From Campylobacterales bacterium (GTDB lineage Bacteria; Campylobacterota; Campylobacteria; Campylobacterales; Sulfurimonadaceae): 49,422 bases of DNA. Below the pieces are notes generated by a model, which worked only from the letters and a program-made list of their open reading frames with translations, was not told where the DNA came from and searched no databases. Every line of letters begins with the position of its first letter. Within the stretch, counting starts at the first letter, position 1. Positions 1 through 49,422 of this stretch are shown here, in pieces. Location of the stretch: assembly GCA_026390165.1 (NCBI GenBank), contig JAPLGM010000013.1:1-49422 (forward strand), read 5' to 3'. A program made the position numbers and the translations under genes.

Positions 1-87
1 CTCTTCGCTCATAATACTGCATCTTTCAGGTGTGGAAACGTAGGTCGCCGCCTGGCCTCGGAATTTTTCTCCTTCAATTACAATCAT
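1..87 (-). CDS. Partial hypothetical protein, N-terminal 29 residues
   Basis: An open reverse frame begins with ATG at 87-85 and runs off the left edge without a stop. The peptide starts MIVIEGEKFRGQ and contains one cysteine. An AAAAGGG stretch lies just upstream of the ATG, closer than is usual for a ribosome binding site. It would be transcribed divergently from ovoA. The visible part is too short to recognise a family, and it may not be a real gene. Confidence 0.4.
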   Translation of the reverse strand, partial: MIVIEGEKFRGQAATYVSTPERCSIMSEE

Positions 88-276
88 AATCCCTTTTACT
101 AATCCACTTCTCCCCATTTACTTATATCTTATATGATTATTTTAAAAATAATTTAAATATGATTTTTAAATAATTACTTCCTTTAACGTCATTTTTTTTT
201 AAGCAAGTTATACATCATCTGTCGTGAGATACAATACATATTAATGAATAATTTATTAATATGTGAGGATTAGAAA
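88..276. promoter_or_regulatory. Divergent AT-rich intergenic region with a 17-bp palindrome
   Basis: This strongly AT-rich gap lies between the partial reverse gene and ovoA. It contains the perfect inverted repeat ATTATTTT-A-AAAATAAT at 136-152 and a run of nine or more T near 192-201. A ribosome binding site (GAGGA at 265-269) sits a few bases before the ovoA GTG. The palindrome could be an operator, but in sequence this AT-rich such repeats also arise by chance. Confidence 0.35.
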
Positions 277-1695
277 GTGGCACGACAACAAATGCAATCA
301 GTTCGACTGGATGGTGAAGATATCGTATCCATACGAAGGGAATTACGCCGCTATTTCCATCAAAGTTTTGATTTGTTTGAGTCATTATTTGATCTTTTAA
401 AATCGGATGATGTGTTTTATCAACAATCTGAACCCACGCGCCATCCTATGATTTTTTATTTCGGTCATACGGCTATTTTTTACATCAACAAATTGGTTAC
501 GGCTGGGGTTTTACAAGAGAGGCTGAATCCTCAGTTTGAGGCACTCTTTGCTGTTGGTGTAGATGAAATGAGCTGGGACGCACAAAGTGATCGATTACGT
601 TGGCCTAGTGTAGATGAGATTCGTTCCTATCGTCAGAGTGTTCGCATATGTGTAGATGGATTGATTTCGACATTCCCCATGAGGCTGCCTATCACACAGA
701 ATGATCCATTCTGGGCAATATGGATGGGGATTGAGCATGAGCGTATCCATATCGAAACCTCCAGTGTATTGCATCGTCAAATGCCCTTGGAGTTTATCCG
801 TCCCCATAAAGATTTCCCACTGTGTTTATCGCGTGGAGATTTTCTTGAAAATAGTCTTATATTTTTTCAAGGGAGAGAAGTGACTCTTGGTAAAGGAGAT
901 GAGGATCATGGGCTCTATGGTTGGGATAATGAGTATGGTTTTGAAAGATATAAGGTAGAGTCGTTTGAAGCTTCCAAATATTTGGTGAGTAATGGCGAAT
1001 TTATGGATTTCGTCGCGGCGAATGGGTATGGTATCTCACAATGGTGGGATGATGAAGGGTTAAAATATCTCAAAATTCGTAATTCAACGTGCCCTCCATT
1101 TTGGATTCCGCATGATAATGGCAGTTATACCTATAGGGCATTGTGTGAAGAGATTGAGATGCCGTATAATTGGCCCGTAGAGGTGAATGCCCTTGAAGCG
1201 GAGGCGTTTTGTCGTTGGAAAAGTGCACAGAAGGGGATAGATTATCGACTTCCTACGGAAGCGGAGTGGGAAGTAATGGCGCAAGTGGGGGAGGTTGAGG
1301 AGGATGTTTTCGATGATTCTAAAGCCAATCTCAATTTTGCCCATTACGCCTCTTCAGTTCCTGTTGATACGTTTTCACATGGTGAGCTTTATGATGTTGT
1401 AGGGAATGTATGGCAATGGACACAAACGCAAATGGCACCCTTTGAAGGATTTAAGACCCATCCATGGTATGATGATTTTACGGAGCCGACGTTTGATGGA
1501 AAGCATAATATATTCAAAGGGGGATCATGGGCATCGACAGGTAATGAGATGGTGAGAACTTCTCGTTATGCATTTCGTCGTCATTTTATCCAGCATGCAG
1601 GATTTCGGTATGTTATCGGAGAGGGTGACAATGATATTCTAAAACAAGCTCGTATAGATGCACTGTATGAATCATGGAATAAACAGTATGGATGA
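277..1695 (+). CDS. ovoA: 5-histidylcysteine sulfoxide synthase (OvoA), without the methyltransferase domain
   Basis: OvoA is a non-haem iron enzyme that joins cysteine to the histidine ring with oxygen, giving 5-histidylcysteine sulfoxide, the first step to 5-thiohistidine and ovothiol. The N-terminal half is a DinB-like helical domain with the iron-ligand pattern HERIHIE (about residues 153-159). The C-terminal half is an FGE-sulfatase-like domain with LPTEAEWE, VGNVWQWT and FKGGSWAS. The tail HIETSSVLHRQ next to the iron site favours OvoA over EgtB. The protein has 472 residues and ends where the sulfoxide synthase part ends; full-length OvoA is roughly 700 residues with a fused SAM methyltransferase. 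GTG at 277 was chosen because GAGGA precedes it. It overlaps the next gene by 8 bases, as expected for an ovoA-ovoB operon. Confidence 0.88.
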   Translation: MARQQMQSVRLDGEDIVSIRRELRRYFHQSFDLFESLFDLLKSDDVFYQQSEPTRHPMIFYFGHTAIFYINKLVTAGVLQERLNPQFEALFAVGVDEMSWDAQSDRLRWPSVDEIRSYRQSVRICVDGLISTFPMRLPITQNDPFWAIWMGIEHERIHIETSSVLHRQMPLEFIRPHKDFPLCLSRGDFLENSLIFFQGREVTLGKGDEDHGLYGWDNEYGFERYKVESFEASKYLVSNGEFMDFVAANGYGISQWWDDEGLKYLKIRNSTCPPFWIPHDNGSYTYRALCEEIEMPYNWPVEVNALEAEAFCRWKSAQKGIDYRLPTEAEWEVMAQVGEVEEDVFDDSKANLNFAHYASSVPVDTFSHGELYDVVGNVWQWTQTQMAPFEGFKTHPWYDDFTEPTFDGKHNIFKGGSWASTGNEMVRTSRYAFRRHFIQHAGFRYVIGEGDNDILKQARIDALYESWNKQYG

Positions 1696-2863
1696 ACTTG
1701 CTTTTATTGACCGAAGTGGCAGTAATGCGGAAAAATATTTTTTACGAAAAAAACTGTTTGGTACTAATGATGTTCAGCCGATGTGGGTGGCAGATATGGA
1801 CATTGCAACACCTAGATGTGTTTTAGATGCAGTACGTGAGCGACTAAATCATCCCGCTATTGGATATGAGATTATGAGTGGTCGCGCGTATGAAGGGCAA
1901 ATAGGGTGGATTCAACGTCACCATGAATGGAGAATTCAGCGTGAGTGGTTGAGCTATTCCCCCTCGGTGGTAGCATCGATTGGGTGCGTGATACGTGCTT
2001 TTAGCGATGAGGGAGATGAAGTAATCGTAATGAGCCCTGTCTATCCCCCTTTTTTTATACAGGTCAAAGAGAATAATCGTCACCTGAAGCTCCACGCTCT
2101 TCGCCAAAACAGTGAGGGGGAGTATTACTTTGATATTGAGACGCTCCGCTCTCAAATCACCCCTAAAACAAAGATTTTATTGTTATGCTCTCCTCATAAT
2201 CCAGTAGGTCGAGTTTGGTTACGGGATGAATTACTCTCTTTGGGAACGTTGTGTTTGGAACATGGAATTACGATTGTCAGTGATGAGATTCATTGTGATC
2301 TTGTTTATGAAGGGTACACTCATATTCCTATTGCATCTCTTAGTGATGAATTGAGTGAATGTACCGTGACGTTTTTAGGGACGGGGAAAACATTTAATAT
2401 GGCAGGGTTTGGCATCTCTACTGTCTGCATTGCATCGGCACACTTGCGTACTTTGTATGAGAGAGAACGTTCACGTATTCATTGGGGTGAGGGGGCGGTA
2501 CTCTCCCATGTTGCTTTTGAGTGCGCTTATAGACATGGAGAGCCATGGTATAAAAAACTGATGGTGCATTTAGAAGTAAACCGTGATACCCTTATTCAAT
2601 GGGCGAAAAGAGAAAGAATTATCAAAGTTAACCCACCGCAAGGGACGTATCTCGCTTGGCTAGATTGTCGTGCGTTTGGATTGGGAGATCGCGAGTTACG
2701 AGAATTCTTTATTCATGAAGCAGGGCTTGGATTGAGTGCTGGACTTGGATTTGGGAGAGAGGGATCGGGTTTTATGCGCCTTAATTTTGCCGTTTCCACT
2801 GTAATTTTGGAGGATGCTTTGGATAGAATTAGTACTGCACTGCGAGGGAGAGGGTATGATTAA
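1688..2863 (+). CDS. ovoB: PLP-dependent C-S lyase, MalY/PatB family, probable OvoB
   Basis: This is a fold-type I aminotransferase-like lyase of about 391 residues. It carries the family hallmarks MWVADMD near the N-terminus, CSPHNPVGRVW, SDEIHCDLVY (pyridine-binding Asp) and TGKTFNMAGF (Schiff-base Lys). MalY/PatB enzymes beta-eliminate cystathionine or cysteine conjugates. Directly after ovoA, the likely substrate is 5-histidylcysteine sulfoxide, cleaved to 5-thiohistidine, which is the OvoB role. The frame is open from 1658, but ATG 1688 gives MDELAFIDRSG, a normal MalY start, and an 8-base overlap with ovoA that suggests translational coupling. Family assignment is secure; the OvoB role is inferred from context. 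The alternative is an unrelated cystathionine beta-lyase. Confidence 0.82.
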   Translation: MDELAFIDRSGSNAEKYFLRKKLFGTNDVQPMWVADMDIATPRCVLDAVRERLNHPAIGYEIMSGRAYEGQIGWIQRHHEWRIQREWLSYSPSVVASIGCVIRAFSDEGDEVIVMSPVYPPFFIQVKENNRHLKLHALRQNSEGEYYFDIETLRSQITPKTKILLLCSPHNPVGRVWLRDELLSLGTLCLEHGITIVSDEIHCDLVYEGYTHIPIASLSDELSECTVTFLGTGKTFNMAGFGISTVCIASAHLRTLYERERSRIHWGEGAVLSHVAFECAYRHGEPWYKKLMVHLEVNRDTLIQWAKRERIIKVNPPQGTYLAWLDCRAFGLGDRELREFFIHEAGLGLSAGLGFGREGSGFMRLNFAVSTVILEDALDRISTALRGRGYD

Positions 2864-2920
2864 AACTGTTTTACATCTTTACGAAACGTTTATGACTGTT
2901 TTTGTGATTGGATAATATGG

Positions 2921-3334
2921 ATGGAAAAAATATTGACAACAATTGAATCGTTTATCGGGGAGCATCATCTCTTATCCTTGGCAACGATAGGGGAAGAGAT
3001 ATGGTGCACCTCCCTTTTTTATGCTTACGATAGTGATAATGTTGCTTTTATTGTTGCTACAGATCCGCAGACTCTTCATGGTTCACATATACGCCTCAAT
3101 ACTTCTGTAGCAGGGACAGTGGCACTAGAGACTTCAATGGTGGGGAAAATCCTAGGGATTCAGTTCTCGGGGATAATGAGGCATTATCAGGAGGGGGAAG
3201 CCCTTTATTTCAAGGCATTTCCCTTCGCACGGGTGATGAACCCCACATTGTGGAAGATTCGGATGGATGAGATCAAGATGACCGATAATCGCCTTGGATT
3301 TGGAAAAAAGCTTATTTGGAAACGATCTTCTTAG
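2921..3334 (+). CDS. UPF0306/YhbP-like split-barrel protein (pyridoxamine oxidase-like fold)
   Basis: This 137-residue protein resembles the small YhbP group (UPF0306) of the FMN-binding split-barrel superfamily. The N-terminal part, LLSLATIGEEIWCTSLFYAY, is the usual first strand pair. The C-terminal part, IRMDEIKMTDNRLGFGKK, is the most recognisable signature. Length is close to the roughly 140-150 residues of the family, so the gene looks complete. No biochemical function is settled for YhbP proteins. It follows ovoB after 57 bases and may share its transcript. No strong ribosome binding site precedes ATG 2921. Confidence 0.72.
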   Translation: MEKILTTIESFIGEHHLLSLATIGEEIWCTSLFYAYDSDNVAFIVATDPQTLHGSHIRLNTSVAGTVALETSMVGKILGIQFSGIMRHYQEGEALYFKAFPFARVMNPTLWKIRMDEIKMTDNRLGFGKKLIWKRSS

Positions 3335-3571
3335 GGTCAAAGAAGGTACACGGTTTTCCACTTGAACTAAGGACAACTTGGGAGGGGAGAACTTTGGATT
3401 TAAATCCATACGCCTTGCACCCATGAGGTTGGTGGGCTTCCCACGTGACAAAATAGTAGTGACATTTTTGACAGATTATTTTTTGCATAGTGGAATTTTA
3501 CCGTATAATAGGGGTAATTTCAACGGGATTAAAAATTTAAAAATTTTCACATTAGATAGCAATATACCGTA

Positions 3572-3606
3572 CAATAACTCGTAACTCAGGGGTTACCAAG
3601 TTATTG
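3572..3606. other. Interrupted inverted repeat (hairpin) upstream of the kinase gene
   Basis: CAATAAC at 3572-3578 pairs with GTTATTG at 3600-3606, and GTAAC at 3581-3585 pairs with GTTAC at 3592-3596, leaving a small internal loop and the apical loop TCAGGG. There is no T-run after it, so it does not look like an intrinsic terminator. It sits directly against the direct repeat at 3608 and could be a protein site or an RNA structure. Confidence 0.45.
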
Positions 3607-3607
3607 G

Positions 3608-3626
3608 ATTGCAACGTAATTGCAAC
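3608..3626 (+). promoter_or_regulatory. Direct-repeat operator ATTGCAAC-N4-TTGCAAC, copy 1
   Basis: Two copies of TTGCAAC start 11 bases apart (3609 and 3620). Repeats in phase with one helical turn are typical of OmpR/PhoB-family sites. The same element occurs upstream of the convergent operon (15867-15885, reverse strand), in the same orientation relative to its gene. It ends 80 bases before GTG 3707. The obvious candidate binder is the OmpR-type regulator encoded at 7814-8491; that link is inference. Confidence 0.55.
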
Positions 3627-3706
3627 ACAAAACTATTATACTACAACAATATAAATTTTTTAAGTAAAATATAAAAAACGAATTTTACATTTTAGGAGCA
3701 CAAGAC

Positions 3707-4888
3707 GTGATTCAGTATTCTTTCATTGCTTATGAATGTATTAATGCCATTGGAAATTCATTAGAACTTAATGTGATGCTTACGGAAGTAGTTTCTACAT
3801 TTATCCGTTGTATGGATGCGATAGGAGGTAGATATGTCCAAATATTTCCTGAAGCTAAATGTATTGTGAGTATTGGCAAGGATTTTGAAATACCTCAAAA
3901 GTTGAGTGGAGATAGTGACGGATTTGAAATTCACTTTAATAATAATTGCTATATTCTTGATTTTCCTATTGGCGATGGACACTTCTTATTTTATTTCAAT
4001 CACAATAATGATCTTCAGCTACACGGAACGATGTTATCTAATTTTCGGACGAAACTGACCAATGCTATTGATGCGTGTCAAAGCGTTGAACAGCTTCATA
4101 ATCTTAATTTAACGCTTACAGATCAAGTTGTCGAAGAAAAAAATAAAAATGCTATTACGGAAAAGCTGATGATTACCCAATCACGTATGGCCATTATGGG
4201 AGAGATGATTGGGATGATTGCCCATCAGTGGCGTCAACCAATCACTATTATCGGTATGGTGAGCAATAATGCTCTTATGGATATACAAATGGGCAATCTA
4301 AATACGGTGCAGTTGTCAGAGGATTTGGACTTGATTGACAAGCAAGTTCATTATCTTTCTCAAACTATTGACGATTTTAGGAATTTTTTCCGTCCGAATA
4401 AACTTCCTCAAAAAGTGACATTGCATGAACTTTATCAAGAACTTATTATTATTTTTGGGAAGAATTTTGAAAGCAATAAAATCACTCTTGTTTTTGAAGG
4501 GGATCTTTTTACTCCGATTGTTACGTACAAAAATGAGTTATTACAAGTATTTTTAAATATGTTGAGCAATTCAAAAGATGCTTTTGTCGAGACGCATAAA
4601 AAAGAGGGGAAAATTACGATTACGTCATCTATTAGCGATTGTATAATGACGATTACCATTAATGATAATGGAGGGGGGATCCCCCCCTCTATTATCGAGC
4701 ATATTTTTGAACCTTATTTTAGTACCAAAAGTAAACAGCATGGGACAGGGCTTGGTCTTTATATGTCGGCAATTATTGTTGAAAAACACCTAGAGGGGAA
4801 TATTTTGGTTCACAGCGACACTGAAGAGACGACGTTTACGGTTAGATTACCACTTCAACTTACACAAGAAGCGTATAATGTTTACTGA
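3707..4888 (+). CDS. Cytoplasmic sensor histidine kinase (HQWRQP type)
   Basis: This 393-residue kinase has no membrane segment, so it probably senses a cytoplasmic signal or partner. Residues 1 to about 125 form an unassigned GAF-like mixed alpha/beta domain. A coiled coil spans about 125-160. The phosphoacceptor His173 lies in MIAHQWRQP, a variant common in Campylobacterota. The ATP-binding domain has the N box (NMLSNSKDAF), G1 (DNGGGIPPS), the F box (FEPYFSTK) and G2 (GTGLGLYM), so it should be active. GTG 3707 is chosen because TAGGAG precedes it. It heads a five-gene operon and overlaps the next gene by 11 bases. The cognate regulators are probably the REC proteins downstream. Confidence 0.88.
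   Translation: MIQYSFIAYECINAIGNSLELNVMLTEVVSTFIRCMDAIGGRYVQIFPEAKCIVSIGKDFEIPQKLSGDSDGFEIHFNNNCYILDFPIGDGHFLFYFNHNNDLQLHGTMLSNFRTKLTNAIDACQSVEQLHNLNLTLTDQVVEEKNKNAITEKLMITQSRMAIMGEMIGMIAHQWRQPITIIGMVSNNALMDIQMGNLNTVQLSEDLDLIDKQVHYLSQTIDDFRNFFRPNKLPQKVTLHELYQELIIIFGKNFESNKITLVFEGDLFTPIVTYKNELLQVFLNMLSNSKDAFVETHKKEGKITITSSISDCIMTITINDNGGGIPPSIIEHIFEPYFSTKSKQHGTGLGLYMSAIIVEKHLEGNILVHSDTEETTFTVRLPLQLTQEAYNVY
4664..4696. repeat. Near-perfect 33-bp palindrome with G6/C7 core inside the kinase gene
   Basis: GATAAT at 4664-4669 mirrors ATTATC at 4691-4696, and the core is six G (4673-4678), AT, then seven C (4681-4687). The whole segment forms an inverted repeat with one mismatched position. It encodes the start of the G1 ATP-binding box (DNGGGIPPSIIE). 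The structure may be a by-product of glycine and proline codons, but it is unusually symmetric. Confidence 0.6.
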
Positions 4889-6650
4889 AATTTCTACGAA
4901 TACGTTGTCCTCTTTAAAGGAAATGGCAAAAGGGATAAGTGTCCTTTATGTTGAAGATGATCCTTTGATACGAGTGCAATATTTAACGTTTTTAAGCCAT
5001 ATATTCGATAGTCTCGAAAGTGCTGAAAATGGAGAAGAGGGGTTACATAGGGCGCTTTCATCGAAATTTGATATTATCATTAGTGATGTTCAAATGCCTA
5101 AGATGTGTGGCGTGGAAATGATTGAGCGAATCAAAGAGGTATATACAGACCAATTAACCCTCCTTGTCTCTGCTCACAAAGAACCTGATATTTTACATAA
5201 ATCGGTACAATTGGGTATCGATGGGTATCTTTTTAAACCTTTGGATCGATATCAAACCATTGAAACCCTTCATAAACTTGTCTCAAAAATAGTCCTTAAA
5301 AGAGAAAATGAAAACTACAAGCAGCATCTTGAAGAGATGGTTCAGATTAAAACACAAGAGGCATTAAATGTCTATTTTATCGATCATATTACATCACTTA
5401 ATTCGCTTGTAAAATTGGAAAAAGATATGGGGGAGTATCCAACGAGTACGTTAGTAGAACTCAAAATACGTGATTTTAAAATGTTAAATGATTTATACGG
5501 ATACGATATCGGGAATAATATTCTTGTACAAACTGCCTCTTTTTTAAAAAAATGTGTTACAGAAGAGTTCATGTTTGTCTATTACGGTCTTTATCGTGTC
5601 AGTGGAGCCCATTTTGCTATTTTAGTTCCCTCGGAAGAAACAAAAATTGAACAATATATTCACCATATTATTCAATCTTTTGAATTAATACCAATTATTA
5701 TTAATGATGAAAGAGTGTTTTTGGAAATGGACGCAGGTATTGTCCATTGTGGTGAAGGGCTGACACTCTCACATGCCGATGCTGCTTTACGTAAAGCCGA
5801 AAGAAATGGGCATATCGTCACCTATATAAGTGACTCCATGATGATTGAGAAGTATGCAAATCGATTGAAATGCCGAAATATTATCAAAGAAGCAATCCAA
5901 GAAAATCGAATTATTCCTTACTATCAGCCAATTATTGATAACACAACGGGGAAAATTAAAAAGTACGAAGCACTCGCACGTCTTATCACCCCAGAGGGGG
6001 ACGTTATTTCACCTTGTAAATTTATTCCCATTTCTAAAGAGACAAAAATGTACCCAATGATCACAAAAATAATTGTTGAATCTGCCCTTAATGATTTTAG
6101 GGATTCAGAGTGCAGTGTCAGTATTAACCTTTCGATTGATGATATTAAGCATCCTTCTACAAAAGAATTTTTATTGGATCAAATTTCGAATTTTCCTGAT
6201 CCTTCACGTATTGTGTTTGAATTACTTGAATCAGAGGAGATTGGATCGTATCTGGAGGTAGTTGACTTCTTCGCTGTGCTGAAAGAATTTGGATGTGGCA
6301 TTGCTATTGATGATTTTGGCAGCGGTTATTCGAGTTTTGAACATCTGGTGAATCTCAATGTCGACTATATCAAAATAGACGGTTCATTGGTGCGCCATCT
6401 TGATATGAGTCGATCTTCTAGGGTTATTGTTGAAAGTATTGCGATGTTTGCCTCAAAAATGGGGATAAAAACGATTGCCGAATTTGTCTCTACCCAATCC
6501 ATTAGCGCCTATATTGCACAATACGGTATCGATGAATCACAAGGGTATCTTTTCGGGAAGCCTCTCCCTTTTAATTTGAATATGAATCAAATTCAGCCTA
6601 AAGAACAGATACATTTAGTGCAAGATGATATAATCAAGATAGTAAATTAA
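4878..6650 (+). CDS. Response regulator REC-GGDEF(degenerate)-EAL, probable c-di-GMP phosphodiesterase
   Basis: REC occupies about residues 20-140, with EDD for the acidic pocket, phosphoacceptor Asp70 (ISDVQMP) and KP at about 116. A GGDEF-type fold at about 165-310 has SGAHF where GGDEF should be, so it should not make c-di-GMP. The EAL domain at about 340-575 keeps the essential motifs: YEALARL, NLS, FELLESEE, DDFGSG, IKIDG, AEF and SQGYLFGKP. The expected reaction is hydrolysis of c-di-GMP to pGpG under control of REC phosphorylation. It overlaps the upstream kinase gene by 11 bases, so that kinase is the likely phosphodonor. Confidence 0.87.
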   Translation: MFTEISTNTLSSLKEMAKGISVLYVEDDPLIRVQYLTFLSHIFDSLESAENGEEGLHRALSSKFDIIISDVQMPKMCGVEMIERIKEVYTDQLTLLVSAHKEPDILHKSVQLGIDGYLFKPLDRYQTIETLHKLVSKIVLKRENENYKQHLEEMVQIKTQEALNVYFIDHITSLNSLVKLEKDMGEYPTSTLVELKIRDFKMLNDLYGYDIGNNILVQTASFLKKCVTEEFMFVYYGLYRVSGAHFAILVPSEETKIEQYIHHIIQSFELIPIIINDERVFLEMDAGIVHCGEGLTLSHADAALRKAERNGHIVTYISDSMMIEKYANRLKCRNIIKEAIQENRIIPYYQPIIDNTTGKIKKYEALARLITPEGDVISPCKFIPISKETKMYPMITKIIVESALNDFRDSECSVSINLSIDDIKHPSTKEFLLDQISNFPDPSRIVFELLESEEIGSYLEVVDFFAVLKEFGCGIAIDDFGSGYSSFEHLVNLNVDYIKIDGSLVRHLDMSRSSRVIVESIAMFASKMGIKTIAEFVSTQSISAYIAQYGIDESQGYLFGKPLPFNLNMNQIQPKEQIHLVQDDIIKIVN

Positions 6651-6666
6651 CATCAAAAGGAGCATA

Positions 6667-7812
6667 ATGAATTCTCTTATCAGACGTCTCGAAGAGCTCG
6701 CTTTTGATAAAGTTCTTTTGATTGTTGAGGATGACCCTCACGTTAGCCAGAGTCTTAAACGGCTTCTTTCTCATTTCTTTCTTACTATTTATGTTGCCCT
6801 CGACAGTGTAGATGCGTTGGATATCTATACGTCTCTCCAAAAAGGAGACGCTTCTATTTTGGTGATTACTGATATTCATTTAGGCGGTCAAAGTGGTATT
6901 GATCTTGCGCGCCATATCAAAATAATTGATCCGGATCAGAAAATGATTGCCATTTCAGGTAGCGAAGAGAGAGATGTTTTTATTGATTTGATTCGATGCG
7001 GTGTGGAGCGATTTATCCTCAAACCTATCGAAAAATATGAGCTTTTTGATGCTCTTATTTCGATACTTAGTAAAATTAACTACGATGTAGAACTTAAAAA
7101 TAATCGTGAACTTTTAGAAAGTTCCCGAGAGTATGCCCTTAAACTGCTGGATGAGCAAGATCAGTTTCTCAAAAATGCCATTCATGAAATTCATACCCCA
7201 CTTGCAGTCATTATTACCAATATTGATTTACTCCGTTTAAATGGTATTGAGAATGAATCTTTGAACGCGATCGAAGCGGGCTCGAGGATTATTCAAAATA
7301 GCTATGAAGATATGACGTATCTGATGAAACATGACCGTATTTTTGACGAAAAGGTTAAAATCGATCTCGTGGCATTTTTTAGGGGGCGCATTGGATATTT
7401 TAATTGTATCGCTGCCGTCAATGAGATAACCATCTCGTTGCGCGTCGGACAGCTAAATCTCCCAGAGCTTTTTTTTTCGGAGTTAAAACTTTCTCGTATC
7501 ATTGACAATACTTTGTCTAATGCCATCAAATACTCATATCGACCCAGTGAAATTAATATTATTATTGGATTACGAAAAGGAAGTCTCTTTTTTGAAGTTA
7601 GAAATCGAGGTCCCATTATTCAAGATATGCAAAAAATATTTGAACGTTTCCATCGAGAATCAGAGCATAAGGGTGGATATGGTCTTGGATTGCATATCAT
7701 TGGACAAATCTGCCATGAAGAGGAGGTTGAAATTGAGGTCTCCTCTTCTGTGATTCGTGGGACATGTTTTGGCTACTTTTTTAAAATTCCTTTAAATAGG
7801 ATGGAAGATTAG
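6667..7812 (+). CDS. REC-histidine kinase hybrid (receiver at the N-terminus)
   Basis: This 381-residue soluble protein has a REC domain first (about 14-130; EDD pocket, Asp69 in ITDIHLGG, KP near 119), then a HisKA domain with His173 in IHEIHTPLA, then an HATPase domain with N-box DNTLSNAIKYS, a weakened G1 (NRGPII), F box IFERFH and G2 GGYGLGL. REC-HisKA-HATPase proteins act as phosphorylation-controlled kinases. The order lets the first kinase feed this one, which could phosphorylate the OmpR-type regulator that starts 2 bases later. A ribosome binding site (AAAGGAG at about 6656-6662) supports ATG 6667. Confidence 0.85.
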   Translation: MNSLIRRLEELAFDKVLLIVEDDPHVSQSLKRLLSHFFLTIYVALDSVDALDIYTSLQKGDASILVITDIHLGGQSGIDLARHIKIIDPDQKMIAISGSEERDVFIDLIRCGVERFILKPIEKYELFDALISILSKINYDVELKNNRELLESSREYALKLLDEQDQFLKNAIHEIHTPLAVIITNIDLLRLNGIENESLNAIEAGSRIIQNSYEDMTYLMKHDRIFDEKVKIDLVAFFRGRIGYFNCIAAVNEITISLRVGQLNLPELFFSELKLSRIIDNTLSNAIKYSYRPSEINIIIGLRKGSLFFEVRNRGPIIQDMQKIFERFHRESEHKGGYGLGLHIIGQICHEEEVEIEVSSSVIRGTCFGYFFKIPLNRMED

Positions 7813-7813
7813 G

Positions 7814-8491
7814 GTGAAAATATTATTATTGGAAGATGAATTTATGCTGGCGCGATCCATATGTACGTATTTAGTTGGTCATAATTATTTTGTTGATCAT
7901 TTTGATAATGGACAAGATGTCGTGGACATTATTGAAACACAGCAACATGATTTTTATATTCTGGATATTAATACTCCCCTTGTGGGTGGACTAGAGTGTC
8001 TTAAGGTTATTTCTCAAAAATATCCTCATATCCCAAAAATTATTATCAGCGCGTATCATGACATTGAGTATATATCCAATGCTTTTACATTTGGATGCAG
8101 TGATTATCTTAAAAAACCGTTTAATCTCAAGGAACTGGAAATACGAGTTGATAGATTATGCTCTGGAATACCCGTTCAGAAAGTATTGAACGAACCTGTT
8201 ATTTTGTTAAGTGAGCACTATATATTTAATAAAGAATCGAATCTTTTATTTTATAAAGGGGAGATGCAACAGTTTACAAAACGTGAATATGCTCTTCTTC
8301 GCTTATTTATTAGTAATTTAGGGCAAATTATGACCGATGAGACCATACGTTCGTTTATATGGAATGATGAAGATGTAGAATCTTCTACTATTCGCTCTCT
8401 TGTCAACCGAGTACGACATAAACTTAAAGAAGATATGATACACACCATACGAGGTTTTGGTTATATTATGAAAAGGATAGATAGTGCTTAA
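7814..8491 (+). CDS. OmpR/PhoB-family response regulator
   Basis: REC at about 1-120 has LLEDE, phosphoacceptor Asp51 (ILDINTP) and KKP near 102. A winged helix-turn-helix at about 140-225 contains FTKREYALLRLF and a recognition region around STIRSLVNRVRHKL, ending in IRGFGYIMK. This is the only DNA-binding protein in the island, so it is the prime candidate for binding the direct repeats at 3608-3626 and 15867-15885. The GTG start at 7814 lies 2 bases after the previous stop, and the end overlaps the next gene by 8 bases. Confidence 0.88.
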   Translation: MKILLLEDEFMLARSICTYLVGHNYFVDHFDNGQDVVDIIETQQHDFYILDINTPLVGGLECLKVISQKYPHIPKIIISAYHDIEYISNAFTFGCSDYLKKPFNLKELEIRVDRLCSGIPVQKVLNEPVILLSEHYIFNKESNLLFYKGEMQQFTKREYALLRLFISNLGQIMTDETIRSFIWNDEDVESSTIRSLVNRVRHKLKEDMIHTIRGFGYIMKRIDSA

Positions 8492-10145
8492 CCCGATACA
8501 AGAGCTTCAACAAGGGTTTGAATTCAGATCTGTACTGATTATTGACGATGACTCAACTTTAACGGAATCACTAAGTCGAATTTTACGGATGTTTTTCAAA
8601 GAGTGTGTTACAGCTAGTGATGGGGAAGAAGGGTATGCCCTCTTCATGGAACGCTTTAACGCATCGAACCCTTTTACCCTTATTATAACCGATCTTGAGC
8701 TTCCAAAAAAAGGGGGGCTTGGAGTGATAAAAGAGATTCGTACCCACTCAAAAATACAACCTATCCTCATTTTATCTGCCCATGACGAATCATCATTTAT
8801 GGCAGAAGCGATCAATCTCGATATTCAAGGTTACTTATTAAAACCGCTTGCAATGCCAAAATTGTTTGATAGTCTTGAAAAAGTTTTTGCTATGAAAGAG
8901 GTAGAAAGCTCTCTTTCAGTAGCACTTACTGATCCATTAACGGGATGGAAAACATTTTCACAGTTGGATCAAACGCTCAAAAATAAAGAGATTTCCACGT
9001 TTACTATAATGTATATTTCTGTGAATTACCTGACTAATATCTATACCCTTATCGGTAAAGATTATGCAGATGAATATTTAAAGGAACTTTCATTGGTCAT
9101 GGAGAGCCTCCTTACTGATCAAGGGGGAACCTTTTATCGTTGTTCTGAAAATGAGTTTTGTCTTCTTTTTGAGGAAAAAAAATTGTCCTATGCTGAAGCA
9201 CTTGGTAATGATATGGTCTCGGTAGCTCGCTATTTTAATATCTCTGGGAGGGGAATTATTTTAAACTCTACCCTCTCTATTGCTATAGCAGTGGGAAAGG
9301 AAGATTTAATAGTCAATGCAAAACGGGCGCTTGAGACACTTCAAAATATCAGCGCGGGGGGTGTAGTGATTTATAAAGACGAAAATTTTGAAAAGTATCC
9401 GCTCATAGCTAATGGGCAAAATGTTTTAAAACTTATTTTTAATGCGCTAGAGAATGAAGCGGTTATCCCTTTTTTTCAGTCCATACTGAATGCAAAAACA
9501 CAAAAAACTGAAATGTATGCGAGTCTGATACGCATTCGTGGGGATAGTACAATATATGGTCCGGAAACTTTTTTAAAGATTGCGGTGGATACCCATCAAA
9601 TGACAATGCTTACTCGAGCTATTATTCGAAATACATTGGATTATGGAAGAATGCTGAATCCCGATTCGCTGATCAGTATTAATCTCTCCGGTAATGATCT
9701 TAATGATGATGGACTTATCCCTTATATTATGTTTTGTCTTGAAAAATATTGCATAAGTACACAAAGAGTGGCCTTTGAAATTGTAGATGGGGTAAAATTT
9801 ATTACATCAGAGTGTGCATTATCAACGATTAAGGCACTTCAATCAAAAGGTTTTAAAATTATTATCAATGATTTTGGCTCTAAATCATGTGATATATCAC
9901 TCTTTATGGCGATTCGTCCCGATTATATCAAGCTGCATACCGATTTAACGCAAAGACTTGAAGGCGACCCACATTTTCTTTTTATTATTCAGAAATTAGT
10001 GGATATTATCCACTTTATCGGTGCAAAAGCGATTATAAAACACCTATCAAACGCTCATTTAGTCCAATTGTGTACGTCATCCGGGGTAGATTGCCTACAA
10101 GGATATTCGATTGGATTACCCTTTGAGGTAACACGTGAAGAGTAA
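8484..10145 (+). CDS. REC-GGDEF-EAL protein with both enzymatic domains degenerate
   Basis: This paralogue of the gene at 4878 has 553 residues. REC looks functional, with DDD near 21-23, Asp70 (IITDLELP) and KP near 119. The GGDEF motif reads SENEF (about residue 221). In the EAL domain, EAL reads ASL (about 346), DDFGSG reads NDFGSK (about 462), IKID reads IKLH, and the catalytic AEG/AEF Glu becomes KH. It should therefore be neither cyclase nor phosphodiesterase. A NLS motif and LQGYSIGLP remain, so the fold is intact. A phosphorylation-controlled c-di-GMP-binding or protein-binding effector is the likely role. GTG start, 8-base overlap with the regulator gene. Confidence 0.85.
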   Translation: MLNPIQELQQGFEFRSVLIIDDDSTLTESLSRILRMFFKECVTASDGEEGYALFMERFNASNPFTLIITDLELPKKGGLGVIKEIRTHSKIQPILILSAHDESSFMAEAINLDIQGYLLKPLAMPKLFDSLEKVFAMKEVESSLSVALTDPLTGWKTFSQLDQTLKNKEISTFTIMYISVNYLTNIYTLIGKDYADEYLKELSLVMESLLTDQGGTFYRCSENEFCLLFEEKKLSYAEALGNDMVSVARYFNISGRGIILNSTLSIAIAVGKEDLIVNAKRALETLQNISAGGVVIYKDENFEKYPLIANGQNVLKLIFNALENEAVIPFFQSILNAKTQKTEMYASLIRIRGDSTIYGPETFLKIAVDTHQMTMLTRAIIRNTLDYGRMLNPDSLISINLSGNDLNDDGLIPYIMFCLEKYCISTQRVAFEIVDGVKFITSECALSTIKALQSKGFKIIINDFGSKSCDISLFMAIRPDYIKLHTDLTQRLEGDPHFLFIIQKLVDIIHFIGAKAIIKHLSNAHLVQLCTSSGVDCLQGYSIGLPFEVTREE

Positions 10146-10157
10146 GCTTTCGAAGGG

Positions 10158-10180
10158 AGGGATGCTAGAGTAGTATCCCT
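10158..10180. terminator. Weak hairpin between the two convergent operons
   Basis: AGGGAT at 10158-10163 pairs with ATCCCT at 10175-10180 across an 11-base loop. It lies across the junction of two genes that converge with only 19 bases between their stops. The T-richness after it (TTCATTCT) is modest. It could act as a weak bidirectional terminator. Confidence 0.35.
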
Positions 10181-11706
10181 TCATTCTCATCAATGTCAAC
10201 AAGTAAAATTAAGTAATAATGACTCATCTCCCACTTCTTAAGATAAATATGGAATTCGCATTCATTTCCGAAAATATTAATGAAAACTTTTTGTCTACAG
10301 TTATCTTGAAAATCAAGATAGGTTTCTTTCCAATCAAAAATAGTGTTGCTAGAGACATACCCCTCTTTTTGGATAAACAGTGAATCCAATGCAACCTCTT
10401 TATTATTGAGGTGCGAAAATTGGTTATTAAAAAGTGTATTTGAAAAACGTATTATGGAATTTTCATCCACAATGACAGCACTCACAGGGATAATTTCTAC
10501 CATCTCTTGAAAATGAATATTTAATGCTTTATCAACGTTATCGTTGATCTCTTTAAGTTGAAGTTTTTGAAGTTCCGTTATATCTTGACGCATCCCTATG
10601 TACTCAACTATTTCATTATTTTCATCCAAGATCGGCATAATTGTTGCTTGAACAAAATAGCTTTCACCATTTTTAGCTCTGTTTTCGACGACACCTTTCC
10701 ACGTCTTTTTATGGGAAATGGTTTCCCATAATTCTTTAAACGTCTCTTGAGGCATATTAGGAGAATGTACTATATTGTGGTTTTTTCCTATTAATTCTTC
10801 TTCACAATAGCCTGAAATTTCACAAAATGTATCATTGACATAGGTAATAATCCCTCTTAGATCGGCTTTTGAAACGATGGTTGATTTATCAATTGCTTTT
10901 TTGTGTTCTTCGAGTATTTTATTTTTGGAGCGCAATGTTTCAAGGGTTTCGTTTATTTTTTCTAAAAGCTCATTAAACGTCTTTTCCAATATATAAATTT
11001 CATACGTTTTGGGAGCACATGTCACTCCTTGCGCAAAATTCTTTTTCTCTTTTACCTCTTCAATCGCTCGGATAAAAGTAGAAATTGGATTAATAAATAT
11101 TTTGGTCATTAAAAACTGAAAAATAAGAAAAGTGGCAATAATGGAAATGACTGTAAATAATAGAAAATATTTAATTATATTATCCAATGGAATTTGTATA
11201 TCATTGGGTAAAAAAGTCATATCGATAACGCCATTCACATCCCCAACTTTTGCATTATAATGACAGGTGATACACTCTTGTTTTACTAGCATGGGGCGTA
11301 TGTAACGTACTTTATTGTCATCTGTGGTAATAAAAAGAGTTTCCCCTTTTAATGCTTTTTGTATCAGCGGATCATTGATGTGAGCTTGCTCGGACGGTAC
11401 CTTGCCAAAAAGTTGCTCGACTAAAGGGCTTCGATAGGTATTTATCCTAAGCCCTGGTTTTAATTTATTAAGCCTTGCTGTAATTTTAGACAAGTCATCT
11501 CGAGACCACCCCTCTTGCATTTTTGTATACAAAACTTCAAATGCAAGTTCACTGGTTTTTTTAGCGTCATCTTCAGCCAAATTATTAAGTGCCATCTTTC
11601 TCATATAGGTGGATGAAAAATAAGCAAAAACAATACCGACAAGAACCATAATGGCTATGATCTTAAGAAATAGCTTCTTGTTTGTTACCAACGTTATATC
11701 TTCCAT
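10165..11706 (-). CDS. Membrane sensor with periplasmic CXXCH haem-type domain, linker and two PAS domains, no output domain
   Basis: A membrane segment at about 12-31 is followed by a periplasmic domain carrying CITCH (Cys145, Cys148, His149), the c-type haem site of Tll0287/DUF3365-type sensors. A second membrane segment lies at about 177-203, then a HAMP-like linker and coiled coil. A PAS domain at about 275-385 has ITYVNDTFCEISGY, HNIVHSPNMP and GMRQDITELQ, the Aer-like type. A second, weaker PAS-like region covers about 395-513. There is no kinase, cyclase or receptor signalling domain, so the signal must pass to another protein. It is last in an operon with the split taxis receptor, suggesting redox or ligand sensing that feeds it. 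Confidence 0.8.
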   Translation of the reverse strand: MEDITLVTNKKLFLKIIAIMVLVGIVFAYFSSTYMRKMALNNLAEDDAKKTSELAFEVLYTKMQEGWSRDDLSKITARLNKLKPGLRINTYRSPLVEQLFGKVPSEQAHINDPLIQKALKGETLFITTDDNKVRYIRPMLVKQECITCHYNAKVGDVNGVIDMTFLPNDIQIPLDNIIKYFLLFTVISIIATFLIFQFLMTKIFINPISTFIRAIEEVKEKKNFAQGVTCAPKTYEIYILEKTFNELLEKINETLETLRSKNKILEEHKKAIDKSTIVSKADLRGIITYVNDTFCEISGYCEEELIGKNHNIVHSPNMPQETFKELWETISHKKTWKGVVENRAKNGESYFVQATIMPILDENNEIVEYIGMRQDITELQKLQLKEINDNVDKALNIHFQEMVEIIPVSAVIVDENSIIRFSNTLFNNQFSHLNNKEVALDSLFIQKEGYVSSNTIFDWKETYLDFQDNCRQKVFINIFGNECEFHIYLKKWEMSHYYLILLVDIDENEGILL

Positions 11707-11756
11707 TTTTACCCCTTTTTTTTTAATATTTACCTTTATTCGCTTCAGGCGTATGA

Positions 11757-13886
11757 TTACCTATCACGTAATATAAGCAGAGTGCGAGTTAATTTAAAAT
11801 CTTTATAATTTTTTGGTTCTATTGTCAATACACACTGCGCATAAAGTGTCTCCATCCCCATCTCTGTTAATCTCCTTTCAATATAGTCATCACTGCCGTA
11901 TCGAAGCACATAAGCGCTGATACTTTTCTTCCAATCGACAGAAGGGAGATCTTTGCATCGATACATTTCATTCACATAGGCAAGCTTGGCAATAGTAACA
12001 ATTTTTGGTTTAAATTGATCCACTTGCCAGAATTTGTTCAACAGTTCTAATGCTTCTTTTGCATTACCTGCGAGTGCATATACCTGTGCTTTGTTTGCAA
12101 CGCTTACAAAGCCGTTTTCTATGGTTTTGTATCTTGAATGTTCGGATAAATGTTCATGCATCATACTCATCTCAAATGCTTTTGTAAACTCTTTATTGTC
12201 TAAATACTTTTCATATTTTTCCAAATCAGAGAGAAATATTTTTGCTTTTCTGGTCTCTTTTTCGTATACTGGAAATTCTTCCAAAAAGTTAGATAAGTCG
12301 GTAATCTTTCTTGTATTAAACTCTTTTATTGCAATCTCAAGTTGAACCAGAACATTTTTTCCAAAATTGACAACGCTGGCATAAAGGGATGTATTGGTCA
12401 AAATAGGATACGTTTTGCATAAGGTAAAATAGTGGTTAAATCTTTTTTCTTTTACGTCCATTTCAGCTTCAAAGATAATCTGAGGATATTTTAAAAGAAA
12501 TTCTATTAACCCTTTTTTTGATGGAACTTTAAAAAATGGCATTAGTAATATGTCAGCTGACTTTTTTGCCATAATAGGATCTTTTTTTACATTTTCTTTT
12601 ACTTTTATAAAGGTGTTGTTCCAATATTTTTCTAATTGCATAAAAGGTGTTGCAATCGTTAAAAAGGGAAGTTTATCGACGATTGCGTATGCTTTTAAAA
12701 AATTCCTGCTTTCAATGGCATCATACAGGCCAAAAATTTCTAATTTACTTTCAACTATACTATTGTAAGATTGTTCACACTCTTTATTTTCAAGATAGGG
12801 TTGGGCTAATTCTGCAGCACGTTCGCTCTCCCCTTTTGCAATAGCATCAATTATCTTAACAATGATTTGATCCCAGTTTAGTAAGAGTGTTTTGGTATAA
12901 AGTGGATCTAGTTGCAAAAATATATTTTTTTCGATACACTCGTGCGCATTTGCAAAGTTTTTAAGTTTTATAGAGAGGATAAATTTATTTCTAAACGCTT
13001 CTAAGTCGATTATCTGTAGTGCACCGTTAGAAAATCCGATATACAAAATATTTTCATATATTTTTAACGTTGAGACACCCATAAATGGTAACACAATCGG
13101 AAATTCTACTTCATTTCTATCCGTGTTTATGATATATATTTTATTTGATTTTGTCCCTACAATTACATACGGTACCTCTTTTATGGCCACAAGCGTTGTT
13201 GGCCATACGGGAAAGAGATTCTTTTCACTTTCTATCGTTTGATCTTGAATGTTATAGAGACAGGAGGCCCCATTTCTTAAAATATAGTAGATGTACTGAT
13301 CATTTCGAATGAATAGTGCCGCTTCCAAAACATCTTTGGTTATAAAGGTATTGTGGACTTTGCCCATTTGTATATTATAAAGAGTAGCCGTACGATCAAA
13401 GGAACTGCTTAAGAGATACTTGTTGAGTGTTGAAAAAGTTAAACTCGAGATATAATCGGGGTTAGGTGGAAGAGCTATAATATAGCTCATTGTTGTCGCA
13501 TCATAAATGTAAGTACGACCATCCGATGCGCCTGTTGCAAAAAGGCCGTCATCAGCACTAAAGGTACTGACTTCAATAGCTCCTTTACTATGATCAATAA
13601 TTTTAGTATGGATCGTTGAAATACCGTTTTCTCTAGTAAAAATAGTTCCAAAAGAGGTATTTGGTTCGGGATAAAAAAAAAGATTATTATTTGAAAAAGA
13701 AGTTGATTTGGCGTGTCTGTGTAACTCATTTTTTTCTTGAAATAACGTAGCTTCTGCACGATAGGTATAATCATTTTGATAATGGTGCATGATACCATTT
13801 TGATCCAGAACGAATAATTCTTCACCACTTTTGTAAATATTGAGAACAGAAGATTCTATTTTTAGATTTTTTAGAACATGCAACAT
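11757..13886 (-). CDS. WD40-like beta-propeller protein with helical C-terminal half
   Basis: This 709-residue protein has no signal peptide or membrane segment. Residues 1 to about 300 contain propeller-blade repeats ending in SDGRTYIYDA, SFDRTATLYNI, SNKIYIINT and GALQIIDLE. Residues about 320-700 are helical, repeat-like and lysine-rich, resembling TPR/HEAT-type scaffolds. I do not recognise a named family. Propeller-plus-solenoid proteins usually serve as assembly platforms. Lying between a receptor and a haem sensor, it may hold the signalling complex together. A strong ribosome binding site (GGGAGGAAG on the reverse strand) precedes ATG 13886. Confidence 0.7.
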   Translation of the reverse strand: MLHVLKNLKIESSVLNIYKSGEELFVLDQNGIMHHYQNDYTYRAEATLFQEKNELHRHAKSTSFSNNNLFFYPEPNTSFGTIFTRENGISTIHTKIIDHSKGAIEVSTFSADDGLFATGASDGRTYIYDATTMSYIIALPPNPDYISSLTFSTLNKYLLSSSFDRTATLYNIQMGKVHNTFITKDVLEAALFIRNDQYIYYILRNGASCLYNIQDQTIESEKNLFPVWPTTLVAIKEVPYVIVGTKSNKIYIINTDRNEVEFPIVLPFMGVSTLKIYENILYIGFSNGALQIIDLEAFRNKFILSIKLKNFANAHECIEKNIFLQLDPLYTKTLLLNWDQIIVKIIDAIAKGESERAAELAQPYLENKECEQSYNSIVESKLEIFGLYDAIESRNFLKAYAIVDKLPFLTIATPFMQLEKYWNNTFIKVKENVKKDPIMAKKSADILLMPFFKVPSKKGLIEFLLKYPQIIFEAEMDVKEKRFNHYFTLCKTYPILTNTSLYASVVNFGKNVLVQLEIAIKEFNTRKITDLSNFLEEFPVYEKETRKAKIFLSDLEKYEKYLDNKEFTKAFEMSMMHEHLSEHSRYKTIENGFVSVANKAQVYALAGNAKEALELLNKFWQVDQFKPKIVTIAKLAYVNEMYRCKDLPSVDWKKSISAYVLRYGSDDYIERRLTEMGMETLYAQCVLTIEPKNYKDFKLTRTLLILRDR

Positions 13887-13928
13887 TAAATCTTCCTCCC
13901 TTTTTTAAAATAGTGTAATGGAATGAGC

Positions 13929-15362
13929 CTATTGGTGTTCCACTGCCTCTTTAAGGAGCTTATCCATTGTAAAAAACAACTCTCTGGATGAGGCTTCCAT
14001 ATTTTGGAAATTTTTGATAAATTGATCTCTATTTTCAACTAATTTATCACTGCTTCTGAGAATATCCATGATTTCAGAAACACAAGTATGGACATTTTTA
14101 TGGGGTGACAAAAGATTCTTATACGATGGGAATAGGCTAAAATAATCTTTACCAGCCCCTTGCTCATACCATTTTCCGAGGCGACAAGCATGATGATCCG
14201 AAAATTCCCCCTTGCTTTTGCGCATAAAGACAGAGTCGTATGCACGCCCTTTAAAAAGAATGTGATCTATTTTTGCCAACATAATAAATGCGATTAATTC
14301 AATATTATGGACGACTTTAGCGGTTTGGAGCGCATTTGTATTGAAATCTTGAATGGTTCCCGCAAAGGTTTGGATCATTGCATTGGAATTTGATGCAATG
14401 CCATTAATTGATTCGGAGCCTGTTCGTATTTTATTGGTATCTTGTTGCAGTATTTGGATGGCAACCGATATTTCACCTGTTGCTTTTTGAGTTTTTTCAG
14501 CTAATTTACGTACTTCATCGGCAACTACAGCGAAACCTCGTCCATGTTCCCCTGCTCGGGCTGCTTCAATAGCGGCGTTGAGGGCGAGGAGGTTTGTTTG
14601 ATTGGCGATGTCTTCGATGAGATTGACCACTGAGTTAATATCGTTTGCTTTTTCCCCCAAGGCAACAATGGCATTGTTAGAGTTTTGAACTAATTCACCT
14701 AAATCGTTGAGATTGGAAACTACGGTTTTAAGTTCTGTGACAGTAGCTGTCGATTGATTGGCTGTATTACGTGAATGTTCTCGAATATCGGAAAGGCGTT
14801 CCATCGTCACGATAAGATCTTGTTGTATAACATCCAACCCTCCCGTAGAACGTCCGATTTCAGCCAATTTCGCATCCAAATCAAACAGCTGAAGGGAATC
14901 GTGGCTATTTTTCATTTTTTCAACATTTTGGTTAATACTGCTAGCAGAGCGGTTAAAAGAACCTTTTAAACCAGAGTTTTGAACTTTTCTGTTATAGCGA
15001 TCCATGCTCAAAGAGTCAATAACGGTATATGTTTCACGCATATAGACTTCGAGTTGATCAATCAAATTGTTCATACCCCAGCAGAGTGCTTCAAGTTCTC
15101 CATGCTCATAGATTCGTGTGATACGTACTTCCATATTACCGTTTTCTATCTCTTCCATGGCGTTGGATATGCTATGAATTGTTTGTTGAACTTTACGTAT
15201 ATTGATGAATATCATCCCTGCAATCACAAAGTTAATGAGATTCAAAAGGCGAATCCAATCAAATCCTATGGTAATGATTTCGACCGCAAGTGCAATCGAA
15301 AAAATAATAATAGAGAGAATATTGAGATACTGAATTTTAGAGAGAGAGGATAAATTCATCAT
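13929..15362 (-). CDS. CetA-like methyl-accepting chemotaxis protein with C-terminal CZB zinc domain
   Basis: Two close membrane helices at about 10-52 with almost no periplasmic loop are followed by a HAMP region and a cytoplasmic signalling domain with the conserved tip [20 protein letters not shown]. The C-terminal CZB domain (about 355-450) has the pattern [19 protein letters not shown] and PHKNVH, giving the 3-His/1-Cys zinc site. The lack of a sensory domain and the 26-base overlap with a PAS gene match the CetA/CetB energy-taxis pair of Campylobacter jejuni. CZB domains can sense zinc or hypochlorous acid through the zinc-bound cysteine. Start could be ATG 15362 or 15359. Confidence 0.85.
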
Positions 15363-15825
15363 ACGTGACCTTCATAGAGTGCAATTTTGTCATTAATACG
15401 GCATTACCCTCGGTAACACCTCCCCGTTTTTCTGCGGCTACAATAGATTGGTATAGCGGTTTGATTATGGAGAGGGCAGTAAGAGTAGGTTTACGTCTAA
15501 CCGAGTGATAGCCGATGATAGAGCCATTATTGTCTATGCTTGGGGTAACGTGTGCCATGACCCAGTAAAAATCATTCTGTTTTGTTTTATTAATAACGTA
15601 GGCAAAGACCTCTTCTTTCTTTTTGATTTGATCCCATAAATATTTAAAAATAGTAGATGGCATATCAGGATGTCGTAATATATTGTGAGGTTGATCCAGT
15701 AACTCTGTCTCTTTGTAACCTGAAATCGCGATAAATCGGCTATTGCCATACGTAATCTTTCCAGACATATTGGTTTTAGAAACAATAAACTCATGTTCAT
15801 TAAAGGTCAACTCATTTCCTCGCAT
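15337..15825 (-). CDS. CetB/Aer-like PAS domain protein
   Basis: This is a 162-residue single-PAS protein: [29 protein letters not shown] and [10 protein letters not shown] are the Aer-type FAD-binding PAS signatures. Its size matches CetB, the PAS partner of the receptor CetA in Campylobacter energy taxis. It lacks membrane segments and signalling domain and should pass a redox signal to the receptor it overlaps by 26 bases. A GAGGAG site precedes ATG 15825. It is first in the reverse operon and is preceded by the second copy of the direct-repeat operator. Confidence 0.85.
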
Positions 15826-15866
15826 TATAAACTCCTCTTATGTATGTGGTATTGTCGTATATTAGT

Positions 15867-15885
15867 GTTGCAAATTTGTTGCAAT
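15867..15885 (-). promoter_or_regulatory. Direct-repeat operator ATTGCAAC-N4-TTGCAAC, copy 2
   Basis: On the reverse strand, ATTGCAAC (15885-15878), four spacer bases and TTGCAAC (15873-15867) repeat the element found at 3608-3626. The repeat period is again 11 bases, and in both copies AC follows the second half-site. It ends 41 bases before the ATG of the CetB-like gene, so it lies in the core promoter area. Shared control of the two convergent operons is the simplest reading. Confidence 0.55.
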
Positions 15886-15943
15886 CTCTGGATTCCACTT
15901 TTTAATTTAGCGTATAATTACGAACTTTTTTCTAAGGATTTTT

Positions 15944-16630
15944 ATGAACAAATTATCAGCGATGCTACAACTGCAGCAACAACTCAACGATGCTACCAAT
16001 GGATTAGGGTGGGAGAAGGGTGTTACCAAAGAGGGGAAGATTATTAACTGGCGACGTTGTATCACTATGGAATCGGCGGAGATGATTGACTCTTTTGGAT
16101 GGAAACATTGGAAAAGTATTTCACAGCCGACCGATTATGCTAATCTTCAAATTGAAATCGTCGATGTGTGGCATTTTGTGATGAGTTTGGTGTTGGAGTT
16201 TGCCCATAAAAGCAAAGCGGAGAGTATTGAAGAATTGGCAGAGCGAATTGCAACAACGCCAGAATATAAAAAACTGCAATGTGACGATTCTTTGCCGTTT
16301 GGAAGCGACGATGCTCTTATGGTGAAGATTGAAAATGTTATGCGTCTTTCGCTGATCCCTATCTCTCCTGAAATGATCGGGGCTCTTATCGAAGAGTTTT
16401 TTGAACTGACCTATCTGGGTGCGCTCACTCTTGATGAGCTTTATCGTCTCTATGTGGGTAAAAATATCCTCAACCAATTCCGTCAAGATCATGGGTATAA
16501 AGAGGGAAGTTATATCAAAATTTGGAACAGACTAGAAGATAATGTTGTGATGAAAAAAGGGTGGGAAGAGAACCCTGAGATGACCCCTTCTGAGTTGTAT
16601 GCGGTTTTAAAAGCAGCTTATCCCGCGTAA
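15944..16630 (+). CDS. dut: Dimeric dUTP diphosphatase
   Basis: This 228-residue all-helical enzyme hydrolyses dUTP to dUMP and pyrophosphate, keeping uracil out of DNA and supplying thymidylate synthesis. It belongs to the dimeric dUTPase family used by Campylobacter, not the trimeric type. The metal-binding helices are visible as TMESAEMIDSFGWKHWK (about 46-62) and IEIVDVWHFVMS (about 70-81), with a further acidic stretch, ALIEEFFELTYLG (about 147-159). The start follows AAGGATTTTT. Its 3' end overlaps the convergent acyltransferase gene by 13 bases. Confidence 0.85.
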   Translation: MNKLSAMLQLQQQLNDATNGLGWEKGVTKEGKIINWRRCITMESAEMIDSFGWKHWKSISQPTDYANLQIEIVDVWHFVMSLVLEFAHKSKAESIEELAERIATTPEYKKLQCDDSLPFGSDDALMVKIENVMRLSLIPISPEMIGALIEEFFELTYLGALTLDELYRLYVGKNILNQFRQDHGYKEGSYIKIWNRLEDNVVMKKGWEENPEMTPSELYAVLKAAYPA

Positions 16631-17502
16631 ATCTCGGGGAATTCCCCTTTCCATCGTTTGTGACACCAAAACCATAATTTTGGGTGGTCACGGATAACTT
16701 TTTCCAAGCCATTGACTTGCTGTTGTGTTGCATTTAGGATGGAACTCTCATCGCTGTTTTCGACGGTGATAGGATTTTCAAATGAAATGGTGTAGTGTTT
16801 CTCATCCTCACTTGTTATATAAACTCCTATGATGGGGGCATTAAACTTTGCCGATAATCCAGCCGCCGTTGAGGAGTGGTAGGTCTCATGTCCAAAAAAG
16901 GTAGTTTTGACCCCATAGCGAGCATTACTAGCCTGATCAATCATAAGAAGGATGGAACGACCGTTTCTTAATGCTTTGGCAATGTGCTTGAGTGCTCCAT
17001 TTTTCTCCGCTAATTCCATACGATGATTAGTTCGTGCTTCGAGGAGATAGGGATCAAAGGCCGCATTGCTGAATCCTTTGTAGATAGAGGATACGGGGGT
17101 GATAAGAGAAGAGAGGGCGGCCCCTCCGAGTTCCCAGTTCCCCAAATGAGCGGAGACAAAAATAATACCTCTCCCTTGCGCCAAAAGCTCATCCACGACG
17201 TCACGGTTTTTAAAAGTGACACGTTGCGCCAACTCCTTCGCATTATTACGTCGATTTTCCATTGTTTGCAAAAAATTTAATAAAAGATTCCGATAACAAT
17301 AGATTTCAATCTCTTTTTTTTGTTCTTTATGCAGTGTATTTCCAAATGCAAAAGCAAGATTGTTTTGAATAATACGATTTCGTGAAAGGGCCAAAAGATG
17401 GGCAAGGGTCGCTAAAACGGTAAAAATTCCCTTTCTCATTTTAGGTGGAAGTTTCATAATCCCCCAATCAAAGAGCAAAAAAAGACGGTATAGCACTATC
17501 AT
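16618..17502 (-). CDS. htrB: Lipid A biosynthesis acyltransferase, LpxL/HtrB family
   Basis: This 294-residue enzyme has the acyltransferase catalytic motif HLGNWE (His119 to Glu124). Downstream blocks include SIYKGFSN, MIDQASN, FFGHETYHSSTAAGLS and HPKLWFWCHKRWK, typical of lauroyl/myristoyl acyltransferases. It adds a secondary acyl chain to lipid A at the inner membrane; the N-terminal hydrophobic segment anchors it. It is coupled to the heptosyltransferase gene upstream (4-base overlap), the htrB-waaC arrangement seen in Campylobacter. The exact acyl position cannot be told. Confidence 0.86.
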   Translation of the reverse strand: MIVLYRLFLLFDWGIMKLPPKMRKGIFTVLATLAHLLALSRNRIIQNNLAFAFGNTLHKEQKKEIEIYCYRNLLLNFLQTMENRRNNAKELAQRVTFKNRDVVDELLAQGRGIIFVSAHLGNWELGGAALSSLITPVSSIYKGFSNAAFDPYLLEARTNHRMELAEKNGALKHIAKALRNGRSILLMIDQASNARYGVKTTFFGHETYHSSTAAGLSAKFNAPIIGVYITSEDEKHYTISFENPITVENSDESSILNATQQQVNGLEKVIRDHPKLWFWCHKRWKGEFPEIYAG

Positions 17503-18485
17503 GCTAATAACTCCTTGGCTTTGGTCGCGATGAGGTAAGAATCGATTTGAGCTATGGAAAAATCATTGCGATTGATATGAAAAATATCAACGGGTGAAGG
17601 GGATTTTATTCCAATATTTATTTCCGTAGGGTAAATCATCCGCTCATTCGTCGGACCAAAAAGGGTAATCGACATACGGTTCATCGCCCATGCGATATGG
17701 GTAGGCCCCGTGTCGTTTCCGATGGTAAGATCACAATGAGAAATAAATTGCACCAGCTCTGTAAGCGACATTTTAGGGGTTACGATAGCGTTGGTGGAGT
17801 GTTCTTGTATCCAAAGGGCATCGTTGTATTCGGTTTCGCTTCCCCAAATAAGATGACACGGGTATGGGAGAAGATTACACAGTGTGGCAAACTGCTCTTT
17901 AGGGTAGCATTTACTCTTCCATGATGCCCCGATCACTACCGCAATTTTCTTATTTTTCAAAGGGGTTGTTATTATTGGAAATACAGGAGCTTTGTTGGAA
18001 ATCAGCTCTTCGCTAAAAGGGATACTTAACGCTTCAGTGATCACCATCACATTACGGCGAATAACGCTTATCTCGTAGGGGATGGACGAAGTGGAGTTAT
18101 AAAACAATGCGGCAAGACCTTCACGGGCACTTTTTCGATCAAACCCGTGCACTTTTCCTTTTAGTAAAGAGGCAATAATTGCCGATTTAAGAAGCCCTTG
18201 CGCATCAATGATATGATCGTAGGGTTCACGAGATTTGAGGGTATGGATCATCTCTTTTAGGAGGCTAAAACTTTTTGTTTTTTTGAGTCGCTTGAGGGGG
18301 ATGGGGATCACTTCGTGAAGGAGGGGATGATTCGCAAGGATAGGGGCAAACGCCTCTTCAACGAACCAATCAATGAGGGCATTGGGAGTATAACTATGGA
18401 TGATTTGCAAGACAACAGCTGTATTGATAATATCCCCCAATGCACTAAGACGGACAATGGCGATACGGGGGGGGATTGGTTGCAT
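17499..18485 (-). CDS. waaC: Lipopolysaccharide heptosyltransferase I
   Basis: WaaC transfers the first heptose to Kdo in the lipopolysaccharide inner core, using ADP-heptose. The glycosyltransferase family 9 features are RIAIVRLSALGDIINTA at the N-terminus, IDAQGLLKSA near the middle, VVIGASWKSKCYP, and GNDTGPTHIAWAM near the C-terminus, followed by LFGPTNERMIYP. The frame is open to a TTG at 18536, inside pyrF, but ATG 18485 gives the normal family start and a 13-base gap after pyrF, so I chose it. No good ribosome binding site is visible, so coupling to pyrF is likely. Confidence 0.85.
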   Translation of the reverse strand: MQPIPPRIAIVRLSALGDIINTAVVLQIIHSYTPNALIDWFVEEAFAPILANHPLLHEVIPIPLKRLKKTKSFSLLKEMIHTLKSREPYDHIIDAQGLLKSAIIASLLKGKVHGFDRKSAREGLAALFYNSTSSIPYEISVIRRNVMVITEALSIPFSEELISNKAPVFPIITTPLKNKKIAVVIGASWKSKCYPKEQFATLCNLLPYPCHLIWGSETEYNDALWIQEHSTNAIVTPKMSLTELVQFISHCDLTIGNDTGPTHIAWAMNRMSITLFGPTNERMIYPTEINIGIKSPSPVDIFHINRNDFSIAQIDSYLIATKAKELLA

Positions 18486-18498
18486 CAAATTGTTTTTA

Positions 18499-19191
18499 TT
18501 ATTTTTGGACAAGAGCAGCCAGAATCTTTTCAACAACTTCTGCTGGATTTTCGGCTTTATAAATAGGTCGCCCTACAACGATAAAATCAACTTTTGCTTC
18601 ATGTGCCACGTCAATTGTTGCCACACGCTCTTGATCCCCTGCATCTTCGCCAAAGGGACGAATACCAGGAGTCAAGGTGATAAATGCGCTCTCCGTGAGG
18701 GATTTGATCGAGGCACTCTCATACGCACTGCATACGACCCCATCCAGTCCTGCTTCGTGAGCATCATGTGCAAATTGGTCAGCTTTGTTGGCGATAGTCT
18801 CACCGTATACATGAGAAAATTCATCATTATCAAAGGAGGTGAGGGCAGTGACCGCAAGGACGAGAGGGCGATTTTCATACGGTTCAAGCCGTTGCATCAC
18901 CTCACGCATCGCTTTACGTCCCGCTGACGCATGAACGTTAAACATATCCACACCCAATCCCATAATGGATTCGGCAGCATCCGCCATTGTATTGGGGATA
19001 TCATAGAGTTTGAGATCGAGAAAGATTTTAAATTCGGGATTGATTTTTTTGATTGCTTCGATAAATGGTTTTCCATCACGGATATACGAGCGAAGTCCCA
19101 CTTTTAGCCATACAGGGTAGTGTTTTATTTTTTCAATCAGATCTAAATTTTTTTCCATCGTTGGTAAGTCAAGAGCGATGCAAAGTTCCAT
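18499..19191 (-). CDS. pyrF: Orotidine 5'-phosphate decarboxylase
   Basis: PyrF converts orotidine monophosphate to UMP, the last step of de novo pyrimidine synthesis. The 230-residue TIM barrel shows the catalytic LDLKLYDIPNT motif (Lys61, Asp64), CIALDLP at the N-terminus, and a phosphate-binding end, TPGIRPFGEDAGDQ followed by VVGRPIYKAENP. Length and all motifs are normal. It begins the reverse pyrF-waaC-htrB operon and is divergent from yceI. Confidence 0.95.
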   Translation of the reverse strand: MELCIALDLPTMEKNLDLIEKIKHYPVWLKVGLRSYIRDGKPFIEAIKKINPEFKIFLDLKLYDIPNTMADAAESIMGLGVDMFNVHASAGRKAMREVMQRLEPYENRPLVLAVTALTSFDNDEFSHVYGETIANKADQFAHDAHEAGLDGVVCSAYESASIKSLTESAFITLTPGIRPFGEDAGDQERVATIDVAHEAKVDFIVVGRPIYKAENPAEVVEKILAALVQK

Positions 19192-19307
19192 AATATCCCT
19201 TTGTTAAAGTTATAAAAGTATAGCAAACGTTAAATATTTTCCCCATTAAGAAAGGATTGACCAAAACACACTACAATTAATCAATTTTTAGAAATAAAGG
19301 ATCTTTG

Positions 19308-19874
19308 ATGAAAAATCGTTTTGTTGCTACTGTTGTGTCGAGTTTGTTATTGGGATCATTATCGTTGAGTGGTGCACCTTACAGTGTTGACGTCTCCCAT
19401 TCGAGTCTCGGATTTAAAGTAAAACATATGATGATCAGTACGGTAAGTGGAAATTTTAGCGGTTTTAGCGGTGTGTATGATTTGAATAAAGGGGTCTTGA
19501 AATCTCTCAGTGGTACGGCTAAAACAGCAACAATCGACACCGGGATCGCAAAACGAGACGATCATTTGCGCAGTGCTGATTTTTTCGATGCCGTAAAATT
19601 TCCTGAGCTAAAGTTTGTGATGACTTCTCAAAAAGGGAAAAAAGTAACGGGAAATTTAACGATGCACGGTATCACTAAATCGGTAACAATGGTTATGGAT
19701 ATGGGAGGTGAAGTGACCGATAATAATGGATACAAACGTTCAGGATTTGTTCTCAATGGGGCCGTTAATCGTAAAGATTTTGGGCTTAATTGGAATCAAG
19801 CCATTGAAGCTGGCGGAATGCTTGTAGGGGATGAAGTGAAAATTACCATCGAAATTGAGGGGGTGGAGGAGTAA
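19308..19874 (+). CDS. YceI-family periplasmic protein
   Basis: A signal peptide with charged start MKNRF, hydrophobic core and probable cleavage after SLSGA is followed by the YceI lipocalin-like barrel: YSVDVSHSSLGFKVKHMMIS, GKVTGNLTMHG-type strands and KDFGLNWNQAIEAGGMLVGDEV. YceI proteins bind polyisoprenoids or amphiphiles in the periplasm; the physiological ligand is usually unknown. ATG 19308 follows AAAGGA; a TTG lies one codon earlier in the same frame. It is monocistronic as far as can be seen. Confidence 0.88.
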   Translation: MKNRFVATVVSSLLLGSLSLSGAPYSVDVSHSSLGFKVKHMMISTVSGNFSGFSGVYDLNKGVLKSLSGTAKTATIDTGIAKRDDHLRSADFFDAVKFPELKFVMTSQKGKKVTGNLTMHGITKSVTMVMDMGGEVTDNNGYKRSGFVLNGAVNRKDFGLNWNQAIEAGGMLVGDEVKITIEIEGVEE

Positions 19875-19889
19875 AGAAAATTTCTTATT

Positions 19890-19905
19890 CCCTCTCGGTA
19901 GAGGG
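19890..19905. terminator. Short GC hairpin after yceI
   Basis: CCCTCT at 19890-19895 pairs with AGAGGG at 19900-19905 around the loop CGGT. It starts 15 bases after the yceI stop. No T-run follows, so it is at best a weak or factor-dependent terminator. Confidence 0.35.
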
Positions 19906-19988
19906 GGAGAATCATCCCGATCTTGTAAAAACTAAACCATAAAATAGAGTAAAATTTTGCTAAACTGCCGATAAAAGTAACGGCTAAT

Positions 19989-20124
19989 TTATTTGCGAAT
20001 CAAAGAAGTCTCTTCAGTAAAGGCTACATCTTTGACATAATGTTATAGTATCAGCAATTAACAAAACTTCCTTACGATCATCCCAATAAATTGCCACAGT
20101 AATATGACGATCTTTGAGTATCAT
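19989..20124 (-). pseudogene. Possible short frameshifted gene remnant
   Basis: On the reverse strand an ATG at 20124 opens a 36-codon frame beginning MILKDRHITVAIYWDDRKEV and stopping at 20014. A second reverse frame enters at about the same place and reads KDVAFTEETSLIRK to a stop at 19989. The two read like one protein split by a single-base shift. I do not recognise the family. It occupies the 277-base gap before pepN and may just be chance. Confidence 0.25.
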
Positions 20125-20151
20125 TTCAAAAGTAATAAACAGGAGCACTAA

Positions 20152-22755
20152 ATGAACGAACATAAAACAATTTATTTAAAAGATTATACCCCCAGTGATT
20201 ATACGATTCCACTGTGTACACTTGAATTTATCATTGATAACGGTTCGACGCGCGTTGATAATGTAATGGAGATTCGCCGTCAAAATTCGGGTGCCAAAGA
20301 GTTACGCCTTAATGGGGAGATGATGGATTTAGAGCTTTTATGGGTGGATGATGTTCTCTATGATGAGACGATGTACACGTTGGAAGAAGATGCGCTGATC
20401 CTCCCTTTGGACGCAGAGAGTGCCCGTATTCGCGTCATCACCCGACTCTATCCCGATGAGAACACGGCGTTAGAGGGGTTATATCGTTCCGGTGGTATCT
20501 GGTGTACCCAAAACGAGCCGGAGGGGTTTCGCCGTATTACCTATTTTATCGACCGTCCCGATGTTATGACCCGTTTTACGACGAAAATTATTGCCAACAA
20601 AGAAGCCTGTCCCGTTATTCTCAGCAATGGAAATCTTCGAGGGACGGCAACGCTGGAGAATGGAAAACATTTGGCGATTTGGGAAGATCCGATTCCTAAA
20701 CCTTCGTATTTGTTCGCCTTGGTGGCGGGGGATTTGGGGTCAATTGGCGATACGTTTACGACCATGAGTGGTAAAAAGGTGGAGTTGGCGATTTATTGTG
20801 ACAAAGGGAATGAAGCCAAATGCCATCATGCGATGCGCTCGTTGAAAAAATCGATGGAGTGGGATGAGGTAACGTATGGCCGCGAATACGATCTTGAGGT
20901 GTATAACATCGTTGCCGTGGACAGTTTTAATATGGGGGCGATGGAGAATAAGGGGCTCAATGTCTTTAACTCCCATTATGTCCTCGCTGATGAGCACAGT
21001 GCTACCGATGGGGATTTTATGGGGATTGAGAGTGTGATCGCCCATGAGTATTTTCACAATTGGACGGGAAACCGTATCACGTGCCGAAGCTGGTTTGAGC
21101 TCACCCTCAAAGAGGGGTTGACAGTCTTTCGAGACCAATGTTTCAGTGCCGATATAAACTCCCAACTGCTACAGCGCATTGATGATGTCAAATCGTTGCG
21201 TGAACGGCAGTTTGTCGAAGATGCAGGGCCGACGGCACATCCGATCAAGCCTAGTGAGTACATCGAGATCAATAACTTCTATACGGCAACGGTCTATGAG
21301 AAGGGGGCGGAAGTTATTCGGATGCTTCATACCTTGCTGGGAACCGACAAGTTTCGTTTGGCGATGGATAGCTATTTTGAGAAGTTTGATGGGCAAGCGG
21401 TGGGGACGGAAGAGTTTTTGTGGGCGATGCAGACCCAAAGCCCGACCGATCTGACGCAGTTCAAACGATGGTATAGCCAAGAGCGTACACCAACTTTGAA
21501 AATTTCAAGTTGTTATGATGCGAATAATCAAACACTGACCCTCAGCATCACGCAACACATTCTCAAAGATACCGATGGTCGTGAGCAATTGCCCTATGCG
21601 TTTCCTTTGTCTATCGGACTGCTGGATGCGAAGGGGAATGAATACCCCCTTAAAAGTTCCAATGCGGCGATGATTCATGAGGGGGTTGTATGGATTGAGG
21701 AGGCCGTTACGTCTATCACCTTTGATGGGGTGCACGAGGCTCCCAAACTCTCGTTAAACCGCCATTTTAGTACCCCAGTGAAAATCGAGTGCAGTGAAAT
21801 GGACTACCCCTTTTTGATGGCGCACGATACGGACGGATTCGTACGCTACGAAGCGTCACAGCTTTTTGGGATGGAGACGTTAGAGAAAATGATGCAGGGG
21901 GGAGAGATTGATCCGCGATTTATACGTGCGTACGGTGTTGTTTTGAATGATACGACATTAGAGAGATTGTTTAAAGCGGAACTTTTAGGGCTCCCCTCTA
22001 TCAGTACAATGATGCAGCGTCAAGAGATTCTCGATGTAGAGGCGATTCATAAGGCACTTGAAACGCTGAAAAAACGGTTGGCGAATGAGTTTAAAGCAGT
22101 GTTGTTGAGTGGTATCGAATCTCTTTATGCCCCAGAAAATAGTGATATTGATCCTCTTAGTATGGCAGATCGGGCATTGAAAAACCGCTATCTTGGATTG
22201 TTAATGGCGCTTGAAGAGGAGCCGATTACGCAGATGGCACATAACCATTACGATGAATCGGTCAATATGACGAACCGTCTGGCGGCATTGGAGCTGTTGG
22301 AAAACTATGCCCCGACACAAGCAGACGAAGCACTGGAAGATTTTTATCACCAACACGCAGATGAAACACTTATTATGAATAAATATTTTGCATTGCGTGC
22401 CAGCTCACGCCGTGATGGGACACTGGAGAGGGTAAAAGCACTTCAAAATGATCCTGTATTTGATCTCAAAGTTCCGAATCTTGTGCGGGCATTGTACGGT
22501 TCATTTTCTCGAAATATGGTGGCGTTTCATGCCGTTTCAGGGGAGGGGTATAGTTTTGTCGCCGATAAAGTGATTGAGATAGACGCCCTCAACCCCCAAA
22601 TCGCATCAGGACTGGCAGGGGCTTTTAAAAGCTACGGGAAACTCTCTTCATTGACCAAAGCCAAAATGGGGATGGAGTTGGAACGGATCAAAAATCATCC
22701 GAATCTTTCCAATAATGTCTATGAGATTGTTACGAAGATTTTGGAAGCAGATTAA
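20152..22755 (+). CDS. pepN: Aminopeptidase N (M1 zinc metallopeptidase)
   Basis: This 867-residue cytoplasmic aminopeptidase removes N-terminal residues from peptides in protein turnover. The substrate-anchoring GAMEN motif (about 262-266) and the zinc site HEYFHNWTGNR (about 298-308), followed by the downstream Glu in LKEGLTVFRDQ, are all present. The later part matches the Ig-like and helical C-terminal domains of the E. coli PepN type. Length is normal for that subfamily. An AACAGGAGCAC site precedes ATG 20152. Confidence 0.95.
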   Translation: MNEHKTIYLKDYTPSDYTIPLCTLEFIIDNGSTRVDNVMEIRRQNSGAKELRLNGEMMDLELLWVDDVLYDETMYTLEEDALILPLDAESARIRVITRLYPDENTALEGLYRSGGIWCTQNEPEGFRRITYFIDRPDVMTRFTTKIIANKEACPVILSNGNLRGTATLENGKHLAIWEDPIPKPSYLFALVAGDLGSIGDTFTTMSGKKVELAIYCDKGNEAKCHHAMRSLKKSMEWDEVTYGREYDLEVYNIVAVDSFNMGAMENKGLNVFNSHYVLADEHSATDGDFMGIESVIAHEYFHNWTGNRITCRSWFELTLKEGLTVFRDQCFSADINSQLLQRIDDVKSLRERQFVEDAGPTAHPIKPSEYIEINNFYTATVYEKGAEVIRMLHTLLGTDKFRLAMDSYFEKFDGQAVGTEEFLWAMQTQSPTDLTQFKRWYSQERTPTLKISSCYDANNQTLTLSITQHILKDTDGREQLPYAFPLSIGLLDAKGNEYPLKSSNAAMIHEGVVWIEEAVTSITFDGVHEAPKLSLNRHFSTPVKIECSEMDYPFLMAHDTDGFVRYEASQLFGMETLEKMMQGGEIDPRFIRAYGVVLNDTTLERLFKAELLGLPSISTMMQRQEILDVEAIHKALETLKKRLANEFKAVLLSGIESLYAPENSDIDPLSMADRALKNRYLGLLMALEEEPITQMAHNHYDESVNMTNRLAALELLENYAPTQADEALEDFYHQHADETLIMNKYFALRASSRRDGTLERVKALQNDPVFDLKVPNLVRALYGSFSRNMVAFHAVSGEGYSFVADKVIEIDALNPQIASGLAGAFKSYGKLSSLTKAKMGMELERIKNHPNLSNNVYEIVTKILEAD

Positions 22756-22874
22756 AGGAACCCCTTTAAATAAAGGTTGTGAACAAAAGTAACACTTTTG
22801 TCTTTTGGGTATAAAATCTAGTTTGATTGCGCTGAATAAAAGAAGAGAGTGATAAAAAAATGATACATTAAGAT

Positions 22875-22880
22875 TATAAT
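22875..22880 (+). promoter_or_regulatory. Probable -10 box of the sulfide:quinone reductase gene
   Basis: A perfect TATAAT lies 43 bases before the chosen start of the reductase gene, in an AT-rich stretch. No good -35 box is visible, which is common in Campylobacterota sigma-70 promoters. Confidence 0.45.
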
Positions 22881-22922
22881 AAGTTTTTAAGGAAGATGTT
22901 AAAAACATTCAAGGGAGAAATA

Positions 22923-24392
22923 ATGGCAAGATTAGTAGTTTTAGGGGGCGGGGTGGCTGGACATACTGCTGCAACGTTTGCGGCAGATTGGCTGGGTAAA
23001 GATCACGAAGTTGTCGTCGTTACTCCTAACGCAAAATGGAACTGGATCCCCTCAAATATTTGGGTTGGTGTTGGTGAAATGTCTAAAGAAGAAGTCACAT
23101 TTGATTTGGCTCCTGTCTATGAAAAAGCGGGAATTACCTATAAACAAGCTAAGGCTGTCAGTCTTAATCCTGAGGGAAGTGCAAAAAGAAATAAACCATT
23201 CGTAACGATTGAGTATACAGGTCAAGGCAAAGTAGGGCATAGTGATGAGATCGAGTATGACTATCTTATCAATGCAACAGGACCAAAACTTAACTTTGGT
23301 GCAACACCAGGGTTGGGCGAAGGTTCAAACCTAGGTGCGCATACTGTCTCTGTTTGTACGGCAGATCACGCAGAGCATGCATCGCATGAATTGACAAAAA
23401 TCATGGATAAAATGCGTAAAGGGCAACGTCAAAAAATCTTGATCGGTACAGGTCACGGTATGTGTACGTGTCAGGGTGCGGCGTTTGAGTATATTTTCAA
23501 TGTTGAACATGAAATCCGTAAAGCAGGTCTTCGCGATATGGCAGATATCCAATGGATCTCAAATGAAGCATTCATGGGTGATTTCGGAATGGGCGGTTTG
23601 CACATGAATGTTGGTGGTTACGTTGTTAGTTCACGTATTTTCACTGAGTCATTATTTGCAGAACGCGGTGTTAACTATATCACTGGGGCTCATGTCAACA
23701 AAGTTGAAAAAGGGAAAGTTTCATACGAGCTTCTCGATGGTTCAATGGGTGAAGAGTCATTCGATTTCTCAATGTTAATTCCACCGTTCGCGGGTGTTGG
23801 TCTCAAAGCGTATAACAAAGCAGGTGATGATATTACTGATACCGTATTCGCACCCAATGGCTTTATGAAAGTAGATGCGGATTATACCCCTAAAGCGTAT
23901 GAAGAGTGGAAAGCTACTGATTGGCCTCGAACGTACCAAAATCCGACCTACAAAAATCTTTTTGCGGCAGGGATTGCATTCGCCCCTCCACATATCATCT
24001 CAAAACCGGCAAAATCACCGAATGGTACCGTTATTAATCCAACTCCACCACGTACAGGTATGCCAAGTGGTATCATCGGTAAAGCCGTAGCCCATAGTAT
24101 CTGTAATTTAATCAAAAACGGGCCAGAAGCTCATTTGCATGAAGCATCAATGGCAGAAATGGGGGCAGCATGTGTTGCGTCTGCTGGTAAAGGGTGGTTA
24201 GATGGTACAGCTGCTGCAATGACCGTTTACCCTGTTGTTCCCGATTATGATAAATATCCAGGGACAGGTCGTGATACCGATTACACTTTTGGTGAGATTG
24301 GTTTGGCGGGTCACTGGATCAAACATATCCTCCACTATTTATTTATGTACAAAGCAAAACTTAAACCGTTCTGGAAAGTAATTCCAGAATAA
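22923..24392 (+). CDS. sqr: Sulfide:quinone oxidoreductase-like flavoprotein
   Basis: This 489-residue flavoprotein of the disulfide reductase superfamily has the FAD-binding LVVLGGGVAGHTAA at the N-terminus. It has a sequence around YDYLINATGPKLNF and cysteines in VSVCTADH, HGMCTCQGAAFEYIF and AACVASAGKG that could form the redox centre. Sulfide:quinone reductases oxidise sulfide at the inner membrane and reduce quinone. The tail HYLFMYKAKLKPFWKVIPE is amphipathic and suits peripheral membrane binding. ATG 22923, preceded by AGGGAGA, is preferred over the in-frame ATG 22896. The subtype is uncertain and a related flavocytochrome-type or unassigned oxidoreductase is possible, so the symbol is tentative. 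Confidence 0.78.
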   Translation: MARLVVLGGGVAGHTAATFAADWLGKDHEVVVVTPNAKWNWIPSNIWVGVGEMSKEEVTFDLAPVYEKAGITYKQAKAVSLNPEGSAKRNKPFVTIEYTGQGKVGHSDEIEYDYLINATGPKLNFGATPGLGEGSNLGAHTVSVCTADHAEHASHELTKIMDKMRKGQRQKILIGTGHGMCTCQGAAFEYIFNVEHEIRKAGLRDMADIQWISNEAFMGDFGMGGLHMNVGGYVVSSRIFTESLFAERGVNYITGAHVNKVEKGKVSYELLDGSMGEESFDFSMLIPPFAGVGLKAYNKAGDDITDTVFAPNGFMKVDADYTPKAYEEWKATDWPRTYQNPTYKNLFAAGIAFAPPHIISKPAKSPNGTVINPTPPRTGMPSGIIGKAVAHSICNLIKNGPEAHLHEASMAEMGAACVASAGKGWLDGTAAAMTVYPVVPDYDKYPGTGRDTDYTFGEIGLAGHWIKHILHYLFMYKAKLKPFWKVIPE

Positions 24393-24452
24393 GTGAAGGG
24401 GCTTTTGCTCCAATTATAACGTCTAAAATTTAGATATAAAAAGGAAATAACA

Positions 24453-24620
24453 ATGGCAGTCAAACCAGAAGAATTCAATTTTGCAAAAAATGATAAGTTC
24501 AAAACAGCGATGATCCCGGGGAAATTTGCCCGTGCAATGCGCACATGTAAAATTTGGCAATTTATCCGTTTCATCATTATCAACCTCAAGATGCTTGTGG
24601 TTGTAAGTAAAAGTCACTAA
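24453..24620 (+). CDS. Small basic protein following sqr, 55 residues
   Basis: ATG 24453 follows AAAAAGGAAATAAC, a strong ribosome binding site, and the frame ends at 24618-24620. The protein starts MAVKPEEFNFAKND, has a basic middle (GKFARAMRTCK) and a hydrophobic C-terminal helix (IWQFIRFIIINLKMLVVV). It lies 60 bases after the sulfide:quinone reductase gene on the same strand. I do not recognise the family. The hydrophobic, basic helix suggests a small membrane-associated partner or anchor for the reductase. Confidence 0.72.
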   Translation: MAVKPEEFNFAKNDKFKTAMIPGKFARAMRTCKIWQFIRFIIINLKMLVVVSKSH

Positions 24621-24689
24621 CGGTTGAGTTTATACTTTAACCCTCTTGCCTCACTCTGAGGCAAAACCTTCTCTTCAAAGTATCTTTTT

Positions 24690-25502
24690 ATGATTAAAAA
24701 TCTTCTTAAATATCCTGACCCTACTATTCGTCTGATCTCTGCTAATGTCCGTTTCTTTAATGACGAACTGCATCAATGGATTACCGATATGATTGATACG
24801 ATGAACGCGCATGATTTGAGTGCTTTGAGTGCTATTATGATCGGTATCCAGTACAATATTATTGTTATTAAAGAGGCAGATGACTATACCCCTTACATTA
24901 ATGCAAGGTTGATTAAGCATGCGGATGTCTGTACCAAAACCGAACGCAGTACATACTATGAAGGGATAAGTGTTGATGTTGATCGTTACACTAAAGTAAC
25001 CGTCATTTACGAAGATGAGAAGGGAGAATCTCATCATTGCGACTTGGAGGGGGATGCCGCTTGCATATTCCAACAGCAGCTTGATTACTGTTATGGAAGT
25101 ACGTTTGTTGACCGTGTGGATCGTGAAACGAAGGAGCGGATTAACGATTACCTCTCATCGGGATTGGTTAAAGATGCAAAGGGGGGGAGTTGCCCTATCG
25201 TGTTTTACCGTGATTATTTTAAGCGGGGTGCCAAATATGGGCTAGGGCTGATTCTCTTCAGCTTTATTTCTCCTTTTTTTGTTTCATCTGATGTGCGTGA
25301 ATGGATCACTAAAATTGATAGTGCACTGCTTGTTGCAGTTGTTGGGCTGATGATCGGATATTTCTTTTATGCGTTATATGAGTCACGCCAATACAAGCAG
25401 TGTACAAGTTGTCAGATGGGTAATATTATTGGGACTCTTCTCATTTTAACAGGGCAATGGCTGGTCGTAGGGGCAGGTGTTACCTTTTGGATGGCACCAT
25501 GA
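24690..25502 (+). CDS. Peptide deformylase-like pseudoenzyme fused to a three-helix membrane domain
   Basis: Residues 1 to about 150 follow peptide deformylase along their whole length: LLKYPDPTIRLISANV, WITDMIDTMNA, then the regions of the three active-site motifs. Motif 1 (GxGLAAxQ) reads LSALSAIM, motif 2 (EGCLS) reads YYEGIS, and motif 3 (HExDH) reads QQQLDY at 128-133. The metal ligands Cys and two His, and the catalytic Glu, are all gone. The C-terminal part has three hydrophobic helices (about 183-200, 211-230, 245-268) and a CTSC pair at 238-241. It cannot deformylate; a sensing or scaffold role is likely. Its stop overlaps the start of a hybrid kinase (ATGA), pointing to signalling. 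Confidence 0.75.
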   Translation: MIKNLLKYPDPTIRLISANVRFFNDELHQWITDMIDTMNAHDLSALSAIMIGIQYNIIVIKEADDYTPYINARLIKHADVCTKTERSTYYEGISVDVDRYTKVTVIYEDEKGESHHCDLEGDAACIFQQQLDYCYGSTFVDRVDRETKERINDYLSSGLVKDAKGGSCPIVFYRDYFKRGAKYGLGLILFSFISPFFVSSDVREWITKIDSALLVAVVGLMIGYFFYALYESRQYKQCTSCQMGNIIGTLLILTGQWLVVGAGVTFWMAP

Positions 25503-27433
25503 CAGATTGTTCAAGTTTCAACCAGTTGTATTATGCTAAAGACACCCTTATTAAAGCCAAAGGGGAGATAATAGAGGAGTGGATTTCTCAAAAACAATGC
25601 ACGGATATTCTTCACCATCATAATATAGCGGAGATATGGTTTAGAGACTATTATGCGAACAGCGTTTTTGATTATTTTATGGGGGTAGTGACGGGGGATA
25701 CCCCGCTTGGACAATGCCCTGTTATCCAAAATTTTATTGATTATTTAAAGAATCAAGAGATACGTTCGGATGAGCTTTTTACGCTGTGTACCCATTTTAA
25801 GCGTGCTGCAATTAATGCGACCTATCGGCTTGGAATTCATTCTCAAGGGGTATTTGAGGCGATTAGCTATTTGTTTGATACAAATTTTGCGGGTGTTTTG
25901 AAGCTTTATACCGACACGATCTATCAAAAAGAGCAAGAAGCAATTGAGGCGAATAAAGCAAAAGAGTATTTTCTCTCCAATATGTCGCACGAAATACGTA
26001 CTCCCTTAAACGCTATTTTGGGTTTTGTTGCACTCCTTAAAGAGGAAGAGACCCATCCCACTCATCAAAATTATCTGGATATTATTGCCAATAGCGGGGA
26101 AAATCTACTCCATATTATCAATGATATTTTGGACTTTTCCAAACTTCGTAGTGGTGAATTTGCGATAGATTCCCACCCTTTTAATATTTACGAGCGGATA
26201 ATCAATATTTTTGATCTTTTCATCCCCAATGCGAATCTGAAGAATATTTCGATTCTTAAATCCATAAACGTAATGGCAGGGGATTATATTATTGCTGATT
26301 CCTTTAGAATCCAACAAATCGTCGGAAATCTTCTCAGTAATGCGATTAAATTTAGCCCATTTGATTCATTAATACGTGTTGAGGTGATGATGGTGGATTG
26401 TGTATTAACCATTCGTGTGCAGGATGAGGGGGATGGTATTGCACCTGAAGAGCAACGCCGTATTTTCACCCCTTTTTATCAAGCATCAGAGGGGGTTAAA
26501 CGAAATAGCGGGAGTGGGTTGGGACTCTCTATTTGCAAACAATTGGTGACCCAAATGGGGGGTGAAATTACGTTGGAATCGCAAATCGGTAAGGGTAGCT
26601 TATTTGTGGTTACTGTCCCTGTAGAGTGCGCTCCAGAGGATTTCATGGATCTGAAAAGTGAAAAACTTGAAGTAAATTTATTTCAAGGTAAAGTTTTGGT
26701 TGCCGAAGATAATGAAGCAAACCAAGCGCTGATTCGGATCGTTCTTGAAAAATATGGTTTATATGTGGAGATTGTTTCCAATGGTGAAGAAGCGTATACC
26801 TATGCGATCCAAGAGCCGTTCGATCTGATTTTAATGGATGAACAAATGCCTATTCTGAATGGTCATGAAGCCGTTGCAAAAATTCGCTCTTTTGAACGCA
26901 AACATGATCAAACCCCTGTTCCGATTGTAGCATTGAGTGCCAATGTTCTCAAAGGCTCACGTGAGAGGGCATTAGTGTGGGGATACGATGCGTTTATTGG
27001 TAAGCCTTTTGAGCGTAAGGATTTAGAGCCACTTTTAGAGAAATATTTAAATAAGCAAGCAGGTAAGAAGAAATTTTGCCTACAAAAGAATAATGAATCT
27101 TCCGAAATGAGTCGAATGAAAAAGGCGCTGATGTTAGAAGATGAGCAAATTGTGCAGTTGTTGGATCTTTTTCATTCTAAGATGAGAGATGCACTTTTAG
27201 AGTTACAAAGGGCAATTGAGAGTCGAGATTATGATGTTCTTGGACGCATTGCCCATTTGATAAAAGGGTCAAGTGCCAACTTCAGATTTGAGGAGTTTTC
27301 ACGTCTTGCAGCGTTGATAGAGGACGCAGCCTTGAATAATAGAGAGACTTTTGATTTTGAGGAGGCTTATCATGTGCTGGAGAAAGAGTATGGGTATTTG
27401 CCAAAGGGAGAGAACCTTCACTCCTCCAAATAA
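25499..27433 (+). CDS. Hybrid sensor kinase: N-terminal helical domain, HisKA, HATPase, REC, HPt
   Basis: This 644-residue protein has no membrane segment. An N-terminal helical domain of about 145 residues (unassigned; its WFRDYYANSVFDYF and TLCTHFKRAAI look like an RsbR- or globin-like helical fold) leads by a coiled coil to His164 in SNMSHEIRTPLN. HATPase has N-box NLLSNAIKFS, DEGDGI and GSGLGLSI. REC has Asp447 in LILMDEQMP and GKPF later, and HPt has His586 in IAHLIKGSS. All four phosphorelay residues are present. ATG 25499 overlaps the stop of the deformylase-like membrane gene; the frame is open further upstream but inside that gene. The HPt probably passes phosphate to the convergent regulator at 27418. 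Confidence 0.88.
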   Translation: MTDCSSFNQLYYAKDTLIKAKGEIIEEWISQKQCTDILHHHNIAEIWFRDYYANSVFDYFMGVVTGDTPLGQCPVIQNFIDYLKNQEIRSDELFTLCTHFKRAAINATYRLGIHSQGVFEAISYLFDTNFAGVLKLYTDTIYQKEQEAIEANKAKEYFLSNMSHEIRTPLNAILGFVALLKEEETHPTHQNYLDIIANSGENLLHIINDILDFSKLRSGEFAIDSHPFNIYERIINIFDLFIPNANLKNISILKSINVMAGDYIIADSFRIQQIVGNLLSNAIKFSPFDSLIRVEVMMVDCVLTIRVQDEGDGIAPEEQRRIFTPFYQASEGVKRNSGSGLGLSICKQLVTQMGGEITLESQIGKGSLFVVTVPVECAPEDFMDLKSEKLEVNLFQGKVLVAEDNEANQALIRIVLEKYGLYVEIVSNGEEAYTYAIQEPFDLILMDEQMPILNGHEAVAKIRSFERKHDQTPVPIVALSANVLKGSRERALVWGYDAFIGKPFERKDLEPLLEKYLNKQAGKKKFCLQKNNESSEMSRMKKALMLEDEQIVQLLDLFHSKMRDALLELQRAIESRDYDVLGRIAHLIKGSSANFRFEEFSRLAALIEDAALNNRETFDFEEAYHVLEKEYGYLPKGENLHSSK

Positions 27434-28167
27434 TACCCAATCCCTGAGGCATTTTTAATCACATCCGTAGGAAGTTTATTCCGTAATCGCCATACGAGTG
27501 TCCGAACACTATTATCGCTTGCCCCTTCCCGTTCCCATACATATTCAGTCGCCTGTGCAAAATCAACGACACTTCCTAAATGAACGACTAATAAGCGGAT
27601 AAAAGCATTCTCTTTTTTGGTCAATTTTATTTTTTGATCTTTATAAAAGGTCTCCCCCAGTGAGATGTCGTGACGATACCCCTCTCCAAATTCGACAAGA
27701 GGTTGATCCGAAATTTTTTTGATATAAAGAAGTTTTTCGAGATGTTCTTTGTCGTGCTTGAGTTCATCCATACTGACAAGCCGTTTTTGTTCCTCTGCGA
27801 AGCGGTAGAGTGCCATTTGGATGGTGGTATGAAGATTGAGAGGGTCGAATGGTTTAACAATATAGCCGTACGGCTCTGTTTGCTTGGCACTGGTTAGTAT
27901 TTCTGTGTCGGAGTGGGCGGTAAGGAATATAAAAGGGCGAGGCATCTTATCGCGGATAAAATGGGCAATTTCTATCCCCTCATTATTGCGTTTTAATCCT
28001 ATATCGATGAGGACAATATCGGGATTGTAAATTTTTATTTTGTTTTGAGCACTGAGTTCATCATTCGCAAGGGAGAGAATTTCATATCCTAGTTTTTCCA
28101 ATGACATTTTCAAGTTAAGTGCCGTTACGTCATCGTCTTCGATAATAAGTACTTTAATAGAGGCCAT
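27418..28167 (-). CDS. Response regulator with winged-helix output domain
   Basis: REC (about 4-125) has IIEDDD, phosphoacceptor Asp55 (VLIDIGLK), TAH and KPFDP. A linker of about 60 residues (RFAEEQKRLVSMDEL and following) is longer than normal and coiled. The winged-helix domain (about 180-249) has LTKKENAFIRLLVVHLG, a recognition region DNSVRTLVWRLRNKLP and the wing GIGYYLEE. It converges on the hybrid kinase gene with a 16-base overlap of their 3' ends. The pair is likely cognate, although it is not in one operon. Confidence 0.85.
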   Translation of the reverse strand: MASIKVLIIEDDDVTALNLKMSLEKLGYEILSLANDELSAQNKIKIYNPDIVLIDIGLKRNNEGIEIAHFIRDKMPRPFIFLTAHSDTEILTSAKQTEPYGYIVKPFDPLNLHTTIQMALYRFAEEQKRLVSMDELKHDKEHLEKLLYIKKISDQPLVEFGEGYRHDISLGETFYKDQKIKLTKKENAFIRLLVVHLGSVVDFAQATEYVWEREGASDNSVRTLVWRLRNKLPTDVIKNASGIGYYLEE

Positions 28168-28320
28168 AAGTCACTTCATTGATAAATTTTTGATTATTTT
28201 ATCACAACTTTATAATAAATAAGAGATTATTATAGCATTTCATCTCTAATATAAGTGCTTTAGGGGAGGTTCAATCCAAATGGGTATAATCGCGAATTAC
28301 AGAAATTTTCACACCCATGG

Positions 28321-29697
28321 ATGCCCATAATGCTTGATTTTGATAAATTTACCCGATATTCCAAACCTGGACCACGTTATACGAGTTATCCTACTGCGTT
28401 AGAATTTAGTGATACGTTTGGTTACACATCGTATCTTGAAAAACTTCATTCCCAAGATCCAAAGCGTCCATTGTCCCTCTATTTTCACCTCCCTTTTTGT
28501 AAAAATGCCTGTTACTTTTGTGGTTGTAATGTCGTTTTTACCTCCAAAGAGGAGAAGAAAGAGCGTTATATCGATTATTTGTTGCGTGAAATGGAGATTT
28601 TGAGTCAACACATCGATGTTAGCCGCCCTGTTATTCAGCTCCATTTCGGCGGGGGGACACCAACATTTTTTAATGCGGAGCAGTTGGGGCGTATTATTGG
28701 TGCGATCAAAAGTCATTTTAAAAATTTCACAGCCGATGCGGAGATTAGTTGTGAGATTGATCCCCGTCATATCAACGAAGAACAGATGAAGGTGATGAGT
28801 GACGCAGGGTTCAATCGCGTCAGCTTTGGGATTCAAGATTTTGATGAAAAAGTTCAAATTGCGGTTCACCGTGTTCAGCCGTATGATATTACGAAAGCTG
28901 CTATGGAGTTGGCACGACAATACAATATGGTGAGTGTCAATGTCGATTTGATTTACGGATTGCCATATCAGAGCTTAGAGACGTTTAAAAAGAGTCTTGA
29001 TTTGGCAATTTCTCTCAATCCTGACCGTTTTGCTGTCTTTAATTACGCCCATGTGCCATGGTTGAAAAAAACGATGCGTAAAATTGATGAGACGACATTG
29101 CCACTTCCTGCGGAAAAATTGGCGATTATGCGTTATACCATCGACTATATGAATGAACGCGGATACAAAATGATCGGCATGGATCACTTTGCCAAGCCTG
29201 CGGATGAACTGTTCAAAGCGATTGAAAAAGGGGAGTTGCACCGTAATTTCCAAGGCTATACAACCAAAGGGGGTGCGGATTTGATTGGTGTTGGTCTCAC
29301 CTCCATAGGAGAAGGGGCGGATTATTACTCTCAAAACTTTAAAGAGATGGATCGGTATGAAGAGGCGATTGATGCGGGGAAATTGCCTCATGAACGCGGT
29401 GTCGCCCTAAATGTTGATGACCGTATTCGTCAATACGTTATTATGGAGCTGATGAGTAACTTCAAGCTCGATATTGGTCGATTTGAAAAACTCTACAAGG
29501 TCAAATTTGCAGAGTATTTTGCCGATGCACTGGAGGAGTTAAAACCTTTCGAAGCGGATGAACTTTTGACGATGACCCCAAGCCTTATCGAATGTTCTCC
29601 TACGGGGACGTTGCTGATCCGTAATATCGCCATCGTTTTTGATGCCTATATGAAACGGCACGCTTCAAACTCAAAAACATTCAGCAAGACGGTGTAA
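28321..29697 (+). CDS. hemN: Oxygen-independent coproporphyrinogen III oxidase
   Basis: HemN is a radical-SAM enzyme that decarboxylates coproporphyrinogen III to protoporphyrinogen IX in haem synthesis without oxygen. The 458-residue protein has YSKPGPRYTSYPTALEF at the N-terminus, the cluster motif FCKNACYFCGC (Cys60, 64, 67, 69), FGGGTP and a HemN C-terminal domain. The N-terminal block and the CxC cluster end distinguish true HemN from HemW-like proteins. ATG 28321 and ATG 28330 are both possible. It starts a four-gene operon with 1-base or overlapping junctions. Confidence 0.93.
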   Translation: MPIMLDFDKFTRYSKPGPRYTSYPTALEFSDTFGYTSYLEKLHSQDPKRPLSLYFHLPFCKNACYFCGCNVVFTSKEEKKERYIDYLLREMEILSQHIDVSRPVIQLHFGGGTPTFFNAEQLGRIIGAIKSHFKNFTADAEISCEIDPRHINEEQMKVMSDAGFNRVSFGIQDFDEKVQIAVHRVQPYDITKAAMELARQYNMVSVNVDLIYGLPYQSLETFKKSLDLAISLNPDRFAVFNYAHVPWLKKTMRKIDETTLPLPAEKLAIMRYTIDYMNERGYKMIGMDHFAKPADELFKAIEKGELHRNFQGYTTKGGADLIGVGLTSIGEGADYYSQNFKEMDRYEEAIDAGKLPHERGVALNVDDRIRQYVIMELMSNFKLDIGRFEKLYKVKFAEYFADALEELKPFEADELLTMTPSLIECSPTGTLLIRNIAIVFDAYMKRHASNSKTFSKTV

Positions 29698-29698
29698 G

Positions 29699-30982
29699 AT
29701 GACGAAAAACGGCGAAGTGTTCAATTTTACCGAAACCTCGGATGCGTGTATCAAATGTGGAAAATGTATCCCCGTTTGTACGATTCACAATGTCAATGCG
29801 GATGAGGTCACTTCTCCTCGCGGATTTATTGATCTCCTTGGAGCGTATCAGCGGGGTGAGTTGGAGCTTGATTTTAATGCCAAAGAGATTTTTGAGAGCT
29901 GTTTTTTGTGTACTAACTGTACCGATGTATGCCCTAAAGCGTTACCGACGGATATGGTGATCGAACAAGTGCGTGCGGATATTGCCGATAAATTTGGGAT
30001 TGCGTGGTTTAAACGGGCCTTTTTTTATCTCTTGCGTCACCGGTTGACGATGGATATTCTCTTTAAACTTGGGTATGTTTTTCAAACGTGCGGCTTTAAG
30101 ATCAAAGCGGAACTTAACTCAATGCAACCACGATTTAATCTTCCCATTATCAAAAAAGATCGTCTACTGCCTGCCATGGGGAAAACGTCGTTTTTAAACA
30201 GCTATCCTGAAAATATCTCCCATGGGGGAAAACGTCGTGTCGCGATTTTCATAGGGTGTTTGGGGAATTACAACTATACGCAAATTGGTGATGGATTGGT
30301 TGAAATTTTAGAAGAGCTGAAGATTGATGTCTTTATCCCCAAAAAACAGCTTTGTTGTGGAGCACCTGCCTATTTTACGGGAGATTTCGCGACGGTTGAT
30401 CACAATGCCAAAAAGAATATTGCCTATTTTGAGAGTTTTATTGATGAGGTCGAGGCGATTATTATCCCCGAAGCGACGTGCAGTGCGATGATAAAAATCG
30501 ATTATGAACACTTCTTTCACGATCAGCCGGAGTGGTTGGAGCGTTCCAAAAAACTCAAAGATAAGATCTTTATGGCAACCGAATGGTTGGAACAACATAC
30601 TGATCTTAAAACGGTGTTAGCCCATAAAAAACGCTCCGATTTGAGTGTCACCTATCATGACCCGTGTCATGCCCGCAAAATGCAAGGGATTCACAAAGAA
30701 CCTCGAACCCTCATTGCCCAAAATTACGCCATCAAAGAGATGAGTGACCCTAATACCTGTTGTGGTTTTGGAGGGGTGACGATGCAAACGGAGAAATTCC
30801 ATTTTGCTCAAGCGGTCGGTCGTCCCAAAGCGGCGATGATTAAACAAAGTGGCGCACAAATCGTCAGTGCCGAGTGCAGTGCGTGCCGTATGCAAATCAA
30901 TAACTCCCTCAATGAAGCGAATGTGGATGTTATCTTTAAAAATCCGATTGAGTTGATTGCCGAAGCGTTGAAGGGAAAATAA
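29699..30982 (+). CDS. GlcF/LutA-like iron-sulfur oxidoreductase subunit
   Basis: Two 4Fe-4S motifs (CIKCGKCIPVC at 17-27; CFLCTNCTDVCP at about 68-79) are followed by two cysteine-rich CCG domains: KKQLCCGAPAYF and, near the C-terminus, DPNTCCGFGG with HDPCHARKM before it. This is the build of GlcF (glycolate oxidase), LutA/LldE (lactate) and HdrD-type electron transfer subunits. No flavoprotein partner (GlcD) is adjacent. It starts 1 base after the hemN stop. A role in passing electrons from HemN-step chemistry or from a distant dehydrogenase is possible, but function is not settled. Confidence 0.82.
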   Translation: MTKNGEVFNFTETSDACIKCGKCIPVCTIHNVNADEVTSPRGFIDLLGAYQRGELELDFNAKEIFESCFLCTNCTDVCPKALPTDMVIEQVRADIADKFGIAWFKRAFFYLLRHRLTMDILFKLGYVFQTCGFKIKAELNSMQPRFNLPIIKKDRLLPAMGKTSFLNSYPENISHGGKRRVAIFIGCLGNYNYTQIGDGLVEILEELKIDVFIPKKQLCCGAPAYFTGDFATVDHNAKKNIAYFESFIDEVEAIIIPEATCSAMIKIDYEHFFHDQPEWLERSKKLKDKIFMATEWLEQHTDLKTVLAHKKRSDLSVTYHDPCHARKMQGIHKEPRTLIAQNYAIKEMSDPNTCCGFGGVTMQTEKFHFAQAVGRPKAAMIKQSGAQIVSAECSACRMQINNSLNEANVDVIFKNPIELIAEALKGK

Positions 30983-31479
30983 TGACGACATTAGAAGTTA
31001 ATACGTTTTTAGAGCAATTTCAAACCCTTATGATGGCATCTCTTACCCCTGAGGGGGAAGTGCACGCGAGCACCGCTCCGTTTGTCCGACAGGAGAACGA
31101 TTTTTATATCTTGATTAGTACCATTGCACAACATGGGAGGAATCTTCTCCTTTCCCCAAAAGTCTCATTATTTTTTGCCGAAGATGAAGCCAAAACACTT
31201 CAACCGTTCGCCCGTAAACGGATTACCATTGAGGCTTCCGTCTCTGAAATTCTCCGTGAAGAGGGTATGTTTGAAGCAATAATAACGTTGTTCAAAGAGA
31301 AGTTTGATAGCGATTTGATTAACTCGTTGTCAGGGATGGGAGATTTCCATCTTTTTAAACTTTCTACGGTGAGCGGAAGTGCTGTTATGGGATTTGGAAA
31401 AGCGTATCGTTTGAATGAAAAGTTGGAAGTGATGAAACAGATTGTAGGACACCATCAAAAGGGGCATGGCAATGGATAA
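30982..31479 (+). CDS. HugZ-like FMN/haem split-barrel protein
   Basis: This 165-residue protein has the split-barrel core of the pyridoxamine oxidase superfamily: LMMASLTPEGEVHASTAPFV, DFYILISTIAQHGRNLLLSPKVSLFF and RKRITIEASV. The C-terminal tail GHHQKGHG is the histidine-rich end typical of HugZ-type haem-degrading proteins, where a histidine of this tail binds haem. HugZ of Campylobacter and Helicobacter is about 250 residues; this one lacks the N-terminal extension. The start overlaps the preceding stop (TAATG). Haem oxygenase or haem carrier role is inferred from family and the hemN neighbour. Confidence 0.75.
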   Translation: MTTLEVNTFLEQFQTLMMASLTPEGEVHASTAPFVRQENDFYILISTIAQHGRNLLLSPKVSLFFAEDEAKTLQPFARKRITIEASVSEILREEGMFEAIITLFKEKFDSDLINSLSGMGDFHLFKLSTVSGSAVMGFGKAYRLNEKLEVMKQIVGHHQKGHGNG

Positions 31480-31807
31480 GCTTTTAATCGTATGGAGTAG
31501 CGGAGAGATCGAGGTTGCTAAAAAACTCGTCTTATTGTACGGAAGCGTTATTTTACCGCGCGGTTATTGGGACGAAGCCCATTTGATGATTTGGGGGCCT
31601 TCGGCGAAGCTCTTGGCTGAAAATACGGAGTTGCAAGAGATGGTTGCCAAAGTGATAGAGAGCGGTGTAAAAGCCTCTGTCTGTATTGTATGTAGTGATG
31701 ATTATGGCGTGAGCGAACAATTGAGTGCGATGGGCATTGAACCGATTCATACGGGGGAATTTTTGACACAGGCATTGAAGAGTGACTGGAAAGTGGTGAC
31801 GTTTTAA
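31472..31807 (+). CDS. DsrE-like small protein
   Basis: This protein of about 111 residues has the DsrE/F-like alpha/beta fold: KLLIVWSSGEIEVAKKLVLLY, an AHLMIWGPSAKLL strand-helix unit, and GVKASVCIVCSDDYGV with two cysteines near the position of the active cysteines of sulfur-transfer DsrE proteins. ATG 31472 is preferred over 31466 because GGGG lies 7 bases before it. It overlaps the HugZ-like gene by 8 bases and ends the operon. Sulfur relay is possible; many such proteins have no known role. Confidence 0.68.
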   Translation: MDKLLIVWSSGEIEVAKKLVLLYGSVILPRGYWDEAHLMIWGPSAKLLAENTELQEMVAKVIESGVKASVCIVCSDDYGVSEQLSAMGIEPIHTGEFLTQALKSDWKVVTF

Positions 31808-31920
31808 TCCTAATGCCCTAAGCCATCGTATTTCAAAACCTGCTATTTTGAGGTCACTTTTACAAATTGGTGATTTGGCAAATTCATTTTTATAAGAATG
31901 TTATTTTAAAAAGGATAATG

Positions 31921-33027
31921 ATGAATAATGACACTTTCGATTATTTAGTATCTCAGATCACAACCGTCCATGATACGATCCAAGCCGAGGCTATAAAAAG
32001 CGTTAGCAAGAGTTTAACAATTCGCAATTGGTTGATTGGGTATTACATTGTCGAATATGAGCAAAACGGTGCGGATAGAGCCAACTATGGTGATAAAGTC
32101 ATTGAAAATTTGGTTAGTAAGCTTAACCATATTAAAGGGATGTCTCGAAGTAATTTGAAGTCTTTTCGACTTTTTTATATAACATATCCTCAGATAAGCC
32201 AGTCAGTGCCTGACCAATTCAGTTTAAATTACACAAAAAGCCAGTCACTGACTGGCCAATCTACAATACATCAAATAGGTATTCTTAAGCTTCTTAATTC
32301 TTGTACTTTTACACACTTTGTTGAACTGATTAAAATTGATGATTCATTGAAAAGATTATTTTATGAAGTAGAAACTATTAAAGGGAATTGGAGTGTTCGA
32401 GAACTCCAGCGACAAGTAAATAGTCAAACCTATGAACGTATTGGATTATCGCACGATAAAAAAGAGCTGATTGCATCGATCACGTCTACAGCCGAAAAAC
32501 TACTACCCGAACAGATTATCAAAGACCCCTATATCTTGGAATTTACTGGGTTGGAGACCAAAGCGAAATACAGTGAAAACGATTTAGAGACGGCATTGTT
32601 AAACCATTTACAAGATTTTTTACTTGAACTTGGAAATGGGTTTTGTTTCGAGGCACGTCAAAAACGGATTTCGATAGATAACGAGCACGACCGAATCGAT
32701 TTGGTCTTTTACCATCGGGTGCTAAAATGTCATGTATTGGTTGATTTGAAAATCAGAGATTTTTCTTATGCTGATGTTGGGCAGATGAATTTTTATCTCA
32801 ATTACTACAAAAATGAGATAATGGCGGAGAATGATAATCCCCCTGTCGGATTGATATTATGTGCGGGTAAAAATAATACTAAAGTTGAGTATGCTACGGC
32901 GGGACTCAGTAATCAGCTTTTTGTCTCAAAATACAAAATTAATCTCCCTTCTCTTAAAGAGATAGAAGAATTTATTGAAGATGAATTAGACGAACTTCAA
33001 AAAGAACTAGATAAAGGAATCGAATAA
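31921..33027 (+). CDS. YhcG-family PDDEXK nuclease-domain protein (DUF1016)
   Basis: The N-terminal DUF1016 domain is seen in SLTIRNWLIGYYIVEYEQNG, YGDKVIENLVSKL and GMSRSNLKSFRLFY. The C-terminal PD-(D/E)XK domain has HDRIDLVFYHRVLKCHVLVDLKI and QMNFYLNYY. YhcG proteins are predicted nucleases found in accessory and defence-type contexts, with no agreed cellular role. ATG 31921 (or 31918) follows AAAGGAT; the open frame extends 17 codons further upstream without support. The linker between the domains is unusual, carrying two copies of a 23-bp repeat. It sits alone between housekeeping genes, 3 bases before lgt, and may have been acquired. Confidence 0.83.
   Translation: MNNDTFDYLVSQITTVHDTIQAEAIKSVSKSLTIRNWLIGYYIVEYEQNGADRANYGDKVIENLVSKLNHIKGMSRSNLKSFRLFYITYPQISQSVPDQFSLNYTKSQSLTGQSTIHQIGILKLLNSCTFTHFVELIKIDDSLKRLFYEVETIKGNWSVRELQRQVNSQTYERIGLSHDKKELIASITSTAEKLLPEQIIKDPYILEFTGLETKAKYSENDLETALLNHLQDFLLELGNGFCFEARQKRISIDNEHDRIDLVFYHRVLKCHVLVDLKIRDFSYADVGQMNFYLNYYKNEIMAENDNPPVGLILCAGKNNTKVEYATAGLSNQLFVSKYKINLPSLKEIEEFIEDELDELQKELDKGIE
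32196..32260 (+). repeat. Pair of 23-bp palindromic repeats within the YhcG gene
   Basis: The copies lie at 32196-32218 and 32238-32260, 42 bases apart (14 codons, in frame), and match at 20 of 23 positions. The second contains the perfect 17-bp palindrome GCCAGTCA-C-TGACTGGC at 32240-32256. They encode SQSVPDQF and SQSLTGQS in the linker between the two YhcG domains. Confidence 0.65.
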
Positions 33028-33029
33028 CC

Positions 33030-33854
33030 ATGGAATACTGGAATCACATATACGAACACTTCAACCCCGTAGCCTTTAACCTCTTCTCTATCCCTGTCCA
33101 TTGGTATGGGTTGATGTATGTCTTGGCGTTGCTTTCAGCTCTTATGATTGCTAAATGGATCGTTCAAAAAGATAATATTGCTATTACGAAAGAGCAGTTG
33201 GACGATTATTTTATCTACGCTGAAATCGGGGTGATTCTCGGGGCACGATTGGGGTATGTTCTCTTTTACGATACCCATACAATGTATTATCTGACACAAC
33301 CGTGGCAAATTTTCAATCCGTTTATTGATGGGCAGTTTGTTGGGATTCGGGGGATGAGTTTTCATGGGGCGATTGTGGGCTTTTTGATCGGGTCGTATTT
33401 GTATCATCGCCGTCATGGTGTCTCTTTTGGTCGGTTGATGGATTTGGTGGCGGTATCGGTTCCTTTGGGGTATGTCTTTGGGCGGATTGGAAATTTTCTC
33501 AATCAGGAACTCGTCGGGCGTGCCACCGATGTACCGTGGGGGATTTATGTCTATGATACCCTCCGTCACCCTTCGCAGCTGTATGAGGCGTTTGTGGAGG
33601 GAATCGTGGTGTTTGTGATCATCTATGCGTATCGCCATCGTAAAGCCTTTGAGGGTGAACTGATTTTACTCTATGGATTTTTATACGGAGTAGGGCGTGC
33701 AATGGTCGAATTTTACCGTGCTCCTGATGCGCAAATCGGGTATCTCATCGGTCAATGGATGACGTTGGGGATGGCGCTTAGTTTAGCAATGGCGGCTGTT
33801 TCGGCGATACTTTGGGTGATGTTACGCTCTCAAAATTCGATACAAAAAGTGTGA
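33030..33854 (+). CDS. lgt: Prolipoprotein diacylglyceryl transferase
   Basis: Lgt transfers diacylglycerol from phosphatidylglycerol to the lipobox cysteine of prolipoproteins, at the inner membrane. The 274-residue protein is polytopic, with HWYGLMYVLALLSA at the start, RGMSFHGAIVG and the signature RIGNFLNQELVGR (about 153-165), and a final GQWMTLGMALSLAMA helix. All blocks are normal. Its 3' end overlaps the convergent kinase gene by 25 bases. No clear ribosome binding site lies before ATG 33030. Confidence 0.94.
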   Translation: MEYWNHIYEHFNPVAFNLFSIPVHWYGLMYVLALLSALMIAKWIVQKDNIAITKEQLDDYFIYAEIGVILGARLGYVLFYDTHTMYYLTQPWQIFNPFIDGQFVGIRGMSFHGAIVGFLIGSYLYHRRHGVSFGRLMDLVAVSVPLGYVFGRIGNFLNQELVGRATDVPWGIYVYDTLRHPSQLYEAFVEGIVVFVIIYAYRHRKAFEGELILLYGFLYGVGRAMVEFYRAPDAQIGYLIGQWMTLGMALSLAMAAVSAILWVMLRSQNSIQKV

Positions 33855-35035
33855 ATCCCTTCTTCATAACGGTATGTCAACTGAAAATTATGCAGTTCAC
33901 ACACCGATTGGGCGATGTAAAGTCCCAATCCTAATTCCCCCTCACCGCGCTCGGTGACAAATGCTTGGAGTGCCTCTTCGACAGGACGCTTAAGCGGTTT
34001 ACCACTATTTTTGATACAAATATTTTTATTCGTACACTCAACCAATACGGGTAATGTTGTTGCATGACGTACAGCGTTATCGAGGAGGTTTTGGAGCGCA
34101 CTGGTGAAGAGGTTGGGATCGACATTGATAGTGGTATTACATCCGCTGAGGCTCACATGATCATTCTCTAATAACAAATTATCCATGGCGATCGTGAGAA
34201 GCGTGTTGACATTTACTTTTTGACATTGCAAGGCGAAAGCGTGCATTTTTTCAACCTGTGCCATTTGGTGAACAAGATGATCGAGGCGTGAAAAGAGTTT
34301 TCCCAATAAGAGAATATTGGGACGAGATTCTTCGAGTTCGACGATGAGTTTCCCTTTGGTAATGGGGGTTTTGAGCTCGTGCATGATATTGCGTAAAAAA
34401 AGTTCACGTGAGCTTTTAAGACGATGCTGCTTTTCGAGGGCATCGAAAAGGGCATTGGAAATAAGGGCGATTTCGTCTTTTCCCGTGTTGGAAGCGGTGT
34501 GTATCTCTTTTCCTTCGCCATACCGTTTTATTTGTTCATAGAGCTGTTTTAGAGGGAGGAGGTTTCGCCATAGTAAAAGATACATACTCACCAATCCACC
34601 AAAGAGGGTAAAAAATAGGAGCCATACGAAATAGTAAGTATTCTTTTCGCTCATGTCACGATAAAACATGGTGCAATGGTCGCGGATCAACGCATAACTA
34701 ATTCCCTCTTTGTCTTGATAAATAACGACGTGAAGTTGAGTCCGTTGTAGTGTCTGCTTCATCTGAAGAGGAAGTGTTACTTCTTTGGCATGGCGATTGA
34801 GAGCTTTAATCTCTTTAAAACCTGCAATCATTAGGGAATGATTTTGACTTTCACACGTATGATTTTTAAGGGATTCGAGTGTTTGGGAGAGTTCCATAGA
34901 GCGATGGACTAAGAGACGGTATTTTTGATGCTCTTGTTCCCCTAGGGCAGAAAAAAATAGTAGAGTAAGAATAATCAAGGCTAAAGCAAAAAAAGCATGA
35001 AGTTTAAAAAAAACCGAATGACGACGTGAAATCAT
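33830..35035 (-). CDS. Membrane sensor histidine kinase, CpxA-like
   Basis: Two membrane segments (about 10-30 and 133-157) enclose a periplasmic domain of about 100 residues with two cysteines (Cys61, Cys121) that could form a disulfide. HAMP covers about 155-205, then His219 in IMHELKTPI. The ATPase domain has N-box LLDNAVRHA, a short G1 (NSGKPL) and GELGLGLYIAQ. The G1 box lacks the usual DxGxG Asp, having KNSGKP, as in ArsS/CpxA-type kinases of Campylobacterota. It overlaps the regulator gene by 4 bases; with the Spy-like gene upstream it forms a Cpx-like envelope stress set. Confidence 0.86.
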   Translation of the reverse strand: MISRRHSVFFKLHAFFALALIILTLLFFSALGEQEHQKYRLLVHRSMELSQTLESLKNHTCESQNHSLMIAGFKEIKALNRHAKEVTLPLQMKQTLQRTQLHVVIYQDKEGISYALIRDHCTMFYRDMSEKNTYYFVWLLFFTLFGGLVSMYLLLWRNLLPLKQLYEQIKRYGEGKEIHTASNTGKDEIALISNALFDALEKQHRLKSSRELFLRNIMHELKTPITKGKLIVELEESRPNILLLGKLFSRLDHLVHQMAQVEKMHAFALQCQKVNVNTLLTIAMDNLLLENDHVSLSGCNTTINVDPNLFTSALQNLLDNAVRHATTLPVLVECTNKNICIKNSGKPLKRPVEEALQAFVTERGEGELGLGLYIAQSVCELHNFQLTYRYEEGIHTFCIEF

Positions 35036-35694
35036 AGTGTGAACTGATACCCCATTCCACGAATGGAGCGAATGAGGGTGGGGTGCTTGGGATTGGATTC
35101 GATTTTTTGGCGGATGCGGCTGATGAGAACATCAATACTTCTCTCCGAACTTTCCCAACCGATAGATTCGACATTATTGGCGATAAAATCACGGGTGATG
35201 ATTTGTCGTCGGTGTTTGATTAGGAGGGAGAGTAACTCAAATTCGGCACGTGTCAGGCTGAGAAGTTCCCCTTCTTTATAAATACCGTTTTCATCAACAC
35301 GAAAAAGTTCGTTGGAGGTGTGTATTGTTTTGCCACTGACGCGTCGCAGAAGGCTTTGGATACGGGCAACCAGTTCGCGAGGTTCGTAGGGTTTGGGGAG
35401 GTAATCATCGGCACCCAGTTCCAATGCGATAACCTTGTCTCCCAAATCACTCCGTGCTGAGGAGATAATGATGGGGATATCGCTACGATTTCGAAGCTCT
35501 TTGCAGACATCAAGCCCATCCATATCGGGGAGGGTTAGATCGAGTAATACAAGATCATACGATTCGATGGAGAGAGAGTTTAAGGCAGCTTTAGGATGAG
35601 TATAGGCTATCACCTCCATTTGATAACGACCTAAATATTGCGTTAAAAGATCAGCAATTTCTATATCATCTTCGATGAGGAGGATCTTCACCAT
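35032..35694 (-). CDS. OmpR-family response regulator, CpxR-like
   Basis: This 220-residue regulator has REC with LIEDD, Asp52 (LLDLTLPD), SSA and KPYEP, and a winged-helix domain with LTRAEFELLSLLI, SERSIDVLISRIRQKIE and IRSIRGMGYQFTL. All functional residues are in place. It follows the Spy-like gene after 8 bases and is coupled to the kinase gene by a 4-base overlap, so it probably controls its own operon from the promoter near 36113. Confidence 0.88.
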   Translation of the reverse strand: MVKILLIEDDIEIADLLTQYLGRYQMEVIAYTHPKAALNSLSIESYDLVLLDLTLPDMDGLDVCKELRNRSDIPIIISSARSDLGDKVIALELGADDYLPKPYEPRELVARIQSLLRRVSGKTIHTSNELFRVDENGIYKEGELLSLTRAEFELLSLLIKHRRQIITRDFIANNVESIGWESSERSIDVLISRIRQKIESNPKHPTLIRSIRGMGYQFTL

Positions 35695-35702
35695 TTTAAA
35701 CC

Positions 35703-36080
35703 TTATTCTTTATCGCAGTTTTTGCATCCCATACCATCTTGGGGCATTTGCATCTGTTTCATCTCCCCTTTAGGGCAGTTTTTTGGGCCATTTCCTTGAC
35801 CCATCATCATTTGCATACCCTCAAATTTGGCACGTTGTTCAGATGTTAGAACCGCCATCATTTTCTCATGCTGTTTGTTATGGAAAGCTTTTCCCTCTTC
35901 GCGGATCTTGGAAACTTGCTCTTTTTGCTTATCAGACAAGTCCAATTTTTTCATCATAGGCGGGAGCTTTTTGGTGTCACACTCGCATTTTTGCATCATC
36001 ATCATTCCGCCATTTTGCATTGGACATGCCATTAACGCGGTGGCTCCGAGGATGAGTGCTATACTAAGAACTTTTTTCAT
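35703..36080 (-). CDS. Spy/CpxP-like periplasmic protein, Met/Cys-rich
   Basis: This 125-residue exported protein starts MKKVLSIALILGATALMAC. The LMAC end could be a weak lipobox, so it may be a lipoprotein or a plain periplasmic protein. The middle has the LTxxQ-type helices of the Spy/CpxP family: LDLSDKQKEQVSKIREEGKAF and MMAVLTSEQRAKFEGM. Methionine and cysteine clusters (MMMMQKCEC, MQMMMGQG, CKNCDKE) suggest metal, perhaps copper, binding. Ahead of a two-component pair it parallels cpxP-cpxRA, acting as envelope stress chaperone or inhibitory ligand of the kinase. Confidence 0.77.
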   Translation of the reverse strand: MKKVLSIALILGATALMACPMQNGGMMMMQKCECDTKKLPPMMKKLDLSDKQKEQVSKIREEGKAFHNKQHEKMMAVLTSEQRAKFEGMQMMMGQGNGPKNCPKGEMKQMQMPQDGMGCKNCDKE

Positions 36081-36112
36081 GATTTACTCCATCTGGTAGT
36101 TTTGATAGTGAT

Positions 36113-36118
36113 ATTATA
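36113..36118 (-). promoter_or_regulatory. Probable -10 box for the Spy-like/CpxRA-like operon
   Basis: On the reverse strand a perfect TATAAT lies 32 bases before ATG 36080. Upstream, GAGT and ACTC flank a TTGACTATTA segment and two TTAATATT copies lie 9 bases apart, which could be regulator sites. No -35 at the ideal distance is obvious. Confidence 0.4.
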
Positions 36119-36160
36119 AGAGTTAATAGTCAATACTCTATCAATGTAATATTAACAATA

Positions 36161-37198
36161 TTAATGGGTTTGTTCTTGCGTTTGGGCTTCCGTTATTTTC
36201 ATCAAGGTTAAGAACAGGATGGTGATAGCAGGTCCTATGATCATCCCCCAAAATCCGAAGGTAGCCAGCCCTGCGATAATGGCGAAGAAAATAATAAGTT
36301 CATTGATTTTATCTTGGGGTTTGATGAGTTTTTGGTTGATAATTTTGATAATTATTGGTTTGATGAACGTATCGGCGATCAGTGAGATGACGATGATGGT
36401 ATAGAGGGCGATAAAGAGGGCATCTTCGGTATTTCCAACTGAGAGCTCAAAAAGGGTGAAGGGGAGCCACATAACAACCCCTCCGATCACGGGGATAAGG
36501 GAGGCAAATCCGTACATAATTCCGAAGAGTAAACCGTTGTGCCCCATATACTCAACAGCAATCCCGAACAGTGCCCCCTCAAATACTGCCGTTGCTAAGA
36601 TTGAATAGAAGACAACACTCATGGAGGAGCGCATTTCAAATATAATAAGGGTACTCTCTTGTTGCGGAAAATGGGCAGAACGTTTGAAAAACTCAAAAAT
36701 ATCTTTTCCATAATAGTTAGCAATAAAATAAAAGATTAAAATGAAGAGAGTTCCCGAGAAAAAGGACATCGTAAATGTACCGATTAGAGAAGCATACGCT
36801 AGAATATGTTGACTCAATGCGGTGGGGTCAAACCCGACCATAGATGATTCAATTTTTGCTTCGATATGTGAGAGGGACGGGGGGAGATGGGATAACCAGC
36901 CTCTCAGTTTAAGTTCCATAACTCTCATGATGGCTGGATCAAAGTTTTGCATCATCGTGGAGAGGTGAAACAAAAAATAGCCTAAGGGAGCGAAAAAGAG
37001 GAGCCCCAACATAAGGGTCGATAACGCGGATGCCCAAAAACGGCTACGGGTGAGGCGAAAAAATCCAAGTTGAATATGGTGAGTTGAAATTGCCAAGAGG
37101 GAGGCCACGACAATACTCATCCAAAAGGGCTCATAGAGACGATAGATCCCATATGAGACAAGAATCAGAAGTATTAAGGTAAAGTACTCTTTTTTCAT
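36161..37198 (-). CDS. AI-2E-family (PerM/YdiK-like) membrane transporter
   Basis: This 345-residue polytopic membrane protein has about seven to eight hydrophobic segments, including [15 protein letters not shown] at the start and [17 protein letters not shown]. Near the C-terminus, [11 protein letters not shown] and [25 protein letters not shown] match the conserved end of the family. Members export diverse solutes and only some relate to autoinducer-2. Its start overlaps the ruvB stop by 4 bases, so the two are co-translated. Confidence 0.86.
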
Positions 37199-38187
37199 AA
37201 TTTAAGTAACTCATACGTTTTAGCAGTTGCAACACGACCGCGCGCTGTCCGTTCAAGATACCCATTCGCAAGAAGATAGGGCTCCAGTACATCTTCAATC
37301 GTCCCCTCATCTTCACTTAGTGCTGCGGCGATGGTACTTAGCCCCATGGCTCTCCCTTTGGCTCCCATGAGAAGGGTTAGCAATCGTATGTCCATCTCAT
37401 CAAAGCCGTGAGCGTTTATCCCTAGCTGGTCGAGAGCATATTGAGAACGTTGGTGTAAAATATCTTCTTCATTGGCAACATCGGCAAAGTCACGTACCCG
37501 TTTTAGAAGCCGCAAGGCGATACGGGGAGTTCCTCGAGAACGTTTAGCTATTTCGTATGCCGCTTTTTCATCAATATTTTTACCCAATTTCAGTGAGGCT
37601 TTTGTGACGATAATACACAGCTCTTCAGTGCTATAAAACTGCATTCGAAAATTCATTCCGAAACGATCCCGTAGAGGATTCGAGAGCATCCCTGCCCGCG
37701 TTGTTGCACCGATGAGGGTAAAGTGGGGGAGGTCGATTTTGACCGTTTGCGCTGCAGGACCACTTCCGATGATAATATCAAGACGAAAATCCTCCATCGA
37801 GGGGTAGAGGATCTCCTCAACGGCGGGAGAGAGGCGGTGAATTTCGTCGATAAAGAGGATGTCCCCCTCTTCAAGGTTGGTGAGTATGGCGGCAAGGTCA
37901 CCGCTTTTTTCGATCATGGGGGCGGCGGTGACTTTGATATTGCTCCCCATTTCGTTGGCGATAATGAGGGCTAATGTCGTTTTTCCCAATCCGGGAGGAC
38001 CGTAAAAGAGGACGTGGTCAAGGGCTTCACGACGCTTGGAACTCGCTTCGATAAAAACACCAAGATTTTTTTTGATTTGCTCTTGCCCGATATAATCGTT
38101 CCATGCGCTGGGACGCAGTGATGTCTCCGTTGCCTCTTCGACAGTGAATTTTTCGATCTCTACAACGCGTTCCACGATGTTACTCAT
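37195..38187 (-). CDS. ruvB: Holliday junction branch migration helicase RuvB
   Basis: RuvB is the AAA+ motor that drives branch migration with RuvA during recombination repair. The 330-residue protein has [19 protein letters not shown], Walker [12 protein letters not shown] (about 66-76), Walker [11 protein letters not shown], sensor 1 IGATTRAG, the arginine-finger region NPLRDRFG, and the C-terminal winged helix ending [12 protein letters not shown]. Everything is normal. It starts immediately after the panB stop. Confidence 0.96.
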
Positions 38188-38976
38188 TTAATAAACATAA
38201 TTTTCATCAGGAAAGGCTCTACTTTGTACTTCATTGGCATACGAAGCTACTGCCTCTTTAACTACGCTCGCCCCCTTCATATATTGCTTGACAAATTTAG
38301 GGACAAACGGCTCATAAAGCCCTAACATATCCGAAAAGACGAGAACTTGACCGTCGACACCATTCCCTGCACCGATACCGATAAGGGGAACCGAGATACT
38401 TTGAGCAACACGCGCTGCAACGTCGGCTTTGACCCCCTCAATAACGATGATAAAAGCTCCCGCTTTTTCGATAGCCTGCGCATCGGCAATCAGCGATAAC
38501 GCTTCCTCTTCACTTTTTCCTTTAACTTTGTATCCCCCTTCGGCACGGACACTTTGCGGGAGTAATCCGATATGGCCGCATACGGCGATACCGTTATCAA
38601 CTAAATATTTCACAAGATGAGCTTTATTGGCTCCCCCTTCAATTTTTACGGCATCGGCACGGGTCTCTTGATAGACACGCAACGCATTATGAAGGGCTGT
38701 TTTCTCGTCAATATAGGTTCCAAAAGGCATATCGCATATCACGAAAGTATCGGGTGCCCCTTTGCACACAGCATGGGTATGGTAGATCATTTGATCCATC
38801 GTGGCACTTAAGGTATCGGGATTACCCCCGAAACTCATATTGAGGCTGTCCCCCACAAGGAGGATATCAGCGCTCTCTTGGAAAAGTCGGGCAAAGAGGG
38901 CGTCATACGCCGTAATCATCACGAGTGGTACGCCATTTTTACGCTTTAAAATTGAAGTTATTGTTAGCTTTTTCAT
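38188..38976 (-). CDS. panB: 3-methyl-2-oxobutanoate hydroxymethyltransferase
   Basis: PanB adds a hydroxymethyl group from methylene-tetrahydrofolate to alpha-ketoisovalerate, the first step of pantothenate synthesis. The 262-residue TIM barrel has VMITAYDALFARLF, LLVGDSLNMSFGG (metal-binding Asp), AVKIEGG, GHIGLLPQS and IGIGAGNGVDGQVLV. ATG 38976 begins MKKLTITSILKRK, the family norm; the frame is open six codons further to a TTG. It is first in a panB-ruvB-transporter run. Confidence 0.95.
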   Translation of the reverse strand: MKKLTITSILKRKNGVPLVMITAYDALFARLFQESADILLVGDSLNMSFGGNPDTLSATMDQMIYHTHAVCKGAPDTFVICDMPFGTYIDEKTALHNALRVYQETRADAVKIEGGANKAHLVKYLVDNGIAVCGHIGLLPQSVRAEGGYKVKGKSEEEALSLIADAQAIEKAGAFIIVIEGVKADVAARVAQSISVPLIGIGAGNGVDGQVLVFSDMLGLYEPFVPKFVKQYMKGASVVKEAVASYANEVQSRAFPDENYVY

Positions 38977-39072
38977 AAGACGTATCTTACCCAAAAAAAA
39001 TGTTTGCTTCTTAAATATGTCATTTTGTCAGATTAAACGCGCTATAATCACTTCAAATAGGGAGACCGTAAT

Positions 39073-39477
39073 ATGGGCGTTCGAACAGATTTGGAAGCTA
39101 CTTTCGATTTTGAAATTATTGATGAATTTTTAGATCATTACGCCATGATGACGGAAGTAATGGAATCCCTTATCGTTGATTTAGGTGTTGAAGAACGTTA
39201 TGAACGCAGTGTTGAAGAATTGTTTCGGATTTTTCATAATATCAAATCAGCTTCGGGTTATTTACAGCTTCATCCCATGATGCGCCTCTCCACATTTGTA
39301 GAAGATACCCTTGAATATTTGCGAGGGCGTAGTGGAATGGCAAACGAAGAGACGATTACGTGGCTTATTCGTGTGGCTGATTTGTTTATGCAGTGGCACG
39401 AAGATTTAAAAATGGACAATGAACTTTCAAAAATCCCTTTTTCCCTTTTAATTTTACCCGATATGGAGAGTGCATGA
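39073..39477 (+). CDS. HPt-domain phosphotransfer protein
   Basis: This 134-residue helical protein has ELFRIFHNIKSASGYLQL at about 57-74. The H-x-x-K-S-x-S-G pattern is that of histidine phosphotransfer domains, with His63 as phosphoacceptor. The rest (VEDTLEYLRG and a second helical hairpin) fits a four-helix bundle as in CheA P1. There is no other domain, so it is a free-standing HPt. GGGAGA precedes ATG 39073. Its stop overlaps the trpA start (ATGA), an odd partner for a signalling protein. Confidence 0.75.
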   Translation: MGVRTDLEATFDFEIIDEFLDHYAMMTEVMESLIVDLGVEERYERSVEELFRIFHNIKSASGYLQLHPMMRLSTFVEDTLEYLRGRSGMANEETITWLIRVADLFMQWHEDLKMDNELSKIPFSLLILPDMESA

Positions 39478-40214
39478 AACAACTAGTAGCGTATATTACA
39501 GCAGGATACCCAGATAAAAATTTTACGATTGATTTGGCTTTGGCATTGGGGCAAAACGGTGTCGATACCCTCGAACTTGGTGTCCCATTTTCAGATCCTG
39601 TAGCGGATGGTCCCGTCATAGAAGCGGCGAATCAAAGAGCATTGGCGAACAATTTTCGTTTTGCTGATATTCTTGATATTTCGGAAGCCATTGCCCCTAA
39701 AATTGATACCTTATGGATGGGGTACTTTAACCCGTTTTACCAATACGGTATGGAAAAACTTCTTGATCGTGCCAAAGCCATCGGAGTCAATGGATTGATT
39801 ATTCCTGATCTCCCCTATGAAGAGGCGAAAACGTATCATAATCTCTTTGAAGATCGCGCATTGGCGAATATCACCTTTGTTGCCCCTACCGATGGGGAAG
39901 AGCGGATCGCAACTATCACCGCTCAAGCACGTAAATTTATCTATCTTGTCGCCTACGCAGGAATTACTGGGAGTGGCAAAAGTGAAGATTTGGCTCCCGT
40001 TATTGAGATGATCAAACGCCATTCAAAGACCCCTGTCTATGTTGGATTTGGGGTCAATGAACAAACGGCACGTGAAAAAGTACAGGGGGCAGACGGGGTT
40101 ATCGTTGGTTCAGCAATCGTAAACATCCTTTTGGATGATACCTTGAACAATGCCCAAAAAATTACCAAATGCTGTGAGATTACCCGAGTGATTAAATCAC
40201 TTATCAATGAATAG
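39474..40214 (+). CDS. trpA: Tryptophan synthase alpha subunit
   Basis: TrpA cleaves indole-3-glycerol phosphate, passing indole to TrpB. The 246-residue TIM barrel has YITAGYPD, LELGVPFSDPVADGPVI (catalytic Glu and Asp), GVNGLIIPDLPYEEA, YAGITGSG and VGFGVNEQTA, with VIVGSAIV near the end. It is slightly shorter than usual but complete. TrpB is not in the window; the gene is coupled to the upstream HPt gene. Confidence 0.95.
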   Translation: MKQLVAYITAGYPDKNFTIDLALALGQNGVDTLELGVPFSDPVADGPVIEAANQRALANNFRFADILDISEAIAPKIDTLWMGYFNPFYQYGMEKLLDRAKAIGVNGLIIPDLPYEEAKTYHNLFEDRALANITFVAPTDGEERIATITAQARKFIYLVAYAGITGSGKSEDLAPVIEMIKRHSKTPVYVGFGVNEQTAREKVQGADGVIVGSAIVNILLDDTLNNAQKITKCCEITRVIKSLINE

Positions 40215-40238
40215 CACTCATCGAGTGTTAGCCGATTC

Positions 40239-41135
40239 ATGTCTCTTAAAACGACTTTTTTCTTCTTAGTTGCCATAATCGTTTCGGCAGATACCACCCT
40301 TTATGATGAACTGAAAACAGCTCCATTTCAAGAGGTTCGGCAATCGGCTACTTTTGATTTTGCCCCTTTTCGTCTCGATGAGAGTTTCACCGAGCAATTT
40401 TGGCGACTCAACGGTGATGATCAGGGGAAAGATTACCTCCCTCAAATGATTAATGTCAATGAAGCGCTCCCTGTCCATTATTGGAAAGTGATCGAGGATA
40501 CGTTTTATTTACAGCTTCTTTTAATTTCGTCCGTCAGTTTTTTGACGTTGCTTCCGCAGAGCGTCACCAGTTGGAATGTTCAGGAACTTCAGAAGAAGTC
40601 GCTGTCGGAACGCTGGTTTGAGCATGTTTCCACTCCACCGGTTTGGGATCATGATAGCTGGACCATCAATTACATCGGGCATCCGGTATCGGGTGCATGG
40701 TACTACATGATGGCTCGTAATGACGGAATGTCGATTTCTGAGTCAGCAGCTTTTTCAGCGCTGATGTCCACCTTTTTTTGGGAGTATGGTTATGAAGCGG
40801 TTGCTGAAATCCCCTCAATTCAAGATCTTATTTTTACCCCTTTACTCGGTTCGACTTTGGGGGAAGGGATGTTTATTATTGAGGGAAAACTGGATCAAAA
40901 CGGAGGGTTGCTCTTTGGCTCAAAAACTATGGGGAATATCAGCTACTTTTTTTTAGATCCCATGGGAAATATTGCATACGGGATGAAACGTATATTGAAC
41001 AATTTTCATATTAATACCAATGTGAAAATAACGATACAAACGTATCCGCAAGCGCAGTTTCGAGTTACTGCCACGCCAGAGGATTTGATGCGCTATGGGG
41101 AGCGTGAATACGGTTTTATGATAACTTTTCAATAG
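40239..41135 (+). CDS. DUF3943 domain protein, exported
   Basis: A signal peptide (MSLKTTFFFLVAIIVSADT) leads a 298-residue protein. The DUF3943 block is clear: YIGHPVSGAWYYMMARNDG, then SAAFSALMSTFFWEYGYEAVAEIPSIQDLIFTPLLGSTLGE. A hydrophobic stretch, FYLQLLLISSVSFLTLLP, lies before it. These proteins are thought to be envelope proteins; no function is known to me. It lies 24 bases after trpA. Confidence 0.75.
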   Translation: MSLKTTFFFLVAIIVSADTTLYDELKTAPFQEVRQSATFDFAPFRLDESFTEQFWRLNGDDQGKDYLPQMINVNEALPVHYWKVIEDTFYLQLLLISSVSFLTLLPQSVTSWNVQELQKKSLSERWFEHVSTPPVWDHDSWTINYIGHPVSGAWYYMMARNDGMSISESAAFSALMSTFFWEYGYEAVAEIPSIQDLIFTPLLGSTLGEGMFIIEGKLDQNGGLLFGSKTMGNISYFFLDPMGNIAYGMKRILNNFHINTNVKITIQTYPQAQFRVTATPEDLMRYGEREYGFMITFQ

Positions 41136-41215
41136 TAGAAACAATCTTATTTTGCTTTACTGCACACTTGATGGTAGTAGACTAAACTCTTCTTAGCAAA
41201 ATTTGTAATATGGCT

Positions 41216-41246
41216 CTTGACAACAGCTGACTCAATGCACTATAAT
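41216..41246 (+). promoter_or_regulatory. grpE-dnaK promoter with overlapping HAIR-like (HspR) element
   Basis: TTGACA (41217-41222) and TATAAT (41241-41246), 18 bases apart, form a near-consensus sigma-70 promoter. Overlapping its -35, CTTGACA-N7-ACTCAAT (41216-41236) matches the HspR inverted repeat CTTGAGT-N7-ACTCAAG at 11 of 14 positions with exact spacing. No CIRCE (HrcA) element is visible. Control of the chaperone operon by HspR is therefore likely; HspR itself is not in the window. Confidence 0.6.
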
Positions 41247-41281
41247 AACACTGGATTTCAACAAAGGAGCTTTAAAAGATT

Positions 41282-41821
41282 ATGTCAACAGAAATAAATG
41301 AAGAGAATATCAGTGAAGAGCAAACCATTCTTAATGAGAATGAGGAGAGCGTTGCAGAGCCATTGACTGAATTGGAAACTGTTCAAGCCCAATTGGCATC
41401 ATTGGAAGATAAGTACGCTCGTGTACATGCCGATTTTGACAATATAAAAAAACGTCTTGAGCGTGAAAAATATCAAGCGTTAGAGTATTCAAATGAGAAG
41501 TTTGCAAAAGACTTAATCCCTGTTGTTGATTCGCTTTCCATGGCGATTGGGGCAACGGCGAGCGAAGCAGATGCAGATATGTTACTTGAAAAACTTAAAG
41601 AGGGTGTTGAGCTTACGATGAAACAGTTGTTAAGTGTTCTTGAAAAACACGGTGTAACCCCTGTGGATGAGAGCGAGCCGTTTAATCCGGATGTTCATAA
41701 TGCCGTTCAAAAAGTGGACAGTGATGCTCACGAGAGTGGTGATATCGTAAACACTTTTCAAAAAGGGTTTCGATACAAAGAGCGAACATTGCGTGATGCA
41801 ATGGTCGTGATAGCCAATTGA
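41282..41821 (+). CDS. grpE: Nucleotide exchange factor GrpE
   Basis: GrpE releases ADP from DnaK. The 179-residue protein has an acidic N-terminus, a long coiled coil (ETVQAQLASLEDKYARVHAD then FDNIKKRLEREK) and the C-terminal beta domain with GVTPVDESEPFNPDVHNAV and KGFRYKERTLRDAMVVIAN. All normal. AAAGGAGC lies before ATG 41282. In many Campylobacterota hrcA precedes grpE; here it does not. Confidence 0.95.
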   Translation: MSTEINEENISEEQTILNENEESVAEPLTELETVQAQLASLEDKYARVHADFDNIKKRLEREKYQALEYSNEKFAKDLIPVVDSLSMAIGATASEADADMLLEKLKEGVELTMKQLLSVLEKHGVTPVDESEPFNPDVHNAVQKVDSDAHESGDIVNTFQKGFRYKERTLRDAMVVIAN

Positions 41822-41828
41822 TTTGAAC

Positions 41829-41904
41829 GACCATCGGAGCAAAAGCCCCGATGGTCTACGCTTGCCGCTAAGGCACTAAAGTACACCGATGCTTTCGGCA
41901 TCGG
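41829..41904 (+). other. Two strong hairpins between grpE and dnaK
   Basis: GACCATCGG (41829-41837) pairs with CCGATGGTC (41848-41856), with a GC pair extension inside the loop. CCGATGC (41886-41892) pairs with GCATCGG (41898-41904). Neither is followed by a T-run, so these are not ordinary terminators. They may block exonucleases or be processing sites that set the DnaK to GrpE ratio. Confidence 0.6.
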
Positions 41905-41940
41905 CATCAAAAAAACAAATTAAAAATAAAGGTATTTAAA

Positions 41941-43818
41941 ATGTCAAAAGTAATTGGAATCGATTTAGGAACTACAAATTCATGTGTTGCGGTCTACGAA
42001 GGTGGAGAAGCTAAAATTATCCCGAATAAAGAGGGAAAAAATACTACTCCATCGGTCGTTGCATTTACCGATAAAGGGGAAATTCTAGTAGGAGATCCCG
42101 CAAAACGTCAAGCAATCACGAATCCTGATAAAACGATTTATTCCGTTAAACGTATCATGGGTCTTTTGATGAACGAAGAAAAAGCGAAAGAGGCGCACGA
42201 TAAAGTTACCTATAAAATCGTCGATAAAAACGGTATGGCAGCGGTTGATGTTGCGGGTAAAGTCTACACGCCACAAGAGATTTCAGCAAAAATTCTTTCA
42301 AAATTGAAAGCAGATGCAGAGAGCTATCTCGGGCAAGCGGTTACGGATGCGGTTATCACTGTCCCTGCATACTTCAATGATGCACAACGTAAAGCGACGA
42401 AAGAAGCAGGAACCATCGCAGGACTAAACGTTCTTCGTATCATCAACGAGCCTACGGCTTCTGCTCTTGCCTACGGATTGGATTCAAAAGCAGATGAAAA
42501 AGTTCTTGTTTACGATTTGGGCGGCGGAACGTTTGACGTAACCGTTCTTGAAATCAGTGAAGGGACTTTCGAGGTTCTTTCTACTGATGGTAATGCGTTC
42601 TTGGGCGGAGATGATTTTGATAATAAAATCGTTGACTTCTTGGCAAGCGAGTTCAAATCCGATCACGGTATTGATCTAAAAGCGGATAAAATGGCACTTC
42701 AACGTCTTAAAGACGCGGCAGAAAATGCAAAAAAAGAGCTTTCATCAGCGGAAGAGACCGAAATCAATCTTCCGTTTATCACAGCAGATGCAACAGGACC
42801 AAAACACTTGGTACTCAAACTTACTCGTGCAAAATTCGAGGGGATGATTGAGGGACTTATCAAAGAGACTATTTCTCACATCAAAACGGCGATGAAAGAT
42901 GCGGGGATGTCTAACAATGAGATCAACGAAGTGATCATGGTTGGGGGTTCAACACGTCTTCCTTTGGCACAAAAAATGGTTTCCGATGAGTTTAGCGGTA
43001 AAACACTCAACAAAGGGGTAAATCCTGATGAAGTTGTTGCTGCAGGTGCTGCTATCCAAGGTGGAGTATTACGTGGAGACGTCAAAGACGTTCTTCTTCT
43101 TGACGTTACACCACTTTCACTTGGGATCGAAACGCTTGGCGGTGTTATGACGAAAATCATTGAAAAAGGGACGACTATCCCTGTGAAAAAATCACAAGTT
43201 TTCTCAACAGCAGAAGACAATCAACCAGCTGTTTCTATCTCAGTTGGTCAAGGTGAGCGTGAGTTTGCCCGTGATAACAAATCACTTGGATTGTTTGAGT
43301 TGACTGGTATCCCATCAGCACGTCGTGGTGTACCACAAATCGAAGTAACGTTTGATATTGATGCAAACGGTATCTTGACCGTATCTGCTTCGGATAAAGG
43401 GACAGGTAAAACCCAAGAGATCAAAATCACTGGGTCAAGCGGGTTGAGCGAAGAAGAGATCAATAAAATGGTTCAAGACGCAGAAAACCACAAAGCAGAA
43501 GATGCAAAACGCAAAGAGGTTGTCGATCTTCGTAACCAAGCAGACGCATTAGCAAACCAAACGGAAAAATCTCTCGAAGAGATGGGGGATAAAATTGACG
43601 CAACTGAAAAAGCGACGATTGAATCGGCTCTTGAAGAGTTAAAAGCTGTATTGAAAGATACAAACTCTACCAAAGAGCAAATCGAAGCGGCAACGAAAAA
43701 ACTAGCCGATGCAAGTCATAAAATGGCAGAGCACATGTACAAACAAAACGAAGGTGGCGAAGCCGCTTCAACAACTGCGAAAAAAGATGACGACGTTATT
43801 GACGCTGAAATCGAATAA
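41941..43818 (+). CDS. dnaK: Chaperone DnaK (Hsp70)
   Basis: DnaK is the ATP-driven Hsp70 chaperone. The 625-residue protein has [44 protein letters not shown], the linker [20 protein letters not shown], a substrate-binding domain and a C-terminal lid ending [10 protein letters not shown]. It is complete and normal. It lies 119 bases after grpE, separated by two hairpins, and is followed by an intrinsic terminator. Confidence 0.98.
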
Positions 43819-43842
43819 TCATTCTTCTTTAAACTTCCTCTT

Positions 43843-43868
43843 CCTCCACTTTTGTGGAGGCTCTTTTT
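43843..43868 (+). terminator. Rho-independent terminator after dnaK
   Basis: CCTCCAC (43843-43849), loop TTTT, GTGGAGG (43854-43860), then CTCTTTTT. This is the clearest intrinsic terminator in the window and ends the grpE-dnaK operon. Confidence 0.85.
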
Positions 43869-43953
43869 GACTCCAATTTTTTTAAAACTTTTAATAAAGC
43901 CCTATTAGCTATAATGATTAAAACTTATAATTCTTTAAAAAGGGGGGCTAATT

Positions 43954-45384
43954 ATGAATGTACTTTTGACTGGAGCTAACGGTTATATCGGCTGTCGGTT
44001 GAAACATGAATTAATGAAACATACTAATTTGACCCTTCGTCTTATGGTACGTAACGCACACAGTATTTCAGAATCCGGCAGAGAGGTTTGTGAAATTGTT
44101 GAAGCGGATGTTCTTCACCCTGATACCCTTGATTTGGCTCTTAAGGATATTGATGTAGCCTATTATCTCATTCATGGGCTCAATTATGCGAATTTTCGTG
44201 AACTGGATCGGCAAAGTGCGCAAAACTTTTTGGATGCCTGTATTCGTCAAAAAGTTAAAAAGATCATCTATTTGGGCGGTCTTGGAGATAAAGAAACGGG
44301 GAGTGAACATCTTTTAAGCCGTATTGAGACAGGAGAAATTTTAAGTTCTCGTCCCGATGCAGTTGAGTGTATTTGGTTTCGTGCTGGGGTCATTATCGGT
44401 TCTGGAAGTGCCAGTTTTGAGATTATTCGCCATTTGGTTCAAAAACTCCCCATAATGATCACCCCAAAATGGCTGTCAACGCTGATTACCCCTATCGGAG
44501 TGGACGATGTGATTGCCTATTTGGTCGCTGCATTACAACTACAGTCCAAGGAGAATCTAATGATTGATTTGGGTGAAGAAGCAATGAGTTATGGGGATCT
44601 TATGCTTCGGGTGGCTTCGGCGATGGGGCTCAAGCGCTATTTGATTCCGGTGAATGTTCTCACTCCGAAACTCTCTTCATACTGGCTAGCGCTATTTACT
44701 CCTGTCCCATACAGTGTCGCTAGTTCCCTTATTGAGGGGTTAAAAAGCGAAGTGACGGTTAAAAACAATCTACGTCATGAACTCTTTACTATTGAGCTTC
44801 ACAGTCTGGAAGAAACCGTTGATAAAGCAATTCATGAGATTGAAACTAATCAGATAATTAGCCGTTGGAGCGACAGTGCCGGTGTGATATGGGAAATAGG
44901 TCATGCGCATGATGCAGCTGATGCTGTTTTTGTGGAGCGAAGAATTCGTGAACTTAAAGGCGTATCCCCTCTGTGTGTGTATGAAAGTTTTTGCTCTATC
45001 GGGGGCAAGAACGGGTGGTTTGGCTACGATTGGCTTTGGAAACTTCGCGGTGTCCTTGATAAGGTATTTAAAGGTGCAGGGCTCAATCGAGGACGCCGTG
45101 ATGATTACTCTCTTCGTATAGGGGATAGTTTGGATTGTTGGAAAGTAGTGGATTTGGTCAAAGAAGAACGGCTTTTATTGTTTGCCCAAATGAAACTGCC
45201 GGGCAAAGCATGGCTTGAGTTTAAAATTCATGATGGAAAACTGATTCAAAGTGCTTATTTTTATCCTTATGGACTATTGGGAAGACTGTATTGGTATTTA
45301 TTAGTACCTCTGCATATGTTGATTTTTAGCAACATGGCGAATGAAATTTTAAAGCTCTCTCAAAAAAAAGAGAGGCTTTTGTGA
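43954..45384 (+). CDS. NAD(P)-binding SDR fused to DUF2867
   Basis: Residues 1 to about 300 are an atypical short-chain dehydrogenase with the nucleotide motif VLLTGANGYIGCRL, the acidic DV position in EADVLHP, and YYLIHGL and IIYLGGLGD strands. The catalytic YxxxK is not evident, as in NmrA-like members. Residues about 320-476 are DUF2867: VYESFCSIGGKNGWFGYDWLWKLRG, RRDDYSLRIGDSLDCWKVVD and a final hydrophobic LLGRLYWYLLVPLHMLIF. The fusion is known in many bacteria; the substrate is unknown. AAAAAGGGGGG precedes ATG 43954. Confidence 0.82.
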   Translation: MNVLLTGANGYIGCRLKHELMKHTNLTLRLMVRNAHSISESGREVCEIVEADVLHPDTLDLALKDIDVAYYLIHGLNYANFRELDRQSAQNFLDACIRQKVKKIIYLGGLGDKETGSEHLLSRIETGEILSSRPDAVECIWFRAGVIIGSGSASFEIIRHLVQKLPIMITPKWLSTLITPIGVDDVIAYLVAALQLQSKENLMIDLGEEAMSYGDLMLRVASAMGLKRYLIPVNVLTPKLSSYWLALFTPVPYSVASSLIEGLKSEVTVKNNLRHELFTIELHSLEETVDKAIHEIETNQIISRWSDSAGVIWEIGHAHDAADAVFVERRIRELKGVSPLCVYESFCSIGGKNGWFGYDWLWKLRGVLDKVFKGAGLNRGRRDDYSLRIGDSLDCWKVVDLVKEERLLLFAQMKLPGKAWLEFKIHDGKLIQSAYFYPYGLLGRLYWYLLVPLHMLIFSNMANEILKLSQKKERLL

Positions 45385-45389
45385 GCCTT

Positions 45390-45650
45390 TTAGAGTAGTT
45401 TTTCAATATCTGATGCAATCACTTCGGGAGGTGTTGCAGGGGCATAGCGTCCTATCACTTTGCCGTTTCGGTTGATGAGAAACTTCGTGAAATTCCATTT
45501 GATTGCTTCGCTTCCTAGTATTCCAGGGGCACTTTGTTTTAGAATACGATAAAGGGGATGCGTATTGTTTCCGTTGACGTCTATTTTTGCAAACATGGGA
45601 GTCGTTGGTTGTGTTGCCATAAGTGTGCTCCATAAGGTGAATAGTTTCAT
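45390..45650 (-). pseudogene. Truncated glutathione peroxidase lacking the catalytic cysteine
   Basis: The reverse frame from ATG 45650 (preceded by AAAGGAGG) reads [14 protein letters not shown], then joins directly to the C-terminal half of glutathione peroxidase: [37 protein letters not shown] and [20 protein letters not shown]. The N-terminal half with the catalytic Cys and Gln is missing; only the Trp-Asn pair (KWNF) remains. The protein is about 86 residues instead of about 160. An in-frame internal deletion that kept the start and signal-like N-terminus is the simplest explanation. Confidence 0.75.
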
Positions 45651-45801
45651 AGTGATGCCTCCTTTTGTGATTGGTATTATAAACGCTATAGTATTGTACT
45701 GGTAGTTATTTAGTGCCATTTCATGAATGGACAAAAAAACTTTCCCAATATTTCCCTTTTGATGTCTATAATACAGTAGAAAATTTGTTGAGGAGTATCT
45801 T

Positions 45802-46044
45802 ATGTTAAAAGAACTGTTTTATACCGGAATGGGTGGCGCGTTGTTGATTAAAGAGGAGCTTAAAAAGCTTGAAGAAAAAGGAAAAATCAATACCACTGAT
45901 ACCAAGAGCTTTTTAGAGAGCCTAAAAACCAAAGGGGAAAATGAAGAGACACGTATCAAAGAGGAACTAAAAACGGCGATTAGGGAAGTGATCGAAGAGC
46001 TCGGTCTGGCGACGACGAAGGATATCGAAGCGCTAAGAAAGTGA
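45802..46044 (+). CDS. Phasin-like small helical protein
   Basis: This 80-residue protein begins with a short hydrophobic helix ([19 protein letters not shown]) and continues as a charged coiled coil ([25 protein letters not shown]). The end resembles the LGLATxxDIxxLxxR end of poly-hydroxyalkanoate granule-associated (PhaF/PhaI-like) and UbiK-like proteins. Its stop overlaps the GTG start of the UbiB-family gene. A partner role for that kinase, such as lipid or quinone scaffolding, fits better than granule coating. Confidence 0.65.
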
Positions 46045-47573
46045 ATTTCCTCTATTCACCGTATCGGTTGTGGAGCGTCTTTCGGTTACTCCTCTCTTTT
46101 TATCTATTGATCAAAAAAAAGGGGCAGTTTTTTGGAATCACCCCCCTTGCTCCGCAAGCCTTAGCACACACCATATCTCTTTTGGGAGCAAGTTTTATCA
46201 AGCTCGCTCAAGTCCTTGCTACGCGTAACGATTTTTTCGATCCTCAGTATCTCAGTGCGCTCAAAACACTCCATGACGATCTTCCTCCGATGTCACAGCA
46301 TGAGTACGAGATCGTGATGAAACGGGCATTCCAAACACTCCCTTTTATCCGTTTTAATCCAATACCCATAGCCTCCGCCTCCATAGGTCAAGTACATGAA
46401 GCGTGGCTGGAGGATGAGACGAAGGTTGCGGTAAAGCTTCGACGTGAGGGGATAGAGAAGCGTGTCCGTGCCGATATACGTATCGTCTCTTTCTTCAACC
46501 GCATTTTTAGACCACTCTTCTCCCATACAACACGCCACTCTGTAGAATCGGTTATTGCAGAATTTTCCGTGATGATTATCCAAGAGTGCAGTATGAACCA
46601 AGAGCGTGCCAATCTGGAGAAGTTTTCTCGTATGTATAGTTCATCGGGCATTATTTTTCCAAAAGCCTATCCCCAATACAGTTGTGATGATGCACTGGTC
46701 ATGAGTTATGAGGAGGGGTGGCGGTTTGATGATCGGGAAAATATAACGAAAAGTGGTATCGACATTATTCCTCTCATTGACAAGCTAGTTCGTTTTTATA
46801 CCGATCAAATGTTAGTTCAAGGCTATTTTCATGCCGATCCTCATCCGGGTAATTTATTGGTCAGTCCTGAGGGAGAACTGATATTACTCGATTTTGGGAT
46901 GGTCAAACGGGTTTCTAATCCGACCCGTATTGCCATCATTGAGTTGCTACGTGCGGCGAATGAGCAGGATTATGAAGCGTATGTGAGTGCGTCCAAGCGT
47001 TTGGGAACCGTCGCGTACGATGCCCCTACGGCGGAACTTGCCGAATTTACGGAACGGATGTTTGAAATATTTGCCAATGATTCTCTTGATAGCAGTAGTA
47101 TGCAAGAGCTTGCATTTGCCGTGTTGGAGCAAACCCGAAACCTCCCCTTCAAACTTCCTCAAGAGGCAATTTATATTTTGCGGGTGAGTGCGATTATCGA
47201 AGGGCTTGGGACGACTTATATCGAAAATTTCAATGGAATAAAAGACATTCTCCCCATTTTACAACGTAATATCCCCCGTGCATTGGGGATGAAAGAGTCG
47301 ATTTTAGAGACAATTATCGATGAGGTGAAGCATCTCCCCGATGATTTTCATGCGCTTCGTGAAACGCTTCGCCGTGCAAGTCGTGGGGAGCTAGTCGTGG
47401 AACTTTCACCCATGCAATTGGAAAGTATTGCGCAAAATACTCAAAATGCCCTACGTCCCATAGTGCTGGCATTGATGTTGGCACTGGGTGCTATAGGTGC
47501 ATGGATGGGAGGGGTTCACGAAGTGGCGTATGCCCTGTTGGGTGCAGCCATGATGCGACTAGGGTATCGATAA
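46041..47573 (+). CDS. UbiB/ABC1-family atypical kinase
   Basis: This 510-residue protein has the ABC1/UbiB core: LGASFIKLAQVLATRND (about 48-63), the alanine-rich loop PIASASIGQVHEAW, VAVKLRREG (Lys), VQGYFHADPHPGNLLV and ILLDFGMVKRV. The usual KxGQ reads KLAQ here (Lys54-Gln57). Two C-terminal hydrophobic helices (PIVLALMLALGAIGAWM; VAYALLGAAMMRLGY) anchor it in the membrane. UbiB-type proteins support ubiquinone synthesis or isoprenoid handling; Campylobacterota use menaquinone, so the role here is unclear. GTG start, translationally coupled to the phasin-like gene. Confidence 0.88.
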   Translation: MNFLYSPYRLWSVFRLLLSFYLLIKKKGQFFGITPLAPQALAHTISLLGASFIKLAQVLATRNDFFDPQYLSALKTLHDDLPPMSQHEYEIVMKRAFQTLPFIRFNPIPIASASIGQVHEAWLEDETKVAVKLRREGIEKRVRADIRIVSFFNRIFRPLFSHTTRHSVESVIAEFSVMIIQECSMNQERANLEKFSRMYSSSGIIFPKAYPQYSCDDALVMSYEEGWRFDDRENITKSGIDIIPLIDKLVRFYTDQMLVQGYFHADPHPGNLLVSPEGELILLDFGMVKRVSNPTRIAIIELLRAANEQDYEAYVSASKRLGTVAYDAPTAELAEFTERMFEIFANDSLDSSSMQELAFAVLEQTRNLPFKLPQEAIYILRVSAIIEGLGTTYIENFNGIKDILPILQRNIPRALGMKESILETIIDEVKHLPDDFHALRETLRRASRGELVVELSPMQLESIAQNTQNALRPIVLALMLALGAIGAWMGGVHEVAYALLGAAMMRLGYR

Positions 47574-47657
47574 TTATAACGACAGACTCTTTATTTTGTC
47601 GTGTAATAACTATAGGTGAATGATTATTAACAACCAATTATAGATTCACATTGCCTA

Positions 47658-48692
47658 TTAAAGTGCATTCACTTTATTTTTACCTTCTGCTTTTGCTTGA
47701 TAGAGAGCTTCATCACATCGGATAAAAAAGCTATCTGCAGTATCTTGTTTCAAATAGGTAGTAACTCCAAAACTGCAAGTAATACGTACTGCACTTGGAA
47801 ATATTTCATTAGCAATTGCCTCTCGAATTTTTTCGGCTTTTTCTTTTGCACTATCAAGATCACTTTCTGGAAAAATAATGATAAATTCTTCTCCGCCCCA
47901 TCGTGCTACAATATCACTATCACGAATAATTTTTGAAACTAATATAGAAATTCCGATAAGAACTTCATCCCCAACTATATGACCATAGGTATCATTGATT
48001 TTTTTAAAGTCATCAATATCAAACAAAACAACACTCAAAGGATAAGAATAACGTTTCGAGCGATGCATCTCTTTTTCAAACAATTTTTCAAAGCTACGTC
48101 GATTATATAACCCCGTCAGTCCATCATGAGATGCAAACATCTGTGCTTCTTCCATTTGCTCTTGAAGTTTTTTATTAATCATAGTCAATTCTTCGGTACG
48201 TTTTTTAACCAAATCATCAAGGGTTGCATTATCACTAAGTAAAAGTTGATTTTGGTGAAGCAACATATCCTTGGATATTTTTTCTGTATCAATATTTGTG
48301 TGAGCTCCAATCATACGAGCTATTTTTCCATCTATCTTTTGAACAATTTTGCCTGTATCTTGAATCCAAATATAGGAGTTGTCATATTTTTTACATCGAT
48401 ATTCAATCTTGTACTCAGATACGCTATCACTAATATAATCTTCAAAATGCTTCATAACCTGTTCATAATCATCCGGATGAATGATGTTTTCCCACGTAAA
48501 AACATCATTCTTAAAAATATTTATATCATATCCAAGCATACGAAACCATCCTGGACTTCGCTGAACATAACCAGTTATGGCATTCCAGTCCCAAAATCCT
48601 TGATTTGATATATCAAGAATATTGTTAAGTGTAAAATCCGCTTCTGCTACGCTTTTATGTTCATATGTTATTTCCATGAAAATATCATACAT
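47658..48692 (-). CDS. PAS-GGDEF diguanylate cyclase
   Basis: A PAS domain (about 20-140; ISNQGFWDWNAITGYVQRS, IHPDDYEQVMKHFEDY, a PAS_3 type) is joined by a coiled coil to a GGDEF domain (about 185-344) with HDGLTGLYNRRSFE, FDIDDFKKINDTYGH and an intact active site RWGGEEF. RDSD lies five residues before GGEEF, matching the RxxD inhibitory site for c-di-GMP. It should be an active, feedback-inhibited cyclase. ATG 48692 and ATG 48677 are both possible. No membrane segment is seen. It converges on the UbiB gene with 84 bases between. Confidence 0.88.
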   Translation of the reverse strand: MYDIFMEITYEHKSVAEADFTLNNILDISNQGFWDWNAITGYVQRSPGWFRMLGYDINIFKNDVFTWENIIHPDDYEQVMKHFEDYISDSVSEYKIEYRCKKYDNSYIWIQDTGKIVQKIDGKIARMIGAHTNIDTEKISKDMLLHQNQLLLSDNATLDDLVKKRTEELTMINKKLQEQMEEAQMFASHDGLTGLYNRRSFEKLFEKEMHRSKRYSYPLSVVLFDIDDFKKINDTYGHIVGDEVLIGISILVSKIIRDSDIVARWGGEEFIIIFPESDLDSAKEKAEKIREAIANEIFPSAVRITCSFGVTTYLKQDTADSFFIRCDEALYQAKAEGKNKVNAL

Positions 48693-48903
48693 GTTTACCT
48701 ATCAAAAGTTTATTAATAATTGAAAAAAATGGCGTAATGTGCATTAAACTTCATTGGTTACTGCCTGTTAATAAAATATCAAAAATTGTTTTTTTATTAT
48801 AGATTGTGCTAGTAGCGGATGAAAACGACTAATTCTAATTTTTGTATAATAGAAACAACACTATGCTATTATTATGTATTTTTAATAATACAAAAGAGAG
48901 CCT

Positions 48904-49422
48904 ATGCCATTAGAAAACTTGTTTGAAAAATATCACAAGATTACAAAACTACAAAAGTATCCCTATAAACGCTATTTTCTAAACACGATTGACTTTAATG
49001 ACAAGATGATCGGAATTTTAGGGGCTCGCGGGGTAGGCAAGACGACGTCCATTCTCCAATATTTGAATAATCTTGATGTACCAATGGGTAAAAAACTCTA
49101 TTTCAGTGCCGATAGTATTGCACTCAGTGGTGTCAAGTTGTATGACATTGCCGATATGTTTTCCAAAAGTGGAGGTAAAGTTTTAGCCATTGATGAAATT
49201 CATAAATATGCGAATTTTGAAAACGATCTCAAAGAAATCTACGATTTCTTAGACCTCAAAGTGATCTTTAGTGGTTCATCTGCAATGCAGTTGGAACACA
49301 AGAAAGCCGATCTGAGCCGACGGGCTGTTTTGTATCGTGTTGCGGGACTTTCGTTTCGGGAATTTTTGGAACTGAAGTTGGGGATGAAATTTGAGAGTGT
49401 CCCATTGGATGAAATCCTTATC
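48904..49422 (+). CDS. AAA_14/DUF4143-type ATPase, N-terminal part
   Basis: This frame is cut by the right edge at codon 173. Walker A is GILGARGVGKTTSIL (about 40-54). Walker B is VLAIDEIHKY. FSGSSAMQLE and ADLSRRAVLYRVAGLSFREFLEL are the sensor and following block of the archaeal-type ATPase family that normally carries a C-terminal DUF4143. TATAAT at 48845-48850 and GAGAG at 48896-48900 probably serve its expression. Such genes are scattered, often horizontally moved, with no clear function. Confidence 0.85.
   Translation, partial: MPLENLFEKYHKITKLQKYPYKRYFLNTIDFNDKMIGILGARGVGKTTSILQYLNNLDVPMGKKLYFSADSIALSGVKLYDIADMFSKSGGKVLAIDEIHKYANFENDLKEIYDFLDLKVIFSGSSAMQLEHKKADLSRRAVLYRVAGLSFREFLELKLGMKFESVPLDEILI

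What the first reader, a model, noticed from the sequence alone, without database searches (positions are those of the whole stretch)
24690..28167. Membrane-bound pseudo-deformylase coupled to a hybrid kinase and a convergent regulator
The peptide deformylase fold is recognisable along 150 residues, yet Cys, both His and the catalytic Glu are replaced (QQQLDY for QHExDH). It is fused to three membrane helices and translationally coupled (ATGA) to a soluble hybrid kinase with full phosphorelay residues. A dead deformylase could bind formyl-peptides or a related ligand and signal to the kinase. I know of no described system of this kind.
Basis: partly seen in the sequence, partly recalled or inferred. 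Interest (0 to 1): 0.75.

Follow-up and report, generated by a model that had tools for sequence, protein, structure and literature searches.

The report
Dead deformylase paired with sulfide oxidase
A protein-processing enzyme that has lost its active site has been turned into a membrane protein that travels with the enzyme by which deep-sea and groundwater bacteria oxidise hydrogen sulfide, so it probably serves sulfide respiration rather than sensing formyl peptides for a kinase.

Summary
Window 24690-25502 encodes a peptide-deformylase fold in which Cys, both His and Glu are replaced, fused to three membrane helices, followed by a hybrid kinase and a convergent regulator. The protein (PDFL) is a conserved family of sulfur-oxidising Campylobacterota. 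Of 397 genomes, 79 carry it; all 79 also carry one type of sulfide:quinone oxidoreductase (SQR), and in 71 PDFL lies directly downstream of that gene. The kinase and regulator were found beside it only in the window's own family (Sulfurimonadaceae), and they persist where PDFL, or both PDFL and SQR, are gone. The gap between SQR and PDFL holds an unannotated 55-aa protein gene found directly downstream of all 114 SQR copies located. PDFL's most conserved feature is not the old active site but three near-invariant cysteines at the membrane (C168, C238, C241). Separate PDFL copies sit beside MerR, AhpD-like or DsrE-like genes, again a thiol/sulfur setting. Most likely PDFL is an SQR accessory membrane protein acting through those cysteines, wired secondarily to a two-component system; the chemistry is inferred. 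I found no published description.

The parts
22896..24392 (+). Sulfide:quinone oxidoreductase gene; likely true start ATG at 22923 (homologues of 489 aa begin MARLVV)
   Evidence: phmmer to A. aeolicus SQR 3hyv E 2.6e-40; C154, C192, C426 align with its C124, C156, C347 and are invariant in 42 sequences
24453..24620 (+). Unannotated small protein, 55 aa (MAVKPEEFNFAKNDKFKTAMIPGKFARAMRTCKIWQFIRFIIINLKMLVVVSKSH)
   Evidence: Conserved ORF directly downstream of 114 of 114 SQR copies in 111 genomes; pN/pS 0.18; no Pfam or NCBIfam family
24690..25502 (+). PDFL: pseudo-deformylase fused to a three-helix membrane module (270 aa)
   Evidence: PF01327 E 4.7e-29, AF2 model matches PDF structures, active-site residues replaced in all relatives
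25191..25499 (+). Membrane module of PDFL, from C168-P169 to the C-terminus; C238-T-S-C241-Q at 25401-25415
   Evidence: C168 73/74, C238 74/74, C241 74/74; found only fused to the PDF-like domain, in the same 79 genomes
25499..27433 (+). Soluble hybrid histidine kinase (globin-like N-terminal domain, HisKA, HATPase, REC, Hpt)
   Evidence: Pfam; AF2 model of residues 1-151 pLDDT 84 with globin-like matches, each individually weak
27418..28167 (-). OmpR-type response regulator, convergent with the kinase
   Evidence: Response_reg E 8.9e-17, Trans_reg_C E 8.6e-12; conserved next to the kinase

Best explanation
PDFL is an accessory membrane protein of a sulfide-oxidation unit made of SQR, a 55-aa protein and PDFL. 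The deformylase domain is a metal-free scaffold on the cytoplasmic side. It holds three conserved cysteines at the membrane interface (one before the first helix, a C-x-S-C-Q motif between the second and third), which I propose handle or sense sulfane sulfur or thiol/quinone redox state produced by SQR. In Sulfurimonadaceae the unit also sits beside a soluble hybrid kinase and response regulator that probably adjust expression to sulfide or respiratory state. Shown: fold, loss of the active site in every relative, cysteine conservation, strict co-occurrence and order with SQR and the small protein, and dispensability of PDFL for keeping the kinase pair. Inferred: physical complex, topology, sulfur or redox chemistry, and any signal from PDFL to the kinase.
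For: All 79 PDFL genomes among 397 have this SQR (79/0/32/286; Fisher p 1.4e-57, not corrected for relatedness); 71 have PDFL directly downstream on the same strand, gap 206-571 nt, median 277. The gap holds a conserved small protein that follows 114 of 114 SQR copies; its only copy away from SQR in that survey lies next to a PDFL gene without SQR, and L055 shows the same arrangement. Cysteines C168, C238, C241 are in 73-74 of 74 sequences while catalytic positions vary freely. The membrane module occurs only fused to this PDF domain. PDFL copies elsewhere lie beside MerR, AhpD-like (CKMC) or DsrE-like genes. PDFL forms one group apart from true PDFs, support 100/99.
Against: 32 genomes have the SQR and the small protein without PDFL, so PDFL is not needed for SQR as such. 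Eight of 79 PDFL genomes have no copy directly after SQR; some of these are contig breaks. Genomic association does not prove contact. SQRs in other bacteria are placed on the periplasmic face (background knowledge), whereas the PDFL domain is predicted cytoplasmic. The predicted model is only moderate (pTM 0.46). No direct evidence bears on what the cysteines bind.
Confidence: 0.6

Rival explanations
1. One reading: PDFL binds formyl-Met peptides or a related ligand and passes the signal to the translationally coupled kinase.
For: Deformylase fold kept; kinase next to PDFL in most Sulfurimonadaceae, overlapping in the window.
Against: Kinase pair kept where PDFL is gone (L138, L139, L162-L164) and where PDFL and SQR are gone (L157-L160). 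PDFL kept with SQR in families without the kinase there. The kinase has its own sensor-like domain. Overlap is not conserved.
Confidence: 0.06
2. PDFL is a redox or sulfane-sulfur sensor for the kinase in Sulfurimonadaceae, using its cysteine triad, with SQR as signal source rather than partner.
For: Invariant cysteines; four-gene order SQR-small-PDFL-kinase in one family; a sulfide-sensing two-component system next to sqr is known in Bacillus licheniformis (NreBC, PMC9918477).
Against: Same arrangement without kinase in other families; kinase kept without PDFL.
Confidence: 0.2
3. PDFL is a biogenesis factor: the deformylase domain docks on ribosomes or nascent chains (as PDF does) to help insert SQR or the small protein into the membrane.
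For: PDF acts on nascent chains at the ribosome (background knowledge); PDFL follows SQR and the small protein in gene order.
Against: 32 SQR genomes lack PDFL; copies exist away from SQR, beside MerR, AhpD-like or DsrE-like genes; no test of ribosome contact.
Confidence: 0.1
4. PDFL still binds a metal with other ligands and is an enzyme with a new hydrolytic or thiol activity.
For: Structural residues E85, R99, Q128, D132 invariant.
Against: All deformylase metal-ligand positions vary freely; no conserved His near the old site.
Confidence: 0.04

Closest known systems
Peptide deformylase (PF01327)
   Same: Fold over the full domain and structural residues YPD, E88, R97, Q131, D135
   Different: Metal ligands and catalytic Glu lost; fused to three membrane helices with three conserved cysteines; not a replacement for the genome's true PDF
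Sulfide:quinone oxidoreductase (A. aeolicus 3hyv, A. ferrooxidans 3sz0)
   Same: The upstream gene aligns along the fold and keeps the three SQR cysteines
   Different: Always followed by a 55-aa protein and often by PDFL; I know of no such partners for SQR. Its SQR type (probably IV or VI from PMC4584964) was not tested
NreBC of Bacillus licheniformis (PMC9918477)
   Same: A two-component system beside sqr in a sulfide-oxidation cluster
   Different: PAS kinase, no hybrid phosphorelay, no pseudo-deformylase
Globin-fold sensor domains (RsbR N-terminus 2bnl, HemAT, DosC)
   Same: Predicted fold of the kinase N-terminus, TM about 0.6-0.68
   Different: Individual E-values 0.05-0.25; heme ligand not identified; no Pfam match

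Membership tests
Peptide deformylase fold family (PF01327) | Profile match over the whole domain above the curated cut-off | tested here: met
   101.4 bits vs cut-off 22.8, positions 1-155 of 156
Peptide deformylase fold family (PF01327) | Predicted structure matches solved deformylases | tested here: met
   Top 50 PDB matches listed all deformylases, best E 2.8e-8
Active peptide deformylase (EC 3.5.1.88) | Metal-binding Cys (EGCLS) and two His (HExxH) and catalytic Glu | tested here: not met
   Ser, Gln, Gln, Tyr in the window; no relative of 74 has Cys, Glu or the second His; scores under all NCBIfam equivalog cut-offs
Sulfide:quinone oxidoreductase (upstream gene) | Homology to solved SQRs along the fold | tested here: met
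   3hyv E 2.6e-40 over residues 12-432
Sulfide:quinone oxidoreductase (upstream gene) | Redox-active cysteines | tested here: met
   C154, C192, C426 invariant in 42 sequences and aligned with C124, C156, C347
Sulfide:quinone oxidoreductase (upstream gene) | Sulfide-dependent quinone reduction | not testable with these tools
   Needs an enzyme assay
Hybrid histidine kinase phosphorelay | HisKA, HATPase_c, receiver and Hpt domains with a partner response regulator | tested here: met
   Four Pfam domains and an adjacent REC plus Trans_reg_C protein
Globin-coupled sensor | Heme-binding globin domain | tested here: inconclusive
   Globin-like predicted fold, weak individual E-values, no Pfam match, no clear heme ligand
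Formyl-peptide receptor or sensor | Binding of formylated peptides coupled to kinase output | not testable with these tools
   Needs a binding assay; genomic evidence speaks against obligatory kinase coupling

The most novel reading that the evidence does not exclude
A translation enzyme was stripped of its metal site and rebuilt as a respiratory accessory subunit: with a 55-aa protein it forms a membrane complex with SQR that takes sulfane sulfur or electrons through a conserved cysteine triad, and in one family hands the state to a phosphorelay.
Probability: 0.3. Interest if true: 0.8.

Novelty: new variant of a known kind. Interest (0 to 1): 0.62.

Why it matters
SQR is usually treated as acting alone, and how sulfide-oxidising Campylobacterota use their different SQRs is an open question (PMC4584964). 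Two conserved proteins that travel with one SQR, one of them a dead deformylase still annotated as peptide deformylase in RefSeq and the other in no Pfam or NCBIfam family, make that question directly testable by deletion and pull-down. The case also shows a core translation fold recruited to sulfur metabolism.

Tried and rejected
Formyl-peptide sensing by a dedicated PDFL-kinase pair: rejected as main reading because kinase and PDFL are kept independently. PDFL as a pseudogene: rejected, conserved across genera with intact frames. Membrane module shared with other proteins: none found in the phylum. Terminator, promoter or Rfam element explaining the SQR-PDFL gap: no terminator-like site or Rfam match in the gap, and promoter-like sites no more than chance over the region; it holds a small gene. 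Antisense ORF cluster c8 in that gap: judged a mirror of the conserved SQR end and small gene. PDF binding of hydrosulfide (PDB 4az4, 4al2) as explanation: set aside because the metal ligands are lost; no held paper joins the two terms. Occurrence outside Campylobacterota: not settled; plasmid tblastn gave one PDFL (Sulfurovum) and otherwise shorter deformylase matches. Paper searches joining deformylase with Sulfuricurvum, Sulfurimonas, Sulfurovum or SQR found no description.

Full report
Observation. PDFL (24690-25502) matches Pfam deformylase along its whole length (E 4.7e-29), and the AlphaFold2 model of an alignment of 14 relatives finds solved deformylases. The residues that define the enzyme are replaced: Cys90, His132, Glu133 and His136 of E. 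coli PDF correspond to Ser87, Gln129, Gln130 and Tyr133. The genome has a separate canonical PDF. Three hydrophobic helices follow. The kinase and the convergent regulator have the domains stated.

Not one oddity but a family. PF01327 and profile searches show long PDFL proteins in most Sulfuricurvum genomes and in further families of the phylum. They form one group apart from canonical PDFs (support 100/99). Among 74 sequences below 90% identity no member has the Cys, the Glu or the second His; four have His at the first His position. What is conserved besides fold residues (Y8, P9, R21, E85, R99, Q128, D132, G136) is in the membrane part: C168-P169 before the first helix and C238-x-S-C241-Q-x-x-N-x-x-G between the second and third, with C168 in 73 and C238 and C241 in 74 of 74. 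Positive charges flank these stretches, which suggests that the deformylase domain and the cysteines face the cytoplasm; this topology is inferred. A search with the membrane module alone returns the same 79 genomes and no other architecture.

The conserved neighbour is SQR. The gene directly upstream (22896-24392) is a sulfide:quinone oxidoreductase with the three cysteines of that family. Of 397 Campylobacterota genomes 111 have this SQR and 79 have PDFL; all 79 are among the 111. In 71 of the 79, PDFL is the next large gene downstream on the same strand. The p-value (1.4e-57) ignores relatedness and should be read as description only; the order holds across several families, including ones without the kinase.

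A missed gene. The 200-300 nt between SQR and PDFL contain a conserved ORF, in the window 24453-24620, 55 aa, ending ..MRTCKIWQFIRFIIINLKMLVVVSKSH. It was found in all 42 loci first checked, evolves as a protein (pN/pS 0.18, entropy 0.58/0.20/1.27 at codon positions 1/2/3), and has no Pfam or NCBIfam family. Across 397 genomes it occurs in exactly the 111 SQR genomes, directly downstream of 114 of 114 SQR copies, median gap about 40 nt. The one further copy in that survey lies in front of a PDFL gene that has no SQR beside it (G003, L015); L055 shows the same arrangement. SQR, the small protein and PDFL therefore look like one functional unit in which PDFL is optional.

The kinase is a secondary partner. 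In Sulfuricurvum and most other Sulfurimonadaceae with PDFL the order is SQR, small gene, PDFL, kinase, with the regulator mostly convergent (same strand in L106-L108). Elsewhere the kinase is absent beside PDFL. Conversely, SQR, kinase and regulator remain together without PDFL between them in G020, G009, G028, G031, G110 and others. The kinase remains in G338, G419, G426 and G431, which lack both SQR and PDFL; the regulator was recognised beside it in all but G426. The kinase N-terminus is predicted as a globin-like fold (pLDDT 84; RsbR, HemAT and DosC type matches, individually weak) and is shared with other signalling proteins, such as one that reads as PAS plus GGDEF by eye (L168). It probably senses something itself. 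The start-stop overlap seen in the window is confined to close relatives.

Separate PDFL copies. Copies not next to SQR lie mostly beside a divergent MerR-type gene, some with an AhpD-like protein or a DsrE-like protein. Exceptions are L115, L121 and L149, where no MerR gene was recognised nearby. The sulfur and thiol setting recurs.

Mechanism. The best reading is a membrane accessory protein of sulfide oxidation whose cysteine triad handles or senses sulfane sulfur or redox state, with the dead deformylase as scaffold. The association with SQR is well supported; contact, topology and chemistry are inferred. The formyl-peptide idea has no positive support and its stated premise, that the kinase is the partner, is weakened; it is not formally excluded.

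Known and unknown. SQR, two-component systems beside sqr (NreBC, PMC9918477) and deformylases are known. A pseudo-deformylase and a small protein travelling with SQR were not found in the held literature, which lacks most subscription journals. RefSeq names one PDFL simply peptide deformylase. The SQR type is probably IV or VI, since the type IV clade joins type I and most members of the group carry II, IV and VI (PMC4584964), but this was not tested. Searches outside the phylum were limited to plasmids and one genome-contig scan for close relatives.

Noticed in passing
window 24453-24620 (+): Unannotated 55-aa protein strictly linked to SQR, with an invariant Cys and the ending KSH; found in 111 of 111 SQR genomes.
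   Followed up: yes
L119:4810-5790, L125:2999-3975, L124:3440-3970: Separate PDFL genes sit beside a divergent MerR-type gene with an AhpD-like CMD protein (ENGCKMC) and, in L119 and L125, a secreted-looking DsrE-like protein: a possible thiol/sulfur operon.
   Followed up: partly
L015:5829-5990, L055:4823-4984: A second copy of the small protein lies between the MerR gene and PDFL with no SQR nearby.
   Followed up: partly
window 25499-25951: Kinase N-terminal domain predicted globin-like, not in Pfam, shared with GGDEF and other signalling proteins in the same family of bacteria (for example G000:C19:56648-57079, G035:C11).
   Followed up: partly
window 31466-31807 and 28321-30982: Downstream genes are a HemN-type radical SAM protein, an Fe-S/CCG protein, a PNPOx-like protein and a weak DsrE-like protein; the HemN-type and CCG genes follow the regulator in many relatives.
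   Followed up: no
L156 (NZ_CP087125.1, Sulfurovum mangrovi): A 395-kb linear record labelled plasmid carries SQR-like and PDFL genes and also rpsI and rplM, so it may be a chromosome fragment; its PDFL is annotated as two peptide deformylase pieces.
   Followed up: no
PDB 4az4 and 4al2 (seen): E. coli deformylase has been crystallised with hydrosulfide bound to its metal, a curious coincidence given the SQR link, though PDFL lacks the metal site.
   Followed up: no
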